Virus record (IMG/VR): IMGVR_UViG_3300035674_000005
Location: 1 to 51,885 of that record
DNA: 51,885 bases
Direction: 5' to 3' (one strand)
Source of the DNA: a virus
Part shown: one piece after another, positions 1 to 51,885 of the stretch
How the letters are laid out: the number at the start of each line of letters is the position of its first letter
How positions within the stretch are numbered: the stretch's first letter is position 1
Position numbers and translations under genes: made by a program
Notes under the pieces: generated by a model
Database searches by the model: none
Told to the model about the DNA's origin: nothing
The model's input: only the letters and a program-made list of their open reading frames with translations

Positions 1-184
1 GATACGGGAGCAGTGTCTGGTAGCGAGGATGAGTGAGTGTCGTAGCTGTATCTCGTCCAGTCGATAGCCGCCATCTACCTTATTGACATGGGCTGATAGT
101 GGTACCTCGGCTAGGTTGCATAGTCCTCGGTCGCGCAGTAGTATCTCAGCACAGGGGTTTACGCCCTCAAAGTCCGGTCGTCGC
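1..184. repeat. Terminal direct repeat, left copy
   Basis: Identical to 51702-51885 except at one base (C at 58, T at 51759). The repeat lies inside the class II reductase gene, whose frame is continuous when the copies are merged. The mismatch falls in the third base of a leucine codon (CTG or CTA), so it is silent. This fits a circular or circularly permuted genome opened at an arbitrary point, with a strain variant captured at the overlap. A true short terminal repeat inside a gene is less likely. Confidence 0.95.
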
Positions 185-1221
185 ATCCTGGCTGTCTCGG
201 CGTTAATCAAGCCCGGTTCGCCGTTGTTGACAATAGTAGCTAGCATCTCCTCGAAACGCTCGGCTGTCGGACGGCTGTTGAGCATAACACTGTTGTTGCT
301 CATCACGCGATTGTCACGAAAACGAGCCTTTTCCGGGTCGCTAAACAGGTCTTTTTTGGCGGTGATGAAAGCCTCGTCGTCGCTGTCTCCTAGGGCGATC
401 TCAGATGAGCGTCGTACGCCGCCTACTACGACCGCTGCTGCAATAGTAGTCGCGATGTCCATGCACTCGACGCTGTTTAGTCGCCCGGTGCTGCTGTTGA
501 TGATGCCAACTATGCTCTTAAAGGCTTTCATCAGAGGCTCTGCACCCGATGCCCGTCCGCCAAAGGTCTTAAGTGGGGTGCCGGCTGGGCGCACATAGTC
601 GTAGTGTATGATGACTCTTTTGACCCAATTGCTGGTCAGGACAAAGAGCAGATAGTAGAGAGCATCCGTCCAGCCCTCTTTGCTGTCACCGACGATGAGC
701 TTATAGACTCCTTTTGTCTCCAGCTCTATTAGCTCTGTTTGCTCCTGGGCGGCGGCTGGGATGGGTTGGTAAGGCTTGTGTACGACATCGACCGTCGTTA
801 GGAACGTTGGCAGCTTGTCGATGTGCTTCTGCTCGACTGAGAAGCCGACACCGCAGCCATTCATCAGTAGGTATAGCGACTCGGAGAACGCCTCGATGCT
901 GTCTATGGTCTTAAAGGCACAGTTGAAGTTAGCGATGCCGTCTCGTCGTATGGCTGGTGTGCCGCCGATCCAAAGAGTCCGTCCGGCTGGGAAGACGCGC
1001 AGATTGAAGATAGCGTCGTATAGCTCCTCCTCCTCGCCGTCGTCCATCTGACCTAGGCTAGCACTGTACTCGACCACGCGACGGACGACTTCCCACCAGC
1101 GCTCACGACGACCCTCCTCGGGCAGGAAGCGATGATAGGTGCGATAGGAGACAATTAAACCAAGCGCCCCGAAGGGCGGCTCGCGATGGATGTATTTCGA
1201 CAGGAATCTATTAGATAGCAC
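1..1221 (-). CDS. Class II (B12-dependent) ribonucleotide reductase, N-terminal part
   Basis: Reduces ribonucleotides to deoxyribonucleotides using adenosylcobalamin. The reading frame leaves the window at base 1 and resumes at 51701, giving 724 residues when joined, close to the monomeric Lactobacillus-type triphosphate reductase (about 739). Visible here are the first redox cysteine (C101 in FNCAFK), and the active-site loop NPCAEI with C357 and E359 followed by C368 in GLCNLAE. These match the family's radical cysteine, glutamate and second redox cysteine. I chose the GTG at 1221 because no ATG precedes conserved sequence in frame. It overlaps the stop of the upstream gene by 11 bases, which suggests translational coupling. 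It sits in the minus-strand replication and nucleotide operon. Confidence 0.95.
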   Translation of the reverse strand, partial: MLSNRFLSKYIHREPPFGALGLIVSYRTYHRFLPEEGRRERWWEVVRRVVEYSASLGQMDDGEEEELYDAIFNLRVFPAGRTLWIGGTPAIRRDGIANFNCAFKTIDSIEAFSESLYLLMNGCGVGFSVEQKHIDKLPTFLTTVDVVHKPYQPIPAAAQEQTELIELETKGVYKLIVGDSKEGWTDALYYLLFVLTSNWVKRVIIHYDYVRPAGTPLKTFGGRASGAEPLMKAFKSIVGIINSSTGRLNSVECMDIATTIAAAVVVGGVRRSSEIALGDSDDEAFITAKKDLFSDPEKARFRDNRVMSNNSVMLNSRPTAERFEEMLATIVNNGEPGLINAETARMRRPDFEGVNPCAEILLRDRGLCNLAEVPLSAHVNKVDGGYRLDEIQLRHSLILATRHCSRI

Positions 1222-1414
1222 TATCTTGCTCGCTCCCGTGTGCGTCTTGAACGGCTGTTTCGATAGCAACTAGACTCTTATAAGCTGCTTCTAATTCGTC
1301 TTCAATACTATTGCTGAAATACAACGCGCTTTCATGTTCCTGTTTAGCCTGGATATATCGGACATAAGCACGGGTATACATCATCGCGAGTTCTAAAGCC
1401 TCATTCGGTGTCAT
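1211..1414 (-). CDS. Small protein of unknown function (67 aa)
   Basis: Short, mostly helical, acidic protein starting MTPNEALEL. It is preceded by an AGGTAA-like ribosome site and overlaps the start of the reductase gene by 11 bases. I recognise no domain. Its place between the 365-aa replication-cluster protein and the reductase makes it an operon member, possibly important mainly for coupling reductase translation. Confidence 0.7.
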   Translation of the reverse strand: MTPNEALELAMMYTRAYVRYIQAKQEHESALYFSNSIEDELEAAYKSLVAIETAVQDAHGSEQDSAI

Positions 1415-1429
1415 TGTTATTACCTGTGT

Positions 1430-1462
1430 AAATAAAGGAAGGGAGACGGGGTTGCCGCTCCC
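1430..1462 (-). terminator. Possible attenuator or terminator hairpin
   Basis: Read on the minus strand, GGGAG and CTCCC pair around a 12-base loop, followed by the T-rich run TTCCTTTATTT. It lies between the 365-aa gene and the 67-aa gene, so it could partially end transcription before the reductase. The stem is only 5 bp. Confidence 0.4.
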
Positions 1463-1486
1463 TGTTCGTCGAATCGTCTCTTAATT

Positions 1487-2584
1487 CTACCAGTCGGGCA
1501 TACCGGCTGTTTCGGCTCTGTGACTGTTCTCTACTTGGCGAGCGAAAGCCTTCTCCATCTCGTCATCTGATGCAGGTGGAACGAAGCGGCATATCACCTT
1601 GGTGTTTCCAGAGGCGAGTATCTGTTTGCCGTCGATGGTTAGCGTTCCGGGGTTGCTCTCGGATAGGATTGGCTCGAGAACCTGTAGAGCCTTCTTGATC
1701 GCTGCGTTGGCGTTGTACCAGCGACCGTCGATGCGGATCTTCATACCCTCGCCATACTGATCAGATGCTGTACGCTCCCATGCTGTGACACTATAGGTGC
1801 CTACTTCTAGGTCTTTTAGCTTACCGAAGCCACCGAGGCTCAGCTCTTTGCCGCCGATCGTGATGGTGCCTGATGCACGGTTCATGATAGCCTCAGCAGG
1901 GAACTTGATGCCGTCCGCTCCATTTGGTGCCCAGAATTGACGACCCATAGCGTGCAGGATTGGGAATTTGCGTCCGTCACCGGCTTTGATCTCTGTCAGG
2001 CTGTCTACTGTGAATCGCTCTGGGGCTGCATCGAGGTTCTCAGTCTCGACGAAGCTGTGCAAGTACTCATTGATACCGTCCAGTTTGCCGGACATGAACG
2101 CAGACATCATCTTGCCGCGAGACACCTTGACATCGGGCTTGACTCGAATCCTAAGTGTCATCGCCTCTTCGTCGTCTATGGCAACATCTAGAGTCCAAAA
2201 GGCTCCGTTCTCTGATACTGAGACGATGTGTGTAACAGCCTTATCATCGACCATCTTGTCGAGCTTCAGTACGGAGGTTTTGCCACCCCAGTTGATAACG
2301 GGTCTTTTGCCATCGGATAGGATCTCGGGGGTCGAGAGGAACTTGGCTCCCTTCTTGGTCACAACATATGTGAAGACGGGGACGAGCTCGTTGAACTCAG
2401 CACCCAGGGATCGGGCTACGATTGCTAGCTCTTTCTTAGCATCAGAGGGCAACATGTCATTGCTGATTTGTGTTGTCTCAGTGTAGTTGCCGGCTGATAG
2501 AACATCAATCTTCGCAATCGCTTTCTTTAGTGCAGTCATCTTTTTCTCGTTTTTGGTTGGTGTTTTGGTTTGGCTTAGTGCCAT
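1487..2584 (-). CDS. Replication-cluster protein of unknown function (365 aa)
   Basis: A soluble, charged protein with a lysine-rich N-terminus (first 25 residues) and a beta-rich body. It lies between the 5'-3' exonuclease and the reductase on the same strand. The C-terminus ends in ETAGMPDW, loosely like the acidic, aromatic-ended tails of phage single-stranded DNA-binding proteins. A single-stranded DNA-binding role would fit, because no other candidate for this function is visible among the replication genes. This is inference from position only, since I recognise no OB-fold signature. The ATG at 2584 is well placed at the end of a long upstream gap. Confidence 0.8.
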   Translation of the reverse strand: MALSQTKTPTKNEKKMTALKKAIAKIDVLSAGNYTETTQISNDMLPSDAKKELAIVARSLGAEFNELVPVFTYVVTKKGAKFLSTPEILSDGKRPVINWGGKTSVLKLDKMVDDKAVTHIVSVSENGAFWTLDVAIDDEEAMTLRIRVKPDVKVSRGKMMSAFMSGKLDGINEYLHSFVETENLDAAPERFTVDSLTEIKAGDGRKFPILHAMGRQFWAPNGADGIKFPAEAIMNRASGTITIGGKELSLGGFGKLKDLEVGTYSVTAWERTASDQYGEGMKIRIDGRWYNANAAIKKALQVLEPILSESNPGTLTIDGKQILASGNTKVICRFVPPASDDEMEKAFARQVENSHRAETAGMPDW

Positions 2585-2667
2585 GTATCTAATATAGTCT
2601 AATTCGCGGGAATATTCCGAAGATTTACGAAAGTTTACAATAACTTCTCTAGCCTCAAAATATGTCC
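2585..2667 (-). promoter_or_regulatory. Possible minus-strand promoter with operator half-site
   Basis: The 83-base gap upstream of the 365-aa gene reads, on the minus strand, CCGCGAATTAGACTATATTAG. It combines the CGCGAAT half-site and the TATATTAG box found in the conserved phage promoters, but with a shorter spacer. TATATT lies only 5 bases from the ATG, so a leader would have to start within or after the start codon. The upstream GAATATTC palindrome is an alternative -10 region. Confidence 0.3.
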
Positions 2668-3552
2668 CTAAGCCGCTTGTTCTCGATAGCAGATATTTGC
2701 CACTCGTGAGAATGCTGGCTCTGTGGCGCTGATGTGGGGTATGGGTACTGGGAGCCCTAGTCGAGACATCTTATGTTGTAGATCGGCGGGATTGACTAGG
2801 ACGCGAGGGTTTAGTAGCTTGGGTTTTGCTGCGGAAATTGCCTCGGTCTTTGTCCACAAGCAATAGTCACTATGGGGATGGAGTAGGTCAATGAGGAAGC
2901 TAGCACAGCCCGCAGCCAGGTTGTCTGATTTGTCCCCCGTCTCGGTCTTGAAACGCCAGATGTCGCTTGCCTCAAAGTTGTCGTGAAACTTATAGCGTTG
3001 TATAGCCTTGGTGCCCTTGACGACTTTGTTTCTCATCCACGCATAGACCGCCTCCGTGTCTCGTACTCGTGGAAGATAGCCTTTTGTGTCCATCCAGAGA
3101 ACACAGTCGCTACAGAAGCCCATCCAATCGCTATCGACGGTGGCAAAGTTGAGGGTCGTAAACCTATCTCGCTTGCTACTCCACATCATATATATGAGGG
3201 CAGCGATGTCGTCCGCTTCGTAACCGGCAAAGCGTAGCACGTCCATCTCGGCGTATGCGAGCCCGGTGATCGCAGAGAGGTATGGGTCGGGCATCGATCG
3301 CCCGTGCTTGTAGTCGGCTTGAAATCGGGAGCGCCAATAGGGCTTGCTATCCCCTACCCACACGACGGCTGCTTTGGACGGGCGGTGGGAAGACGGCAAA
3401 AAGCCCAGGTTGTTGACCCAGGCTAAGGCGAGACGTGTATATTGGTCGGCTATCTTGACGTTAGCGGAGCAGTTGAGCGTAATGCCGTCTTTGATAGTGT
3501 GCAGGATGTGGTAGCCGATAACGCTCGTATCGATGACGTAGATGGGGTACAT
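2668..3552 (-). CDS. 5'-3' exonuclease / flap endonuclease (PIN/FEN family)
   Basis: Structure-specific 5' nuclease acting at replication forks, probably removing RNA primers and flaps ahead of the polymerase, which has no 5' nuclease domain of its own. Metal-binding acidic residues appear in family order: D8 in YVIDTS, D68 in WVGDSK, the helical arch YKHGR (81-85), YEADD (111-115), the pair D140/D142 in TVDSD, and TGDKSDN (about 205-211), the helix-hairpin-helix entry. The length of 294 aa is close to T5 exonuclease (291). It lies downstream of the polymerase, with a separate 89-aa gene between. Confidence 0.93.
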   Translation of the reverse strand: MYPIYVIDTSVIGYHILHTIKDGITLNCSANVKIADQYTRLALAWVNNLGFLPSSHRPSKAAVVWVGDSKPYWRSRFQADYKHGRSMPDPYLSAITGLAYAEMDVLRFAGYEADDIAALIYMMWSSKRDRFTTLNFATVDSDWMGFCSDCVLWMDTKGYLPRVRDTEAVYAWMRNKVVKGTKAIQRYKFHDNFEASDIWRFKTETGDKSDNLAAGCASFLIDLLHPHSDYCLWTKTEAISAAKPKLLNPRVLVNPADLQHKMSRLGLPVPIPHISATEPAFSRVANICYREQAA

Positions 3553-3602
3553 TTCTCTCTCGTGAGACTATACCCTTAATATACCTTTAAATTGCCTCTG
3601 TT

Positions 3603-3872
3603 TTAGACCCAATCGCCCACTCTGTCGAACTCTAACGGTAAGCAGAAGATTTCAAAACCGGGATCATCGATGTGGTGCTTGACTTCGTGTAGTTGTTCTA
3701 AGCCGATTTTCCAGAAGTCGTGGTCGCTGTCTAACCATACTATGTGCCAGGTGCCTTCTAGCCTCATCCAGTAGTAGCCTTCTTCGAGCTGTTTCCAATC
3801 GCCATCGTAACGAGCAATGATCTTCTGTGTTTGTGTGTTCCAATAGTAGTCAAGATTTTCTACGGGGTTCAT
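3603..3872 (-). CDS. Small tryptophan-rich protein of unknown function (89 aa)
   Basis: Rich in tryptophan, tyrosine and acidic residues (DYYWNTQ, EEGYYWMRLEG). Its ATG overlaps the polymerase stop as ATGA (3869-3872), so it should be translated by coupling from the polymerase gene. No domain recognised. A polymerase accessory role is possible from this tight linkage, but nothing in the sequence proves it. Confidence 0.75.
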   Translation of the reverse strand: MNPVENLDYYWNTQTQKIIARYDGDWKQLEEGYYWMRLEGTWHIVWLDSDHDFWKIGLEQLHEVKHHIDDPGFEIFCLPLEFDRVGDWV

Positions 3873-6391
3873 ACTAAGTCCTGTGGTGAGATTGATTTTC
3901 CGTCCGTGGGAAAGCCGTTTGGATTGCTCGGTGTGACCATCCTATCACTAATTTCCTTTCTGTAGCGGCTGTCGATCTCAACGCTGCTGAACCAGGCTAT
4001 TGATTGGGGCATGGTAGAGAATCCTAGGGCAGCGTAACAGTAGGCGCGGGTTTTGATGTGGGCTTCTTGTAGGGCTCGGGCAAAGCGATGGGTGTCTCGA
4101 TTGGCAACCAAGAACTTGACCTCGTCGTGGTAGGTAAGTAGGAGCTGATAGGACAGGCTCTCGCGCTGGCAGATCAGGTCGAGTGCCGTGAGCAGGACAT
4201 GTAGGACATCGACACCGCTTGTTTGGATAGTCCAGTTGGCACGGGTCGTTAGGTAGTCGTTACGAGTATGGGCGTTGTCGAGGCTGTCGGGAATCTTCCA
4301 GCCTAGGATGGGGGAACGAGCACCGTGTTCTGATGCTAGGCGTACCATGGCGTTAAAGACTGCTGATGCTGATCCGCCGTCGAAGTAGCCGTTTATCTTG
4401 CTGCCTTTGAGGGACTTGAGGTAAGTCTGTGCGATGCCTTTGCTGTCCGAAATGTTGCGACCGGATGCGAGGTGGATCATCGTGGCTAGTTTGTCCTCTC
4501 CGCATAGGTAGGCAGAGGCAAAGTTGCAGTTCTTGGCTAGGTCGCGTTTCATGCCGTTTCGGGTTGCCATCAAGGAGTGAGTGTCGGTACCTCGGCTCTT
4601 GTCGCCCACTAAGATGGCTCGGCTGTATTCACAGGCTCCCAGCATCTCCCGGCTTTGGTCGGCAAGCATCGAGGCTAGCCACAGCTCTTCTTGGTCGAAG
4701 TCGGCTCCTACGATGCTGTATCCGGGTGGGGATTTTACCATGCCGCGAAACTCCGAGCCTATCTTGGTCGTGGTGGTCTTGGGGCATACGAGCCAGGTGC
4801 TGTCCTTAGCCCGTCGCGATTGGGTACCCATAACGACCGTCTGGGGGACACACATCAAGACACCGCGACGCTTGACTATGCGTAGGTCTTGACAGCGACC
4901 AGAGAAAGCCTTCCAATTGGTCAGGCTGTATAGCTCTTCGTATAGCTGCGTCAAGTCTAGGGCGGGGATGGTGGTCGTTAGTCGCCCTGTCTTGACGTAG
5001 CTTAGGTAGGTCTGTGCTTTGTCGCAGGTCAAGGGGGTCGACAGGTTCTTCTCTTCGCCCTCTGGATGTGGTAGCGGGATTCCCGAGCGCGTGTACCAGG
5101 TGGTGTCTCGCCACTCGATGTCCTCGCCGTCCCACTGTAGACCCAGTAGGATTGGGGTCAGGCGCTTGCTCATCGTAGCACCGTCGCCCTTAACGTAGTC
5201 GACGTACCACTCGGGCTTTCCTTTGTTCTTGCCACTGCTGAGCTTTCTCCAGGACAGCCGATCGTCTCCGTCCTCGCTATACATCTTGTCTAGGGCGAGG
5301 TTTTCTAGCATCAGACGGTGCTTGGTGATCAGGGTATGATACTGAGTCTCGCAGCGGGACAGGTAGCCGAACCAATCGGGATCGAGGGTGATTAGGGGGT
5401 TAGACATGTGGAGCTGTCCGAGCCAAGATATCGGGGAGCCTACGTAGCGCCGTCGTAGCTGGTGGAACATCTCTAGCATGCAACGTAGGGTTGCGATCAC
5501 GTCTTGGGCACAGTAGGATAGGATGCGATCGATAGCCGGTTGCCATGTGTCCCAGGTAAGCTTCATGATGTCGTCGCGTACGCCTTTCTCTAGGGGCTCG
5601 TTGAACAGGCGCTGATGGATGGCTGCGAGAGAGACTGGGCTGGCGTGCTTGACCCAAAGCGGTGGAAACGGCTTCTTGGATAGCATTTTGTAGGCTGCGA
5701 GTTGTTGGTCGCTGATTCCCCACATTGCAGTCGCCCAGCTCATGCCGTCGAGGAATTGGTTGCCGGACGGACAGACTGTTGCCCCGTCCCAGCGCAGGAA
5801 CTCGGACGCGAGATATTGTCGGTCGTATGAGACGTTCCAGCCTAAGACGACCCGATTGCTAGGGAATGGGATCAGGTCTTCGTTGCTGACCCGTGCCTGC
5901 CAGTCGCGCACCCAGGCAAAGAGGGAGTCGTCGCCCATCGCAACGGCACAGATTGGAGTCCAGTGCTCGCTGTACTTGACCGCCTCTGTGTCTAGGAGCA
6001 TCACATCGGGGAGCTCGTCGGGGCTAATAGGGTACCAGCTCCCCGCCCAGATGTGCCACTTACCCGCGATTAAAGGGGCTCTGGAGGGTGCTTGGGGGAT
6101 AGCTGGTGGAGATAGACACTCTAGGATCTTGGGCTCCTTCTTGCCCCACGTATCTGCCGCTGCTGAGTCGAGCCACTCTTTGACCGGGGTGGGATTGCCG
6201 TCTACGTAGCTGTCGTAGGGTAGATCTATGGGCACCCACTCGCTGGGGTCTTCGATGCCGTAGTCTTTGGGGTTTAGCTCGTCCGGGTTGGGCTCTCGTC
6301 CGAATAGGGCTCTGGATATCTCGGTTGGCAATATCTTCATATATAAGTGTGTTTGGGTGCCGGGCTTGGTGGTGGTGCCGGATAAAGACAC
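3869..6391 (-). CDS. Family A DNA polymerase resembling mitochondrial Pol gamma
   Basis: Replicative polymerase with an active 3'-5' proofreading domain. Exo I is LLDTEAV (D134, E136), Exo II VVLGWNVSYDRQ (181-192) and Exo III YCAQDVIAT (293-301). Polymerase motif A is VGADFDQEEL (D564), motif B RDLAKNCNFASAY (R616, K620, F624, Y628) and motif C YHDEV (D756). The wording of these blocks matches metazoan and fungal Pol gamma far better than E. coli Pol I or T7: compare YCAQDV in Exo III, SPPGYSIVGAD before motif A, KSRGTDTHS after it, WTIQTSGVD before motif C, and MPQSIAWFSSVEID with TPSNPNG at the C-terminus. The region between Exo III and motif A is about 267 residues, shorter than in human Pol gamma. 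I use the GTG at 6391. An internal ATG at 6340 (MKILPTEIS) is an alternative. Confidence 0.95.
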   Translation of the reverse strand: MSLSGTTTKPGTQTHLYMKILPTEISRALFGREPNPDELNPKDYGIEDPSEWVPIDLPYDSYVDGNPTPVKEWLDSAAADTWGKKEPKILECLSPPAIPQAPSRAPLIAGKWHIWAGSWYPISPDELPDVMLLDTEAVKYSEHWTPICAVAMGDDSLFAWVRDWQARVSNEDLIPFPSNRVVLGWNVSYDRQYLASEFLRWDGATVCPSGNQFLDGMSWATAMWGISDQQLAAYKMLSKKPFPPLWVKHASPVSLAAIHQRLFNEPLEKGVRDDIMKLTWDTWQPAIDRILSYCAQDVIATLRCMLEMFHQLRRRYVGSPISWLGQLHMSNPLITLDPDWFGYLSRCETQYHTLITKHRLMLENLALDKMYSEDGDDRLSWRKLSSGKNKGKPEWYVDYVKGDGATMSKRLTPILLGLQWDGEDIEWRDTTWYTRSGIPLPHPEGEEKNLSTPLTCDKAQTYLSYVKTGRLTTTIPALDLTQLYEELYSLTNWKAFSGRCQDLRIVKRRGVLMCVPQTVVMGTQSRRAKDSTWLVCPKTTTTKIGSEFRGMVKSPPGYSIVGADFDQEELWLASMLADQSREMLGACEYSRAILVGDKSRGTDTHSLMATRNGMKRDLAKNCNFASAYLCGEDKLATMIHLASGRNISDSKGIAQTYLKSLKGSKINGYFDGGSASAVFNAMVRLASEHGARSPILGWKIPDSLDNAHTRNDYLTTRANWTIQTSGVDVLHVLLTALDLICQRESLSYQLLLTYHDEVKFLVANRDTHRFARALQEAHIKTRAYCYAALGFSTMPQSIAWFSSVEIDSRYRKEISDRMVTPSNPNGFPTDGKSISPQDLV

Positions 6392-6400
6392 TCTAACATA

Positions 6401-6426
6401 AACTTATGATATTCGCGTGTTATTAT
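6401..6426 (+). promoter_or_regulatory. Divergent promoter region with operator half-site
   Basis: On the plus strand TATTCGCGTGT is followed directly by TATTAT, the same GCGTGT-then-minus-10 geometry as in the promoters at 13489-13514 and 15075-15100. The left half of the palindrome is degenerate here. The site lies between the start of the minus-strand polymerase gene and the plus-strand ribbon-helix-helix gene, so it could control both. Confidence 0.55.
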
Positions 6427-6466
6427 GCTACGATGAAAAAGACGAGCGAGACAGGTTAGGATGGTT

Positions 6467-6700
6467 ATGCCAAAGAAACAGCACAGGAAATATGGCGAGC
6501 TTAAGCAGCAAAGATCTTTTATGCTGACACCGACAGCGTTAGAGATGCTAAGAGAGATGGCGGAGGGGCGCGATGTCAGTATTAATGAGATGCTGGAGAT
6601 ATTGATTAGGGAGGTTGTACGGAGCGGCTCGTCTTGGGCTCATATGCACGATCCGCTGCCTCTGGATCAGCTTGATCAGAGCAAGGTCGATTTGGGGTGA
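6467..6700 (+). CDS. Ribbon-helix-helix (CopG/Arc-type) DNA-binding protein
   Basis: A basic N-terminus (PKKQHRK) leads into a short beta strand and two helices: SFMLTPTALEMLREMAEG, then VSINEMLEILIREVV. This is the usual arrangement of a dimeric ribbon-helix-helix repressor. The start is set at 6467 because the AGGTTAGG ribosome site ends six bases upstream; ATG 6461 is too close to it. The gene diverges from the polymerase and has an operator half-site in its promoter, so it is the best candidate for the factor that binds the ACACGC-N8-GCGTGT sites. Autoregulation is inferred. Confidence 0.75.
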   Translation: MPKKQHRKYGELKQQRSFMLTPTALEMLREMAEGRDVSINEMLEILIREVVRSGSSWAHMHDPLPLDQLDQSKVDLG

Positions 6701-6701
6701 C

Positions 6702-6736
6702 AAAAAAGCCTGATCGAGGGGGTTCCTTTATCAGGC
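6702..6736 (-). terminator. Intrinsic terminator facing the minus direction
   Basis: GCCTGAT (6708-6714) pairs with ATCAGGC (6730-6736), and on the minus strand the stem is followed by TTTTTT (6707-6702). It would stop antisense transcription entering from the helicase region rather than plus-strand transcription from the preceding gene, which has no T run after the stem. Confidence 0.65.
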
Positions 6737-6766
6737 GTAGAGTTACTTCTCCCTATATTCTAACAG

Positions 6767-6780
6767 GTGGGAAGTAGATT
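6767..6780 (+). promoter_or_regulatory. Promoter-like element upstream of the primase-helicase
   Basis: The 14-mer GTGGGAAGTAGATT is repeated exactly on the minus strand at 48989-48976, upstream of another gene. TAGATT (6775-6780) resembles a -10 box. No good -35 is visible 17 bases upstream. The 50-base leader that follows holds nothing else I can name. Confidence 0.45.
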
Positions 6781-6838
6781 GGAGTACATGTGTGTGTTCA
6801 GATATGATTTAGTACTTGATGTTAGCGAGGGATGAGAA

Positions 6839-8806
6839 ATGGTTGTACAGACAGCGCACCATCGGGAGTGGGTTGAGGGGAGCGGGATCTCTGGGGATAT
6901 AACTGACCTTAATCTTCAGTCTATATCGGGTGGTGTGGCGAGAGAGGTTTTGGGGTGGGGTGAGTATAACGGCGATGGAGAGGATCCGCTTAAGTCGGGG
7001 TGGTGGTGTGAGAGTGTAGAGCCGGAGACTGGTAGGGTATCGGGGTTTGGTCAGTTTAAGCCGGATAAGGTCTTTAAGTTTAAGGGTAAGAAGACGGCGA
7101 AGTATCTCAGCCCCAAGAAACCGACCGAGGCGATATTCTTGCGGATGCCTAATCCTTGTTATTGGCAAGAGGTGCTTGAGGATGTGTCTATACCGCTGTT
7201 TGTGACGGAAGGGGTCAAGAAGGCGGGGGCGATACTAAGCCTCGATCGGGCTGCTGTGGCGCTGGTTGGGGTGTGGAACGGGCAACAGGCTAAGGGTCGA
7301 GAGCTGATTGATACGCTCAAGCCGTTTGCTCAACCGGGTCGAGTGGTTGTGTTTGTGTTTGATGCGGATTTGATATTAAAGACGCAGGTGAGGGATGCAC
7401 TGGACAATCTAGCCAGCCTGATGATAGGGCGCGGGTGTCCGTGCAGGATTACGACGTGGGATATACGGGAGGGGAAGGGTATTGATGATGTGCTGGTTCA
7501 TCGAGGTGCGGATAGGGTACGTGAGATACTCGATGCGGGGCTCAGCTTAGACGAGTGGCGCAAAACGGGAACGGGAGAGCTGGTTGATCCCCAGACAGCA
7601 CAGGGTAAGATTTGGAACTATGTGACGCATGGGATGGCTAATGATCTGGAGATAGATGAGTTTAGCCTGGAGTATCGGTCGAGGGGGTTGCCGCTCGTTA
7701 TTCCCGCGCTACAGGCTCGTATAGCGGAGTCGATTGGGATGGATGTGCCGAAAAGCTACCTGATTGAGACGGTGGATTATTACGCCAAGCAGCATCCGTA
7801 TAGTGATGTGCGCGAGTACTTGAAGAATTGTGCGGCGATGTATGGGCAGAGTCGAGGGTACATTCAGGCGCTGATTGATGTGATGGGATTGGTGCCGGAT
7901 ATAGAGAAGCTGTTGATGTTTAAGTGGTTGATCGCGGCGGTTGCACGGGCGATGATGCCGGGGTGCAAATTTGATAGTGTGTTGATTCAGAAGGGTCGGG
8001 AGGGGCTCGGAAAGACGAGGTTGATGCAGATATTGGCGGGGGCTAATCGCTTCACTGAGATGAGCTTGGAGTCGGGAAACAAGGATCAGCTTCAGATAGC
8101 GAAGGCGAATTGGATTATCGAGCTGGGTGAGATAGAGTCTACGTTTAGACGGTCGGACATTAGCCACCTTAAGATGTTCATTACGCAGACACAGGATGAG
8201 TTCAGGGTGCCGTATGGGAGTAGGTCGGAGAAGTTTCCGAGACACTTTCTCTTCTGTGGTAGTACGAACAGTGACACGGTGATTACGGATCCGGATGGGG
8301 TTAGGCGGTGGTGGGTCGTACAGCCAACCAAGCGCTTTGATCTGGAGTGGGTGGAGCGAAATCGGGACAGGATATGGGCGGAGGCGTATTGGTACTTTGA
8401 GAACGCGGATATAAAGCTGTATTTGACGGACGAGGAGAATGAGGCGTTCGTACAGAGTGTCAAGCCCCATAGGAAGGTTGGGAAGTTCTATGACGGGCTA
8501 GAGAAGATAATGGACAAGCTGATGAAAGGCTCGTTTAGGCTCGTGGATGTGCTAGAGACGTTTCACATCTATCCGGGTATGAAGGACTACGATCGCGACC
8601 TACTTGCCTTAGCCAGTGACCTTAAGCTATTGGGTTTCGTTGCTGAGGGTAAACAGAGGCGAATTAACGGGGTCAAAGCTAAGTGGTGGAATCATAGTAG
8701 CACTCTAATTATTGAGGCGGCTGAAGACGAGGAACCAAGCAGTCCTTTGCTCCTGCCTTATAACGGGAACCAAACCAGACCTCAACTACCGCCCCAAAAC
8801 GGCTAG
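6839..8806 (+). CDS. Primase-helicase: DUF3854 (Toprim-like) plus VirE/SF3-type ATPase
   Basis: Likely primes and unwinds at the phage origin. The N-terminal domain (about 45-240) is DUF3854 with a Toprim-like core: glutamate in FVTEGVKKAG (E124) and the metal-binding pair in VFVFDADL (D175, D177). The C-terminal domain (about 370-510) is a virulence-associated-E type ATPase. It has Walker A GREGLGKT (386-393), an acidic WIIELGEIE segment, a sensor-like LFCGSTN and an arginine-rich GVRRWWVVQP. A short winged-helix-like tail follows (about 540-640). Start at ATG 6839 with a GAGGGATGAG ribosome site. The putative origin begins directly after its stop, as in many phages where the initiator gene abuts the origin. 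Confidence 0.88.
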   Translation: MVVQTAHHREWVEGSGISGDITDLNLQSISGGVAREVLGWGEYNGDGEDPLKSGWWCESVEPETGRVSGFGQFKPDKVFKFKGKKTAKYLSPKKPTEAIFLRMPNPCYWQEVLEDVSIPLFVTEGVKKAGAILSLDRAAVALVGVWNGQQAKGRELIDTLKPFAQPGRVVVFVFDADLILKTQVRDALDNLASLMIGRGCPCRITTWDIREGKGIDDVLVHRGADRVREILDAGLSLDEWRKTGTGELVDPQTAQGKIWNYVTHGMANDLEIDEFSLEYRSRGLPLVIPALQARIAESIGMDVPKSYLIETVDYYAKQHPYSDVREYLKNCAAMYGQSRGYIQALIDVMGLVPDIEKLLMFKWLIAAVARAMMPGCKFDSVLIQKGREGLGKTRLMQILAGANRFTEMSLESGNKDQLQIAKANWIIELGEIESTFRRSDISHLKMFITQTQDEFRVPYGSRSEKFPRHFLFCGSTNSDTVITDPDGVRRWWVVQPTKRFDLEWVERNRDRIWAEAYWYFENADIKLYLTDEENEAFVQSVKPHRKVGKFYDGLEKIMDKLMKGSFRLVDVLETFHIYPGMKDYDRDLLALASDLKLLGFVAEGKQRRINGVKAKWWNHSSTLIIEAAEDEEPSSPLLLPYNGNQTRPQLPPQNG

Positions 8807-9095
8807 TGTCTACCCCCGTCTATCCTTTGTCTACCCTATTTTGTTAAAAGGGTAGGCGGGTTCAAATCCCGTTCCAGCTTGTGTTTCAGCCTTAGTGTCT
8901 ATAGTTGTCTACCCTCTTTTAACTTAAAACTAATATATAAAATACAGTAGTAATTATATATAGAAGAGTTAAAAATCTGATTTTAGGGGTGACAAGGGTG
9001 GACAGGGTAGACACCCCTCTCAAACCCGCTCTCTGTAAGGGTTCTGGAAAGGGGCACCAGACCCACTGCCGCTGACCCCCGTCTACACCCTAGAC
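8807..9095. other. Putative replication origin: iterons around an AT-rich core
   Basis: Left block: direct copies of TGTCTACCC at 8807, 8828 and 8906, with variants at 8817 (CGTCTATCC) and 8896 (TGTCTATAG), spaced 10-11 bases within each group so they face one side of the helix. A very AT-rich core runs about 8915-8984. Right block: inverted copies at 8996-9004 (GGGTGGACA) and 9005-9013 (GGGTAGACA), held in an AGGGGTG/CACCCCT stem (8985-9018). GTCTA-CACCC-TAGAC follows at 9081-9095. A 10-bp hairpin occupies 8831-8855. The location just after the primase-helicase gene supports an origin. Confidence 0.65.
8856..8880 (+). other. tRNA T-arm-like stem-loop
   Basis: GCGGG-TTCAAAT-CCCGT is a perfect T-arm shape with a seven-base loop, followed by TCCAGCTT like an acceptor strand. 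No matching 5' acceptor (AGCTGGA) or anticodon arm precedes it, so this is not a complete tRNA. It may be a remnant, an old attachment-site core or part of the origin structure. Confidence 0.3.
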
Positions 9096-9115
9096 AGTAA
9101 AGTTTTGTAAAGCAC

Positions 9116-9144
9116 TTGTCACCATGATTTCCACACGTTATAAT
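9116..9144 (+). promoter_or_regulatory. Sigma-70-type promoter
   Basis: TTGTCA (9116-9121) and a perfect TATAAT (9139-9144) are separated by exactly 17 bases. Transcription would start near 9151, which rules out the GTG at 9149 and supports the ATG at 9173 for the next gene. Confidence 0.8.
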
Positions 9145-9172
9145 TAAGGTGTCAATAAGGAAATATCCACAA

Positions 9173-9997
9173 ATGACGTACTCAACAATCTTTGACCATA
9201 TAGACTTTGAACAGGATGCTATTCATGCGGGTTTCAATAGAAGGAAATACCCCACTGATTACGAGCCATTTCGCAACCCAGATAGTTTCAAGGAGTTGTG
9301 TGACTCTAAGAAAGGTATCAAGCCATTTGCCTTTCTCATAAATCGGTTGCAGTTGCCTGACCATCCGGCGTACATAATGGAGCTTAGCAATAGTGAGGTC
9401 ACTAGTATTGAAGATGAGGTTTTACCCCGGCGTATCAACCTAGTTTTTAAGCAGTTTGGAGAGCGCCTGGTACGGATAAAAGAGCCTGCCAATATACCTT
9501 TGAAGCGGCGAGTCTACTTCACTGCCGACCTACCCGTATTAGACAATGCTCTCATGTTAACTGCTCAAAAAGCCCGTAGACCAACCGCCGTCTTCTCCGC
9601 TTGGCTTAAACCTCAGGCAGTGAATAAAGACCATGAGGATGGTGTAACTCCGGAGCGATTTGCTGTTTTGATGGTTAACAGTATCCTAAAAGCCATGTAT
9701 TTCTGGGATGAAGAGGTGTTGGATGGGGTGCTGAGTGGTAAGCCCTCCTATGCGGCAGAACGTGACATACTTTACGATATCTGGGTAGAGAAAAGATACA
9801 AGCATCGGTTAGAAGGCTACAGGAATGATGATTTTGACCGCTTCTTGAACGACAACTTGCGGAACCTTTTCCACCAGCACGATAGGTACATGAGAAACAA
9901 CTATCTCTTTGATGCCCTCGACCGTTTCTATAAGCTGCATGAGGAGCCTTTCTTAGAGCGTCAGAGGCAAATCGAGCAACTGGTTAGAACTTTCTAG
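9173..9997 (+). CDS. Protein of unknown function (274 aa)
   Basis: Soluble, charged and aromatic-rich protein, MTYSTIFDHIDFEQ at the start and a helical C-terminal third (FLNDNLRNLFHQHDRY). No signal peptide, membrane segment or recognisable domain. The ATG at 9173 is chosen because the strong promoter puts the RNA start near 9151, and AAGGA lies upstream. It is the first gene after the origin with its own consensus host-type promoter, so early expression is likely. A host-takeover role is possible but not shown by sequence. Confidence 0.85.
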   Translation: MTYSTIFDHIDFEQDAIHAGFNRRKYPTDYEPFRNPDSFKELCDSKKGIKPFAFLINRLQLPDHPAYIMELSNSEVTSIEDEVLPRRINLVFKQFGERLVRIKEPANIPLKRRVYFTADLPVLDNALMLTAQKARRPTAVFSAWLKPQAVNKDHEDGVTPERFAVLMVNSILKAMYFWDEEVLDGVLSGKPSYAAERDILYDIWVEKRYKHRLEGYRNDDFDRFLNDNLRNLFHQHDRYMRNNYLFDALDRFYKLHEEPFLERQRQIEQLVRTF

Positions 9998-10017
9998 ACC
10001 GCGTTAATGACATACAC

Positions 10018-10040
10018 ATGGGGGAGGTAACTAACCCCAT
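10018..10040 (+). other. Intergenic GGGG/CCCC hairpin 1
   Basis: ATGGGG pairs with CCCCAT around GAGGTAACTAA. There is no T run, so simple intrinsic termination is uncertain. Closely similar to the hairpin at 11798-11816, including the loop sequence GAGGTnACTAA. Confidence 0.6.
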
Positions 10041-10054
10041 CACAGGAGCCTACC

Positions 10055-10252
10055 ATGCTATTTTTCTACATCTCACTCGATGGTCAAGCAGCCATCAACA
10101 TCTCCCATATCGTCAGTGCCCATATGAGCTCAGCGACCCACGGCGAGGTCAAGCTCTCTAATGGGGCTACCTGCACCCTCTCAAAGAAAGAGTTTCAATC
10201 TCTGATAGGCTTGTTACAGGCTTACTCGTTTGCTAAGAAGTCCAACCTATAG
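10055..10252 (+). CDS. Small protein of unknown function (65 aa)
   Basis: Starts MLFFYISLDGQ after an AGGAG ribosome site. Alternating beta-type residues and a GEVKLSNGATCTLSKKEF segment suggest a small beta domain of the kind that ends LytTR or Hfq-like folds. I cannot assign it. It is sandwiched between a hairpin and the DUF4832 gene. Confidence 0.7.
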   Translation: MLFFYISLDGQAAINISHIVSAHMSSATHGEVKLSNGATCTLSKKEFQSLIGLLQAYSFAKKSNL

Positions 10253-10273
10253 ACCGCGACCCCAAGGATACAG

Positions 10274-11791
10274 ATGCCACAATATACGATTTGTCGATGG
10301 CTACTTCCATCAGGAGCCAAAGAGTGCCAGACAGCCACCGCCGTAGACCAAGCCGATGCGGACACCCAAGCCCGTACATATGCCATGCAACTAGTAGGCT
10401 ACTCTGCCACCCTCATCAACCCGGTCAACATGATAGTGACCGACTACGCTCCGAGTACCGACTCATTCCCTAACCCCGAGCGCGGATTCTTCTCCCCGTT
10501 CGAGCCCTCTACGACTCCCTTTACCGTCACCCAGCTAAAAGAGATTCGCACCCGCAACATCACCCTAGCGCGACGGATCTACAACATCGGGGCATATCGC
10601 AACAGCACGATCCCCCAATCATATCTCGACACAGTAAAGGGCGACTTAGATGCAGCTCGGACAGCCGGTGTCAAGCTCATCCCACGCTTTACCTACAACT
10701 GGGTCGGCGGTGGGGATGATGCACCCCTAGCTCGCACACTCGGTCACCTAGACCAACTAAAGCCCGTGTTAGCTGGCGGTGCAGATGTGATCGCTTTCAT
10801 GGAAGCGGGTATGGTTGGTTATTGGGGTCAGTGGAACCGCTCGTCCAACGGACACGTACAAGAGAACCTTGACATGACCGATAGTGGACGGCAGATATAC
10901 GACCGGATGCTAACCACCTACCCACGGCTCCGTCAAATCCTGTTGCCGTACCCCAGACAAAAGTACAGCTACCTGGCTCTCAAAGGTATCGCTAATCCCA
11001 GGAGCCCTATGCCCGTCTCAGAGGCTCACACGGGGACAGCACGTTCTCGTACAGGCTCTCATAACGACGGCTTCTTGCACGACTCGACTGACTTCGGGTA
11101 CTACACCTGGGATTACGTAGAGGGAGATAAGACCAATCTTAATGCAGAGGGTCTATACATCTTCCATGGCGGAGAGACAGCAAGCGGCAGTACCTCGTAC
11201 AGCGGCTGTACCAATGCCAAGAAAGAGCTGACTCGTATGCGCTGGACGTACATCAACAGCTTCGACAAAGGCTGGGGAGACGGACTTGGCATCCTCAATC
11301 AGTGGCGTAACGAAGGCTGCTTCCCCGAGATAGAGAGAAACCTAGGCTACAGGCTAAGGCTAGTTTCCTCTTCCATCCAAGACCGAGTTAAGCCGGGTGG
11401 ACGCTTCCAGATGTCATTCACCGTTACCAATGACGGCTACAGCAGCCTGATCAACCCTCGCCATGCCTACATCCTGCTGATCAACCGTGCTACCGGACAA
11501 CAGCGCCATCTGAGTCTAAGCAGCGAGAACATCCGCGCTTGGCATCCCGGTGTCAATCGCACCGTTAGTATAGACGTTGGCATCCCGACCAACATGGCGT
11601 TAGGCGAGTATGACGTACGGCTATTGCTACCGGACATCAACTCTGCCTTACATTCCCGTCCTGAGTATGCGGTCAGACTGGCTAATCAAAACACTTGGTT
11701 GCCGGCTAATGGTCACAACTCCATGCTACGAACCCTGATCGTGGACAGCACAAGCGGCGAGACATACAGCGGTACAGTGTACTTCCAATAA
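10274..11791 (+). CDS. DUF4874/DUF4832 glycoside-hydrolase-like protein
   Basis: The segment SFPNPERGFFSPF (about 64-76) opens a DUF4874 barrel-like domain (about 60-240), followed by DUF4832 (about 255-470) with the typical EAHTGTARS, YRLRLVSSS and FTVTNDGYSSL blocks. These two domains occur together in bacterial secreted carbohydrate-active proteins, so degradation or binding of host exopolysaccharide is likely. The first 50 residues form a separate small domain without a signal peptide, which could anchor the enzyme in the virion. Next downstream are a lyase-like protein and, further on, a GH5 enzyme. Catalytic residues cannot be assigned with certainty. Confidence 0.82.
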   Translation: MPQYTICRWLLPSGAKECQTATAVDQADADTQARTYAMQLVGYSATLINPVNMIVTDYAPSTDSFPNPERGFFSPFEPSTTPFTVTQLKEIRTRNITLARRIYNIGAYRNSTIPQSYLDTVKGDLDAARTAGVKLIPRFTYNWVGGGDDAPLARTLGHLDQLKPVLAGGADVIAFMEAGMVGYWGQWNRSSNGHVQENLDMTDSGRQIYDRMLTTYPRLRQILLPYPRQKYSYLALKGIANPRSPMPVSEAHTGTARSRTGSHNDGFLHDSTDFGYYTWDYVEGDKTNLNAEGLYIFHGGETASGSTSYSGCTNAKKELTRMRWTYINSFDKGWGDGLGILNQWRNEGCFPEIERNLGYRLRLVSSSIQDRVKPGGRFQMSFTVTNDGYSSLINPRHAYILLINRATGQQRHLSLSSENIRAWHPGVNRTVSIDVGIPTNMALGEYDVRLLLPDINSALHSRPEYAVRLANQNTWLPANGHNSMLRTLIVDSTSGETYSGTVYFQ

Positions 11792-11797
11792 TGCTGC

Positions 11798-11816
11798 GGG
11801 GGAGGTCACTAACCCC
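11798..11816 (+). other. Intergenic GGGG/CCCC hairpin 2
   Basis: GGGGG pairs with CCCC around AGGTCACTAA, directly after the DUF4832 gene. It is almost the same as hairpin 1. The remaining gap to 11882 holds no feature I can name. Confidence 0.55.
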
Positions 11817-11882
11817 TGACATACGACGAGACGGTATTTGGTAGACTTATATTGACGACTCTTTTGTGTTAGAGGACTAACG

Positions 11883-12992
11883 ATGAGTTTATTTCAGTAC
11901 CACGAACACAACACCCTTAGTGGACAATACATTGAGGACTTCGACGGCACCGTACAGATTGTCACCGGAAGTCAAGCAAGATCGGGGAATTCTTGCTACC
12001 GGATGAATCACAGTGGTCAAGGTAAGCGTGTTGAAGCGGGTTCTAATATCTACTACAACAGGGATGTCAAGTTCTTCCGTAGAAGCTTCTTTGTGCCCAT
12101 GGATTTTAGGGGTGCAAATCGGGCTAAGGGTTGGACGGTAATGCAAGTGTATAATCGTCCCGACCCTAATGCACCACAGCCTAATGGTTGGGAAGGCAAC
12201 GGACAACTACACATCAAGAACGTGACTGCTACCACGTTCGACTTTGACTATCTGGTTTTGTCTCATGATTATGGTACCAATACACCCATTCGCCACCAGA
12301 TCGAAATGGGGACGTTTCAAAAGGGGCGTTGGTATGACGTGATCATCGAGCAACCCTTGACCAACAATACCAACGGCTATTGCAAGGCGTATGTAGGAGA
12401 GAAGGGGCAAGCGCTGACCCAAAGAGGCGGCACCTACTATGGGCGTACATCTTACTTGCACGAGAGAGGATGGACAAAAGCCGGTTTATATGCCTCAGAA
12501 GATTTTGTGCAGACATACTTGTTCATTGACGAGCTCTACGTGGGCAGACACGACAGTAGCCTAGCTGAGATGCGTCCAGAGGGCGGTACAACCACGCCTC
12601 CTCCACCCCCACCCCCTGGCAACCGCATCGTCTCCATCCAGAGCCAAGATGGAAATGGCTATCTAGGGTTGGTCAATGGTGTGATCGTACGGGGTGATGC
12701 GATACTCGGTGGCGACAATGAGAAGTTTGAGCTGGTGCCATCAGGGAGCAACTACAAGATCCGTCCGCTCAGTAGTGCATCCTTCCTCAGTGTTGGTGCC
12801 GATAAGAAACTGTACGCCAATGCAACCGAGGCTAATGCTGCTACGTTCCTGATCAGCGAGGGGGCTAGCGACAGCATCAAGCATGTAGCGTCCGGGTTGT
12901 TCGTCATCTACCGCTACTCCACTGCTTCGATTGAGGCATCGGGTAGTAGTGCCAATGCTGCTAACGACTTGTACAACATTGTGACCTTGTAA
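11883..12992 (+). CDS. Polysaccharide-lyase-like jelly roll with C-terminal beta-trefoil
   Basis: Residues about 15-235 look like a lectin/lyase jelly roll. The features are an RMNHSGQGKR strand, FRRSFFVPMDF, a GRWYDVIIEQ block as seen before the sheet that binds polymer in heparin/alginate lyase-like families, and a final strand FIDELYVGRHD. A proline linker (PPPPPPP, about 240-247) joins a fascin- or ricin-like beta-trefoil (about 250-369) with GYLGLVNG and FLSVGADKKL repeats, probably for glycan binding. Together with the DUF4832 and GH5 genes it suggests attack on the host sheath or capsule. The exact lyase family and activity are uncertain. Confidence 0.75.
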   Translation: MSLFQYHEHNTLSGQYIEDFDGTVQIVTGSQARSGNSCYRMNHSGQGKRVEAGSNIYYNRDVKFFRRSFFVPMDFRGANRAKGWTVMQVYNRPDPNAPQPNGWEGNGQLHIKNVTATTFDFDYLVLSHDYGTNTPIRHQIEMGTFQKGRWYDVIIEQPLTNNTNGYCKAYVGEKGQALTQRGGTYYGRTSYLHERGWTKAGLYASEDFVQTYLFIDELYVGRHDSSLAEMRPEGGTTTPPPPPPPGNRIVSIQSQDGNGYLGLVNGVIVRGDAILGGDNEKFELVPSGSNYKIRPLSSASFLSVGADKKLYANATEANAATFLISEGASDSIKHVASGLFVIYRYSTASIEASGSSANAANDLYNIVTL

Positions 12993-13004
12993 CGGTGTCA
13001 TAAT

Positions 13005-13021
13005 GGGGAAGCAAGCACCCC
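13005..13021 (+). other. Intergenic GGGG/CCCC hairpin 3
   Basis: GGGG and CCCC flank AAGCAAGCA in the 39-base gap after the lyase-like gene. It is short and lacks a T run. Confidence 0.4.
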
Positions 13022-13031
13022 GAGACAGCAT

Positions 13032-13232
13032 ATGGACATGGTAGGATTGGCGATATTTTGGGGCGTAATCGGTGCCCTTTGCGGAATGGTCATCATAATC
13101 CAGCACGACGATAAGCGAGTCAAAGCGCTCAATCAGATGCTCGAAGCACAGACCAAGCGAAGTGAGGAGATGAGCAAGGAGCTGATTGCGCTCAGTATGA
13201 AGATAGACGAGATCAAGACGATTGTAGAATAG
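13032..13232 (+). CDS. Single-pass membrane protein with coiled coil (66 aa)
   Basis: One hydrophobic helix (about 4-23, LAIFWGVIGALCGMVIII) followed by a charged coiled coil to the C-terminus (QMLEAQTKRSEEMSKEL). This layout resembles small spanin or holin-accessory proteins, but the lysis genes are 5 kb away. I therefore leave the function open. Confidence 0.75.
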   Translation: MDMVGLAIFWGVIGALCGMVIIIQHDDKRVKALNQMLEAQTKRSEEMSKELIALSMKIDEIKTIVE

Positions 13233-13239
13233 CAGTTGT

Positions 13240-13261
13240 GGGGTGGGAGAGATCTCGCCCC
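13240..13261 (+). other. Intergenic GGGG/CCCC hairpin 4
   Basis: GGGG and CCCC enclose a GAGATCTC palindrome, giving a long imperfect stem. It lies 20 bases before the next gene's start. Confidence 0.5.
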
Positions 13262-13280
13262 TTTCCATGTAGGAGGCAAT

Positions 13281-13451
13281 ATGAGATTGTTAGTTCACTT
13301 CTTAAAAGCCGGTCAATTGCACTATAAATATGAGCAGGAATATACCACTCGTCAAGCTGCTATAGATATGGCAGTGGACACCTATCGTACCTATGGTGGG
13401 GATGCGATACAGGTGTATGCGGACGGTGTTTTAGTCTATCCTCGCCCGTAG
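13281..13451 (+). CDS. Small protein of unknown function (56 aa)
   Basis: Begins MRLLVHFLKAGQ directly after an AGGAGG ribosome site, which fixes the start at 13281. Its YTTRQAAIDMAVDTYRTYGG helix and VYADGVLVYP strands suggest a small alpha/beta fold. No domain recognised. Confidence 0.7.
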   Translation: MRLLVHFLKAGQLHYKYEQEYTTRQAAIDMAVDTYRTYGGDAIQVYADGVLVYPRP

Positions 13452-13482
13452 CCCAAAATCTCTTTGTAAACTTCTGTATATC

Positions 13483-13514
13483 TTTACCACACGCTAATAT
13501 TCGCGTGTTATATT
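13483..13514 (+). promoter_or_regulatory. Conserved phage promoter with palindromic operator
   Basis: TTTACC (13483-13488), the palindrome ACACGC-TAATATTC-GCGTGT (13489-13508) and TATATT (13509-13514) follow one another without gaps. The 20-base distance between TTTACC and TATATT is too long for normal sigma-70, so the palindrome may bind an activator, or TTTACC may not be a true -35. Downstream bases AAAGGGTAGAGAG are also conserved among copies. Confidence 0.75.
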
Positions 13515-13540
13515 TAAAGGGTAGAGAGAAGAGCAAAGAG

Positions 13541-13699
13541 ATGACACACAAACAACTAAGACACCAGGTCGAGCGGCTAGTTAAGAAGGGATGGTGCCAG
13601 GTGGATTGTACGAGAGCCGCAGATTGGGAACTAGAAGCAGCTTTGGATGACGCGAGAGAATATCGCCTACAACAACTAAGGAGTCTATCATGCCACTAA
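13541..13699 (+). CDS. Small charged protein of unknown function (52 aa)
   Basis: First gene after the conserved promoter. Starts MTHKQLRHQVERLVKKGW and is helical throughout, with two cysteines in WCQVDCTR. An upstream in-frame start at 13505 would lie before the RNA start and is rejected. The stop overlaps the next gene's ATG by 10 bases. Confidence 0.7.
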   Translation: MTHKQLRHQVERLVKKGWCQVDCTRAADWELEAALDDAREYRLQQLRSLSCH

Positions 13700-13863
13700 C
13701 ACTACAATACACAGAAGCACACGGCATGCCAGCAGTTGAGATGATAGTTGAGGAAGAAGAAGCGTTTGACGGAGAGGGTTACGACTGGGGATGCAAAGAC
13801 GGTGCGTGCAACATAGATTGGTCTAAGTTCGATGCAGAGTTTGAACAAAGCGAGGAGTTCTAA
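13690..13863 (+). CDS. Small acidic protein of unknown function (57 aa)
   Basis: Starts MPLTLQYTEAHGMPAVEM and becomes highly acidic (VEEEEAFDGEG, then a tail FDAEFEQSEEF). It contains two cysteines in WGCKDGACN. It overlaps the preceding gene and ends two bases before the next GTG. Very acidic small phage proteins often mimic DNA or inhibit host enzymes, but that is only a general precedent. Confidence 0.65.
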   Translation: MPLTLQYTEAHGMPAVEMIVEEEEAFDGEGYDWGCKDGACNIDWSKFDAEFEQSEEF

Positions 13864-13864
13864 A

Positions 13865-14044
13865 GTGGACATTAAAGAGAGGTTCCGCAAGCTAGAAGAA
13901 CAGATAGAGAGACTACAGAGACAGAACGCAGAGATGCAGATACAGATTGAGGAGATGAGAGCGAGGCACGATACAACACGGCACCTCGTTATCGAGCAAA
14001 GCAAAGACCTGTTTTACTTATCCGACAAAATTAACAAACACTAA
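13865..14044 (+). CDS. Small coiled-coil protein (59 aa)
   Basis: GTG start after GAGGAG. Residues 5-40 form a clear heptad coiled coil (FRKLEEQIERLQRQNAEM). No membrane segment or domain. Part of the short operon driven by the 13.5 kb promoter. Confidence 0.7.
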   Translation: MDIKERFRKLEEQIERLQRQNAEMQIQIEEMRARHDTTRHLVIEQSKDLFYLSDKINKH

Positions 14045-14054
14045 GGAACCAATC

Positions 14055-14603
14055 ATGCTAGACCAAATCGTGTTCACAATCGCTTTCTATTATTTTCTTT
14101 GCTACGTATTCGACCAACAAGACCTAGCAAACATGCTTTTCAACAGCGTCTTAGAGGGTCTGCAAATGCTAAACAAAAACGAGGAAAACAATGCTGATAT
14201 TAGTGATGACGTTTATGATCTGTCTGACAGCAATAGCGATTCCAATCCTAGCGACGATACTGCTGTTCTTGGAGGAGGAGATGGAGAAGAGGCGCAACGA
14301 GACGGCGATATACGAGCAGAAGAAGGCGTTGATGCGGGAGTCGGTAACGGACTGGCTGATAGAGGTGGAGATGGAGGACTTGGACATGGCGAAGAGTTGG
14401 CTGGACGGGATATATTCCCAGAAGTGATTGAGCCGACCATGGAAGAGGAGGTCACAGAGGCGGTCAACAAAGGGTGCGACTACTTAGAGATGAAGGATAT
14501 GTCACGAGGTGAGCTGTTGTTACGAGCCAAGGAACTGCACATCAAGCATCGCAATAGGATGGCTAAGGAGGAGTTGATACTGGCAATATTGGCGGCGGAG
14601 TGA
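14055..14603 (+). CDS. Hydrophobic N-terminus, acidic linker and SAP-like C-terminus (182 aa)
   Basis: The frame begins with a membrane-like helix (MLDQIVFTIAFYYFLCYVF) and ends with a SAP/Rho-N-like helical motif (MSRGELLLRAKELHIKHRN and KEELILAIL). Its middle (about 48-125) is low-complexity Gly/Asp/Ser sequence exactly where a plausible 78-aa gene lies in another frame. The middle may therefore be a by-product. There may be two genes: a short upstream peptide and a 54-aa protein starting at ATG 14439, fused by the lack of stops. I keep the full frame with limited confidence. Confidence 0.45.
   Translation: MLDQIVFTIAFYYFLCYVFDQQDLANMLFNSVLEGLQMLNKNEENNADISDDVYDLSDSNSDSNPSDDTAVLGGGDGEEAQRDGDIRAEEGVDAGVGNGLADRGGDGGLGHGEELAGRDIFPEVIEPTMEEEVTEAVNKGCDYLEMKDMSRGELLLRAKELHIKHRNRMAKEELILAILAAE
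14191..14427 (+). CDS. Membrane protein with charged tail, nested in another frame (78 aa)
   Basis: Starts MLILVMTFMICLTAIAI, one long transmembrane helix (about 2-27), then a helical charged tail (EEEMEKRRNETAIYEQKK) ending LDGIYSQK. A GAGGA ribosome site precedes the ATG. The composition looks like a real protein, unlike the overlapping frame. It lies in the +1 frame inside the 182-codon frame. Confidence 0.65.
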   Translation: MLILVMTFMICLTAIAIPILATILLFLEEEMEKRRNETAIYEQKKALMRESVTDWLIEVEMEDLDMAKSWLDGIYSQK

Positions 14604-14631
14604 GGGGTATAATTGAGGAGTGTGAGTCATC

Positions 14632-14656
14632 GGAGCTTAACGGCTCCTTTTTCTTT
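14632..14656 (+). terminator. Intrinsic terminator, plus strand
   Basis: GGAGC and GCTCC pair around TTAACG, followed by TTTTTCTTT. It ends the small operon of 13.5-14.6 kb. The rest of the gap to 14699 shows no gene. Confidence 0.8.
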
Positions 14657-14699
14657 GGGATATATTGTACTCGTTATGTCCCTGTCCGTCGTAGCCAAC

Positions 14700-14723
14700 A
14701 AAAAACCCCCTGTGGCTAGGGGG
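14700..14723 (-). terminator. Intrinsic terminator, minus strand
   Basis: CCCCCT and AGGGGG pair around a six-base loop. On the minus strand the stem is followed by TTTTTT. It ends the 77-aa minus-strand gene, making a convergent pair with the terminator at 14632. Confidence 0.8.
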
Positions 14724-14746
14724 CGGGGGGAGGAAAAATCGGGGGC

Positions 14747-14980
14747 TTATTCACCCTTGAAACTAGGCTTGATTCCGGTGATCAGCTTCTCACCAAACTG
14801 CTTCTGGCTGTACTCGTTGAAGATAACCTGAGCACGCTCAAACGCATGGTTGATAAGCTGCTTGAACTCGTCCTTGCTGATGCGACCGTCTTTACCAGCG
14901 AGAATCAAGGGAAGGATCATCTCAGAGCCAAGACGGGTAATCATGGTCTGAAACAGGGCGATTAGGGAGAGCTTATCCAT
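14747..14980 (-). CDS. Small protein with EF-hand-like segment (77 aa)
   Basis: The only minus-strand gene in a plus-strand neighbourhood. The first 30 residues are hydrophobic and helical (MDKLSLIALFQTMITRL). GKDGRISKDEFKQLI (about 30-44) resembles an EF-hand calcium loop and exit helix but lacks the first ligand in the usual place. It has its own terminator. Opposite orientation suggests a recently inserted or independently controlled unit. Function unknown. Confidence 0.7.
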   Translation of the reverse strand: MDKLSLIALFQTMITRLGSEMILPLILAGKDGRISKDEFKQLINHAFERAQVIFNEYSQKQFGEKLITGIKPSFKGE

Positions 14981-15068
14981 ATGACTTCGCTATAGAGATA
15001 CAAATTGCTTGTACACCTTTATATTAACACGAGGATACAAGAGAGGTTGTTGTTAAGAAGTGTATCTC

Positions 15069-15100
15069 TTTACCACACTCTAATATTAGCGTGTTATATT
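15069..15100 (+). promoter_or_regulatory. Conserved phage promoter with palindromic operator
   Basis: Same layout as at 13483-13514: TTTACC, then ACACTC-TAATATTA-GCGTGT (15075-15094), then TATATT (15095-15100), and downstream AGAAGAGTAGAGAG. One base of the left arm differs. It drives the five-gene cluster to 16343. Confidence 0.75.
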
Positions 15101-15128
15101 AGAAGAGTAGAGAGAGGGGGAAAGAGCA

Positions 15129-15281
15129 ATGTTGTACAAGTATACGTTTGACTTGGTGCGCGACGAGGACAATCGAGTAGTAGTCTCAGGATTGGCAAGT
15201 ATGTCAGAGGCTATTTTGGAGAAGAGCTTGAGAGAAGATGGATACTTTTTACGAGTCGTTTGCAGAAGGGAGATAGTGTGA
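15129..15281 (+). CDS. Small protein of unknown function (50 aa)
   Basis: Starts MLYKYTFDLVRDED after GGGGGAAAGAGCA. A strand-helix-strand layout (VVVSGLASMSEAILEKSL, then YFLRVVCRRE). Its TGA shares a base with the next ATG. No domain recognised. Confidence 0.65.
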   Translation: MLYKYTFDLVRDEDNRVVVSGLASMSEAILEKSLREDGYFLRVVCRREIV

Positions 15282-15508
15282 TGCCTAACTACATGTATCC
15301 GCAGCCACATAAAAGGGTGATTCTTTCTTTCCCTGACCTAGAGACTGCTAATAAGTATGCAGAAATTGTCGGTGCGCTTTACGGAGGTGATTATATTCAG
15401 TATTTAGACGAGAGCTGGGGTGAGAACGACTATAAAGATGCACTGGTCTACCGCTATGACCGAGAAGGCAAACTGATTGACGAGACAGGAGGCGCAAATG
15501 CTAGATAA
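15281..15508 (+). CDS. Small protein of unknown function (75 aa)
   Basis: ATG overlaps the previous stop (TGATG), so coupling is likely. Contains ILSFPDLETANKYAEIV and ends GGANAR, overlapping the next start by 11 bases. No domain recognised. Confidence 0.7.
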   Translation: MPNYMYPQPHKRVILSFPDLETANKYAEIVGALYGGDYIQYLDESWGENDYKDALVYRYDREGKLIDETGGANAR

Positions 15509-15671
15509 TCTTACCGTTTGGATTGAGGGACATGGGTACACTAAGGTCAGCCGTTTACAGTTTAATATGCTCACTACGAAGCGCATGGCAGTCAGAGAAA
15601 ACGGCGTGTGGCACTTCTATAAACAGAAACCAGGAGAGGGGGCAAGTTCAAGTGGATATGTTTGGTTTTAG
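15498..15671 (+). CDS. Small WIEG-motif protein (57 aa)
   Basis: Start fixed by an AGGAGG site. VWIEGHGYTKVSRLQF and GVWHFYKQK match, in order and spacing, VWIEGVGAKEIGQAEF and GEWFFYTKD in the neighbouring DUF3310 protein. The two genes therefore share a duplicated domain of about 40 residues. Function unknown. Confidence 0.7.
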   Translation: MLDNLTVWIEGHGYTKVSRLQFNMLTTKRMAVRENGVWHFYKQKPGEGASSSGYVWF

Positions 15672-16182
15672 GGATGATAGTGCGGGTGAGAAGTTTTTGG
15701 AGTATCGAAACAATATACAGATGTTGTCTGACATACAAGCTGAGTTAGAAGTGAGAGATGCTATGACCGTGGTTGATAAGACTAGAGAAGTTTGGATCGA
15801 GGGTGTAGGAGCAAAAGAGATAGGGCAGGCTGAGTTTGAGAGCCTACATGAGTCACATACGGGTGTAATGAAGAGTGGGGAGTGGTTCTTTTATACCAAG
15901 GATGAGATGACCCTGCCTGAGTGTGAGTTCAGTGGTCAGCCGGTATACGATGATATCGAGTCAGGATTTGACCCGGTAGATAGACCAGCGCACTACAACC
16001 AGGGAGGCATAGAGTGTATCGATGCTATTGAATCGATGGTTACGGGGATGGACTCGTTTGAGGCGTACTGTGCAGGCAATGCGGTCAAGTATATTTGGCG
16101 GGCGGCACACAAGGGGCAAAAGGAACAGGACATCAAGAAGGCGATCTGGTACTTAAATAGGCTATTAGGAGAAAAAGCGTGA
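15658..16182 (+). CDS. DUF3310 family phage protein with WIEG domain (174 aa)
   Basis: N-terminal region about 40-85 carries the WIEG-type domain shared with the gene upstream. The C-terminal 60 residues are a typical DUF3310: DRPAHYNQGGIECIDAIE, AYCAGNAVKYIWRA and DIKKAIWYLNRLL. DUF3310 occurs in many phages, often fused to nucleotide-metabolism domains, but its activity is not settled. The ATG at 15658 is chosen because it overlaps the preceding stop closely. Earlier in-frame sequence is the shadow of that gene. Confidence 0.85.
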   Translation: MFGFRDDSAGEKFLEYRNNIQMLSDIQAELEVRDAMTVVDKTREVWIEGVGAKEIGQAEFESLHESHTGVMKSGEWFFYTKDEMTLPECEFSGQPVYDDIESGFDPVDRPAHYNQGGIECIDAIESMVTGMDSFEAYCAGNAVKYIWRAAHKGQKEQDIKKAIWYLNRLLGEKA

Positions 16183-16343
16183 TGTGGTTTATGGGTGGGT
16201 TCTTCATTGGTTCGATGATCGGCATCTCTGTCATGGCTCTTATGGCTTCTGCTGGTCACGCAGACATCGAGCAAGGGTATCAGCTACAGGTCAATCTGAT
16301 GCAGAGACAGATAGAGATATTAAAGGGTGAAAAAGAAGCTTAG
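16182..16343 (+). CDS. Small single-pass membrane protein (53 aa)
   Basis: ATG overlaps the DUF3310 stop. MWFMGGFFIGSMIGISVMAL is a glycine-rich membrane helix, followed by a short amphipathic tail (LQVNLMQRQIEILKGE). Resembles the small DUF3789-type phage membrane proteins. Role unknown. Confidence 0.7.
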   Translation: MWFMGGFFIGSMIGISVMALMASAGHADIEQGYQLQVNLMQRQIEILKGEKEA

Positions 16344-16352
16344 ATAGGCGAT

Positions 16353-16388
16353 GTGGGGTAGGTGTAGTAGCCAACCCCACTTTCGTTT
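16353..16388 (+). terminator. GTGGGGT/ACCCCAC hairpin with partial T run
   Basis: Seven perfect base pairs around a 14-base loop, then TTTCGTTT. It is the strongest of the repeated GGGG/CCCC hairpins and probably ends the 15.1-16.3 kb operon. Confidence 0.6.
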
Positions 16389-16425
16389 GACCGGAACCAT
16401 ACGATAATAGAGATAGGAGGTGATC

Positions 16426-16902
16426 ATGGCTAAACCAAAGTTTACATTCACGATGGATTTGCAACCGGCAGCCGTACCGCACCTGCTATACGGCAAGCTC
16501 AAGTTTGATGATGGATGCGGCAAAGGTGTGGTGTTCGAGGCTACATCAGGACAGCCCAGACATCAGTATCCTAAGGCTTGGTTGACTCCTCGTAAAGGAT
16601 GCTTACCGCCGACTCAGGTGATCAAGCAGCTCTATACGGTCAACACACAGGCGTTGTTTATGCCCAATACGCAGGGGGTCGGTGGCGACTTCTTTGCTAT
16701 TGCTCCGTTCTCTGTGGATCTTGGGGCGGTCAATCGGGGCGACTTTGGCATCCACCTCGATAGCAACTACCCACAATCGCCCGGTTCAGCAGGGTGCATT
16801 GTGATCAGGAACAAGCAGCACTTTCAACAGGTGCGCGACTTGATGAAGCGGCTCAACAGCCAGCGTATCAAGTCAGTCGATTTAGAAGTTATTTACGTTT
16901 AG
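16426..16902 (+). CDS. L,D-transpeptidase-like (YkuD/DUF2778-type) protein
   Basis: The catalytic signature is near the C-terminus: FGIHLDSN with the histidine (about 106-113), then GSAGCIVI with the cysteine (about 120-127), as in the HxxD...SxGC motif of YkuD and DUF2778 enzymes that make or cut peptidoglycan cross-links. No signal peptide is present. AGGAGG five bases upstream fixes the ATG at 16426. It precedes the GH5 gene and may act on host wall peptides, either during entry or lysis. Motif-level similarity only. Confidence 0.65.
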   Translation: MAKPKFTFTMDLQPAAVPHLLYGKLKFDDGCGKGVVFEATSGQPRHQYPKAWLTPRKGCLPPTQVIKQLYTVNTQALFMPNTQGVGGDFFAIAPFSVDLGAVNRGDFGIHLDSNYPQSPGSAGCIVIRNKQHFQQVRDLMKRLNSQRIKSVDLEVIYV

Positions 16903-16910
16903 GGACTAAG

Positions 16911-18398
16911 ATGGCACTTCCACAACTAACCGTTAACGTTAACTCTCTCAGAGATCCCGGCGGCAATCCTGTACGGCTGCACGGTCTTTGCCCTGAGTTT
17001 ATCAATGACGTTGGTAGCAAATACGGCTATGCGTCCATGATGCAGCGCATGGTGGATCAAAAGGCGCGTATCGTAAGGATCTTTATACGCCCGGACATCT
17101 TTGATGGTGACAGGACGGGCTATATCAACAACTACATTAAGCCCGCTGTCACTGAGGCGACCAATCGCAACCTCTATGTGATACTCGACTATCACCGGAT
17201 CGACAACCCTCGTCTAGTGGACGCTAATGTACAGGCTGCATGGCGGGCTCTTGCTCCGGTCTATAAGAATCAGCCCAATGTGATGTTCGAGCTGTTCAAT
17301 GAGCCCAGTGCGACTTGGGAGCCACATCGTACGGATCCGACGAAGAACGACTACATTAGCTTCTCGGACTTTAGGACGCGGTTTCAAAACTACATCAACA
17401 TCATCCGTAACGAGATCGGGGCTAACAACATCATCCTCGTTCCCGGTGGTTGGTACTCGCAGCACATCCTTAAGTATGAGGACGATGCCAACTTCTATAC
17501 GGGCGGCAATATCGCGGTTGTCTATCACTTCTATCCAGGCGGCTGGGATACGACTGGGACTGATGGCAATGCCAACCTCAACAAGCCGGTTGTCAGTGAG
17601 CTAGCCCGTGTTGCCAATAAGCGTGTAGTGTTCATAACCGAGTATGGCTACGATACCGTACGGACTGATGCTCACGACACCTCGTTCAATGTGCCCGATT
17701 ATCGGGATGGCAACAGCAGCAAGGGTAAGATGGCGGCTGACAAGTTAATGGAGCATCTCGGGGTCAATAGCACCTCGTACGTGGCGGCTAAGGCATCGGA
17801 AGGCTGGCGACCAGGGCTTTATGATGATGCCCTAAATTTCCGTACTGATGCGGTCAGGTTTCACGGCATCATGACTCGGGATCTGCTGGCTCGCAACTAC
17901 GATCTGTATCAACCACAAGAGACAACTACACCACCACCTCCTATGTTTATCAAGCGGATCAATTGTGCTGGGGCTGCGTACAGGACTGCAAACACCTGTA
18001 CAGAGTTCGAGGCTGATACGGGCTACATTGGTGGCTCGGCTGCGGTGCGAGGCTCGATTGGCATTGAGGCGACCAACGACCCTGAGCTGTTCCGTACAGA
18101 GCGCTATGGTGTGGATAAGTATCAGTTCCCTGTCCCTAATGGCACGTACGAAGTGGTGTTAGGGTTCTGTGAGACGTTCTCGGGTGTTACGGCGGCGGGG
18201 CAGCGGCGGTTTAACGTGGCGGTCAACAATGTCGTCAAGAACGGTATCGATCCTTATGCCCTCGCTGGTGGTCGCAACAAGGCTGTCCTTAGTACTTTCA
18301 CTGGAGTTGTCGTTACCAATGGGCTGCTTGTGATAGACTTCACACCAGTGGCACAGAGTCCGATCGTAAACTCCATTCAGATCAAGCAACTGTCCTAG
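16911..18398 (+). CDS. GH5-type endoglucanase with C-terminal malectin domain
   Basis: Residues about 1-335 form a GH5 barrel: VRLHGLCPEF near the start, LYVILDYHRID (88-98), MFELFNEP with the acid/base E131, VVYHFYPGGW, and VFITEYGYD with the nucleophile E244. These are the conserved GH5 positions. A PPPPMF linker joins a malectin-like carbohydrate-binding domain (about 345-495) with FEADTGYIGGSAAV and FPVPNGTYEVVLGFCE. No signal peptide, so it is either a virion part or released at lysis. It probably cuts beta-glucan in the host sheath. The start at 16911 follows the preceding stop by 8 bases. Confidence 0.9.
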   Translation: MALPQLTVNVNSLRDPGGNPVRLHGLCPEFINDVGSKYGYASMMQRMVDQKARIVRIFIRPDIFDGDRTGYINNYIKPAVTEATNRNLYVILDYHRIDNPRLVDANVQAAWRALAPVYKNQPNVMFELFNEPSATWEPHRTDPTKNDYISFSDFRTRFQNYINIIRNEIGANNIILVPGGWYSQHILKYEDDANFYTGGNIAVVYHFYPGGWDTTGTDGNANLNKPVVSELARVANKRVVFITEYGYDTVRTDAHDTSFNVPDYRDGNSSKGKMAADKLMEHLGVNSTSYVAAKASEGWRPGLYDDALNFRTDAVRFHGIMTRDLLARNYDLYQPQETTTPPPPMFIKRINCAGAAYRTANTCTEFEADTGYIGGSAAVRGSIGIEATNDPELFRTERYGVDKYQFPVPNGTYEVVLGFCETFSGVTAAGQRRFNVAVNNVVKNGIDPYALAGGRNKAVLSTFTGVVVTNGLLVIDFTPVAQSPIVNSIQIKQLS

Positions 18399-18408
18399 AA
18401 CATTAGCG

Positions 18409-18432
18409 CCCCGTCATAACGGCGGGGATTTT
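18409..18432 (+). terminator. Intrinsic terminator
   Basis: CCCCG and CGGGG pair around TCATAACGG, followed by ATTTT. Ends the GH5 transcript, 7 bases before the next small gene. Confidence 0.65.
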
Positions 18433-18438
18433 ACTCAC

Positions 18439-18603
18439 ATGATGATTATTGATGAAGCTTGTACATTGATTAGAGAGATTCGCCAACTAACTAAGGGCGC
18501 TGAGCAAGAAGAGGCTGTGGAAAAGGTGCTTGATAAGCTAGCGATGAAGCTGTTTGAGATAGACATTGAGATGACCACATTGGCTTATGGAGATGATGAC
18601 TAG
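18439..18603 (+). CDS. Small helical protein of unknown function (54 aa)
   Basis: MMIIDEACTLIREIRQL with heptad-like helices through LDKLAMKLFEIDIEM, ending GDDD. It opens the lysis cluster directly after the terminator. It could be a lysis regulator or antiholin-type partner, but it has no membrane helix. Confidence 0.6.
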   Translation: MMIIDEACTLIREIRQLTKGAEQEEAVEKVLDKLAMKLFEIDIEMTTLAYGDDD

Positions 18604-18646
18604 TGAGAAGCAGAATCGGACGACGCAGACGTAAGAGGATAGGACG

Positions 18647-19186
18647 ATGAGCAAAGAGCAAAACATAAGACTGCTGATCAAGACGGCTAATGATGCCGGG
18701 ATTACGATACCTCAGCAGATAGCGTACTTGCTGGCTACCGTGCAGCACGAGACAGATGGCAAGTATGAGCCCATTGAAGAGTATGCGAGCGGATCGGCGT
18801 ACGAACCCCCGTCGAGGCTAGCGACCTTGTTGGGTAATATTCATCCCGGCGATGGCAAGCTTTTTAAGGGACGCGGTTTTTGTCAGATAACTGGGCGTGC
18901 TAACTATGCCCGATTCTCACTCATCTTGTCTAGGCACTTCAACAAGAAGATAGACCTGATTACCAACCCCGAGCTGACTAAGGATCCGGTCTATGCAGCG
19001 TACATCATTGCGTACGGAATGAAGAATGGCAGCTTCACGGGTAAGAGGCTGGGGCACTATATCAGCGAGACTAAGGCTGACTATAGGAATGCAAGGAGGA
19101 TTATTAACGGGCTGGATAAAGCTGACCTGATTGCGGGTTATGCTAAGAAGTGGGAGAGCATGTTAGTAAATTATGATGGCAAATAA
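18647..19186 (+). CDS. Endolysin, GH19 chitinase/lysozyme-type
   Basis: Single catalytic domain of 179 aa, cutting peptidoglycan glycan strands at the end of infection. AYLLATVQHETDGKYEPIEE (26-45) holds the catalytic glutamate E35 and a second acidic candidate at E44/E45. GDGKLFKGRGFCQITGRANY (68-87) is the family's substrate-binding core. No signal peptide, so it needs the neighbouring holin. Start at ATG 18647 after AGGAC. Confidence 0.88.
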   Translation: MSKEQNIRLLIKTANDAGITIPQQIAYLLATVQHETDGKYEPIEEYASGSAYEPPSRLATLLGNIHPGDGKLFKGRGFCQITGRANYARFSLILSRHFNKKIDLITNPELTKDPVYAAYIIAYGMKNGSFTGKRLGHYISETKADYRNARRIINGLDKADLIAGYAKKWESMLVNYDGK

Positions 19187-19195
19187 GGAGGGTAG

Positions 19196-19621
19196 ATGAG
19201 GCGAGGAATTAAGGAGCGAAAGAAGGGCGTGCTGAGTAAGATCAAGAATCGGCTGTTGTTGATATATGCTAGTCACACTGAGCCGATGGAGTTCTTGACG
19301 GCACTGTTGGCTGTTGGATGGGGCGTGTGGATGCTGTTGCCGACGGAGAGCTTTCTATTCTTCCGTCAATATTGGTTCTTGTTGGTGGTTGCGCAGGAGG
19401 AGATATGGGGCTGGATGTTCGTCTCCGTTGGGCTAGCGTCATTGTTCTCGCTTATAGAGGGTAGTGTGATGAGGCGGCGCATATTGATGTTTTGCATCTT
19501 TATGTTTTGGCTCTTTCTGGCTGCTGCGTTTGCGATAACTGAGCCAACACTGCCGATTACGTTCTTCTATAGTGTGATGGCGTTGGCGACCATGTGGACA
19601 TTTATTAGGCTAAAGAGGTGA
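19196..19621 (+). CDS. Four-helix membrane protein, holin candidate (141 aa)
   Basis: A very basic N-terminus (MRRGIKERKKG) precedes hydrophobic segments at about 33-48, 55-67, 72-88 and 95-137 (two helices). It sits between endolysin and spanin-like genes with a strong AAGGAGGG site. A holin is the natural reading, though longer than most. Confidence 0.7.
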   Translation: MRRGIKERKKGVLSKIKNRLLLIYASHTEPMEFLTALLAVGWGVWMLLPTESFLFFRQYWFLLVVAQEEIWGWMFVSVGLASLFSLIEGSVMRRRILMFCIFMFWLFLAAAFAITEPTLPITFFYSVMALATMWTFIRLKR

Positions 19622-19625
19622 TGTG

Positions 19626-20012
19626 ATGGAAGTTGCGGTCATAGCTACGATTGTCACTACACTGGGGGGTATCATAACTCTTATTATTAATGGGGTTTTT
19701 AAGAGCACGTTTTCACGGCAAGATGAGCTGGTGAAATATCGTGCTGATATGCAAGCGGATATAAATAGGAAGAACAAGGCGCTTGATACGCTGCGGGCTG
19801 AGCGAGATGCCACAGTCAATAGGATGCAAGCGGAGAAGGACGAGATTACGAGTGATTTGGCTGCTACGTCTAAGGAATATGCTCGTCTTGAGGCGCGGTA
19901 TGAGTATTGCCAGGGAGAGATCGCTGAGCTAGATGCGCTGCTTAAAGAGTGTCGAACTAAGTTGATTGCGTGTGAGACGGAGCTACATAAGGGACATCAT
20001 CATGGCGTATAG
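19626..20012 (+). CDS. Spanin-like inner-membrane coiled-coil protein (128 aa)
   Basis: One N-terminal membrane helix (VAVIATIVTTLGGIITLII) followed by a continuous coiled coil (about 35-120) rich in Lys, Glu and Arg, ending in a His-rich tail (KGHHHGV). This is the layout of Rz-type inner-membrane spanins. No outer-membrane lipoprotein partner (Rz1) is obvious, either nested or adjacent. The ATG at 19626 fits GAGGTGAT; a GTG three bases earlier is also possible. Confidence 0.65.
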   Translation: MEVAVIATIVTTLGGIITLIINGVFKSTFSRQDELVKYRADMQADINRKNKALDTLRAERDATVNRMQAEKDEITSDLAATSKEYARLEARYEYCQGEIAELDALLKECRTKLIACETELHKGHHHGV

Positions 20013-20484
20013 AAAGATAGACAAGGATGCGATCTTGACACCCGAAGTGCTGGCTGAGATTGAAGAGCTTGCGGCGCTTGGGTTCAATCAGGTTCAGATA
20101 GCGGATTATCTTGGCATGAGCGAGGACACATTTAGCAACTGGAAACACAAATACCCTGAGCTATTACGGAGTTATAAGGGAGGGAAAGCAAACCGTCACA
20201 AGCATGTGACACGCACCTTCCAGCAGAAGATCGACGAGGGGGATACTAGTAGCCTGATTTTTTATCTTAAGACTCAGATGGGGTGGAGTGAGAAGCGGTG
20301 GGAAGAAGAGCAGATGAGGTTGGCGGATGAAATTAGCTCAGCAACAGGAAGTCTTGCGTCGGGCGCTTCAGAGCAAGAACTTATCGAGGCGGTTGGAAGA
20401 TACGTTCTTGGAGCGAGGGAGCGTATTAGAACTCTTACAGAATCCGACCGAAGCGAGCAGGCTGTGGACAACGGCGAAGAGTGA
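20002..20484 (+). CDS. Terminase small subunit (helix-turn-helix)
   Basis: Recognises phage DNA for packaging. Residues about 18-45 contain a helix-turn-helix (GFNQVQIADYLGMSEDTFSNW) of the kind in phage small terminases. The middle has FYLKTQMGWSEKRW, also typical of that family, followed by an oligomerisation-type tail. The ATG at 20002 overlaps the spanin-like gene by 11 bases. Its last 158 bases overlap the large-subunit gene in another frame. Confidence 0.85.
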   Translation: MAYRKIDKDAILTPEVLAEIEELAALGFNQVQIADYLGMSEDTFSNWKHKYPELLRSYKGGKANRHKHVTRTFQQKIDEGDTSSLIFYLKTQMGWSEKRWEEEQMRLADEISSATGSLASGASEQELIEAVGRYVLGARERIRTLTESDRSEQAVDNGEE

Positions 20485-21940
20485 TGTAGTTGCGTTTGCG
20501 TACTATTTTGCATGGACATATGATCCCCGATTACAGACCCCATTCTTACCGTTCATTCCGTTTGCAAGACAGGCGGAATATCTCGATTGGGTTGTCGAAA
20601 GAGAGCAGAAGGGTGAGAGAGGAATTGCAGAGAAGTGCCGCGATGTCGGATTTACTTTCCTCAACTGTCTGTTTCTGTTGCATCGTCTTCTCTTTCGCTA
20701 CGGTTTTGCGGGTACTGTGGGAAGCTATAAGGCTGCTCTTGTTGATGGGCTAGGCGACCTCAAGAGTATCATGGCTAAAATATGGCTGATGTACGAGTGG
20801 CTGCCTGAGACGGAGGGCATCGCGTTACCCAAACTAATCAGGAACCTAAATAAGATCTCTAATCCCGAGACAAGCGGGGTTATCACGGGAGAGGCTGGGG
20901 ACAATATGGGTCGGGGTGGACGCTCCTCGATCTATTTTCGTGATGAGAGCGCGTTCGTAGAGCGACCCCAGAAGGTTGATGCTGCGATATCAGCTAACAC
21001 AGAGGTCGAGATAGAGGTATCGACACCAAACGGTCGGGGCAATCCGTTCGCTGATCGTAGGTTCTCGGGTGAGTTCCCTGTGTTTACGTTCACCTGGCGC
21101 GATGACCCGAGAAAGACAGAAGAGTGGTTTAGGCGCAAAGAACGCGAGCTAGACCCGATCGTATTCGCTCAAGAGGTGCTGATCGACTACAGTGCATCGA
21201 CACCGGGATTGTTGCTTGAGATGCCGTGGTTAGACGCTGCGACCAACTATCCGATTGAGACTAAGGGTCAGATCAGGGTTGCAGGGCTAGATGTTGCAGA
21301 TGATGGGAGCAACAAGAACGTCTTCATCGTACGGGAAGGCAATCGGGTGTTTCATATTGAGAGTTGGATGGGGACTAACACCACCCAGACAGCATACAGG
21401 GCAATGGAGTTGGTGTCCAAGCTCGGTGTGCAGATACTCAACTTCGACGCTATCGGAGTCGGTGCCGGAGTTGGGGCTACGTTCGTGGAAACATGGGACA
21501 CCTACTTTCCTATTCAGCCAGGCGTTCCTCGGGAGTATCAATATGCTCCAACATGGGTGGCGGTCAAGAGCAGCAACACAGCTCAGAGGGCATGGATAGA
21601 TACAGAGCGGCGATGGAAGGAGGACAAGTATCAGAACATCAGGGCTCAGTTGTGTTGGGAGCTAAGAGAGCGTTTTCGTAAGACACATGATAGGGCTAAG
21701 GGTGTGTATCAGTTTCCCATCGAGGACTGTATTAGCATACCGGATGATTCGATGCTTAGGATACAGAGCAATACGATGCAATATGAGTTCAATGCGACAT
21801 CGGGCAAGATTCAGATGATGAGCAAGCAGAAGATGAAGGCTGAGGGTATGAAGTCGCCCGATTATTTCGATGCCCTGATGCTGTGTTCTCATATGCCGAT
21901 CGTACAGGGCGGACAGAGAGAAGCACGGTGGACGCGATAA
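20327..21940 (+). CDS. Terminase large subunit
   Basis: DNA-packaging motor and nuclease, 537 aa. The ATPase has a Walker A variant KCRDVGFT (103-110), as in KxRxxG terminases, and Walker B SIYFRDESAF with D206/E207. The C-terminal RNase H-like nuclease shows VAGLDVADDG, LNFDAIGVGAG and SPDYFDALML as the acidic clusters. Start at ATG 20327 after GAGG, inside the small-subunit gene. No later in-frame start keeps the conserved AYYFAWTYDP region. Confidence 0.93.
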   Translation: MKLAQQQEVLRRALQSKNLSRRLEDTFLERGSVLELLQNPTEASRLWTTAKSDVVAFAYYFAWTYDPRLQTPFLPFIPFARQAEYLDWVVEREQKGERGIAEKCRDVGFTFLNCLFLLHRLLFRYGFAGTVGSYKAALVDGLGDLKSIMAKIWLMYEWLPETEGIALPKLIRNLNKISNPETSGVITGEAGDNMGRGGRSSIYFRDESAFVERPQKVDAAISANTEVEIEVSTPNGRGNPFADRRFSGEFPVFTFTWRDDPRKTEEWFRRKERELDPIVFAQEVLIDYSASTPGLLLEMPWLDAATNYPIETKGQIRVAGLDVADDGSNKNVFIVREGNRVFHIESWMGTNTTQTAYRAMELVSKLGVQILNFDAIGVGAGVGATFVETWDTYFPIQPGVPREYQYAPTWVAVKSSNTAQRAWIDTERRWKEDKYQNIRAQLCWELRERFRKTHDRAKGVYQFPIEDCISIPDDSMLRIQSNTMQYEFNATSGKIQMMSKQKMKAEGMKSPDYFDALMLCSHMPIVQGGQREARWTR

Positions 21941-21967
21941 GATTAGTGTGTTGCTTAGGAGACTAGT

Positions 21968-22255
21968 ATGGATGACTTCTTAACGGCTCTATTGCTCAGC
22001 CGCGATCCCCTATTTAAGATCAAGGTTACGTTCTCTATCCTACGGTGTGCGATCGCTATATCGAGAGAGGCGACCACTGTGCCCAATCATGCTAACCGGG
22101 TTGCGATGGCGACCTCGGTGACTCGTGATCCAGAGGGACATGCGACCAACTTCATGCTGCTGTTATCGGCTTCCGGATTGGTGACTAAAGATAGTACAAT
22201 AGCGGAGATTGTAACCGCAGTAACGTCATTGTGGGATGTGGTCGCGGGTAGGTGA
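21968..22255 (+). CDS. Small protein of unknown function (95 aa)
   Basis: Starts MDDFLTALLLSRDPLF after TTAGGAG. Mostly helical and moderately hydrophobic, without a clear membrane segment. Lies between terminase and putative fibre genes, so a virion or assembly role is likely. Confidence 0.75.
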   Translation: MDDFLTALLLSRDPLFKIKVTFSILRCAIAISREATTVPNHANRVAMATSVTRDPEGHATNFMLLLSASGLVTKDSTIAEIVTAVTSLWDVVAGR

Positions 22256-22282
22256 TAATAGAAGGAGTTAATAGGAATTGCT

Positions 22283-22774
22283 ATGGCTAATAAACTATAC
22301 AACGTATTGAGGACACTACTCGTCGCTCCGTCGGGTGCATCAGGTGGTGCGGGTGCCGGTGGTGTGACTGTGAACACCAACGTAAACTTCCTGACTGATG
22401 ATCTGCGCCTCATCTTGGTTGAGACGACAGGTGGTGCGACTAACTACACCTTTGCTGAAACCCACACATCTTTGGCTGATGTTCCAGCAGGTGCGCGTGT
22501 TCAGACTCAGGCATTATCGCCATCGGGTCGGGCTCATAGTAACCTAGAACCAGCCCCTAATGGATTGACCCTGCCTAACGTGACGTTTAGTGCGCTCCCT
22601 GCTGGCACGTACGAAGCCCTAGTTCTATACAAGCACACTGGAGCGACCGAAGCCAACTGTCCTTTGCTGGTGTACTATGACGTTGTAACAGGGTTGCCAT
22701 TTACGGCTACTGCTGGCGCTAACTTAGAGATCGTTTGGAACACAGGCAACGGTAAAGCACTGAGGATTGGATAA
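22283..22774 (+). CDS. Putative virion protein, beta-rich (163 aa)
   Basis: A Gly/Ala-rich hinge (GASGGAGAGG, about 19-29) followed by a beta-sandwich-type domain (TTGGATNYTFAETHTSL, then ALPAGTYEALVLYKHTG). Looks like a small adhesion or decoration protein. No family recognised. Confidence 0.7.
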   Translation: MANKLYNVLRTLLVAPSGASGGAGAGGVTVNTNVNFLTDDLRLILVETTGGATNYTFAETHTSLADVPAGARVQTQALSPSGRAHSNLEPAPNGLTLPNVTFSALPAGTYEALVLYKHTGATEANCPLLVYYDVVTGLPFTATAGANLEIVWNTGNGKALRIG

Positions 22775-22779
22775 GGATA

Positions 22780-23109
22780 ATGATTAGAGCTGAATCGATA
22801 GACAATAACATTCGTAGTGTCAGATACTACGATTTCATGTGGGGCAATGTAACCGTTGCTCAGATCAAAGAGAGTTTCCGTACTGCCTTATTAGCTCAGT
22901 CGCGAGGTCGTTCAGCCGACATAGTTATAACAGAAGTGCCATCCTCCGACAAAGGAATGGTTGAGTATGAGCTGACATACACCAACAACCCTAGCAAGAT
23001 CAATTTACAGGTTAGTTTGCACGATCTTAAGTTGGCACAATACTTCGGTTTCATGCCTACTTATGTTGACAGGTGCTTTGTGACTGCCTTTTCAAGAGCC
23101 GTATTCTAA
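22780..23109 (+). CDS. Putative virion-module protein of unknown function (109 aa)
   Basis: Starts MIRAESIDNNIRSVRYYDF after AAGGATA, six bases behind the previous stop. Mixed alpha/beta with no signature motif. It immediately precedes the large repeat fibre and may be its partner or connector. Confidence 0.7.
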   Translation: MIRAESIDNNIRSVRYYDFMWGNVTVAQIKESFRTALLAQSRGRSADIVITEVPSSDKGMVEYELTYTNNPSKINLQVSLHDLKLAQYFGFMPTYVDRCFVTAFSRAVF

Positions 23110-23132
23110 AGACAACTAGGTGAGGTTTCGAT

Positions 23133-26100
23133 GTGGCTGTTAAACTCAATCAGGTCAGGACTGGGACTGTTGCGATTGCTGCTGCATCACTAACAGGTAC
23201 AGCCACATTAAATCCAGCTATAGCCGACCTTTCCAAGGCGGTTTTATTTTTCACTGCTTCATCGGCAACCGCTTCAACCGACCCGATGAAGGTGTTTGTA
23301 GACGGGCATGTTACAAATACTACAACGCTTACCTTCACACGTAGTAGTACGACATCCGCTCCGATCATCAACGTACGCTGGTACCTAGTCGAGTTCACAT
23401 CGGGTGTCTTCGTACAGCGTGGACGAGTGCGACCGACGCTAGCTACACAAGGGGTGACGCTGACCTCGATAGATGTCCTGAGAAGCTGGGTGATGGTATC
23501 GACATCTAACCCAAGCTTCAGTGTGCTGACCCCAGAGTCCCACATGACTGGGGCGACGATCACCAGCTCCACTAACCTAAACCTGCTTCACACCTCTGCA
23601 ACCTCTCTCAACTGGGTGAGTTGGCAGGTGGTGCAATATGACGACTGTATAGTACAGCGAGGTACGCTCAACTTTACTAGTACCGATACGACGCTGACCT
23701 TTACACCCAATACGGCGGTGAGGCAGGACAAGACAGCGGTGTTCTTGTCGTACAAGTCGAGTGGTACGGCGGCTAATGCTGCGATCCATATGATGCGCGC
23801 CCAGTTAGAGGATGCTGGGGGTATCAGTGTAATCAGGAACACATCGGGTGCCACTGCCTCAGCCTATGTAGAGGTGGTCAATTTCTGGGGCGAGGAGCTA
23901 GTACGAGAGGCTCCCGTCACGATAGCCAGCTCGGGTACCTCGATCACACATACGCACTCCGCCATAACCGACACGACTAAGGCAGTAGCGTATAGTGCGG
24001 GTAGGAGCAACTCGGGCGGTACGACTACGATCACGACGGGTGATACGACCGCAGCTTTTGCACAGGCTACAGTCTCCAGTACCACGACCACCACACAAAA
24101 CAGGCAGACAGCACAGGCTAACGCATCGACGTATAGCTCGCAGGTCATCCAGTTCTCAGACAACACGCTGGCTCAGACTCGGCGGATCGACTCTGGTAAC
24201 CTGAGTGCCGGATATACGTGGGCTAACGGCATCCAGTACTTTACCGACCGTCTCTATACGGGTGGCGGGTTCTTCTACTATGGGGCGGGATGGGAGCCAC
24301 CAAACACGGTAGAAGACAACTTCTACATGACGGTACACTATGATACCGTTCCGTTCTCGTACAGGCTGCCACTTGCAAACGGCACCTACGTTGTCGATCT
24401 GCACTTCTATGACGAGCGAGCTGTTGGAGAGCGGACTTTCCACGTAGACATACAAGGCACTCGTGTTCTCAATACCTATTGTCCGGCTGCCGAATTCGGT
24501 GTAAAGAACGCTGGTGTCAAGAGCTTCCTTGCTACAGTCTCCAACAACGAGCTGACGATCCTATTCACGCACCTCACTCACAACGCCTCGATATCGGGTA
24601 TCGAGGTAGAGCCAGGTGCCGGTACACCCAACGTCCCAATAGCCGTCACAATCGGTGGTGTTACGACCAATGCAACATCGCCTAACACACAGGCAACCGC
24701 ACCCAACGTCAGCATAGATGTCACGATTGGAGCAGTAGGATCAACAGCTACACACAAAGCAACGACACCGGGGATCGACGTTCCCGTCTCGATCGGCGGT
24801 CTAAGTGGGCTAGCTAGGGTCAGTGCAACAGCACCCAATATAGCCATCCCAGTCTCGATCGGGGCTGTTACAACCTCGACTGTCGTAGGCGCTGCTCCGC
24901 CTAATATTGACATCCCCGTTTCGATAGGGGCAATAAGTGGATTAGCGCGAGTTAGTGTTACAGCACCCAATGTAGATATCCCGGTTACGATAGGTGCTAC
25001 AAGTGGTCTGGCGCGAATCAGCATCTCAGCCCCCAACATCAGCATTCCCGTCTCGATAGGGGCGGCGAGTGGGCTGGCTAGGGTTAGTGCTCAGGCTCCC
25101 GGTGTCAGCATTCCCGTCACGATAGGTGGTGTGACGACCACTGCTACGACACCGGCGACAACCATCCGAATCGACTGTGGTAATGCATCGACGTTTACCG
25201 ACAGCAGTAGTAATCTGTGGGCAGCAGATGCCTATTTTACGGGAGGTGCGCTCTACAACTGGGGTAATGCGATCGCCGGGACGACCAACGACACCCTATA
25301 TAACACGGTTCGATGGGACTACAGCGGCTTCTCGTACGCGATCCCCGTCTCAAACGGCAACTATACGGTCAAGCTCTACTGGTACGATCCAGAGGGCGCT
25401 AACCTGCGTAAGACCCATGTAGACATCGAGGGCGTACGAGTCCTTACCGATCACTCGCCAAGTGCCCTATATGGTGTGGGTGTTCCAGGGGTCACAACAC
25501 ACTCCGTCACGGTGACCGGCGGCTCGTTAGACATCGTATTCACAGCCTCCCTCAATGATGCTGAGATCTCGGCGATCGAGGTCATACAGGCATCCAACGC
25601 GAGCCAAGCAACAGTCCCGGTTCACAACATCCCCGTCTCGATCGGGGGTGTTAGCACCATTCCGACCCAGACAGGCATCACACCAGTAGTCAACATCCCG
25701 GTCACAATCGGGGGTACTACAACCAATGCTACACACAAGACTACAACGCCTGGGGTTAGCATACCTGTTACGATTGGTGCCCTAAGCTCCATCGCAGAAG
25801 CCTTTGCACCGGGTATCGACATACCCGTCACGATTGGTGGTGTAAGTACAACGTCTACACACGCTGCCTCGATACCCGGTGTCAGCATTCCCGTCTCGAT
25901 TGGGGCTGCTACGACTAGTGCGACACACAAGGCAACAACCGCTAGCCTTGCTGTCCCCGTTACGATTGGAGCAGCTAGCACCACTGCCTCGCATCAGGCT
26001 ACGACACCGGCGCTAAGCATCCCTGTCTCGATAGGCGCTCTGAGCTCTATTGGCGAGGCTCTACCACCAGTCACCTCGATTCCCGTTTCGATTGGAGCGG

Positions 26101-27035
26101 TGACGACGATAGAGACACAGCGGGCATCGGCTCCTGGTGTTAGCATTCCGGTTACGATTGGGGCTGTTGGGTCTGGTGGTACGGCACAAGTCCAGCCGCC
26201 TGTTGCTAGCATCCCCGTCTCGATTGGTGGTGTTAGCACAGTAGCAACGATGCGGGCTACAACACCGGCAGTTACCATCCCCGTCTCGATAGGCGGTGTT
26301 AGCACCACTCCTACGCTACTGGCTCAGGCTCCGAGTGTCAGTGTCCCAGTCTCGATTGGGAATGTTGCAGCGACACAAGGCAGCCAGGGAATCATACCCA
26401 CTGTTGCTATTGCCGTTTCGATTGGGGCAATCGGTACCGTAGCGACACAGAGAGCATCGGCTCCGGTGGTCACGGTGCCTATCTCGATCGGAGGTGTTAG
26501 TGCCCAGACTCCAGCACAGGCAACCACTCCAGCGATCACGGTGCCGGTATCGATTGGGGGTGTTAGTACCACTGCTACACACAAGGCAACGACACCGGCG
26601 ACCTCAATCCCCGTCTCGATCGGTGCTACGAGTGGGCTAGCTAGGGTCAGTGCTACGACACCTAGTGTTAGCATCCCCGTCTCGATTGGGGGTGTTAGTG
26701 CGGTTGCTAGAGGGACAGCATCGGTACCCAATGCAACAGTCGTCGTCACAATTGGTGGTGTCAGTTCTGTTGGTGAGGCGCTACCACCTTCGATCGCGAT
26801 CCCAGTTGTAGTCCCCACACCATCGTCTCGTGTTAAGGTGTCGGTTCCTGGTATGACGGTGGCGGTTGTGCCGGGGAGCATAACCACGTCGAGCATAGCG
26901 ACCATTCCCGTGTCCTATGGCGGGCTAACAGGTGTTAGATTTGAGGGAAGCAAGACGACTGATGTTGTCGAAAAGGCACCAAGGACAGCTATCAATACTC
27001 CGGGCATCAAGACGTATATAAAGAAGAAGCAATGA
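23133..27035 (+). CDS. Giant repeat fibre with two malectin domains (1300 aa)
   Basis: Probably a surface fibre that binds host glycans. The N-terminal part (about 1-345) consists of Thr/Ser-rich beta domains with repeated VQRG and AVLFFTAS-type strands. Malectin domain 1 spans about 350-498 (GNLSAGYTWANG, LPLANGTYVVDLHFYDE). Eight repeats of about 22 residues follow (500-675). Malectin domain 2 is about 680-818 (CGNASTFTDSSSN, IPVSNGNYTVKLYWYD), then about 19 more repeats to about 1265. The tail ends in INTPGIKTYIKKKQ. The repeat consensus is near GVSIPVSIGGVSTTATHKAT. GTG start after AGGTGAGG. It lies between terminase and portal, so head fibre or tail fibre are both possible. Confidence 0.85.
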   Translation: MAVKLNQVRTGTVAIAAASLTGTATLNPAIADLSKAVLFFTASSATASTDPMKVFVDGHVTNTTTLTFTRSSTTSAPIINVRWYLVEFTSGVFVQRGRVRPTLATQGVTLTSIDVLRSWVMVSTSNPSFSVLTPESHMTGATITSSTNLNLLHTSATSLNWVSWQVVQYDDCIVQRGTLNFTSTDTTLTFTPNTAVRQDKTAVFLSYKSSGTAANAAIHMMRAQLEDAGGISVIRNTSGATASAYVEVVNFWGEELVREAPVTIASSGTSITHTHSAITDTTKAVAYSAGRSNSGGTTTITTGDTTAAFAQATVSSTTTTTQNRQTAQANASTYSSQVIQFSDNTLAQTRRIDSGNLSAGYTWANGIQYFTDRLYTGGGFFYYGAGWEPPNTVEDNFYMTVHYDTVPFSYRLPLANGTYVVDLHFYDERAVGERTFHVDIQGTRVLNTYCPAAEFGVKNAGVKSFLATVSNNELTILFTHLTHNASISGIEVEPGAGTPNVPIAVTIGGVTTNATSPNTQATAPNVSIDVTIGAVGSTATHKATTPGIDVPVSIGGLSGLARVSATAPNIAIPVSIGAVTTSTVVGAAPPNIDIPVSIGAISGLARVSVTAPNVDIPVTIGATSGLARISISAPNISIPVSIGAASGLARVSAQAPGVSIPVTIGGVTTTATTPATTIRIDCGNASTFTDSSSNLWAADAYFTGGALYNWGNAIAGTTNDTLYNTVRWDYSGFSYAIPVSNGNYTVKLYWYDPEGANLRKTHVDIEGVRVLTDHSPSALYGVGVPGVTTHSVTVTGGSLDIVFTASLNDAEISAIEVIQASNASQATVPVHNIPVSIGGVSTIPTQTGITPVVNIPVTIGGTTTNATHKTTTPGVSIPVTIGALSSIAEAFAPGIDIPVTIGGVSTTSTHAASIPGVSIPVSIGAATTSATHKATTASLAVPVTIGAASTTASHQATTPALSIPVSIGALSSIGEALPPVTSIPVSIGAVTTIETQRASAPGVSIPVTIGAVGSGGTAQVQPPVASIPVSIGGVSTVATMRATTPAVTIPVSIGGVSTTPTLLAQAPSVSVPVSIGNVAATQGSQGIIPTVAIAVSIGAIGTVATQRASAPVVTVPISIGGVSAQTPAQATTPAITVPVSIGGVSTTATHKATTPATSIPVSIGATSGLARVSATTPSVSIPVSIGGVSAVARGTASVPNATVVVTIGGVSSVGEALPPSIAIPVVVPTPSSRVKVSVPGMTVAVVPGSITTSSIATIPVSYGGLTGVRFEGSKTTDVVEKAPRTAINTPGIKTYIKKKQ
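24628..25158 (+). repeat. 66-bp coding repeats, first block (8 units)
   Basis: Eight degenerate units of about 66 bp encode I-P-V-(S/T)-I-G-(G/A) followed by a variable Thr/Ala/Ser stretch and a closing Pro. Several units share the GLARVSA variant, a sign of unit-to-unit duplication. Confidence 0.9.
25617..26940 (+). repeat. 60/66-bp coding repeats, second block (about 19-20 units)
   Basis: Same unit as the first block after the second malectin domain. Some units are 20 residues (LSSIGEALPP type), most are 22. The last two units drift away from the consensus. Near-identical DNA segments (CCCGTCTCGAT) recur throughout. Confidence 0.9.
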
Positions 27036-27081
27036 GGGTCGATGGTGGCGAGATATACAGAAATCTTAGGAGGAACTAGAC

Positions 27082-27447
27082 GTGGCGATTAAGGGCAATC
27101 GAGACTGGTATGCTAATCAGGGGGCACAGTACCCCTCTTATGGTTTTGTGGTCTTAGATGCGACCAAGACACCAGTTAACTTGACGGGCAAGACACTCCA
27201 GTTTTGGTTCAGGCTAGCGGACGAGAACGGACTCCCGGACACGACGACACCTCAACGTGGTGGTACAGCGGTGATCACAAATGCGGCTGCGGGAGAGGGG
27301 CGCTATGATTGGTCAGTGGCTGATGTCTCTGTACCGGGTATATATGTCAGTGAGTTTAGAGTGGTAGAGACAGATGGGAAGATGTCTGTCTATCCCAACT
27401 ACAGGTATCTAATTGGTGAAGTACGACGGAGGATTCAGGACGCATAA
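27082..27447 (+). CDS. BppU-N-like virion protein (121 aa)
   Basis: A beta-sandwich with the typical series VNLTGKTLQFWFR, GTAVITNAAAGEGRYDW, GIYVSEFRVVETDGK and VYPNYRYLIGEV. This layout occurs in N-terminal domains of phage receptor-binding or baseplate proteins. GTG start after TAGGAGGAA. Its stop shares a base with the portal ATG, so it is made with the head proteins, perhaps as an adaptor for the preceding fibre. Confidence 0.75.
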   Translation: MAIKGNRDWYANQGAQYPSYGFVVLDATKTPVNLTGKTLQFWFRLADENGLPDTTTPQRGGTAVITNAAAGEGRYDWSVADVSVPGIYVSEFRVVETDGKMSVYPNYRYLIGEVRRRIQDA

Positions 27448-29069
27448 TGGACAGATACACGAACCCAGACTTACCCAGCTACAGAGACTCATCATATAGA
27501 AAGTTTGCTAATGTCCTAGCCTACAATTGGGACGCTTGGCACGGCAAAGAGAACTGGACTGAGACTAATGAGGTCACGCTCTACTCGCCCGGCAACTTCG
27601 AGGTAGCTCGGACATCACGGCTCAATGGAAACATGCCCGTGTCGCCCGTTGGAAATGCCTATCTCTATCTGCCCAAGGAAGAGAAGGAGAGTGATAGTAA
27701 CTATAGCAGGCGACTTGCACGGTCTTTATATAAGAACTTTTACGAGAAGATCATCACAGGGCTCGCGGGTCTGTTTTCCGACTTTGTGCTAGATGAGAGT
27801 ACGATAGCGAGTATAGAAGAGTGGCAGGACGACATAGACAACAAGGGTACGTCGCTTGCCTCGTTCATGAGAGAAGCTAATGCTCTGGCTCTGCGGGATG
27901 GTTTCGTGGGCATCCATGTTGACTACCAGGTGGTGCGTGACGACCAGGGTAAAGCGATTAGGATTAATAACCGGGCTAAAGAGAAAGCGTTAGAGGGCGT
28001 ACTACGACCCTATTTTACGCTGATCTTGCGCCGAGACATTCCCAATCGCACCATCACCAAGATAGGGAAGAAGTACGTATTCGAGCGCATTGTAATCGAG
28101 GAGACTACGACGGTACGTGACCCAGAGAACGAGTTCGGGGACATCGAGCAGACCTTATATCGGGAGATTACACCCGATCGTTGGCGACTAATGAGGGTCT
28201 TTGAGGACAATCAACTCGGAGGTTACGAGGTAGTAGAAGAGGGGGACAATCCGCTGGGTGTAGTACCGATCGTACCCTATAGTCTGACTCATGCATTTCC
28301 CCTTGATGCTAAGCCCCCGATGACTCAGCTAGCAGAGTACACCTTCTCTTACTACGACTTGTATGCGGCGTATAGGGATATACAGCACAAGATCTGTCTA
28401 CCTCAAGCTGTACGGGTGGGCATGGTTGCGCCCGATGGACAGGCGATCTACGGTGGCAGCTTACCGCCTATCTACCTAGGGACAAGCTCTGTCATCGATG
28501 TGCCAGAAGGTGGGGACTTTAAGTTCGCTAAGCCAGGCGGAGAAGAACTGGATGCGATACGGAACACGCTGACTGATCTGATGCAAGAGCTCATGGCAGA
28601 GGGTCTTTCGTTCCTGGGTAGAGAGAACGATGACAAGACAGCGACTGAGGTCACGATTGAGACTGTTCAAGTCAAGTCCGAGGTCGAGGGCATGGCGAGC
28701 AACATGGAGAGCGGTATGGAGATGCTCTTTTATTTCTGGGGTCTATGGACTGGTGAGATAGACGAGGACAAAGGGGCGGGCACAGTTAAGGTCAATCGTG
28801 ACACTCTCAAAGGGGCTATTGAGGCTCAGGCAGCAGCAATCTTTAACGAGATGATGACGACTGGCATGCTGTCTCGCGAGGCTGGGTTACGAGAACTAGC
28901 TGCGAGAGGATTCTTTAGCAGCAACTTCGACGTGGAGAAAGAGCTGGCTACCACACCACCGTTGCTAGAGAACCAAGAAGAGGCACCCAAGGTAGCCGAG
29001 GAGTTAGAGCGTGAAAAGATTGACGTGGTTAGAGCTGCAAAACAACAGCCTAATAAGCCAGGAAGATAA
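27447..29069 (+). CDS. Portal protein (DUF4055 family)
   Basis: Dodecameric channel at the capsid vertex. Length 540 aa. Diagnostic stretches are YLPKEEKESDSNYSRRLARS near the N-terminus, NALALRDGFVGIHVDY, PYSLTHAFPLDAKPP, and SFLGRENDDKTATEV (about 390-404), matching the DUF4055 family of phage portals. It is followed by MuF, scaffold and capsid genes in the standard order. Confidence 0.88.
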   Translation: MDRYTNPDLPSYRDSSYRKFANVLAYNWDAWHGKENWTETNEVTLYSPGNFEVARTSRLNGNMPVSPVGNAYLYLPKEEKESDSNYSRRLARSLYKNFYEKIITGLAGLFSDFVLDESTIASIEEWQDDIDNKGTSLASFMREANALALRDGFVGIHVDYQVVRDDQGKAIRINNRAKEKALEGVLRPYFTLILRRDIPNRTITKIGKKYVFERIVIEETTTVRDPENEFGDIEQTLYREITPDRWRLMRVFEDNQLGGYEVVEEGDNPLGVVPIVPYSLTHAFPLDAKPPMTQLAEYTFSYYDLYAAYRDIQHKICLPQAVRVGMVAPDGQAIYGGSLPPIYLGTSSVIDVPEGGDFKFAKPGGEELDAIRNTLTDLMQELMAEGLSFLGRENDDKTATEVTIETVQVKSEVEGMASNMESGMEMLFYFWGLWTGEIDEDKGAGTVKVNRDTLKGAIEAQAAAIFNEMMTTGMLSREAGLRELAARGFFSSNFDVEKELATTPPLLENQEEAPKVAEELEREKIDVVRAAKQQPNKPGR

Positions 29070-29148
29070 GGACAGGGCGGTACTAACTGCTTCTGCTGCT
29101 TTGCGTCCGTACCTGCGACCCAAGAGCCTGCGAGATAAAGATGCCTAA
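29011..29148 (+). CDS. Small protein overlapping the portal gene end (45 aa)
   Basis: GTG start preceded by GAGGAG, in the +1 frame of the portal gene's last 59 bases, and stopping eight bases into the MuF gene. It fills the 71-base gap between those genes. Reads MKRLTWLELQ...LRPKSLRDKDA, basic, no domain. Coupled translation from portal to MuF may be its main role. Confidence 0.5.
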   Translation: MKRLTWLELQNNSLISQEDKDRAVLTASAALRPYLRPKSLRDKDA

Positions 29149-29764
29149 AGCACCCGTCTATGACCAGAGGATGTCAGCCTATCGCGGTGCCGATGGTAGG
29201 CTGGTATCTCGTGCTACCATCATCAAGCTGATCGATGAAGAGACGGCGAGGATGGAGACTAGACTCCGGGGTCATGCACTGGAGTACATCAGCGGCAACA
29301 TTAGCCTGTCCGAGATGCAGAGACGGATGGCGTATGATATAAAGCTTAGTCACATTCGTATGGCTGCGTTTGCATCAGGAGGTATCAATGAGCTGGACGA
29401 TGACCTTGTTGATCTGGTATCTACTCTATTGCTTTCACAATACTCCTACCTAGACCGATTTGGACGACAGATAGAGGAAGAGGTTAGAGATAAGCCGCTA
29501 ACGGGTGCTCAGATTGTGGCTCGGGCGGCTCTATATGGTACGGGTGCTAGGGTGGCGTTCTTCATAGCGGAGAAGGTGACCAAGATTAAGACCCGGTTTA
29601 ATCAAGCCCGACGGACACTCGATCCTCAGGCTCAACATTGCGAGGACTGTATCCGGCATGCTACACGAGGATGGCGACCGATCGCAGAGGTTGTTCCACC
29701 AGGCATCGCATGTAGGTGTAGGCAGAGGTGCAAGTGCAGCATCTCTTATAGAAGATATTATTAG
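29141..29764 (+). CDS. MuF-like minor head protein
   Basis: Length 207 aa. The C-terminus has the MuF cysteine-histidine pattern: HCEDCIRHATRGWRPI, VVPPGIACRCRQRCKC and ISYRR. The N-terminal helices (RATIIKLIDEETARM) probably contact the portal. The length is short for the family. Confidence 0.82.
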   Translation: MPKAPVYDQRMSAYRGADGRLVSRATIIKLIDEETARMETRLRGHALEYISGNISLSEMQRRMAYDIKLSHIRMAAFASGGINELDDDLVDLVSTLLLSQYSYLDRFGRQIEEEVRDKPLTGAQIVARAALYGTGARVAFFIAEKVTKIKTRFNQARRTLDPQAQHCEDCIRHATRGWRPIAEVVPPGIACRCRQRCKCSISYRRYY

Positions 29765-29791
29765 GGTGTAAAATACTGGTAGGAGGAAAGC

Positions 29792-30307
29792 ATGAATGTA
29801 GTTAGTGTTGGGGCTAGTTTATTAGTAGGGCTGTTTGGAGTCTCGGGTTGGGGGATATTGTCTCAGCATCCTGTCCCCGATAAGGCGTTGGTGACTGGGA
29901 GTCTTGCACGGGTTATCGATGGCGATACGGTACATATAACAGAGGGCGCTACGGGATACCGGGTCAGGCTGGCGTGTATCGATGCTCCCGAGAAGAATCA
30001 CCTTCCATACGGGGCTGCTGCAACCCGTGCTCTTAAGGCTATCGCGGGCAAACAGGTTACCGTCAAGATACTCGATAAGCCAGATCGCTACGGTAGAGAG
30101 ATCGGAGAGCTGTATACGAGCAAGGGTGTTAACGTCAACTTAGAGATGGTGCGACAAGGTTTCGCTTTCGTCTATCCTAAGTACCTAGATACGTGCAAGA
30201 CCAACAAGAAGGCTTATCTTGATGCTCAGGTTACAGCGCACGACAACAAGATAGGATTCCACGCGATAGAAGACTTTATCATGCCGTGGGATTGGAGAAA
30301 GAAGTAA
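29792..30307 (+). CDS. Thermonuclease (staphylococcal nuclease family), exported or anchored
   Basis: Calcium-dependent nuclease fold: RVIDGDTVHI (about 41-50), RLACIDAPE with the catalytic arginine and glutamate, YGAAATRALKAIAG, and DRYGREIGELY with the second arginine. The N-terminal hydrophobic segment (SVGASLLVGLFGVSGWGI) looks like a signal peptide or membrane anchor. Its place between MuF and scaffold genes is shared with other phages that carry nuclease insertions in the head module. It may degrade host DNA in the envelope or affect competing DNA. Confidence 0.9.
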   Translation: MNVVSVGASLLVGLFGVSGWGILSQHPVPDKALVTGSLARVIDGDTVHITEGATGYRVRLACIDAPEKNHLPYGAAATRALKAIAGKQVTVKILDKPDRYGREIGELYTSKGVNVNLEMVRQGFAFVYPKYLDTCKTNKKAYLDAQVTAHDNKIGFHAIEDFIMPWDWRKK

Positions 30308-30326
30308 CAACTATAGGAGATTGACT

Positions 30327-31076
30327 ATGAAGAGACAACCATGGACATATCGGGCTGAGGCTGGTGAAGGTGGAGACGATGGCGGTGGTGGACAAGACCC
30401 AGCAGATACCACTTCTAATGATGAGGGTGCTAGAAAGGCGATTGAGCGGGAACGTCAAGCCCGTAAAGATGCCGTCCGAGCGCTGAAAGAATACCAAGCC
30501 CAATTCGAGGGGATTGACCCCGAAGAGATTAAGACACTAAGAGAGTCCAAAGATAAGGCTGAGAAGAGCGCCCAGGAACAGCTCACTAAGGCACAGAAGC
30601 AGCAAGAGATCATCGTACAGGAGCGCGACACGTACAAGAACCTGTACATTGGCGTGCTAACTGAGAACCAGATTGCTAGTGCTTACTCTGAGCTCGGCGG
30701 TCAGGGTGTCGAGTCGGGTGTCAGTGGTATGCAAGTCATAGCCCGCTTTCTCCGTGACGAGATTCGTTTTGAGCCCAATGAGAAGGGGACTGGTGGCAGG
30801 ATCGTCATTGTCGATGAGAATGGTGATGAGCGCCTAGATAAGAAAGGAAACACGGTCACTCTTAGGGCTCGTATGGCTGAGCTCAAGGAAGAGGGTGCTT
30901 TTGCTCACTACTTTGCACCCAATAATGACAAGGCTAATGGTATGGGTATGCCGCCTGTACGTGGTACTGGCAAGCGACCACCTAATGCTAATTCCCTGCG
31001 TCAACAGATCATTAGCGATACCACGTTGACACCGATGGAGAAGATAGCTAAGGCACAGGCACTAGGACTCGAATAG
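30327..31076 (+). CDS. Capsid scaffold protein
   Basis: Length 249 aa: acidic, Gly-rich N-terminus (GEGGDDGGGGQDPADT), a long charged coiled coil (about 35-100, ESKDKAEKSAQEQLTKAQKQ), and a basic C-terminus for capsid binding. Position directly before the capsid gene and composition are typical of scaffolds. ATG 30327 has AGGAGA six bases upstream; a TTG at 30321 is less likely. Confidence 0.85.
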   Translation: MKRQPWTYRAEAGEGGDDGGGGQDPADTTSNDEGARKAIERERQARKDAVRALKEYQAQFEGIDPEEIKTLRESKDKAEKSAQEQLTKAQKQQEIIVQERDTYKNLYIGVLTENQIASAYSELGGQGVESGVSGMQVIARFLRDEIRFEPNEKGTGGRIVIVDENGDERLDKKGNTVTLRARMAELKEEGAFAHYFAPNNDKANGMGMPPVRGTGKRPPNANSLRQQIISDTTLTPMEKIAKAQALGLE

Positions 31077-31216
31077 CGTTATGATTGTGTAGGTTCTTTG
31101 TGTTACAGTATGTGTAGTCTCCCTGTTTGGGCGTGATGCTGGATGGGGGCTACTGATGCTCAAGACGATGGTGTGATGCCCGTTAAAGCAGAGGTAGTTT
31201 ATAGCGTGAAGCTGAG

Positions 31217-31246
31217 GATGAACAAAGTAAATTTGCTCATCTTTTT
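31217..31246 (+). terminator. Terminator-like hairpin in the capsid leader
   Basis: GATGAaCAAA pairs with TTTGcTCATC (one mismatch) and is followed by TTTTTC. It lies 20 bases before the major capsid ATG in a 189-base gap. It may reduce read-through from the scaffold gene or act in an RNA leader. No promoter is obvious in the gap. Confidence 0.55.
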
Positions 31247-31265
31247 CTGTTTATAGGCACAAACT

Positions 31266-32189
31266 ATGTTAACTCTCGCTCAAGCTGCTGTTTTCAACAG
31301 CGGGACTGTACATGAGGCTGCCCTCATCGAGCAATACCCCCGCACCTCTCAGATCCTGCGTGTCCTTCCCTTTGATACGATTGCTGGCAACTCGTTTACT
31401 TATCGCGTAGAAGACACCCTCCCTGGTGTTCAGTTCCGTGGAGTGAACGAAGGTTACAGCGAAAGCACTGGTCACTTCGCTACGTTCACCGAGTCCCTTA
31501 AGATATCTGGTGGCGACCTCGATGTCGATCTGTTCATCATTGATACCCAAGGCGCTCAACAACGTCGCGTACAAGAGCTGATGAAAGTCAAGTCTCTGGC
31601 GCTCTATTGGACAAAGATGTTCTTCAAAGGTGATGCGATTGCGTCACAGCAACGGCAATTCGACGGGCTACAGAACCGGATCGTCGGTCAACAGCTCTTC
31701 ACCGCCGGCGCTAACGGTGCTGCCCTAAGCATCAACCTACTAGAAGAAGCGATTGACTCGGTTGACGAGCCTTCTGCTATCTTCATGCCTAAGGCGCTGA
31801 TTCGTCGGATGAACCACTTCTTGCGTACTAACAACAACGTTGTTATGACCAAGGATCAGTACGGCAATCCGCTGACCAACTATCGCGACATCCCCTTGTT
31901 GCCCATTGACAAAGACGAGACTAACACAGACATCCTCGGCTTCAATGAAACAGTTGGCTCCTCCAGTCTCACTGCTTCCATCTACATCGTCTCTTTTGGT
32001 GCGGATAAGCTGTATGGTATCCAGGGTAATGCTGCTGGTGCTAATGGCATCTCAGTTCGCGACATTGGTGAGCTACAGACCAAGCCGGCAATGAGAACTC
32101 GTGTTGAGTGGTACTCCGCTTATGCCATCAAGTCCTCCCGTGCTGTTGCTCGTATCCGTGGCGTGCTCGATGCTGCTGTTGTTGCTTAA
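31266..32189 (+). CDS. Major capsid protein (HK97 fold)
   Basis: Length 307 aa. Features consistent with HK97-type capsids are the N-arm, GNSFTYRVEDTLPGVQFRGV (E-loop region), the long helix QQRRVQELMKVKSLALYW, a P-domain with NGAALSINLLEEAIDSV and PKALIRRMNHFL, and the final strand TKPAMRTRVEWYSAYAI. Position after scaffold agrees. Confidence 0.92.
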   Translation: MLTLAQAAVFNSGTVHEAALIEQYPRTSQILRVLPFDTIAGNSFTYRVEDTLPGVQFRGVNEGYSESTGHFATFTESLKISGGDLDVDLFIIDTQGAQQRRVQELMKVKSLALYWTKMFFKGDAIASQQRQFDGLQNRIVGQQLFTAGANGAALSINLLEEAIDSVDEPSAIFMPKALIRRMNHFLRTNNNVVMTKDQYGNPLTNYRDIPLLPIDKDETNTDILGFNETVGSSSLTASIYIVSFGADKLYGIQGNAAGANGISVRDIGELQTKPAMRTRVEWYSAYAIKSSRAVARIRGVLDAAVVA

Positions 32190-32191
32190 TT

Positions 32192-32518
32192 ATGAAACCA
32201 TCTGCTAGCAAGTGTACTTACAGAGCTTTAACGGTTCCTGTTCAGAAGAATTACAAGCTTCTAGAACGCAATCCGCTCAGAACCTACGTCAAGATTTTGT
32301 CTTCTGAACCAAATCTCAGATTCAGTTTTGAGCCCATTAACATCTCTGATCCCAATCCGCCGATCTTTGACCCGTCTATTTTTGACCCTAATCCATATAC
32401 CGCTGGTAATGCAGGGGTGGTGATCACACTGGGAGCTAAGCTGTTATATGATGGCGAGCTTTACTTACATGCTCTGTTTAATGCGGTTGACCTGAGAATT
32501 ATTGAGTGTAGTCTCTAA
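32192..32518 (+). CDS. Protein of unknown function after capsid (108 aa)
   Basis: ATG 32192 lies two bases after the capsid stop. Contains a proline-rich repeat (DPNPPIFDPSIFDPNP, about 60-75) and beta-rich flanks. Possibly a capsid-binding or decoration protein. No domain recognised. Confidence 0.7.
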   Translation: MKPSASKCTYRALTVPVQKNYKLLERNPLRTYVKILSSEPNLRFSFEPINISDPNPPIFDPSIFDPNPYTAGNAGVVITLGAKLLYDGELYLHALFNAVDLRIIECSL

Positions 32519-32529
32519 GGAGCTTTTCC

Positions 32530-32952
32530 ATGCCTAATAACTATGACCTCTACAAGAGGATAACCCCGATACTCGACGTAGCAACCGAGCTGCGGACAAT
32601 CGGAACAGCGGCGGCAACCATCACCGGAGTTAATGCGGGTGTTTCTGCTCCTGAAGTGACAAAGGGCTTTAACAACACTGTTATTATCAACTCTCTCGGC
32701 TATACGGGTTATGCTGCTGGAACTGTTTTCTGGAGTGTCAGCGTCCAAGCCAGTGCCGACAACTCTAACTTCTTTGACGTAACACCGACTATTATTTTGA
32801 CTGGTACAGCTCAGACCCGCGTCCTGGGCATCCACTCTGCTTCCGTTGCTGAAATTGTTCCTGGTGCAACTCACTATCGTATACGCCACATCTTAACAGG
32901 TGCTGCGGGCCCACTAACTTACGGTGCCTTTATTACCAAAGGAGTTCAATAA
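32530..32952 (+). CDS. Putative head decoration or minor head protein (140 aa)
   Basis: Beta-sandwich-like: ATITGVNAGVSAP, GTVFWSVSVQASADNSNFF, AEIVPGATHYRIRHIL. Resembles small discoidin-like domains seen in phage structural proteins. Shares a base with the next gene's ATG. Confidence 0.65.
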   Translation: MPNNYDLYKRITPILDVATELRTIGTAAATITGVNAGVSAPEVTKGFNNTVIINSLGYTGYAAGTVFWSVSVQASADNSNFFDVTPTIILTGTAQTRVLGIHSASVAEIVPGATHYRIRHILTGAAGPLTYGAFITKGVQ

Positions 32953-33467
32953 TGGCTGACTATACAGTAGTTAAGAAGAACAGATACTATAAGACCGTCT
33001 TGATTACAGACGCTCAAGGCTATCTGGACAACGGTTTCGAGGAAGTAAAAGACTACGTTCTCGTACGTACATCGAGCACCGACCTGCTATCTCGTGATGG
33101 GTTCGCTTACATGGCGGTTCCAGTTGGGATTGATCAGACCGTCGTTCGCATCGAGACTATGTACCCTGCCGATATGGGTAAGCCAGCGGACGAGATCAAA
33201 GTCCCCGAAGACATCATCATCATTGGGATCAATGAGCCTGTGCCCGCTGAGATCGATGGGACACCCGAGCAGCCAGCTAACAACGATGCTTTAAAAGTAG
33301 AGATCGTTGAGCCCAAGCAAGTCGAGCTACCCAAAGAGCCCCAGCCTGAAACCCCCGGCGCTGCTGTAGTCGGACAGGATAGCGTCCTAGAAAGCACAAC
33401 TTTTGGCGGTGCCGATGCTATACCTGCTAGCGACAAACCCGCCAAAGCCTCTAAGTCAAAAGCCTAG
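32952..33467 (+). CDS. Head-module protein with disordered C-terminus (171 aa)
   Basis: Folded N-terminal part (about 1-95) and a Pro/Glu/Lys-rich tail (ELPKEPQPETPGAAVV) ending SKSKA. Such tails are common in virion proteins that thread through capsid pores. No family recognised. Confidence 0.65.
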   Translation: MADYTVVKKNRYYKTVLITDAQGYLDNGFEEVKDYVLVRTSSTDLLSRDGFAYMAVPVGIDQTVVRIETMYPADMGKPADEIKVPEDIIIIGINEPVPAEIDGTPEQPANNDALKVEIVEPKQVELPKEPQPETPGAAVVGQDSVLESTTFGGADAIPASDKPAKASKSKA

Positions 33468-33472
33468 ATACT

Positions 33473-33805
33473 ATGCCCTGGACAACTACCGATAAGTACC
33501 GCATCAGAAAGGCACTAGAACTGGCTCCCACGGACTCGGTTCTAGTGGACACCCAGACAACGCTGATCACGGACGAGACTGAGATTGCCGACATCCAGAG
33601 AATGCTCACGGACATCGACGAGATCGAGGTTTCGCTTAAGACCTCAGCCGCTTCTGATGCGATTGAGGAGCTAGTCGGGGATGTTAAGTTTCGTGAAGGG
33701 GGTCAGACATCTGCCCTCCTGAGACGAAAGGGCTATCTGATCCGGCAGATTAAGGCTGGATTAGGATTCGTGAGCTACAACTACGCACCGATGTATAGGG
33801 TGTAA
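33473..33805 (+). CDS. Putative head-tail connector (110 aa)
   Basis: Mostly helical (RIRKALELAPTDSVLVDTQ, then AEIADIQ-type helices) and in the connector position. Function inferred from synteny only. Confidence 0.6.
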   Translation: MPWTTTDKYRIRKALELAPTDSVLVDTQTTLITDETEIADIQRMLTDIDEIEVSLKTSAASDAIEELVGDVKFREGGQTSALLRRKGYLIRQIKAGLGFVSYNYAPMYRV

Positions 33806-33807
33806 TC

Positions 33808-34233
33808 ATGGCTCTAAGGATAAAGGACTTAGGACTGGTGCAAGCGATGAGGGGTGTGGCGGAGAGCGTCTACTCCTCTAAGCTCTATCTTATAGACCGG
33901 ATTGATGTTATAGAAAGCGACTTTACCGCAGAGGACGCACAATATGAGCTCATCCAGACTCTTCCTGCTTTTGGCGTTAGACAATTGTCGGCTGAAGAGG
34001 CAAGGCGCGAGTTTGGTGCTATTGATGCCGCCTTTATACGAGTGACCGTCGCTACCCCAAGATTTGATATCCCTACTGGTCAATATGCAGTGATAGACTA
34101 CAGCAACAGCACGGCGATATATACCGGACAAGTCGAGCGCGTACAACCTAAGCTGTCCTCCCTCGTCTATGTCTACATCAACACCGCTGTTGCAGTTGAG
34201 TTCGATCCACTCGATGTTGGCATCATCTTATAA
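33808..34233 (+). CDS. Putative head completion / neck protein (141 aa)
   Basis: Begins MALRIKDLGLVQAMRGV. Beta-rich C-terminal half (RVTVATPRFDIPTGQYAVI). Lies between two connector-type genes. Assigned only by position. Confidence 0.6.
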   Translation: MALRIKDLGLVQAMRGVAESVYSSKLYLIDRIDVIESDFTAEDAQYELIQTLPAFGVRQLSAEEARREFGAIDAAFIRVTVATPRFDIPTGQYAVIDYSNSTAIYTGQVERVQPKLSSLVYVYINTAVAVEFDPLDVGIIL

Positions 34234-34243
34234 GTGAGGCATT

Positions 34244-34585
34244 ATGGCAGATATTCAAGTGACCCCCGTTACCGTGTCGCGTGCAGGGGCAACGATCACA
34301 GGACAGGCGATGATAGCAGCGGACAGCTACTATGTCCTCAATGATGGAACGACCTGCATCTTTATGACCAATGCGATCGCGTCCCCAGCTACGGTGACTA
34401 TATACGTAACCGGCGATCTGGATGGACTGACTCCGGTCAATAGGACGGTTACGGTTCCCGCCTCGACCAACCTGATGATTGGAGCGTTTCAACCCGAGCT
34501 GTACAACCAAAAGACCGGGACACAAGCTGGGCGCGTTAGGATTGGGACTACAGCAGCCTTGACTATGTACGCGAGCAAAGCGTGA
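34244..34585 (+). CDS. Small beta-rich virion-module protein (113 aa)
   Basis: Thr/Ala-rich strands throughout (GATITGQAMIAADSYYV, TVTIYVTGDLDGLTP). Contains the octamer GCGATCGC at about 34374. Might decorate the head. No domain recognised. Confidence 0.6.
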   Translation: MADIQVTPVTVSRAGATITGQAMIAADSYYVLNDGTTCIFMTNAIASPATVTIYVTGDLDGLTPVNRTVTVPASTNLMIGAFQPELYNQKTGTQAGRVRIGTTAALTMYASKA

Positions 34586-34920
34586 TGTTTAAGTGGCTAC
34601 CTGGTGGCAAGGATAGACTAGAGGGCTTGTTGATCGGGCACTTTAACGAGGCTATTGAGGCTGCTGTTGAGGAGACGCGACCACACATACACGTCATATC
34701 GGGTAGGCTACAGAAGTCGTTGCGCCAGATCCCAGGTAAGCGCGATGGACGGGATTATGTTTCTGGGATGGTGGCGGGTGGTGTGCGATTACGCGGGGTC
34801 TATACGGAGCAGTTAAAAGAGCGCGATGTAGACTATGGTGGTATAGAGGAGATAAGACACCCACAGATGAGGGCGCACTTTATCCCTGCTTTGCGACGAC
34901 GAATCATGAGGAGGTCTTAG
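34585..34920 (+). CDS. HK97 gp10-like tail completion protein (111 aa)
   Basis: Starts MFKWLPGGKDRL overlapping the previous TGA. Helix HFNEAIEAAVEETRPHIHV, then SGRLQKSLRQI, as in gp10-type neck proteins (typically SG.L..SI). The C-terminal HPQMRAHFIPALRRRI also fits. Good synteny before the tail terminator. Confidence 0.75.
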   Translation: MFKWLPGGKDRLEGLLIGHFNEAIEAAVEETRPHIHVISGRLQKSLRQIPGKRDGRDYVSGMVAGGVRLRGVYTEQLKERDVDYGGIEEIRHPQMRAHFIPALRRRIMRRS

Positions 34921-35351
34921 TGGCAAAGAGTCCCGACATAGGCTTGTTAGAGGAGACGCTGTTTGCCTACCTCAAGCGCCAGACCGTGATCGCCGCCATC
35001 GCAGCCATCTCAGCTCAGCATCCCGCGAGCAAGACGGAACTGGGTGGCAAGGGTCGGGTTGTCTTTGGGTTCCTCAACGACCTGGCAGAAGGGACGATGG
35101 TTAGTCGGGCTATTGCGATGCCTAGCTTTCAGTTCGCCTGCTACGACACCACCTATGCTAATGCTCGTCGTCTACAGCAGCTAGTCCGTGATCGCCTTGA
35201 GGACTACAGCCCAACTGACCTGAACATGACAGGGCAGCGAGTAACAGATAGCTACCGGGAAAACTCGGTCGGCAGCATCTTCGACAATCAAACGGGTCTA
35301 TTTGTCGCCGTTGTAGAGTTCAGATTCAACTTATCTAACTACGAGGTCTAA
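34920..35351 (+). CDS. Tail terminator protein (gpU/DUF3168-like)
   Basis: Length 143 aa, GTG start overlapping the previous TAG. Pattern FQFACYDTTYANARRLQQLV followed by TGLFVAVVEFRFNL matches tail terminator proteins, where a residue pattern of the form S.D...A..L precedes the C-terminal beta strand. It precedes the tail tube gene directly. Confidence 0.75.
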   Translation: MAKSPDIGLLEETLFAYLKRQTVIAAIAAISAQHPASKTELGGKGRVVFGFLNDLAEGTMVSRAIAMPSFQFACYDTTYANARRLQQLVRDRLEDYSPTDLNMTGQRVTDSYRENSVGSIFDNQTGLFVAVVEFRFNLSNYEV

Positions 35352-35352
35352 A

Positions 35353-35880
35353 ATGCCTACATATTTCGCAGGTACAGCACAGATTACATTCCCTAACTTG
35401 AACGGCGGTACAGTCTTTAACCGTGAAGATCAGTTTGGTGATGTCTTGATCGCGCCCACCCCCGGTCGCTTTGCCTTACAAGCCAATAGCAGCGAGTTTC
35501 CAGTCAGCTATATTCAAACGGGTGTCGATATTACCCTTGAGTTCTCGATCGTTGACATCAGCCGCAAATTCGACCTGCTTGCCGTTGCTTATGGTGGTGC
35601 TAAGGTCACAGGATCCGGCAAGACCAAGTACATCTTTACCGATCGAGCGGGCGAGGCTGTCACTGGGCACGTTGTCCTAATTAAGCCATATGTCGGAAAT
35701 GCTGTGTCATCATCAGCCAATGATTGGGTAACTTTCCATAATGCGGTGGTAGCTGAGACTCCAGATACAAACCTGGCTTATGGCATGTCAACACAACAGG
35801 TCATCAGGTTCCGTATGCGTGCCCTAGCCGATGTTGCGACAGGTAACAAGGTGACTGTAGGTGACACGACTGCGGTCTAA
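35353..35880 (+). CDS. Major tail tube protein (175 aa)
   Basis: Beta-rich, with a TDITLEFS-like core (QTGVDITLEFSIVDISRKF) and a long central loop. Position between tail terminator and tail chaperones identifies it. Confidence 0.78.
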   Translation: MPTYFAGTAQITFPNLNGGTVFNREDQFGDVLIAPTPGRFALQANSSEFPVSYIQTGVDITLEFSIVDISRKFDLLAVAYGGAKVTGSGKTKYIFTDRAGEAVTGHVVLIKPYVGNAVSSSANDWVTFHNAVVAETPDTNLAYGMSTQQVIRFRMRALADVATGNKVTVGDTTAV

Positions 35881-35926
35881 TGAGCGTTGATATCCGCGTA
35901 TAATTTGGAGAGATACAGGAAAATCT

Positions 35927-36412
35927 ATGGCAACTATTAATCTAAACAAGCTAATCGCCGATCGAAAGCCCGTTGTAGAACTAGAGCTGGACGAGAAAAT
36001 CTATCCCATCTATGAGTACGAGCAACTGTCGGTGGGTGTGACAGCCCGTGTGACAGAGGTCAATGCCAATATCGAGTCCATAGCGGATGAGGTAAATCGG
36101 GCAATCGAGATCATCCAGCCCCAGATCAATGAGCTAGAGGTCACGCGTGCAGGTCTAGCAGAAGATCATCCAGAGAGAGCTGCGGTTGATGCTAAAATCT
36201 CCCGGCTCTATAGCGCTCGTATCGCACAGGAATCGCGACTGCTGCGTCCAACTCGCGAGCTAATTGAGGCTTTGGGCGACCTACCATCTGGCTCTTTAGA
36301 TGCTTTTCCTCCTCTCGTGCTTAATAAGGTGTTCGAGGAGATTAAAGATAAGGTGTTTGCTAAGCTAGCAAAAAAGACGGAGCCCGAGAGCCCGGAGACG
36401 GTAGCGAGTTAA
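35927..36412 (+). CDS. Tail assembly chaperone, short form (lambda G analogue)
   Basis: Length 161 aa, mostly helical and acidic. It contains the slippery heptamer A-AAA-AAG (36370-36376) in frame at codons 148-150, eleven codons before the stop. A fraction of ribosomes should shift to the -1 frame and make a 272-residue G-T fusion. The chaperone coats the tape measure during tail assembly. A TATAAT box lies in the 46-base leader at 35899-35904, without a matching -35. Confidence 0.88.
   Translation: MATINLNKLIADRKPVVELELDEKIYPIYEYEQLSVGVTARVTEVNANIESIADEVNRAIEIIQPQINELEVTRAGLAEDHPERAAVDAKISRLYSARIAQESRLLRPTRELIEALGDLPSGSLDAFPPLVLNKVFEEIKDKVFAKLAKKTEPESPETVAS
36370..36376 (+). promoter_or_regulatory. 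Programmed -1 frameshift site A_AAA_AAG
   Basis: In the zero frame the codons are GCA AAA AAG, so the heptamer has the exact X_XXY_YYZ register. The -1 frame is open from here to the stop at 36744. A GC-rich stretch follows and could form a stimulatory fold. Confidence 0.92.
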
Positions 36413-36744
36413 GCCCGCCTGATGTTGGTGCTAGAGCCGCGTGGTTAAAGAGGGAGTCAGAGCAGTACATCCAAGCGATTGCCGACTGTCTTCCTCTATT
36501 TGCGCGCCATGGTTACAAGCGTCGAGAGGCTATCAATATGCCTTATTGGGAGTTCTGGGATTTCGTACGGGCAGCTAAGCGTGAAGAGTTCTGCTCCTTT
36601 CTTCGTCAGCTAAATGTCAACAACATTCCCAACATGGACGATATAACTAAGAAAAGATTTATGGACGACAATCTTGGGATCGAGAAGCCAGAGACTGAGG
36701 AAGCTTGGACGGCGGGGCTACGGGGGTTCTTACAAGCACTATAG
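36376..36744 (+). CDS. Tail assembly chaperone T extension (via -1 frameshift)
   Basis: The open -1 frame after the slippery site encodes 122 residues joined to the first 150 of the short form. An internal ATG at 36538 exists but has no convincing ribosome site, so expression by frameshifting is preferred. PYWEFWDFVRAAKREEF is a typical T-like helix. Confidence 0.85.
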   Translation, partial: DGAREPGDGSELSPPDVGARAAWLKRESEQYIQAIADCLPLFARHGYKRREAINMPYWEFWDFVRAAKREEFCSFLRQLNVNNIPNMDDITKKRFMDDNLGIEKPETEEAWTAGLRGFLQAL

Positions 36745-36753
36745 GAGAGTTTT

Positions 36754-39483
36754 GTGGACATAGCATCGGTCAGTATTGTCGCTCGTCTCGACTTCTCCCA
36801 GCTAGACCGGGACTATCGAGATCTAGAGAGTCGTGCGAGGGTCGTCAACAAGCGCATATCTGACCAGTTCCGTAGGGGCTCGGGTATCACTGGGGCGATT
36901 AGTTCCACGTTTAGACAAGTAGAGGGCACCGCTAAGCATCATAGTGGTACAGCGGGGCGTATCTCAGCAAACGCGTTTAGTGATGCCTATGCCAAGAGTC
37001 TGCGTCAACAACACGGACGGCTAAACGACGTATCGAGGGGCATCTTTCAAGGCATTGGACAGGGTATTACAGGCGCGCTCATCGGTGCTGCTGCTGCGGG
37101 TGGTGCTGCGATTGGCGATCTCGGCAGCAAGATCTTAAAGGCTGGAACGGATGCTGAGAGTGCTAAGGTGCGCTTTGAAACTTTCCTCGGTAGCACTCAA
37201 GCAGCCGACAAAGCCCTACGAGATCTGACCACATTTGCCGCCCAGACACCCTTCGAGTTGCCCGAGGTACGTGAAGCAGCGTCGCAGCTCCTCGCATTTG
37301 GTGTCACAGCAGACGAGCTTAAAGGCACTCTAACACGAGTCGGTGATGTAGCAGCAGGCATCAAGATTCCCTTCAATGAACTGGCTGACATCTACGGCAA
37401 GATCAAGGTGCAAAACCGCCTCTACATGGAGGATGTGAACCAGCTTCAAGGGCGAGGCATCCCAGTCATCCAAGAGCTAGCCAAGAACTACGGCAAGTCC
37501 ACCGAAGAAATCAAAGAGATGATATCGGCGGGCAAAATAGGCTTCAAAGACCTCGATGCAGCTTTCGTGTCGCTAACGGGTGCGGGCGGGAAGTTCGAGG
37601 GCATGATGGCTAAGCTGTCTCAAACGACAGGGGGACGACTGAGTACGATGGCAGACAAGGTTACTGCCGCCTTCACAGCCATATTTGAAACTCTGTCCCC
37701 GGTCATCAACGAGAGTATTGACCTGATGTCCGCTTTCCTCGGTGGCATGAACATCGACCTAAAAGCCGGTCAAGGTCTAGCTCAAGGACTAGCAAATTGG
37801 TTCAAGGAAAATCAAGACGAGGCTAAGGCACTCGGTGGCGCGGTGTCGGGTGTGGTCAATGCTGCCCTTAAGACGACCGAAACCCTAACCCAGAACATTA
37901 AAGGCTGGTTAGACAGATACCCCGGAGCCCTGTCCTTAATTAAGGATGCTGTCTGGCTCATCTCTAAGGGCTATCAGGTCTGGCAAATCGCTGTCACATA
38001 TACAGTCTCAGAACTAGGTAAGCTGCTCAACGCCTTGGGTCTTATATTAGAGAAGAGCAACGAGGTCTGGGAAAGCTTTAAGAAGTGGGTTGGGTTGTCG
38101 TGGCAGAACATCGGTGGCTTCAATGGTCTGGGCAATAGCAACGACAACAACTTGGGTGGGATGAGTAGCAGTAGCGCGATCTTCCCTGTCTCCGGTGCCA
38201 ATGGACGGACAGCGGTAGTCGGTGGCGGGGGTCTGCTCGGTGCTCCTCGTCACTATGGTCGTCATGACGGGCAAGACTACGGCTTCTCTAAAGGGACTCA
38301 GGTTGTAGCCCCGATCACAGGAAAGATCAAGAGCGTCTTCACAGACAAAGGCGAGGCAAAGGTCGTACTAGAGGGCAAGGTAGGCAACGATCACCTGCTG
38401 ATCGACCTAGTGCATCTCGAGTCCTGGAACGTCAAAGCTGGTCAAGCTGTACGACAAGGACAGCAGATCGGGACGGTTGGTGGAGACAGTGGCTCTTGGG
38501 GTAGCAGCGGCACCCACTTGCACTTGGGCGTGCGTAGGAACGGCAGAGTAGAGGATCCTAAGACTTTCTTCGGTGGTGGTCAGGGCGGTACAGCCTCACC
38601 CATATCACAGTTTGCACCGGGGGCATTACGCGGCGGTCTAGGCAACGAGTTCGATATCAATGAGACGCAACTCGGTCTAGGCAGCGACTACCTCGGTGAG
38701 CAGAATCTAGCCAAGATCATCGAAGGCAATAGGACTAAGGTTAAGTTCGCTGATGCACAACAGCAGAAGCAGCGCGAGGTGTTTCAAGCTTGGGTAGATC
38801 AGCACCGACAACAGGCTGCGGTCACCGCCCAATTTGAGCAGGCGTTTAAGCAGCGTGAGGACGATCGGCTTGAGACTGCGAGAAAGATCATAGAGGTGAA
38901 CGAGCAGATACGCCAATCGCACTTGGGTCTTGATGAGGTGCAGCAGGAGGTTTTTGATAAGGGACACGAGCTACAGACTCAAGTCATCGATACGATAGGG
39001 GCATCGCTAAGAGAGAATATCGGCGCTGTGATCGACGGTACCAAGTCGCTCGGTCGTGCTGCCTTAGATCTGCTCGGTTCGATTGCGAAGTCCTTAGCTA
39101 ACCTGGCTCTGAACAGCATCTTTGGGTCGGCTCAAGGTGGAACGGGGATTCTCGGCGGCATCTTTAAAGGGTTGTTTGGGGGTGCGACTCAGATACTCTC
39201 TCCACAAAGTAGACTGGTCGGCATGTTAAAAGGCATACCTAGCTACGATATCGGTACGCGTCGGGTGCCTCAAGATCAGATCGCACTACTCCATAAGAAC
39301 GAGGCGGTAATACCTGCCGAGATGAACCCCTACATGGGTAAGGGTGCGATGGGTAACACGGTCAACATCACGATCAACAACACAGGCAGCGATCCAGACC
39401 CTCGCAAGACGGCGGAGCTAGTTCGGCGATCGGTGGAAGCTGAACTAATTAGGCAAAAGCGACCGGGCGGCTTTATATACTAG
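36754..39483 (+). CDS. Tape measure protein with M23/LytM peptidase domain (909 aa)
   Basis: Sets tail length. The N-terminal part has the phage tape-measure signature (AKVRFETFLGSTQAADKALR, TPFELPEVREAASQLLAFGV, NQLQGRGIPVIQEL). A LytM-type zinc peptidase sits at about 480-600: HYGRHDGQDYG (H and D ligands) and GTHLHLGVRR (HxH). It can cut peptide cross-links when the tail penetrates the wall. The C-terminal end has long helices and the usual IPSYDIGTRRVPQDQIALLH block. GTG start after AGGAGAG. Confidence 0.94.
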   Translation: MDIASVSIVARLDFSQLDRDYRDLESRARVVNKRISDQFRRGSGITGAISSTFRQVEGTAKHHSGTAGRISANAFSDAYAKSLRQQHGRLNDVSRGIFQGIGQGITGALIGAAAAGGAAIGDLGSKILKAGTDAESAKVRFETFLGSTQAADKALRDLTTFAAQTPFELPEVREAASQLLAFGVTADELKGTLTRVGDVAAGIKIPFNELADIYGKIKVQNRLYMEDVNQLQGRGIPVIQELAKNYGKSTEEIKEMISAGKIGFKDLDAAFVSLTGAGGKFEGMMAKLSQTTGGRLSTMADKVTAAFTAIFETLSPVINESIDLMSAFLGGMNIDLKAGQGLAQGLANWFKENQDEAKALGGAVSGVVNAALKTTETLTQNIKGWLDRYPGALSLIKDAVWLISKGYQVWQIAVTYTVSELGKLLNALGLILEKSNEVWESFKKWVGLSWQNIGGFNGLGNSNDNNLGGMSSSSAIFPVSGANGRTAVVGGGGLLGAPRHYGRHDGQDYGFSKGTQVVAPITGKIKSVFTDKGEAKVVLEGKVGNDHLLIDLVHLESWNVKAGQAVRQGQQIGTVGGDSGSWGSSGTHLHLGVRRNGRVEDPKTFFGGGQGGTASPISQFAPGALRGGLGNEFDINETQLGLGSDYLGEQNLAKIIEGNRTKVKFADAQQQKQREVFQAWVDQHRQQAAVTAQFEQAFKQREDDRLETARKIIEVNEQIRQSHLGLDEVQQEVFDKGHELQTQVIDTIGASLRENIGAVIDGTKSLGRAALDLLGSIAKSLANLALNSIFGSAQGGTGILGGIFKGLFGGATQILSPQSRLVGMLKGIPSYDIGTRRVPQDQIALLHKNEAVIPAEMNPYMGKGAMGNTVNITINNTGSDPDPRKTAELVRRSVEAELIRQKRPGGFIY

Positions 39484-39504
39484 AGGGAGTGTCCCAGGTA
39501 GATT

Positions 39505-39843
39505 ATGCCGTCTATAACCAAGACCATCCAGGGTAGCGGTTCCGTCAGTGTCTCTAAGAGAGTGGCTGTTGCTCAGATGGGCGATGGCTATGTTCAGACC
39601 GCAGAGGACGGAATCAATAGCCTACAAGAAGAGTGGTCGGTCGTCTTCACCCCAATGAAGCTGACTGACGCTCAGGCTTTTAACACCTTGCTCAAGTCCT
39701 ATATTCGTACGACTGTCATCGATTGGCAAGCTCCAATGGAGAGCTCGCTGACCAAGTGGAAAATCACTGCCTATTCTGTGCGTGAGATAGCGGGCAAGGT
39801 CTATGAGTTCAACGTCACTTTTGTCCGCCATTACGGAGTCTAG
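39505..39843 (+). CDS. Minor tail protein (lambda M-like)
   Basis: Length 112 aa with the family pattern KRVAVAQMGDGYVQTAEDGI near the N-terminus and the closing beta strands VYEFNVTFVRHYGV. First gene of the lambda M-L-K-I-J tail-tip series. Confidence 0.88.
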   Translation: MPSITKTIQGSGSVSVSKRVAVAQMGDGYVQTAEDGINSLQEEWSVVFTPMKLTDAQAFNTLLKSYIRTTVIDWQAPMESSLTKWKITAYSVREIAGKVYEFNVTFVRHYGV

Positions 39844-39869
39844 AACCACTCTATATAGGAGTCACTTTT

Positions 39870-40562
39870 GTGCCCCAACCAGTAGCCGATCTGATGAAGC
39901 TCGATATCGAGAGTCTCATCAGTCTCTTTATTCTCGACTTGTCCCCCATCATCACACCCGCTGTAGAGTACGCCTTTTGCAGCGACCAATATGCCAGTGG
40001 TAGCGCTGTGATATTCCAGGGTAGGACATATCAGCCGCTACCCATCATGATCGACAACTTTAACTATGACATCAGAGGAAACAGTTATAATCCGCCGTCG
40101 CCCACAATTACAATGGGCAATGTACTCAGAACGATTTCGACGCTATGCCACGCTTACAGTGATCTCCGGGGGGCTAAGCTCTGGCACAAGCAGACCTTCG
40201 TTAAGTATCTTGATGGTATGCCCGGAGCCAACAGCACCCTAGAGTTCAACCCCCAGATATACTATGTCCAGCGTAAGGTCAGCGAGGACAAGATAGCAGT
40301 GGTGTTCGAGCTGGCGACCGCGTTCACTGCTGGGATGCACCAGACCCTACCCGCTCGTAAGATCATCAAGGATCGTTGTGTCTGGCTATACCGGGATGAG
40401 AACTGTGGCTATACAGGCGGTGCAGTAGCCGATGTTAACGACAATCCGACGAGCAACCTGGCTCTCGATTATTGCTCTCGGACGCTAAAAGGGTGCAGCT
40501 ACAGATATCCAAACGAGAAGCCCTTTGGAGGCTTTCCAAAGGCAGATACAATAAGACTATGA
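39870..40562 (+). CDS. Minor tail protein (lambda L-like, probable Fe-S protein)
   Basis: Length 230 aa, GTG start after AGGAG. The C-terminal region has the four cysteines expected of lambda L, which binds a 4Fe-4S cluster: DRCVWLYRDENCGYTG, then LDYCSRTLKGC, followed by PFGGFP. The stop overlaps the K-like ATG as ATGA. Confidence 0.9.
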   Translation: MPQPVADLMKLDIESLISLFILDLSPIITPAVEYAFCSDQYASGSAVIFQGRTYQPLPIMIDNFNYDIRGNSYNPPSPTITMGNVLRTISTLCHAYSDLRGAKLWHKQTFVKYLDGMPGANSTLEFNPQIYYVQRKVSEDKIAVVFELATAFTAGMHQTLPARKIIKDRCVWLYRDENCGYTGGAVADVNDNPTSNLALDYCSRTLKGCSYRYPNEKPFGGFPKADTIRL

Positions 40563-41353
40563 CTCAAAATCCTATCATTTCGCAGTTTAATAAGACCAAT
40601 CTTGACAACATCCTGCATCAATACGCCGCTGCACAACTACCCAACGAGGCGTGTGGCTACATCATACAAGAGGGGAGTGGAGATCTGGCTTTCTTCGGCT
40701 GTCACAATATCCACCCGAATCCTCGATATGGCTTCACGATTGATGCTAAGAACGCAGCACAGGCATCACGATACGGGCGCATCGTAGCCTTGTTTCACTC
40801 TCATACGGCTCTCAATCTGCCTACCTTCTCGCACAAAGACGCTGTGGCATGTGATGCGGGCTCTATTCCCTGGGTCATCATCAAGCTTCCAGAGGGCGAC
40901 ATACAGTGGCTAGAACCGAATCAGCACTTACCACTGCTTGGACGGGAGTTTGTCTGGGGCTCACAAGATTGCTATGGTCTAATACGCGATGTCTACTCTG
41001 ATATCGGCATCCCGCTAAGAGACTATCCCCGTGGCGAGCTCTTTTCCGCTGATGGTCAATTTAGTTGGAACAGCGTACCCGGTTGGAATCTGTATCTTGA
41101 CAACTTTGCTAAAGAGGGTTTTTATCATCTAGACCGCGATGAACCCATGCAGAAGTACGACATCTTGTTGTTGAACATTGGTGCGCCGGCTGGAGTTGCT
41201 AATCACGGGGGCATCGTGATGGAGCCCGAGAGAAACATCTTCTATCAGCATCTACTGGACAGGCTGTCGGAGGCTACTATCTACGGGCATGCTTGGCGGC
41301 AGATGACAGTAGCGAGATTACGACACAAAGACCTAAGCCCGAGGACAAACTGA
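40559..41353 (+). CDS. Tail tip peptidase (lambda K-like): JAB/MPN plus NlpC/P60
   Basis: Length 264 aa. The N-terminal JAB/MPN metalloprotease shows a downstream glutamate-type EACGYI and the zinc motif FHSHTALNLPTFSHKD. The C-terminal NlpC/P60 cysteine peptidase has GSQDCYGLIRDVY (nucleophile C) and ANHGGIVM (histidine). Acts at tail tip assembly and possibly on host peptidoglycan. The ATG at 40559 is set by coupling to the L-like gene; earlier in-frame sequence is a shadow. Confidence 0.93.
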   Translation: MTQNPIISQFNKTNLDNILHQYAAAQLPNEACGYIIQEGSGDLAFFGCHNIHPNPRYGFTIDAKNAAQASRYGRIVALFHSHTALNLPTFSHKDAVACDAGSIPWVIIKLPEGDIQWLEPNQHLPLLGREFVWGSQDCYGLIRDVYSDIGIPLRDYPRGELFSADGQFSWNSVPGWNLYLDNFAKEGFYHLDRDEPMQKYDILLLNIGAPAGVANHGGIVMEPERNIFYQHLLDRLSEATIYGHAWRQMTVARLRHKDLSPRTN

Positions 41354-41946
41354 TGCACATGGCAACCTTGATATTACTCGGTGATGCAGCCGACCGATTC
41401 ACCCGTAAGATCGAGCTGATGATCAACACCCCAGCCGACCTCATCAAAGGGTTGGTGGCTAACTTCGGCGACGCTTTCACCGGCTATATGTACAAGAGCG
41501 AAGAGATGGGGATCGTATGGCGACTGTTGGCAGACACGGAGGATGGGGTGGATGAGATTGGGCTGCATCTGCGTACTGATCGCTGTCGTTTCGTACTAGC
41601 ACCCCAGGTCAGCGGGTCGGGTGGCGGGCTTGGTCGCGTGTTTCTCGGTGGAGCCTTGTTAGTCGGCTCATTCTTTATGCCTGCGTCGATCGGAATCCTG
41701 GGGGCTACGATAACGAGCACCAGCATCGGACTCTTGGGTGCCTCTATGATGCTCGGTGGTCTACACCAAATGCTAAGCAAGCCACCTAAGACGAGCAAAG
41801 AGAAAGAAGAGCGCAAGTCTCAGCTTATCTCAGGGAATATCGAGAACGTACAGCAAGGGCGCTGCGTCCCAGTTCTCTATGGTCGTAAGATGGTAACAGA
41901 CATGATTCCCATATCATACCGATACACAACAGTGAACTTAATATAA
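41353..41946 (+). CDS. Tail assembly protein (lambda I-like)
   Basis: Length 197 aa from ATG 41353, which overlaps the K-like stop. The core has a Gly-rich hydrophobic helix pair (GSFFMPASIGILGA and GLLGASMMLGGL), then NIENVQQGRCVPVLYGR. This last block also appears at the end of lambda I-type proteins before the J gene. Confidence 0.85.
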   Translation: MHMATLILLGDAADRFTRKIELMINTPADLIKGLVANFGDAFTGYMYKSEEMGIVWRLLADTEDGVDEIGLHLRTDRCRFVLAPQVSGSGGGLGRVFLGGALLVGSFFMPASIGILGATITSTSIGLLGASMMLGGLHQMLSKPPKTSKEKEERKSQLISGNIENVQQGRCVPVLYGRKMVTDMIPISYRYTTVNLI

Positions 41947-41975
41947 GTATTTCGACAAGGCGCTTAGGAGTAGGC

Positions 41976-44900
41976 ATGATAGAGGATAGCAGGGACATAT
42001 CTGGGTCGGGAGGTGGTGGAGGCGGGGGCAAGTCTAAGAAGGGTGGAGCATCGGCACCACAAGAAGCCAATGTCAGCCTTCAAAGTCGCGCATATGCAAC
42101 AGCCTTGTTCTTGATCGGCGAGGGAGCCATACAAGGCTCGGTTAACGCTGACTTAGCCAAGAGCATATATATCAACGAGACTCCCCTTAAGAACGCGGAC
42201 AATACATTCAACTTCAACTCGGTCTGGTCAGACATCCGCGTCGGGAATCCAATACAGTCCATGATTCCCCTGACCGGCAGCATGGTCGGTAGTTCCGTGC
42301 GAGTGGACACAAAAGTCACCCAAGCATTCGGTGCCATAACACGGACAATTAGTGACCCTACTGCCACCGCCTATAGCATCCTGGTCTATACGCCTGCTCT
42401 ACGCCACATCACAGACAAGGACATCAAAGGCACCGAGGTCAGATATCGAGTCGAGATATCAACTAACGGCGGTGCATATGTCACTGATTTTGAGGACACG
42501 ATTAGCGGCTACACACCCAGCGGATACGAGCGGACAATCGAACGCTTGTTGCCAGCGGGTACATCGTGGTCGATTAGGATGAGCCGTCTGACCGCCGATA
42601 GCAACAGCAGCAGCCTAAACAACGATCTCTATTGGTCTGCATATACCGCCTTGACTGAGGTTAAGCTGACCTATCCTAACAGCGCCTTGTTTGCTGTCCG
42701 GGTTGCTGCCGATCAGTTCTCTTCTATTCCCAAGTTTGCTATCCATCTTGACGGGAAGATTTGCCTCATCCCTCACAACTACAACCCAACAACCCGGGCT
42801 TACACGGGTAGCTTTAACGGCAGTCTTGTGCCGGGCTATACGAGCAATCCAGCCTGGGTTTTCTACGACCTGGCGACGAACCCCCGCTATGGACTGGGGA
42901 AATATATCCCCGAGACGAGCATGGATGTCTATGCTCTGTATGCAATCGCCCAATATTGTGACGAGTTGGTGCCCAATGGTCGCGGCGGATGGGAGCCCCG
43001 ATTTACCTGCAACATCTATCTCAAAGAAGAAGACGACGCTGCGAATGTCCTGTCCGACCTGGCATCTATCTTTCGTGGCATGACCTATTACGCCGGGGGA
43101 ACAGTGGTCGCTGTCCAAGATAGACCGCGCACACCTGTTCGTATCTTCACCGAGGCTAACGTCATACAGACGACCGACGACGAGGGTCGTATCACTGAGC
43201 CGGCGTTTCGATATAGCGGCTCAGCACAACGAGCGATCCACACTGTAGCCATCGTCTACTGGCAAGATGAGGATGACTTTGGCAGGACTGTCCCCGAGTA
43301 CGTCGATGATCCCGATCAGGTTGTCCGGTTTGGCTACAATCCAATCGAGGTTCGGGGGATAGGCTGTACAAGTAAGAGCCAAGCACGGCGCATCGGTGAG
43401 TGGATATTAAAGAGCGAGAAGGTACGGACACAGACGATTACGTTTAGGGCAGCGGGCGAAGGACTGTTAATGCTGCCCAATGAGGTCATCAAGGTATATG
43501 ACCCGCTCAAAGGAGGCAGTCGTAGGGCAGGGCGTATCGTGTCCGCTACGACCACTAGCATCACCATAGATGCCCCTGTAACCCTGTTGGCTGCTACGAC
43601 ATACACTCTGACTATAATGACCCCTGGAGCCGTCCCTATCACGCGGGTTTTGAACAATGCTCCAGGGACAGGCACAGGGTTGACTTGGGCTAGTCCGCTG
43701 GCTGCCGATCAAGTACCTATGGCGAATCAGGTCTGGGGTATCGAGAGCAGTGACATCATGTCCAGTCTGTGGCAGGTCGTCTCGATAGCGCCACAAGAGG
43801 GTAGCGTCTTCGAGGTCGTTGCGATCGAGTACAGCGACGGGCTCTATGCTTGGGTCGATCGAGATCAGCCGATTCCCGCGCGAGACACGACCACCTTTGA
43901 TGACCCGCGCAACCCACCAAAGCAGCCTCAGAGTCTTGCCGTCGAGCAGAGTCTCTATCAGACCAATGGGGCAAGTGGTGTCAAGACCCGTCTCGATGTC
44001 TCTTGGATGCCCAACCCAACAGCTAATGCGACCTCTCTGTATGAGCTACAGTGGAGAACAGCGGGCGACACAGCTTGGAGGAACAGCATCAGGACTGATC
44101 AGAACACCTACAGCGTCTATGATGCCGTCTATGGCACGTATGAGTTTCGAGTCAGATCGGTCAGCAGTCTTGGTACATACTCGACCTGGGTATATTGGGT
44201 GTTTGCTAACAGTGGTCTGACCGCTGCTCCATCGACACCGACCGGCTTCAATGGCAACGCGGTGGACAATTTCGCTACTTTGCGCTGGGATACATCGTCC
44301 GATCTTGATGTCCGTGTCGGTGGCAAGTTTACCATCAAGCACACACGGAAGACGGATGGGGCAACATGGGCGGACGGTGAGGTGATGGCTGAGGTCGGTG
44401 GCTCAACGACGGTGGCTCAAGTGCCGTTGCGATCGGGCACCTATCTCATCAAGGCGGTGGATAGCAGTGGATACGAGAGCATCAACCCCGCTACTGTGAT
44501 CATGGAGAACGTTGGGGAGATCGTAATCTACAACGTTGTGCAGACGATCGACGAGTCGGCTAACGGATGGACGGGCACCAAGACCAATACGATATACAAT
44601 ACCGGGGCGCTCAAGATACTGACGAGCGGCTATTTCGACAGTACAGCCGGCAACTTTGACTCGGCAGCGGGCAACTTTGATGTGTACGGCGGTGCGGTTA
44701 CTATCTTCTCGCCGGGTACGTATGACTTTGCTGCTCCGGTCGATCTGGGTGAGGTCTTCTCGTCTAAGATTACCGTCGCTATGGAAGCGGTGGTGGTGGA
44801 CGAGAGCCAGCTCTTTGATGTTCAGCCGGGCAATTTCGACGATCGTGCTGGGCTGTTCGAGGGCGCTCAGGTTACCGGAGCCACTGCCACCTTATATGTC

Positions 44901-45293
44901 TCGACCTCGCAGGACAATATTGTATGGTCAGCTTATACGCCGGTGACAGCAGCGGACTATCGAGCAAGGGCGTTCAAGTTCCGTCTGATCCTAGATAGCA
45001 ACGGGACTAACTACAACGTCTATGTCTACAGTCTCAAAGTGGTCATCGATATGCCAGATAGGGTGGAGGGCAATGTACAGACTATACCGGCGGCGGCGAC
45101 AGTCATTAGCTTCAATCCGAGGTTTAAAGCCACGCCCGCGATTGGGGTCACTATACAGAATGGCGCATCAGGCGACTATGCAACGGTATCGGGGGAATCA
45201 GCAACAGGATTTACAATAGTAGTTAAGAATAGCGCTAACACAGCGATTTCTAGGACAGTCTCTTGGATAGCTAAAGGATACGGCAGGGGCTAA
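41976..45293 (+). CDS. Central tail tip / host specificity protein (lambda J-like, 1105 aa)
   Basis: The N-terminal 600 residues match lambda J: a Gly/Lys-rich start, ALFLIGEGAIQGSV, SIYINETPLKN, RMSRLTADSNSS, and YDLATNPRYGLGKYIPE. Fibronectin-III-type domains follow (about 640-810). A variable C-terminus (about 810-1105) contains GNFDSAAGNFDVYGG-type repeats and probably contacts the receptor. ATG after TTAGGAG. Confidence 0.93.
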   Translation: MIEDSRDISGSGGGGGGGKSKKGGASAPQEANVSLQSRAYATALFLIGEGAIQGSVNADLAKSIYINETPLKNADNTFNFNSVWSDIRVGNPIQSMIPLTGSMVGSSVRVDTKVTQAFGAITRTISDPTATAYSILVYTPALRHITDKDIKGTEVRYRVEISTNGGAYVTDFEDTISGYTPSGYERTIERLLPAGTSWSIRMSRLTADSNSSSLNNDLYWSAYTALTEVKLTYPNSALFAVRVAADQFSSIPKFAIHLDGKICLIPHNYNPTTRAYTGSFNGSLVPGYTSNPAWVFYDLATNPRYGLGKYIPETSMDVYALYAIAQYCDELVPNGRGGWEPRFTCNIYLKEEDDAANVLSDLASIFRGMTYYAGGTVVAVQDRPRTPVRIFTEANVIQTTDDEGRITEPAFRYSGSAQRAIHTVAIVYWQDEDDFGRTVPEYVDDPDQVVRFGYNPIEVRGIGCTSKSQARRIGEWILKSEKVRTQTITFRAAGEGLLMLPNEVIKVYDPLKGGSRRAGRIVSATTTSITIDAPVTLLAATTYTLTIMTPGAVPITRVLNNAPGTGTGLTWASPLAADQVPMANQVWGIESSDIMSSLWQVVSIAPQEGSVFEVVAIEYSDGLYAWVDRDQPIPARDTTTFDDPRNPPKQPQSLAVEQSLYQTNGASGVKTRLDVSWMPNPTANATSLYELQWRTAGDTAWRNSIRTDQNTYSVYDAVYGTYEFRVRSVSSLGTYSTWVYWVFANSGLTAAPSTPTGFNGNAVDNFATLRWDTSSDLDVRVGGKFTIKHTRKTDGATWADGEVMAEVGGSTTVAQVPLRSGTYLIKAVDSSGYESINPATVIMENVGEIVIYNVVQTIDESANGWTGTKTNTIYNTGALKILTSGYFDSTAGNFDSAAGNFDVYGGAVTIFSPGTYDFAAPVDLGEVFSSKITVAMEAVVVDESQLFDVQPGNFDDRAGLFEGAQVTGATATLYVSTSQDNIVWSAYTPVTAADYRARAFKFRLILDSNGTNYNVYVYSLKVVIDMPDRVEGNVQTIPAAATVISFNPRFKATPAIGVTIQNGASGDYATVSGESATGFTIVVKNSANTAISRTVSWIAKGYGRG

Positions 45294-45320
45294 AATCAAT
45301 CTTATAGTAGGAGTTAGTTT

Positions 45321-45857
45321 GTGAGTACACACGATTACACAGTAGACAACCAGGGCTTTCCGTCTTTCAGAGCGGATATGAACGGTGCCTTACAAGCCCT
45401 AGCATCGACCAATTTCTCTGCCACCGCTCCAACCGTCACGTTTCCGGGAATGTTGTGGGGAGACTCCGTAGCCAATCAGCTTAAGGTTAGAAACGCAGCT
45501 AACTCGGGTTGGGTGGTACTACTTAATCTTAATGAGGACTTTGGCGGTAACCAGTCCCTGAAGAGCACGGAGGGTTGGTCATCTCAGCCTAGTGGTATCC
45601 TATATCAGTGGTGTTCCGCGTCCTTTACGATCTCCGGTAACGCCAACACCTTCTATGACTACGCGATCACGTTCCCCAAGGCATTCTCTACTGTCTATCG
45701 GGTCTATATCACGCCACATACGTCCCTCTACATTGACCGGGTTGTAGGACTTAAGAGCTGGACGACGACCACTTGTACTGTCTCGGTTGCTCATACCGCA
45801 GCCAACTTTACGAGCCTTAACATGCAGATTGGTGTCTGGGCGGTCGGACTAGAGTAG
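45321..45857 (+). CDS. Tail fibre tip protein (178 aa)
   Basis: The N-terminal part has the common phage fibre motif: FRADMNGALQALASTNF, then WGDSVANQLKVRNAANSGW. The C-terminal beta domain resembles gp53-like fibre ends (DYAITFPKAFSTVYRVYITP). GTG start after TAGGAG. Last gene of the plus-strand tail operon. Confidence 0.82.
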   Translation: MSTHDYTVDNQGFPSFRADMNGALQALASTNFSATAPTVTFPGMLWGDSVANQLKVRNAANSGWVVLLNLNEDFGGNQSLKSTEGWSSQPSGILYQWCSASFTISGNANTFYDYAITFPKAFSTVYRVYITPHTSLYIDRVVGLKSWTTTTCTVSVAHTAANFTSLNMQIGVWAVGLE

Positions 45858-45863
45858 CCCATT

Positions 45864-45885
45864 AAAAAACCCCTATTTCTAGGGG
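45864..45885 (-). terminator. Intrinsic terminator between convergent operons
   Basis: CCCCTA and TAGGGG pair around a four-base loop. On the minus strand the stem is followed by TTTTTT. On the plus strand the T run is absent, so it mainly serves the minus operon, although the stem may also slow plus-strand transcription from the tail genes. Confidence 0.75.
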
Positions 45886-45894
45886 TCGTTGCTC

Positions 45895-46116
45895 TTATGG
45901 GTCTATCTCTACGCCATCGGTCTTGTAGTAGACGTACCCGGCTTTAAGAAGTAGTTGCATTGTCCTGTAGCCGTCCGATCCTCCGGGTATCTGATAGTTG
46001 CTCATAGCCAACGGATGGGTCTTGTAGCTGCTCCACATGCCCTTGGTGCTGTCGTCGCGATAGTAGAGATGCGCCTGTGATGTTTGGGGATTCATCGCCC
46101 ACTTAATCTCTTTCAT
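45895..46116 (-). CDS. Small protein of unknown function (73 aa)
   Basis: Contains QTSQAHLYYRDDSTKGMW and GGSDGYRTMQLLLKAGY. Its start overlaps the upstream gene's stop by 14 bases. No domain. Last gene of the minus-strand small-gene block. Confidence 0.65.
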   Translation of the reverse strand: MKEIKWAMNPQTSQAHLYYRDDSTKGMWSSYKTHPLAMSNYQIPGGSDGYRTMQLLLKAGYVYYKTDGVEIDP

Positions 46117-46321
46117 GTTCTAGACTCTCCATTATTCGTGTTGCCCAGCCTTGTAACATTTGCTCTTTGGTGAACTCTCTTAGATTGATGGCGTAATTAA
46201 ACAGTTCTATACACATATTCTTCATCCCTTCTCGATTTAGCGTGTCGATGTGCTGTAGGAACGCCTCTTTCTCTGCTACCAACGCCATCTTAGCTTTTAG
46301 GGTTCTAAAGTCGCTGTCCAT
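46103..46321 (-). CDS. Small helical protein of unknown function (72 aa)
   Basis: Starts MDSDFRTLKAKMALVAEKEA and is helical to the end. Overlaps neighbours at both ends by 14 and 25 bases. Confidence 0.65.
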   Translation of the reverse strand: MDSDFRTLKAKMALVAEKEAFLQHIDTLNREGMKNMCIELFNYAINLREFTKEQMLQGWATRIMESLEHERD

Positions 46322-46605
46322 GTTAAGTCCTTTAGTGATATCGGCTCGTGATAGCCGTCTCTTATTGTCCAGTAAAAACGCTCTCCGATCATTCCCTCTC
46401 CACCTTCTCCCACGAGCATAACTAGGTAGCTGTGGTAGTATTGGTATCCACTGCGCCCGCCTTCTTGTTTGTTAGGCTGAAACTGAAACGCGGCTTCCGG
46501 GTCGTAATAGAGGCGACAAAGTGGATAGGATAAGATCTCGTACTCAAATTGCCGCCCTGGTGAGAGAACTGTGTCTCCCGGTTTATATCTCTTTGCTAGC
46601 TTCAT
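46297..46605 (-). CDS. Small protein with SH3-like start (102 aa)
   Basis: KLAKRYKPGDTVLSPGRQFEYEI opens like a small beta barrel with a KxGD turn. Rest is mixed with a YYHSYLVMLVGEGG segment. No confident family. Confidence 0.65.
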   Translation of the reverse strand: MKLAKRYKPGDTVLSPGRQFEYEILSYPLCRLYYDPEAAFQFQPNKQEGGRSGYQYYHSYLVMLVGEGGEGMIGERFYWTIRDGYHEPISLKDLTWTATLEP

Positions 46606-46627
46606 TTGGATGGGTCTTAAGGTGCCG

Positions 46628-46684
46628 TTAGAACAACATCATCAGGATAAGTAGGATAATCACCACCAGCATCAATGTACTCAT
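46628..46684 (-). CDS. Micro-peptide, one membrane helix (18 aa)
   Basis: MSTLMLVVIILLILMMLF, a peptide consisting almost entirely of one hydrophobic helix. Its ATG overlaps the stop of the preceding 28-aa peptide as ATGA, which supports translation. Function unknown; could be a membrane toxin or lysis modulator. Confidence 0.5.
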   Translation of the reverse strand: MSTLMLVVIILLILMMLF

Positions 46685-46767
46685 AGTTCGGCTCCATCTA
46701 GGATTAGTAGTGTGACGGCGATGCAGAGGTAGAAAAATAGCATCGAGTAAAGGGCTATGTTAGTCAT
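46681..46767 (-). CDS. Micro-peptide, one membrane helix (28 aa)
   Basis: MTNIALYSMLFFYLCIAVTL and eight more residues: one helix with a short acidic end (DGAEL). It overlaps the end of the 59-aa gene (ATGACTAA) and the start of the 18-aa peptide. Confidence 0.5.
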   Translation of the reverse strand: MTNIALYSMLFFYLCIAVTLLILDGAEL

Positions 46768-46939
46768 CATCGCGCTTGTCCATGTGATTAAATATCTTGT
46801 AAATCAGAGAGACGACCGACAACCCCATCACGATACCGGAGATAAGTAGGGATAGCAGTGCTTGTATGACCATACTCCCTATTCTATCTAGTATCCGTTG
46901 TATGGTCTGCTTGCCCCGCCGTATCGCGTCGACTCCCAT
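46760..46939 (-). CDS. Small membrane protein (59 aa)
   Basis: Begins MGVDAIRRGKQTIQRI after GGAGG and AGAGGG. A basic amphipathic N-terminus, one membrane helix (VIQALLSLLISGIVMGLSVV) and an acidic end (DKRDDD). The start at 46939 overlaps the 47-aa gene by 52 bases in another frame. Confidence 0.6.
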   Translation of the reverse strand: MGVDAIRRGKQTIQRILDRIGSMVIQALLSLLISGIVMGLSVVSLIYKIFNHMDKRDDD

Positions 46940-47031
46940 GATCCCTCTTGTCCTCCACCACTCATCACACTTATCAATGTCCAGGGTAGTACTATGATTA
47001 GGAACACAAAGATTAGCTCGCTGATTTTCAT
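46888..47031 (-). CDS. Small membrane peptide with Gly-rich tail (47 aa)
   Basis: MKISELIFVFLIIVLPWTLI forms a signal- or membrane-type helix. The tail SGGGQEGSWESTRYGG is polar. It overlaps the 39-aa gene as ATGA. The 52-base overlap with the downstream gene means that stretch is read in two frames. Confidence 0.5.
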   Translation of the reverse strand: MKISELIFVFLIIVLPWTLISVMSGGGQEGSWESTRYGGASRPYNGY

Positions 47032-47147
47032 GGCTTCTTGTAGGTGAGTGCAAAGGTGATTACTAGTAGACCGGGAATCAGACCGAGGTAGCAGGCGATG
47101 GCTACGATGATCTCGTTCATAGCGGGGTCGATGGTAGCTAGTGGCAT
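47028..47147 (-). CDS. Small membrane peptide (39 aa)
   Basis: MPLATIDPAMNEIIVAIACY then LGLIPGLLVITFAL, ending TYKKP. GGAGACAAG precedes the ATG. Coupled to the next gene by ATGA. Confidence 0.55.
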   Translation of the reverse strand: MPLATIDPAMNEIIVAIACYLGLIPGLLVITFALTYKKP

Positions 47148-47242
47148 GACTTGTCTCCTATCAGATAAAGGGGGATTAGGCAAAACTGACCCATTGTAAA
47201 ACCGAGAACATAGCTAAAGAGTAGGAATAGTTCGCTGTCCAT
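47138..47242 (-). CDS. Small membrane peptide (34 aa)
   Basis: MDSELFLLFSYVLGFTMGQF then CLIPLYLIGDKSCH. GGAGAATGAT precedes the ATG. It starts two bases after the upstream gene's stop and overlaps the next start by ten bases. Confidence 0.55.
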   Translation of the reverse strand: MDSELFLLFSYVLGFTMGQFCLIPLYLIGDKSCH

Positions 47243-47243
47243 A

Positions 47244-47429
47244 TCATTCTCCAAGCAGTCTAAGTACGAAAACGTAAACAAGAAAGGGGGCACCTACAAA
47301 GATTATTGAACCGAAAAGTATGATGCCCGCGTCAACCAATACCATGGGATCTGTAAACAAGAAGTACAATGCAACGCTCATTATTACGGTTGTGGTTGTA
47401 CCTGCTACGATCTGCTTAATAGTACTCAT
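47244..47429 (-). CDS. Small two-helix membrane protein (61 aa)
   Basis: Two hydrophobic helices (TTTTVIMSVALYFLF, then AGIILFGSIIFVGAPFLVYV) with a basic N-terminus. Holin-like size and topology, but away from the endolysin. Overlaps the secreted-protein gene upstream by 14 bases. Confidence 0.65.
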   Translation of the reverse strand: MSTIKQIVAGTTTTVIMSVALYFLFTDPMVLVDAGIILFGSIIFVGAPFLVYVFVLRLLGE

Positions 47430-47880
47430 GTGGTTGTCTCTGATAGATGACTTCTCCTGGAACCGGCTCCCCTGTTAGCATCTCGTGCGTCCGGGGATAT
47501 CGTGTCGTCTCTGGATCCTCGTTAGCGTGCTGCTTGACGAGATTGGTGAACTTGTGCTCATAGGCAGGGCATCGTGACGGGGCTTGGTTAAAGAGGTTGC
47601 GATACACGTCGTTGAACTCAACTGGTATGCCGCCTGGTGTCATCAGCATCTCTTCTATCGAGACATCGATCGCCATATCTAATCCAGCCGTACCACCTGC
47701 CATCGCTACGTTACATAGCGCCTGCATCACATCCTCTGCTGCTTTACGTGCTTTTGCCTCCTGGATATAGTCTGTTCTATCCGGTGTTGCTTCTGGTTGG
47801 CGATTGGTCGTTGGATATGCCAGAGCCGGCGTGCTTATCATGACTGCTGATGCTAAGACTGAGGCGATTTGCTTAATCAT
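47416..47880 (-). CDS. Secreted protein of unknown function (154 aa)
   Basis: Clear signal peptide (IKQIASVLASAVMISTPALA, cut after ALA-Y). The mature part has a pair of cysteines (ALCNVA, SRCPAY) and ends in YQRQPHEYY. AAGGAG precedes the ATG. Exported phage proteins of this type may act in superinfection exclusion or envelope modification. Confidence 0.8.
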   Translation of the reverse strand: MIKQIASVLASAVMISTPALAYPTTNRQPEATPDRTDYIQEAKARKAAEDVMQALCNVAMAGGTAGLDMAIDVSIEEMLMTPGGIPVEFNDVYRNLFNQAPSRCPAYEHKFTNLVKQHANEDPETTRYPRTHEMLTGEPVPGEVIYQRQPHEYY

Positions 47881-47893
47881 ATTGGCTCCTTAT

Positions 47894-48298
47894 TTATCTA
47901 TCCTCTGCTGGCATGTAGATGCGGTAGCCCACGTTCTCAAGCGATGTTAGTACTTTGGTTCTGTGGGCTGAGCAAAGATATTGTGTGGATCGGTCTAGGA
48001 TCGTAGCCCAGATAACTCGGGCGTTGCGATTGACTTGCTCTGTCTTTGCGGGATCGATGTACATGACAGCCCCTACTAGCCTGTCCGAGTCAACACCCTC
48101 ATCTAGTGCTTGACAGACTGACAGACTATCGGCTTTGATGCTGGTATCTGATGGTTGCCAAGAAGCGTTGTTGAAAGCTAGATCCTGTTTGACGGTTTGT
48201 ACATAATCCTCTACTGTCATCGGCTGCTCGTGGTGTGCTAGAGCTGGCATTGGAATCAGTGTTGTTGCTGCGATTAGTGCGACTAGTAGGCGTTTCAT
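47894..48298 (-). CDS. Secreted DUF732-like protein (134 aa)
   Basis: Signal peptide KRLLVALIAATTLIPMPALA. The mature part has a DUF732-like pattern with two cysteines: SVCQALDEGVDSDRLVGAV and TQYLCSAHRTKV. First gene after the conserved minus-strand promoter. DUF732 has no known activity. Similarity is judged by pattern only. Confidence 0.75.
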   Translation of the reverse strand: MKRLLVALIAATTLIPMPALAHHEQPMTVEDYVQTVKQDLAFNNASWQPSDTSIKADSLSVCQALDEGVDSDRLVGAVMYIDPAKTEQVNRNARVIWATILDRSTQYLCSAHRTKVLTSLENVGYRIYMPAEDR

Positions 48299-48325
48299 GT
48301 CTCTTCTCTCTCTCTCTACTCTTCT

Positions 48326-48357
48326 AATATAACATGTGGTTATTCGCGTGTGGTTAA
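48326..48357 (-). promoter_or_regulatory. Conserved phage promoter with operator, minus strand
   Basis: On the minus strand: TTAACC, ACACGC-GAATAACC-ACATGT, then TATATT, in the same spacing as the 13.5 and 15.1 kb promoters, followed by AGAAGAGTAGAGAG, identical to the 15.1 kb copy. The right arm is degenerate. It drives the secreted and micro-membrane genes. Confidence 0.72.
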
Positions 48358-48360
48358 GTG

Positions 48361-48597
48361 TTACATTTCTTCAACAATCAGATAAGCCCTCCAACATACA
48401 ACTCCTTCACCCATCGCAATGGAACAGTCAGTGTCCTCTTCGCCTATTGCTTGTATCCTGTATTGTCTCCCATCCGTGATATGTGCAGAAGCCCTTAAGA
48501 CTAGGTGCCTCTTGGCGCGTCTTTTTAACTGTGCAACTAAATCAGGAGTCTTTTCTTCGTTTTCCTTATACCAATGAGCGACTTCGTGGAACATCAT
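48361..48597 (-). CDS. Small protein with HEVAH motif (78 aa)
   Basis: Starts MMFHEVAHWYKENEEKTP after AGAGGTG. The HEVAH sequence at residues 4-8 is a zinc-protease-type HExxH, but the protein is short and lacks a third ligand at the usual spacing, so chance is likely. The C-terminal half is beta-rich (RQYRIQAIGEED, then GEGVVCWRAYLIV). Confidence 0.65.
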   Translation of the reverse strand: MMFHEVAHWYKENEEKTPDLVAQLKRRAKRHLVLRASAHITDGRQYRIQAIGEEDTDCSIAMGEGVVCWRAYLIVEEM

Positions 48598-48622
48598 ACC
48601 TAACACCTCTTAGAAACAGTGC

Positions 48623-48697
48623 TCACCAACCTTTTGTCAATTCGTTGTAAATACCGAGCAATATTACCACCAGCATGATTCCGATTAAAGCCCACAT
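48623..48697 (-). CDS. Micro-peptide, one membrane helix (24 aa)
   Basis: MWALIGIMLVVILLGIYNEL followed by TKGW. AAAGGT lies upstream. It fills most of the gap between the 82-aa and 78-aa genes and resembles the other micro-peptides at 46.6-47.2 kb. Confidence 0.5.
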   Translation of the reverse strand: MWALIGIMLVVILLGIYNELTKGW

Positions 48698-48701
48698 ATT
48701 T

Positions 48702-48950
48702 TTAACCTTTGATGAATGTGTCTAGATAGTTCTTACGCACCCAAAATGTCTCGTATCCATCCCAGTCTTGAAGAAGAGCCGCGACGTGCTTATGGCAAAC
48801 GGGCACATCGGGATAGGGCGTTACAACATATAGCTCTTTTCGACTGTGTTTCACCGCTGCAATCGGACATCCTAGCGAGTAGTAGATTGTATCCTTACGT
48901 CGATTGGTTGTGTACAACAGGCTGGTTTGTTCCCTCTTTGTTAGTCTCAT
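48702..48950 (-). CDS. Small basic protein of unknown function (82 aa)
   Basis: Starts MRLTKREQTSLLYTTNRR after CGGAGAG. Contains PVCHKHVAALLQDWDGYETF, a Cys-His cluster without a full zinc site. First gene after the promoter at 48976-49004. Confidence 0.7.
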   Translation of the reverse strand: MRLTKREQTSLLYTTNRRKDTIYYSLGCPIAAVKHSRKELYVVTPYPDVPVCHKHVAALLQDWDGYETFWVRKNYLDTFIKG

Positions 48951-48975
48951 TTTGCTCTCCGTTCTTTACTCTTCT

Positions 48976-49004
48976 AATCTACTTCCCACTAGTGAGAAAG
49001 TCGA
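48976..49004 (-). promoter_or_regulatory. Minus-strand promoter
   Basis: TCGACT (49004-48999) and TAGATT (48981-48976) are 17 bases apart. The -10 and upstream bases GTGGGAAGTAGATT are shared exactly with the element before the primase-helicase. Downstream AGAAGAGTAAAG matches the other phage promoters. Confidence 0.65.
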
Positions 49005-49025
49005 GATACTGTAATATTGCTTAAC

Positions 49026-49053
49026 AAAAAAGAGAGTTTTTAGGCTCTCTTTC
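49026..49053 (-). terminator. Terminator after thyX (possibly bidirectional)
   Basis: AAAGAGAG and CTCTCTTT form a palindrome around TTTTTAGG. On the minus strand it is followed by TTTTTT. It ends the long nucleotide-metabolism operon six bases after the thyX stop. Confidence 0.75.
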
Positions 49054-49058
49054 GCTTG

Positions 49059-49922
49059 CTATTTGTTTCCCAGTCCTTGGAAGCTAATACAGTGGTGCGT
49101 CACAGTATCCTTAAGACAACCCGACTCGACTATGTACCTGTAGCTCTGAAACCCTGTTGTGTTGTTGTAGCGTCCGACCGCAGCGAAAGCACAGTGCTCT
49201 AACGGGGTCATGTGCTGCTCCAGGATGAGCCGATCGTGTAGCCTCTTGTCCTTCTCGTACTCGAAGTCGCCGTCGAAGTTGTTGAACGATATCCGGGCGC
49301 ATCGAGCTGTACAGACATGAAGCCTCTCGTCTAGGGATAGGTGCCTGATGTCGCGGCTGTAGAACGGTAGGTGCCATTGACCTAGTTCCAATAGCTGTGG
49401 CATGTTAGCCTCGTACAGATCTCGTACCTTGGTCGCATCCCGTTTCATGTCCGGTTGTACGCCCTCTGCACAGCGCAAGGAAAAGAAGTGCTTCCACGCA
49501 TGCTGATCGCCGGTTACGATACAGCCACCATGCATCCAGGGCTCTAGGTAGCGATTTGCGTTCTGCTTTGCCAGACCCATGTTGACCAGCCGAGAGACTG
49601 ATTCGACCGCTTCCATACGGTGCTGCATGACCTCCGCAACCGCCTGCTCCTGTACGCTAATCTCTAGCTCCGTCCCGCCCATCCCCTTAGCAAAGCCCGT
49701 AAAGATGGGAATGTAGGGGTCTGTCTCTACCTGCTCGATTACGCGCTGTATCGGTATCGCCCGACTGCTGTAGTGGCTTTGAGAGAACAGTCGATGGGTT
49801 CGTAGTTCCGCCTGAAGTAGCTTCCAGAAACGGGGAAAGACCACTGTTGTCAGCCTATCCCCGGTTACGATGTTCCTACTGTCGGCTATGATGTAGGGTT
49901 CAATCTTCGCCGTCGTCGTCAT
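49059..49922 (-). CDS. thyX: Flavin-dependent thymidylate synthase
   Basis: Makes dTMP from dUMP using FAD and methylene-tetrahydrofolate. Length 287 aa. The signature region ELRTHRLFSQSHYSSRAIP (39-57) is the phage/proteobacterial variant of the RHRx7S motif. QNANRYLEPWMH, HFFSLRCAE and MTPLEHCAF also fit. GAGGACGAG precedes the ATG, which lies 23 bases inside the preceding gene. Works with the reductase and MazG in dNTP supply. Confidence 0.92.
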   Translation of the reverse strand: MTTTAKIEPYIIADSRNIVTGDRLTTVVFPRFWKLLQAELRTHRLFSQSHYSSRAIPIQRVIEQVETDPYIPIFTGFAKGMGGTELEISVQEQAVAEVMQHRMEAVESVSRLVNMGLAKQNANRYLEPWMHGGCIVTGDQHAWKHFFSLRCAEGVQPDMKRDATKVRDLYEANMPQLLELGQWHLPFYSRDIRHLSLDERLHVCTARCARISFNNFDGDFEYEKDKRLHDRLILEQHMTPLEHCAFAAVGRYNNTTGFQSYRYIVESGCLKDTVTHHCISFQGLGNK

Positions 49923-50085
49923 ACTCGTCCTCTAGTTCGCTTATCGCTATCGTAATGCTCTCCATCACATCGCCCATAACCTCATCCTCACTCCGACCCT
50001 GTATCTGCATCAGATTAAGCTCAAGTGGGAAAGCAACTTTAAGCTCATCCTTGACAAAAATTTCGATGATAAACTGATTACTCAT
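49900..50085 (-). CDS. Small acidic protein of unknown function (61 aa)
   Basis: Starts MSNQFIIEIFVKDELKVAF (strands) and ends in a strongly acidic tail (ISELEDEYDDDGED). Overlaps thyX by 23 bases in another frame. Possibly a regulatory partner of the nucleotide enzymes, but nothing proves it. Confidence 0.7.
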   Translation of the reverse strand: MSNQFIIEIFVKDELKVAFPLELNLMQIQGRSEDEVMGDVMESITIAISELEDEYDDDGED

Positions 50086-50132
50086 GGGATAGCCTTTATA
50101 TGGGTGATTATCTCTATCTTGACATCTCTTTG

Positions 50133-50459
50133 TTACCTATTATCTCCCGAACCGCTAATAACACCCCGCTCTCGTCTCGATTGCAGCTTAGCTAGGTTGT
50201 CTGCTGCTACCTGTTCAAAGTCCATGCCATACGCGGTACATATCTCCGCCAAGAACCACAGCACATCACCCAGTTCTTTACTTAGCTTGGTCTGGTCTAG
50301 TGGCTTGTCGTCGCGTATCTCCTTAGCTAGCAACGATGTCACCTCGCCTACCTCACCCGCTAGACCCAGCATCAGATACTCTGCCGCTCGCTCAACAGGA
50401 TAGATGGCTGTCGTGTGAGCCTCGATCTGGTAGGTAATAAAGTCCACGTAATGCCTCAT
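50133..50459 (-). CDS. mazG: MazG-type nucleotide pyrophosphohydrolase
   Basis: Hydrolyses NTPs or dNTPs, and in phages is proposed to alter host alarmone or nucleotide pools. All-alpha, 108 aa from ATG 50459. Metal-binding residues are in LAGEVGEVTSLLAKEIRD and KELGDVLWFLAEI (ExxE...ExxD pattern). I prefer 50459 because GAAGAG lies upstream. ATGs at 50474 and 50516 would add 5 or 19 residues, and the longest would overlap the regulator gene by 20 bases. Confidence 0.88.
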   Translation of the reverse strand: MRHYVDFITYQIEAHTTAIYPVERAAEYLMLGLAGEVGEVTSLLAKEIRDDKPLDQTKLSKELGDVLWFLAEICTAYGMDFEQVAADNLAKLQSRRERGVISGSGDNR

Positions 50460-50496
50460 GTTGTTTCTCTTCATATGGTCGGGTATCAGATCGCTT

Positions 50497-50688
50497 TCAA
50501 ATCTTAAAGATGTCATTTGGTGTTATCCCCAGTCCCTTAGTGAGCTTAGCTACGGTCTGTGTACTGGGCATCTGGTGCGGGTTGTCGTACAAGCGATACA
50601 AGGTACTGGTTCCGATCCCGCACTTTTGCGCCAGTCTATACATAGGTAGGTCGAACTCGTCAACTATCTCTCTGATGCGCTGTCTCAT
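50497..50688 (-). CDS. XRE/Cro-type helix-turn-helix regulator (63 aa)
   Basis: A minimal DNA-binding domain: MYRLAQKCGIGTSTLYRLY (residues 17-35) is the helix-turn-helix, and QTVAKLTKGLGITPNDIF closes the five-helix fold. GGGAGG six bases upstream sets the ATG at 50688. Earlier in-frame ATGs at 50751 and 50748 would overlap the reductase stop and read through the promoter. An inverted repeat just upstream suggests self-control. Could switch the nucleotide operon. Confidence 0.85.
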   Translation of the reverse strand: MRQRIREIVDEFDLPMYRLAQKCGIGTSTLYRLYDNPHQMPSTQTVAKLTKGLGITPNDIFKI

Positions 50689-50695
50689 GATGCCT

Positions 50696-50733
50696 CCCAT
50701 CGATGTCTCTTCTTCTATTTTACCACCGATGGG
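50696..50733 (-). promoter_or_regulatory. Promoter and inverted-repeat operator before the XRE gene
   Basis: CCCATCG (50696-50702) and CGATGGG (50727-50733) are perfect 7-bp arms 24 bases apart. Between them on the minus strand is TAAAAT followed by AGAAGAAGAGACA, resembling the downstream part of the other phage promoters. Binding to the two arms would cover the -10 region. Confidence 0.55.
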
Positions 50734-50747
50734 AAATATAAACGGCA

Positions 50748-51885
50748 TCATCGCACCGGACAGCCACCCTTAGCACAATCGCTATCTACGTCCCATTCCT
50801 CTCCCGTCTCAAACGAGGCGATCAAGGCTGCGAAGTCATCTTCCTCGATCTTTCCGTGCTGGGTTTGCCACAGTAGATATTGCTTCTCTGTGATCTCCTC
50901 GTAGACCATCTGAGGATATGGTGAGAAGACAGGCAGGAACGCGATACCTACATAGAACAACCAGTTTTCTACTAGCCAGCGAGCTATCTCAGGGATCTCA
51001 GCGGGGGTGAACGTCACTGTGATGCTGGTGTTGTGCTCTGACCAAAATATCATGCTATCTCGGTAGCGATTAAGCTGGGATATCGCTGGCTCTTGGGTAC
51101 TGGCTATCTTGGCATTGCTCTTGACGGCGAACGTAAAGACCTTAGTCCGGCAAATGTCCCACTGTAGATAGGCAGACGAGTCGGGATCCTCGGGAGGCAC
51201 ATAGACACCGATGCGCTCTAGGGACTTGACCCCCTCTATGTACTTGTCTTCCTCTTCCTTGATTGGCAGCCCTTTGTCGCGTTTGTAGTTGATGGTCGCC
51301 AGCAGGTTGTCAAAATAGTCCTTGCCTTGTCCGTTCTCTGGACTGGGCTTGAACCCTAAGACAGTCAAGGCTTTGGCAACCGGATCATGCTTGCTGACCC
51401 TAATCCGGCGATAGTAGTAGGGCGCGTAGTCCCTGTGTATGCCAGCCGATACGCCAGGGAGCAGCGACATAGTACCCGATGGCTTGATACAGGTCGCTAG
51501 CTTGGCTCGGGGGATTCCCATAGCCTTGTGATAATCGTCCGCTGCTTGCCGTACGACATGGTGGCAGGTGGCTAGTAGTACGTTGTCGCTCTCGATGCCT
51601 AGTAGATCAAAGGCTGTCATCACGCCCGTTAAAGAGACTCCTAAGAGCCTGTCCTCGGACTGGACTTGGTGCCAGTTGCGATCCTTGATCTCGACGTTGG
51701 TGATACGGGAGCAGTGTCTGGTAGCGAGGATGAGTGAGTGTCGTAGCTGTATCTCGTCTAGTCGATAGCCGCCATCTACCTTATTGACATGGGCTGATAG
51801 TGGTACCTCGGCTAGGTTGCATAGTCCTCGGTCGCGCAGTAGTATCTCAGCACAGGGGTTTACGCCCTCAAAGTCCGGTCGTCGC
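50748..51885 (-). CDS. Class II ribonucleotide reductase, C-terminal part
   Basis: Continuation of the gene at 1-1221. Bases 51702-51885 repeat 1-184, so the unique C-terminal portion is 50748-51701. CIKPSGTMSLLPGVSAGIHR is the conserved phosphate- and substrate-binding stretch, and YAPYYYRRIRVSKHDP follows, as in class II enzymes. The last residues, DSDCAKGGCPVR, carry the swinging redox cysteines (C716 and C721 of the joined protein), with the same spacing as in the Lactobacillus enzyme. The stop precedes the XRE regulator by 60 bases. Confidence 0.95.
   Translation of the reverse strand, partial: RRPDFEGVNPCAEILLRDRGLCNLAEVPLSAHVNKVDGGYRLDEIQLRHSLILATRHCSRITNVEIKDRNWHQVQSEDRLLGVSLTGVMTAFDLLGIESDNVLLATCHHVVRQAADDYHKAMGIPRAKLATCIKPSGTMSLLPGVSAGIHRDYAPYYYRRIRVSKHDPVAKALTVLGFKPSPENGQGKDYFDNLLATINYKRDKGLPIKEEEDKYIEGVKSLERIGVYVPPEDPDSSAYLQWDICRTKVFTFAVKSNAKIASTQEPAISQLNRYRDSMIFWSEHNTSITVTFTPAEIPEIARWLVENWLFYVGIAFLPVFSPYPQMVYEEITEKQYLLWQTQHGKIEEDDFAALIASFETGEEWDVDSDCAKGGCPVR
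51702..51885. repeat. Terminal direct repeat, right copy
   Basis: Copy of 1-184 with T instead of C at the position equivalent to 58. See the left copy for interpretation. Confidence 0.95.

Follow-up and report, generated by a model that had tools for sequence, protein, structure and literature searches.

A deep, divergent Pol gamma among the phage lineages nearest to the mitochondrial DNA polymerase

The mitochondrial DNA polymerase gamma (POLG) has, to our knowledge, no ancestor in bacteria, and we know of no phage enzymes placed near the eukaryotic branch before, nor of a rooted tree with enough phages in it. A phage source of POLG was reportedly proposed by Filee et al. in 2002 and is said to have been proposed also by Chan et al. 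in 2011. Cyanophage Pol gammas are on record since 2011, when those of A-HIS1 and A-HIS2 were described (Chan et al., as quoted in PMC7156551 and PMC3914683). Those of S-TIM5, S-CBWM1 and Mic1 came later, and according to the Mic1 paper cyanophages were the only known source of homologues (PMC7156551); the inference of a cyanophage origin was already drawn in a 2014 paper (PMC3914683).

The window (the whole stretch of DNA analysed, 51,885 nucleotides of an IMG/VR virus record) encodes a Pol gamma-type family A DNA polymerase with a 3'-5' exonuclease at positions 3869-6391, on the minus strand. Its ORF has a GTG start and gives 840 residues, whereas an alternative in-frame ATG at codon 18 (nt 6340) would give 823; residues 1-16 are disordered in the AlphaFold model. 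Pfam detects PF18136 (DNApol_Exo, the exonuclease of mitochondrial polymerases; E 1.8e-24, residues 124-310) and PF00476 (DNA_pol_A; E 5e-16), and the protein matches PHROG 22619 ("DNA polymerase") at 8e-97, against 6e-20 for PHROG 17, the general phage polymerase family. When all PDB sequences were searched with phmmer, the top 14 matches were Pol gammas (E 2e-69 to 4e-64) and the best one after them was a Pol I, at E 0.11. The sequence-only reading, which had likened the protein to Pol gamma rather than to Pol I or T7, is thus borne out, the DNA polymerase I matches lying at E values of at least 0.11.

Four regions follow one another on the minus strand: an N-terminal domain (residues 15-98; 6098-6349), delimited by the ranges of the structural alignments (15-840 with POLG, about 98-815 with Pol I); the 3'-5' exonuclease domain (residues 124-310; 5462-6022), supported by PF18136 and the motif alignment; a spacer or thumb region (residues 311-503; 4883-5461), set by the spacer lengths; and the polymerase domain (residues 504-840; 3872-4882), which holds motifs A, B and C and a POLG-type C-terminal tail, and which is 37.9% identical to that of yeast MIP1 and 37.0% to that of L009, a phage relative discussed below. 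By alignment, motif A (VGADFDQEELW; 4679-4711) carries the catalytic D564 and E569, corresponding to human D890 and E895; motif B (KRDLAKNCNFASAYLCGE; 4496-4549) carries R616, K620, F624 (human Y951) and Y628 (human Y955); and motif C (LLTYHDEVKF; 4112-4141) carries the catalytic D756. The polymerase catalytic residues are therefore complete (D564/E569, R616/K620/Y628 and D756), and all the proofreading-site residues are kept as well (D134/E136 in Exo I, N186/D190 in Exo II, Y293/D297 in Exo III). Every one of the blocks that had been picked out by eye as typical of Pol gamma is present, namely YCAQDV (residues 293-298), PPGYSIVGAD (555-564), KSRGTDTHS (598-606), IQTSGVD (722-728), MPQSIAWFSSVEID and TPSNPNG, and they align onto the Exo III, motif A, KSRGTDLHS, QSS and tail blocks of human and yeast Pol gamma, a resemblance that, by the E values of the PDB search, is far beyond chance. 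This confirms the protein as a complete Pol gamma-family DNA polymerase.

The predicted structure agrees with this assignment. Using an alignment of 25 phage gammas with no eukaryotic sequence in it, AlphaFold gave a model with a pLDDT of 81.7 and a pTM of 0.84 (prediction without an alignment, at pLDDT 32, was unusable). The first 36 PDB rows that Foldseek returned for this model are human, mouse or yeast Pol gamma, with human POLG as the best (TM 0.84), whereas the best Klenow row among the matches listed reaches a TM of 0.45; T7 gp5 does not occur among the 50 rows listed, an absence to which we attach no weight. With VIA-align, residues 15-840 of the model match human POLG 73-1224 (Z 38.8, 789 residues aligned), so that the comparison proposed along with the sequence-only reading yields a match over the whole length, against Z 19.7 for the Pol I of phage G20c and about 19 for Taq, in alignments that start near residue 98 or later. 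Klenow, Taq and Pol theta resemble the model over the exo-pol core only and, since the Pol I-type alignments start near residue 98 and that of POLG at residue 15, the N-terminal domain of POLG is also present in the window polymerase. The likeness in fold counts as support rather than as independent proof, because POLG structures were in the training set of AlphaFold.

The polymerase-domain tree is a rooted maximum likelihood tree (IQ-TREE, LG+C20 PMSF) of 37 rows: the window polymerase, 16 other phage gammas, three POLGs, T7, E. coli Pol I and 15 other phage polymerases. Eukaryotes enter the trees as fragments of the human, mouse and yeast enzymes that stem from PDB alignments (the chain POLG_fungal9c51 is yeast MIP1, according to the fold-search titles), the organellar polymerases of plants and protists (POP) being left out. 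A gamma clade that includes the window polymerase is separated from T7, Pol I and the 15 other phage polymerases with 100/100 support in this tree, and with 100/100 or 100/99 over all the rooted trees, which makes the family placement firm. Nowhere does the protein branch with T7-like or Pol I clades, the outcome that had been named as telling against a Pol gamma: it lies outside the T7 gp5 clade (100/100), and neither clustering nor fold comparison puts it with the bacterial Pol I class. Within the gamma clade, it falls in the subclade of POLG.

That subclade recurs under different treatments. In the polymerase-domain tree, POLG joins the Mic1-type enzymes at 96/94, and the window polymerase and L009 join both at 87/93. 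When the exonuclease and polymerase domains are combined, with an outgroup, the respective values are 92/92 and 91/87, and the window polymerase pairs with L009 at 99/100; the L-INS-i alignment gives 90/86 for POLG with Mic1 and 91/93 for the subclade of all four, and the genafpair alignment 93/93 for the former and 90/80 for the subclade with the window polymerase. The sister of POLG is the Mic1-type phages in all six rooted runs, and POLG therefore appears nested among phage enzymes, which is likely but not settled. In the approximately unbiased (AU) tests, whose p values are nominal and refer to single tests, a clade of the window polymerase and POLG alone was rejected (p 0.018, polymerase domain). 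On balance, we incline towards an origin of animal and fungal POLG inside the phage Pol gammas, with the Mic1-type cyanophage enzyme as its sister and the window polymerase and L009 as the next branch out.

A tentative alternative, to which we give clearly less weight, is that POLG shares a common ancestor with the phage gammas but branches as sister to them as a whole, in which case a transfer from eukaryote to phage would be conceivable and the phage lineages, that of the window included, would be silent on the donor group. Consistent with it, the monophyly of the phages to the exclusion of POLG is not rejected with the polymerase domain only (AU p 0.134), several deep forks of the gamma clade have support below 90 and the eukaryotes sampled are few. 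Nonetheless, the same monophyly is rejected once the exonuclease domain is added (p 0.030), POLG and the Mic1-type enzymes stay together in six of six rooted trees with 90-96% bootstrap, and every basal branch within the gamma clade belongs to a phage. Less probable again is that the window polymerase is a basal phage gamma drawn towards POLG and Mic1 by long-branch attraction: the end branches of the window polymerase and L009 are indeed very long, with a long-branch warning, and a root between these two and the rest is not rejected (AU p 0.14). Against such an artefact, the window polymerase stays with POLG and Mic1 at 96/98 when L009 is removed (POLG with Mic1 96/94, genafpair alignment), as does L009, at 85/65, when the window polymerase is removed (POLG with Mic1 96/90); furthermore, the branches of POLG and of the Mic1-type enzymes are not long, and the best identities (37-40%) are spread over L018, L009 and yeast POLG. 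Finally, the possibility of a T7-like or Pol I-like phage polymerase of the usual sort, with Pol gamma motifs acquired by convergence, can practically be dismissed, as the DNA_pol_A match and the weak PHROG 17 match in its favour are common to all family A enzymes, while the PDB search (Pol gamma and Pol I E-values more than 60 orders of magnitude apart), the 100/100 split in the polymerase-domain tree and the fold search, with the POLG-specific N-terminal domain and tail present in the protein, refute it.

The window polymerase is among the phage enzymes that branch nearest to the mitochondrial polymerase, and this placement supports a viral origin of the latter. The suggestion that this lineage bears on the phage origin of POLG holds in so far as it falls in a subclade with the animal and yeast enzymes; the link itself is not new. 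Nor is the polymerase of a new kind, given the cyanophage Pol gammas known since 2011 and the 120 IMG/VR stretches in which a profile search of viral contigs found a relative encoded; it is rather a deep and divergent addition to the known phage Pol gammas. A single-protein search of the viral contigs with the window polymerase gave no match, a profile being needed to reach its relatives, and a further scan for closer relatives of the window polymerase and L009 returned L009 only. Among 50,697 phage records, tblastn found Pol gamma in 11, and no Pol gamma was found in the plasmid search. The sole match in a genome contig, L089 (CALGUV010000157.1, from a Microbacteriaceae MAG), runs out within a cyanophage-like gamma gene, of which it has the N-terminal part, and its other ORFs look phage-like (metallophosphatases, an RNA-ligase-like protein); it is probably a virus contig mis-binned into a bacterial MAG, and was for this reason rejected as a sign of a non-cyanobacterial host. 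As a separate observation, the Mic1-type Pol gamma genes are broken at motif A, after GADVDS, in L104 (10120-10423), in L003 (near 7570-7870) and in L106 (near 4290-5140). The interruption in L104 is a group I intron (Rfam RF00028, E 4e-16) and that in L106 a longer insertion at the same site, and the relatives in L108 and L109 come in at least three separated pieces, which suggests several introns or inteins in one gene.

How does the enzyme relate to the metazoan holoenzyme? In human POLG, the spacer between Exo III and motif A houses the AID, which binds POLG2, while monomeric yeast MIP1 has a shorter spacer and functions without an accessory subunit (PMC4362329). In the window polymerase, this spacer comprises exactly the 267 residues (D297 to D564) that had been estimated beforehand, the minimum among 91 phage gammas (median 300, range across the phage members 267-336), as compared with 346 in MIP1 and 491 in human POLG. 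It is 224 residues shorter than the human spacer and lacks most of the length in which human POLG accommodates its accessory-binding part. Of the features of the metazoan holoenzyme, neither the AID nor a POLG2-type subunit was encountered in the window, and no class II aaRS-like (POLG2-type) domain was found in the window ORFs scanned by Pfam, a scan that left out part of the small ORFs. The length thus agrees with the proposed lack of a POLG2-type binding region; this is not peculiar to the window polymerase, however, since MIP1 works alone and all the phage members have spacers of 267-336 residues, and outside animals a polymerase without the AID is probably the rule.

Another difference from the human enzyme lies in motif B, where the position of human Y951 is occupied by Phe624. 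Of 93 aligned rows, 52 have Tyr at this position and 41 have Phe, and the variability of this tyrosine among cyanophages was noted in the Mic1 paper (PMC7156551). By analogy with human POLG, in which the Y951F change keeps activity and nearly abolishes the use of ddNTPs (PMC5702650), the window polymerase should discriminate strongly against ddNTPs.

The neighbouring genes are consistent with a role in replication. An 89-residue ORF on the same strand (3603-3872), with no Pfam or PHROGs match, is probably co-translated with the polymerase, because its ATG overlaps the polymerase stop codon (ATGA). Beyond it, also on the minus strand, lies a 5'-3' exonuclease or flap endonuclease (2668-3552; Pfam 5_3_exonuc_N, E 3.6e-9), whose relatives, by tblastn against the 50,697 phage records, occur in seven cyanophage records only (Mic1, five of the S-TIM type and A-HIS1), all of them with Pol gamma; it is also found in L009 and L018. 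This distribution suggests that flap endonuclease and Pol gamma form a co-inherited module. Divergent from the polymerase, a gene on the plus strand (6839-8806) encodes, according to Pfam, a DUF3854 plus VapE-like primase/helicase. Relatives over nearly its whole length occur on plasmids of Phormidium and Microcystis, and many Nostoc plasmids carry partial ones. Near these genes, the ORFs at 1487-2584 (365 residues) and 9149-9997 (282 residues) have no Pfam or PHROGs match; the former, which lies 3' of the flap endonuclease gene and shares its strand, could encode a replication accessory or DNA-binding protein. An L,D-transpeptidase-like protein (16420-16902, plus strand) is also present in Mic1-type phages and is annotated as L,D-transpeptidase in Mic1. 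The portal is nearest to those of the cyanophages S-CBS2 and PSS2, while TerL is nearest to proteobacterial phages and the MCP matches are mixed. A cyanobacterial host is likely, on the indirect evidence of the cyanophage or cyanobacterial relatives of the flap endonuclease, the primase/helicase, the portal and the L,D-transpeptidase.

The window ends, 1-184 and 51702-51885, repeat each other over 184 bases with one mismatch, and a ribonucleotide reductase gene on the minus strand appears to span the joint (1-1269 plus 50748-51885), so the record, classed as linear, probably represents one whole genome, circularised or permuted, with a length of about 51.7 kb. There are no Rfam matches and no tRNA in the window. 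As observations apart, its load of carbohydrate-acting genes is unusual for a phage (10274-12992, 16794-18398 and 23133-27035; DUF4874/DUF4832, a polysaccharide lyase, a GH5 cellulase with a malectin domain and a malectin-domain protein of 1300 residues), and the head gene cluster includes a gene (29792-30307) for a protein that resembles staphylococcal nuclease and has a hydrophobic stretch at its N terminus.

Taken as a whole, we infer that the gene encodes the replicative Pol gamma of a tailed phage with a genome of about 51.7 kb, from the phage polymerase family out of which the mitochondrial enzyme most likely came, a reading that we hold with a probability of about 0.88. The enzyme would act as a single-chain replicase with its own proofreading and no accessory subunit: the DUF3854/VapE-like protein would prime and unwind, the polymerase would extend the primers and the separate flap endonuclease would remove them. 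The window polymerase and the mitochondrial polymerase of animals and fungi would then descend from one phage polymerase family. With the window, a deep, intron-free and complete phage member is added to the subclade of POLG; with it included, POLG is nested among phages in all our rooted trees, and the direction of transfer becomes testable once more eukaryotes are sampled. If POLG did arise there, the window/L009 and Mic1-type enzymes would be the only two known phage groups bracketing the donor of the mitochondrial polymerase, and POLG would not share the T7-like source from which the other parts of the mitochondrial replisome are assumed to derive. Moreover, among the natural single-chain Pol gammas considered here this one, at 840 residues, is the smallest, which, together with Phe at the Y951 position, makes it a useful enzyme for structural and mechanistic work.

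Among the known systems, T7 gp5 and Klenow/Pol I share with the window polymerase the family A exo-pol core; they lack the N-terminal domain and tail blocks of POLG, form a separate clade (100/100) and, for Klenow, reach a TM of about 0.45. The Pol gammas of the Acaryochloris phages A-HIS1 and A-HIS2 and the Synechococcus phages S-TIM5 and S-CBWM1 are 24-26% identical to it over 85-97% of its length, and belong to separate clades, further from POLG; those of A-HIS and S-CBWM1 have inserts near motif B. The nearest phage relative, L009 (IMGVR_UViG_3300035670_000442; 32-37% identical), for which no close relatives were found, also has a flap endonuclease nearby, and differs in its Tyr at the Y951 position and its spacer of 291 residues; its branch is long. 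The Mic1 polymerase (Mic1_86/85, PMC7156551) is alike in its Pol gamma domains, its intact motifs, its cyanophage setting and its subclade with POLG, and Mic1 shares with the window the flap endonuclease relative (29.5% identical) and the L,D-transpeptidase-like gene. Its polymerase differs in being interrupted by an intron at motif A (group I in the near-copy L104), Tyr at the Y951 position and a 309-residue spacer, and its genome measures 92.6 kb. Human POLG and yeast MIP1, in turn, have in common with the window polymerase the N-terminal domain, the DEDDy exonuclease, motifs A to C, the KSRGTD and TPSNP blocks and the fold over the whole length, and differ in their longer spacers, in the human Tyr951 replaced here by Phe and, for the 1240-residue MIP1 chain, in a C-terminal extension missing from the window polymerase, which is itself encoded by a phage.

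Follow-up and report, generated by a model that had tools for sequence, protein, structure and literature searches.

A probable iteron-type replication origin directly behind a DUF3854-VapE initiator gene in a cyanophage-like genome

The DNA analyzed here (the window) comprises the 51,885 bases of the virus record IMGVR_UViG_3300035674_000005. Taken as a whole, the evidence is best explained if the region 8807-9013, with its core unit at 8896-9013, is the replication origin of this phage, at which the protein encoded immediately upstream would act; we regard this as very probable. An origin had been proposed for this region in the initial annotation, and the proposal is now well supported but not proven, the support coming from the recurrence of opposed arrays as a class, from the layout of the Sfi21 origin and from the domains of the initiator. 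Comparable arrangements are found behind related genes of other phages and plasmids, which suggests that copying of the phage DNA starts here. The features discussed below are the following.

3869-6391, minus strand: family A DNA polymerase, PolG-like cyanophage type, the presumed elongating enzyme
6839-8806, plus strand: initiator of 655 aa with a DUF3854 (TOPRIM-like primase) domain, a VapE-like SF3-type helicase and a predicted C-terminal winged-helix-like domain
8807-8836, plus strand: left outer iterons, three copies, TGTCTACCC at 8807, CGTCTATCC at 8817 and TGTCTACCC at 8828
8850-8858, minus strand: degenerate inverted copy, CGCCTACCC, with 2 mismatches, the sole opposite-pointing copy on the left
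8856-8872, plus strand: tRNA T-arm-like hairpin GCGGG-TTCAAAT-CCCGT, with one of the left arrays on either side
8896-8914, plus strand: left inner iterons, two copies 10 bases apart, TGTCTATAG at 8896 and TGTCTACCC at 8906
8915-8984, no strand: AT-rich core with 84% A+T, containing TATATATAGAAGAG, the presumed melting region
8986-9013, minus strand: right iterons, three copies 10 and 9 bases apart, TGTCACCCC at 8986, TGTCCACCC at 8996 and TGTCTACCC at 9005
9081-9095, no strand: outer right palindrome GTCTA-N5-TAGAC
9116-9144, plus strand: sigma-70-type promoter, TTGTCA-17-TATAAT, 11 of 12 positions matching, with its -35 box within the iteron-like site TTGTCACC
9173-9997, plus strand: next gene, taken to start at ATG 9173 (listed start GTG 9149)

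The initial annotation had described phased TGTCTAYCC repeats in 10-11 bp steps on the left, inverted copies on the right and a core of about 70 bases with very high A+T between them, all in a gene-free gap right after an initiator-type gene, and each of these elements was recovered. The left outer copies follow one another in steps of 10 and 11 bases, and the first of them abuts the stop codon of the 655-aa DUF3854-VapE gene. The best 70-mer, starting at 8915, has 84.3% A+T, as compared to 70% for the best 70-mer elsewhere in the window. The gap at 8807-9148 contains no open reading frame of at least 70 aa in any frame and is the third longest such gap in the window. The inner left pair, which adjoins the core, had not been separated out before; with it the central unit becomes tighter than earlier described, comprising forward copies at 8896 and 8906, an AT spacer of about 71 bases, and reverse copies at 8986, 8996 and 9005.

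It is the clustering, phasing and orientation of the copies that are non-random, the genome-wide copy number being far less striking. When the whole window was put through 100 dinucleotide shuffles, no 9-mer of any kind occurred four times within 210 bases, as one does here. Across the window, exact TGTCTAYCC is found 5 times versus 1.0 expected (2 of 100 shuffles reach 5), and with at most one mismatch 18 times versus 11.6 expected (6 of 100 shuffles). Cumulative GC skew, which had been put forward as a check, did not bear the origin out: near 8.9 kb it reaches no more than a local maximum, and neither a global minimum nor a global maximum falls at 8.8-9.1 kb; this is weak evidence, because the skew may simply follow gene direction.

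The initiator matches PF12965 (DUF3854, 1e-32) and PF05272 (VapE-like, 4e-58) in Pfam, and it joins a primase domain of the cyanobacterial plasmid type to a VapE helicase. Its helicase is homologous to the hexameric helicase of PriRep/Rep, as indicated by a match to 7pds_A both in sequence (E 2.9e-22) and in structure. An AF2 model was built from 48 sequences (those of the window and of 47 locus proteins, out of 86 usable cluster representatives), with pLDDT mostly above 85 for residues 270-620 and the first 108 residues poorly modeled. The best PDB match of this model is PriRep1 with dsDNA (7PDS; Z 28.0, rmsd 4.4, 369 aligned, residues 239-628), and the next ones score far lower (NrS-1, Z 15.7; SaPI5, Z 13.7; vaccinia D5, Z 12.8). 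The listing text of 7PDS reads PriRep1, "Similar to D. nodosus vapE", and we presume that this protein comes from a SaPI. Residues 56-253 match the folds of DnaG and T7 primase with Z of about 11. E124, D175 and D177, which we take to fit the TOPRIM signature, are invariant in a three-member alignment, and E124 and D177 stay so once two Nostoc sequences are added. The modeled tail consists of helices 551-561, 568-574 and 584-597 followed by strands 600-619, and can be aligned with the tail of 7pds as far as residue 628; from this order of elements, the region at about 550-620 appears winged-helix-like and is predicted to bind dsDNA. The structural matches along the model thus place primase, helicase and a DNA-binding-type tail in one chain.

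The window encodes terminase, portal, capsid and tail proteins, a PolG-like DNA polymerase, ribonucleotide reductase, ThyX and MazG. Its ends look like the assembly overlap of a closed genome: positions 1-400 and 51486-51885 carry the same ribonucleotide reductase coding segment with small differences, and a frame break occurs where they join. Since the window begins and ends within a single ribonucleotide reductase gene and its two ends share the repeated stretch, the genome is probably complete, either circularly closed or permuted. The polymerase matches 11 phage records, all of them cyanophages, at 24-30% identity, and only two cyanobacterial plasmids match the initiator over 80% of its own length; together these matches suggest a cyanobacterial host. 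Searches by VapE, the next gene, the polymerase and the portal found no close relative of the genome, so the actual bases of the repeat region have been seen once. Among the other genes of the window, those at 10274-12992 and 16794-18398 are carbohydrate-related (a DUF4874-DUF4832 protein, a polysaccharide lyase, and a GH5 cellulase with a malectin domain) and seem unusual for a phage. The window contains 138 open reading frames of at least 70 aa, most of them overlapping, and 48 distinct ones were scanned for families. Rfam and tRNA scans of the whole window gave no match.

Comparison with known systems reveals close parallels in layout. Passages of PMC7581432 describe SaPI Rep helicases that recognize iterons directly downstream of their own gene through a C-terminal domain, and passages of PMC9894130 describe SaPI origin repeats in opposite orientations, which seat two head-to-head hexamers. 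The window resembles SaPI origins, as portrayed there, in having short opposed iterons right behind a homologous helicase gene whose product ends in a DNA-binding-type domain. The differences are that it is a full-size phage, not a satellite, and encodes its own polymerase and terminase as well as portal, capsid and tail proteins, that its primase part is DUF3854, unlike that of SaPI Rep/PriRep, and that its iteron sequence is its own. In the record of Streptococcus phage Sfi21 (NC_000872), a misc_feature behind the helicase gene is annotated as "origin of replication, 302 bp non-coding region, phage inhibitory sequence"; within this DNA lie two copies of TTAGTTAC, an AT core that holds TATATATAGAGAGAG, and a further two copies in inverted orientation. 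As in the window, a non-coding region with repeats, AT core and inverted copies follows an SF3-type helicase gene, although the Sfi21 helicase is of the DUF5906/Pox_D5 (D5-type) kind, the Prim-Pol primase is separate and the TTAGTTAC repeats have 8 bases. The SCCmec helicase Cch2, in the part of PMC7581432 that deals with it, binds direct repeats just downstream of its own gene via a C-terminal domain, at a putative origin; unlike the window, this system is described with three AAGTG repeats and a D5-type helicase. By analogy, the cyanophage-like genome of the window would have an origin like those of SaPIs and Sfi21.

Other replicons share single components. The cyanobacterial plasmid Reps CyRepA1 and CyRepA2 are presented in passages of PMC10079941 as having an N-terminal, Toprim-related DUF3854, which they share with the initiator of the window, whereas their C-terminal part is described there as DEXDc, not VapE. 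The pSYSA paper (PMC9978351) describes an RNA locus adjacent to the gene and nowhere uses the term iteron. Phage P4 alpha, according to a portion of PMC4234260, combines primase, helicase and a winged-helix domain in one chain, with repeats at ori. The window is similar to P4 in its fused primase-helicase and origin-type short repeats. P4 carries a second repeat site, crr; unlike P4, the window has no second repeat region that we could see, since the best phased GTCTA score occurs only at about 8.4-9.4 kb and there are no other opposed TGTC arrays close together elsewhere in the window.

Among the titles and beginnings of abstracts found in the open-licence PMC literature, none describes a VapE iteron origin. 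We surveyed DNA downstream of VapE genes in loci from IMG/VR, GTDB genomes and plasmids. The 171 proteins (170 loci plus the window) formed 98 clusters at 70% identity, two of which lacked 300 bases downstream and were dropped, leaving 96; the control set, drawn from the same loci, comprised 1120 regions that follow other open frames (150 codons or longer, spurious ones included). In a phased-chain scan of all 136 canonical 4-mers TGTC ranked first (20/96 versus 2/480 random windows), and opposed phased TGTC arrays were found downstream of 20 of the 96 VapE clusters, in none of the 1120 control regions and in none of 480 shuffles. Phased arrays of any 6-mer with a score of 4 or more occur in 46 of the 96 clusters versus 5 of the 1120 controls, so that by this test about half of the VapE clusters are without a phased array. 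Most TGTC cases belong to one proteobacterial phage group with TGTCCA repeats, in which a forward left set lies at about +150 to +180 and a reverse right set at about +340 to +430; the right array is in several cases located at the apparent start of the next gene, and many members share a similar next-gene start. Because the TGTC loci share ancestry, the survey counts and p-values overstate independence.

Elsewhere the letters differ: nine TTGTCTTGG-type copies behind L098, AGGTTGGACA behind L110, GGTTGGGAA behind L074 and GTTGCATCA behind L132 (representing a cluster that includes L058, a Staphylococcus genome). Corynebacterium phage CL31 has an array of TTGTCC. Among eight named phage records, three pass a looser 5-mer test and two the 6-mer test. 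In 47 iteron strings entered by hand, TGT is present in 28 with the TGTCC group included, and outside that group in 12 of 31 versus 5.3 expected, a count reached by at least one of 2000 letter shuffles. The box CTCTATA is found in 20/96 VapE-downstream regions versus 28/1120 controls, often just before the right array (e.g. L104, L135, L159), and the element CAATGCAGC in 14/96 versus 4/1120. VapE-downstream DNA is AT-richer than other windows of the same locus (median rank 0.15, 96 loci), but an AT-rich core is a poor class feature, many of the 24 TGTC loci being singly unremarkable with ranks of up to 0.5.

Conservation of the repeats in relatives, another check named in the initial annotation, thus holds for the class, with Sfi21 sharing the layout, and is weak among the closest relatives. 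Ten distinct relatives align over about 500 residues or more (L007/L178, L008, L094, L095, L096, L175, L176, L177, L179 and L180), mostly from cyanobacterial plasmids, and opposed arrays were discerned by eye in two. L175 (35% identical), which passes the 6-mer test as well, has TTGGCCCA copies 10 bases apart in an opposed array; the Phormidium yuhuli plasmid L007, which fails that test, has GGGACAACC twice, about 60 bases of AT-rich DNA and then TGTCCTGTCGTCCC. No opposed arrays were seen in the downstream DNA inspected of the other eight. The arrays, being present in only two of ten, are therefore not a fixed companion of the initiator's subfamily. In the Nostoc plasmid L012, at about 130-435 bases past the VapE stop, a near-perfect inverted repeat of about 30 bases surrounds an AT-rich stretch and is followed by AACTGAT-type tandem repeats; this layout is possibly a different type of origin.

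Iterons and proteins were compared for 47 loci with an iteron model, the window being entered by the looser 5-mer rule. Likeness of iterons correlates with likeness of tails after correction for the helicase (partial r 0.25, 0/500 permutations) and, less strongly, with likeness of helicases after correction for the tail (partial r 0.13, 14/500 permutations); in this 47-locus set, the iteron-tail link is absent among pairs with distant helicases. The correlation fits a reading of the iterons by the tail, with the qualification that the sequences compared are related.

The array could instead be an operator, whose repeats bind a repressor or the initiator and serve only to regulate the next gene and its promoter at 9116-9144, with replication starting elsewhere. 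That promoter is a good one with an iteron-like site in its -35 box, and it is the best of three promoter-like sites at 6300-10400, where 4.4 are expected; the ATG at 9173 is preferred over the GTG because it comes after the promoter and AAGGAA, and the gene it opens has no relative in Pfam, PHROGs or phage records. The position of the right array at the next gene's start in the proteobacterial relatives also speaks for control of transcription. However, most copies and the AT core lie 100-310 bases upstream of the promoter, an operator has no need for opposed arrays around an AT core, and phages of very different kinds have phased arrays behind their VapE-type genes; moreover, autoregulation can coexist with origin function. 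We consider a purely regulatory role improbable. Three one-mismatch DnaA-box-like sites within 45 bases around this promoter, at 9127-9171, form the window's only cluster of three and were not counted, because 54 one-mismatch sites are scattered across the window.

The resemblance of GCGGGTTCAAATCCCGTTCCAGC at 8856 to a tRNA 3' end raises the question of an attachment site, with the T-arm-like stretch as the attP core in a tRNA gene and the repeats as integrase arm sites. Yet the single T-arm-like match compares with 0.22 expected by chance in the window, the 23-mer core is absent, even with one mismatch allowed, from all 386 cyanobacterial genomes searched, the 25-mer is in no record of the genome contig collection, and the 48 distinct open reading frames scanned include no integrase. 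On these grounds we dropped this very improbable explanation; the hairpin may be due to chance or may be a hairpin of the origin. Least probable of all is a partition centromere of a phage-plasmid, an idea that draws on the occurrence of initiator relatives on cyanobacterial plasmids: no ParA or ParB family was detected among the 48 open reading frames, and the repeats lie behind the initiator, as in known origins.

For the replication origin, we infer a series of events in which the initiator would use its C-terminal winged-helix-like domain to bind the 9-base iterons of the TGTCTACCC type. Because the two arrays, left and right, are directed towards each other, a pair of rings would form face to face; they would melt the 70-base AT core and then load on opposite strands, after which the N-terminal TOPRIM domain would prime and DNA would be extended in both directions by the PolG-like polymerase.

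Of greater interest than the single origin is the wider pattern behind VapE genes. We lean, by a narrow measure, towards the view that much of the VapE/D5-type initiator family shares an origin plan readable from sequence directly behind the gene, namely opposed iterons of 8-11 bases that often have a TGT core and flank an AT stretch, in which a CTCTATA box is often present, the letters being set by the C-terminal domain and the window representing the cyanophage branch. The window would provide a defined origin-initiator pair for a cyanophage-like lineage without a close sequenced relative, and the pattern would allow origins to be predicted for many phages whose VapE genes often carry no annotation beyond virulence-associated or DNA primase. 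If the letters of the iterons are truly set by the tail, recognition would be testable between replicons, and the origin-initiator pair could serve as a replicon for cyanobacterial vectors.
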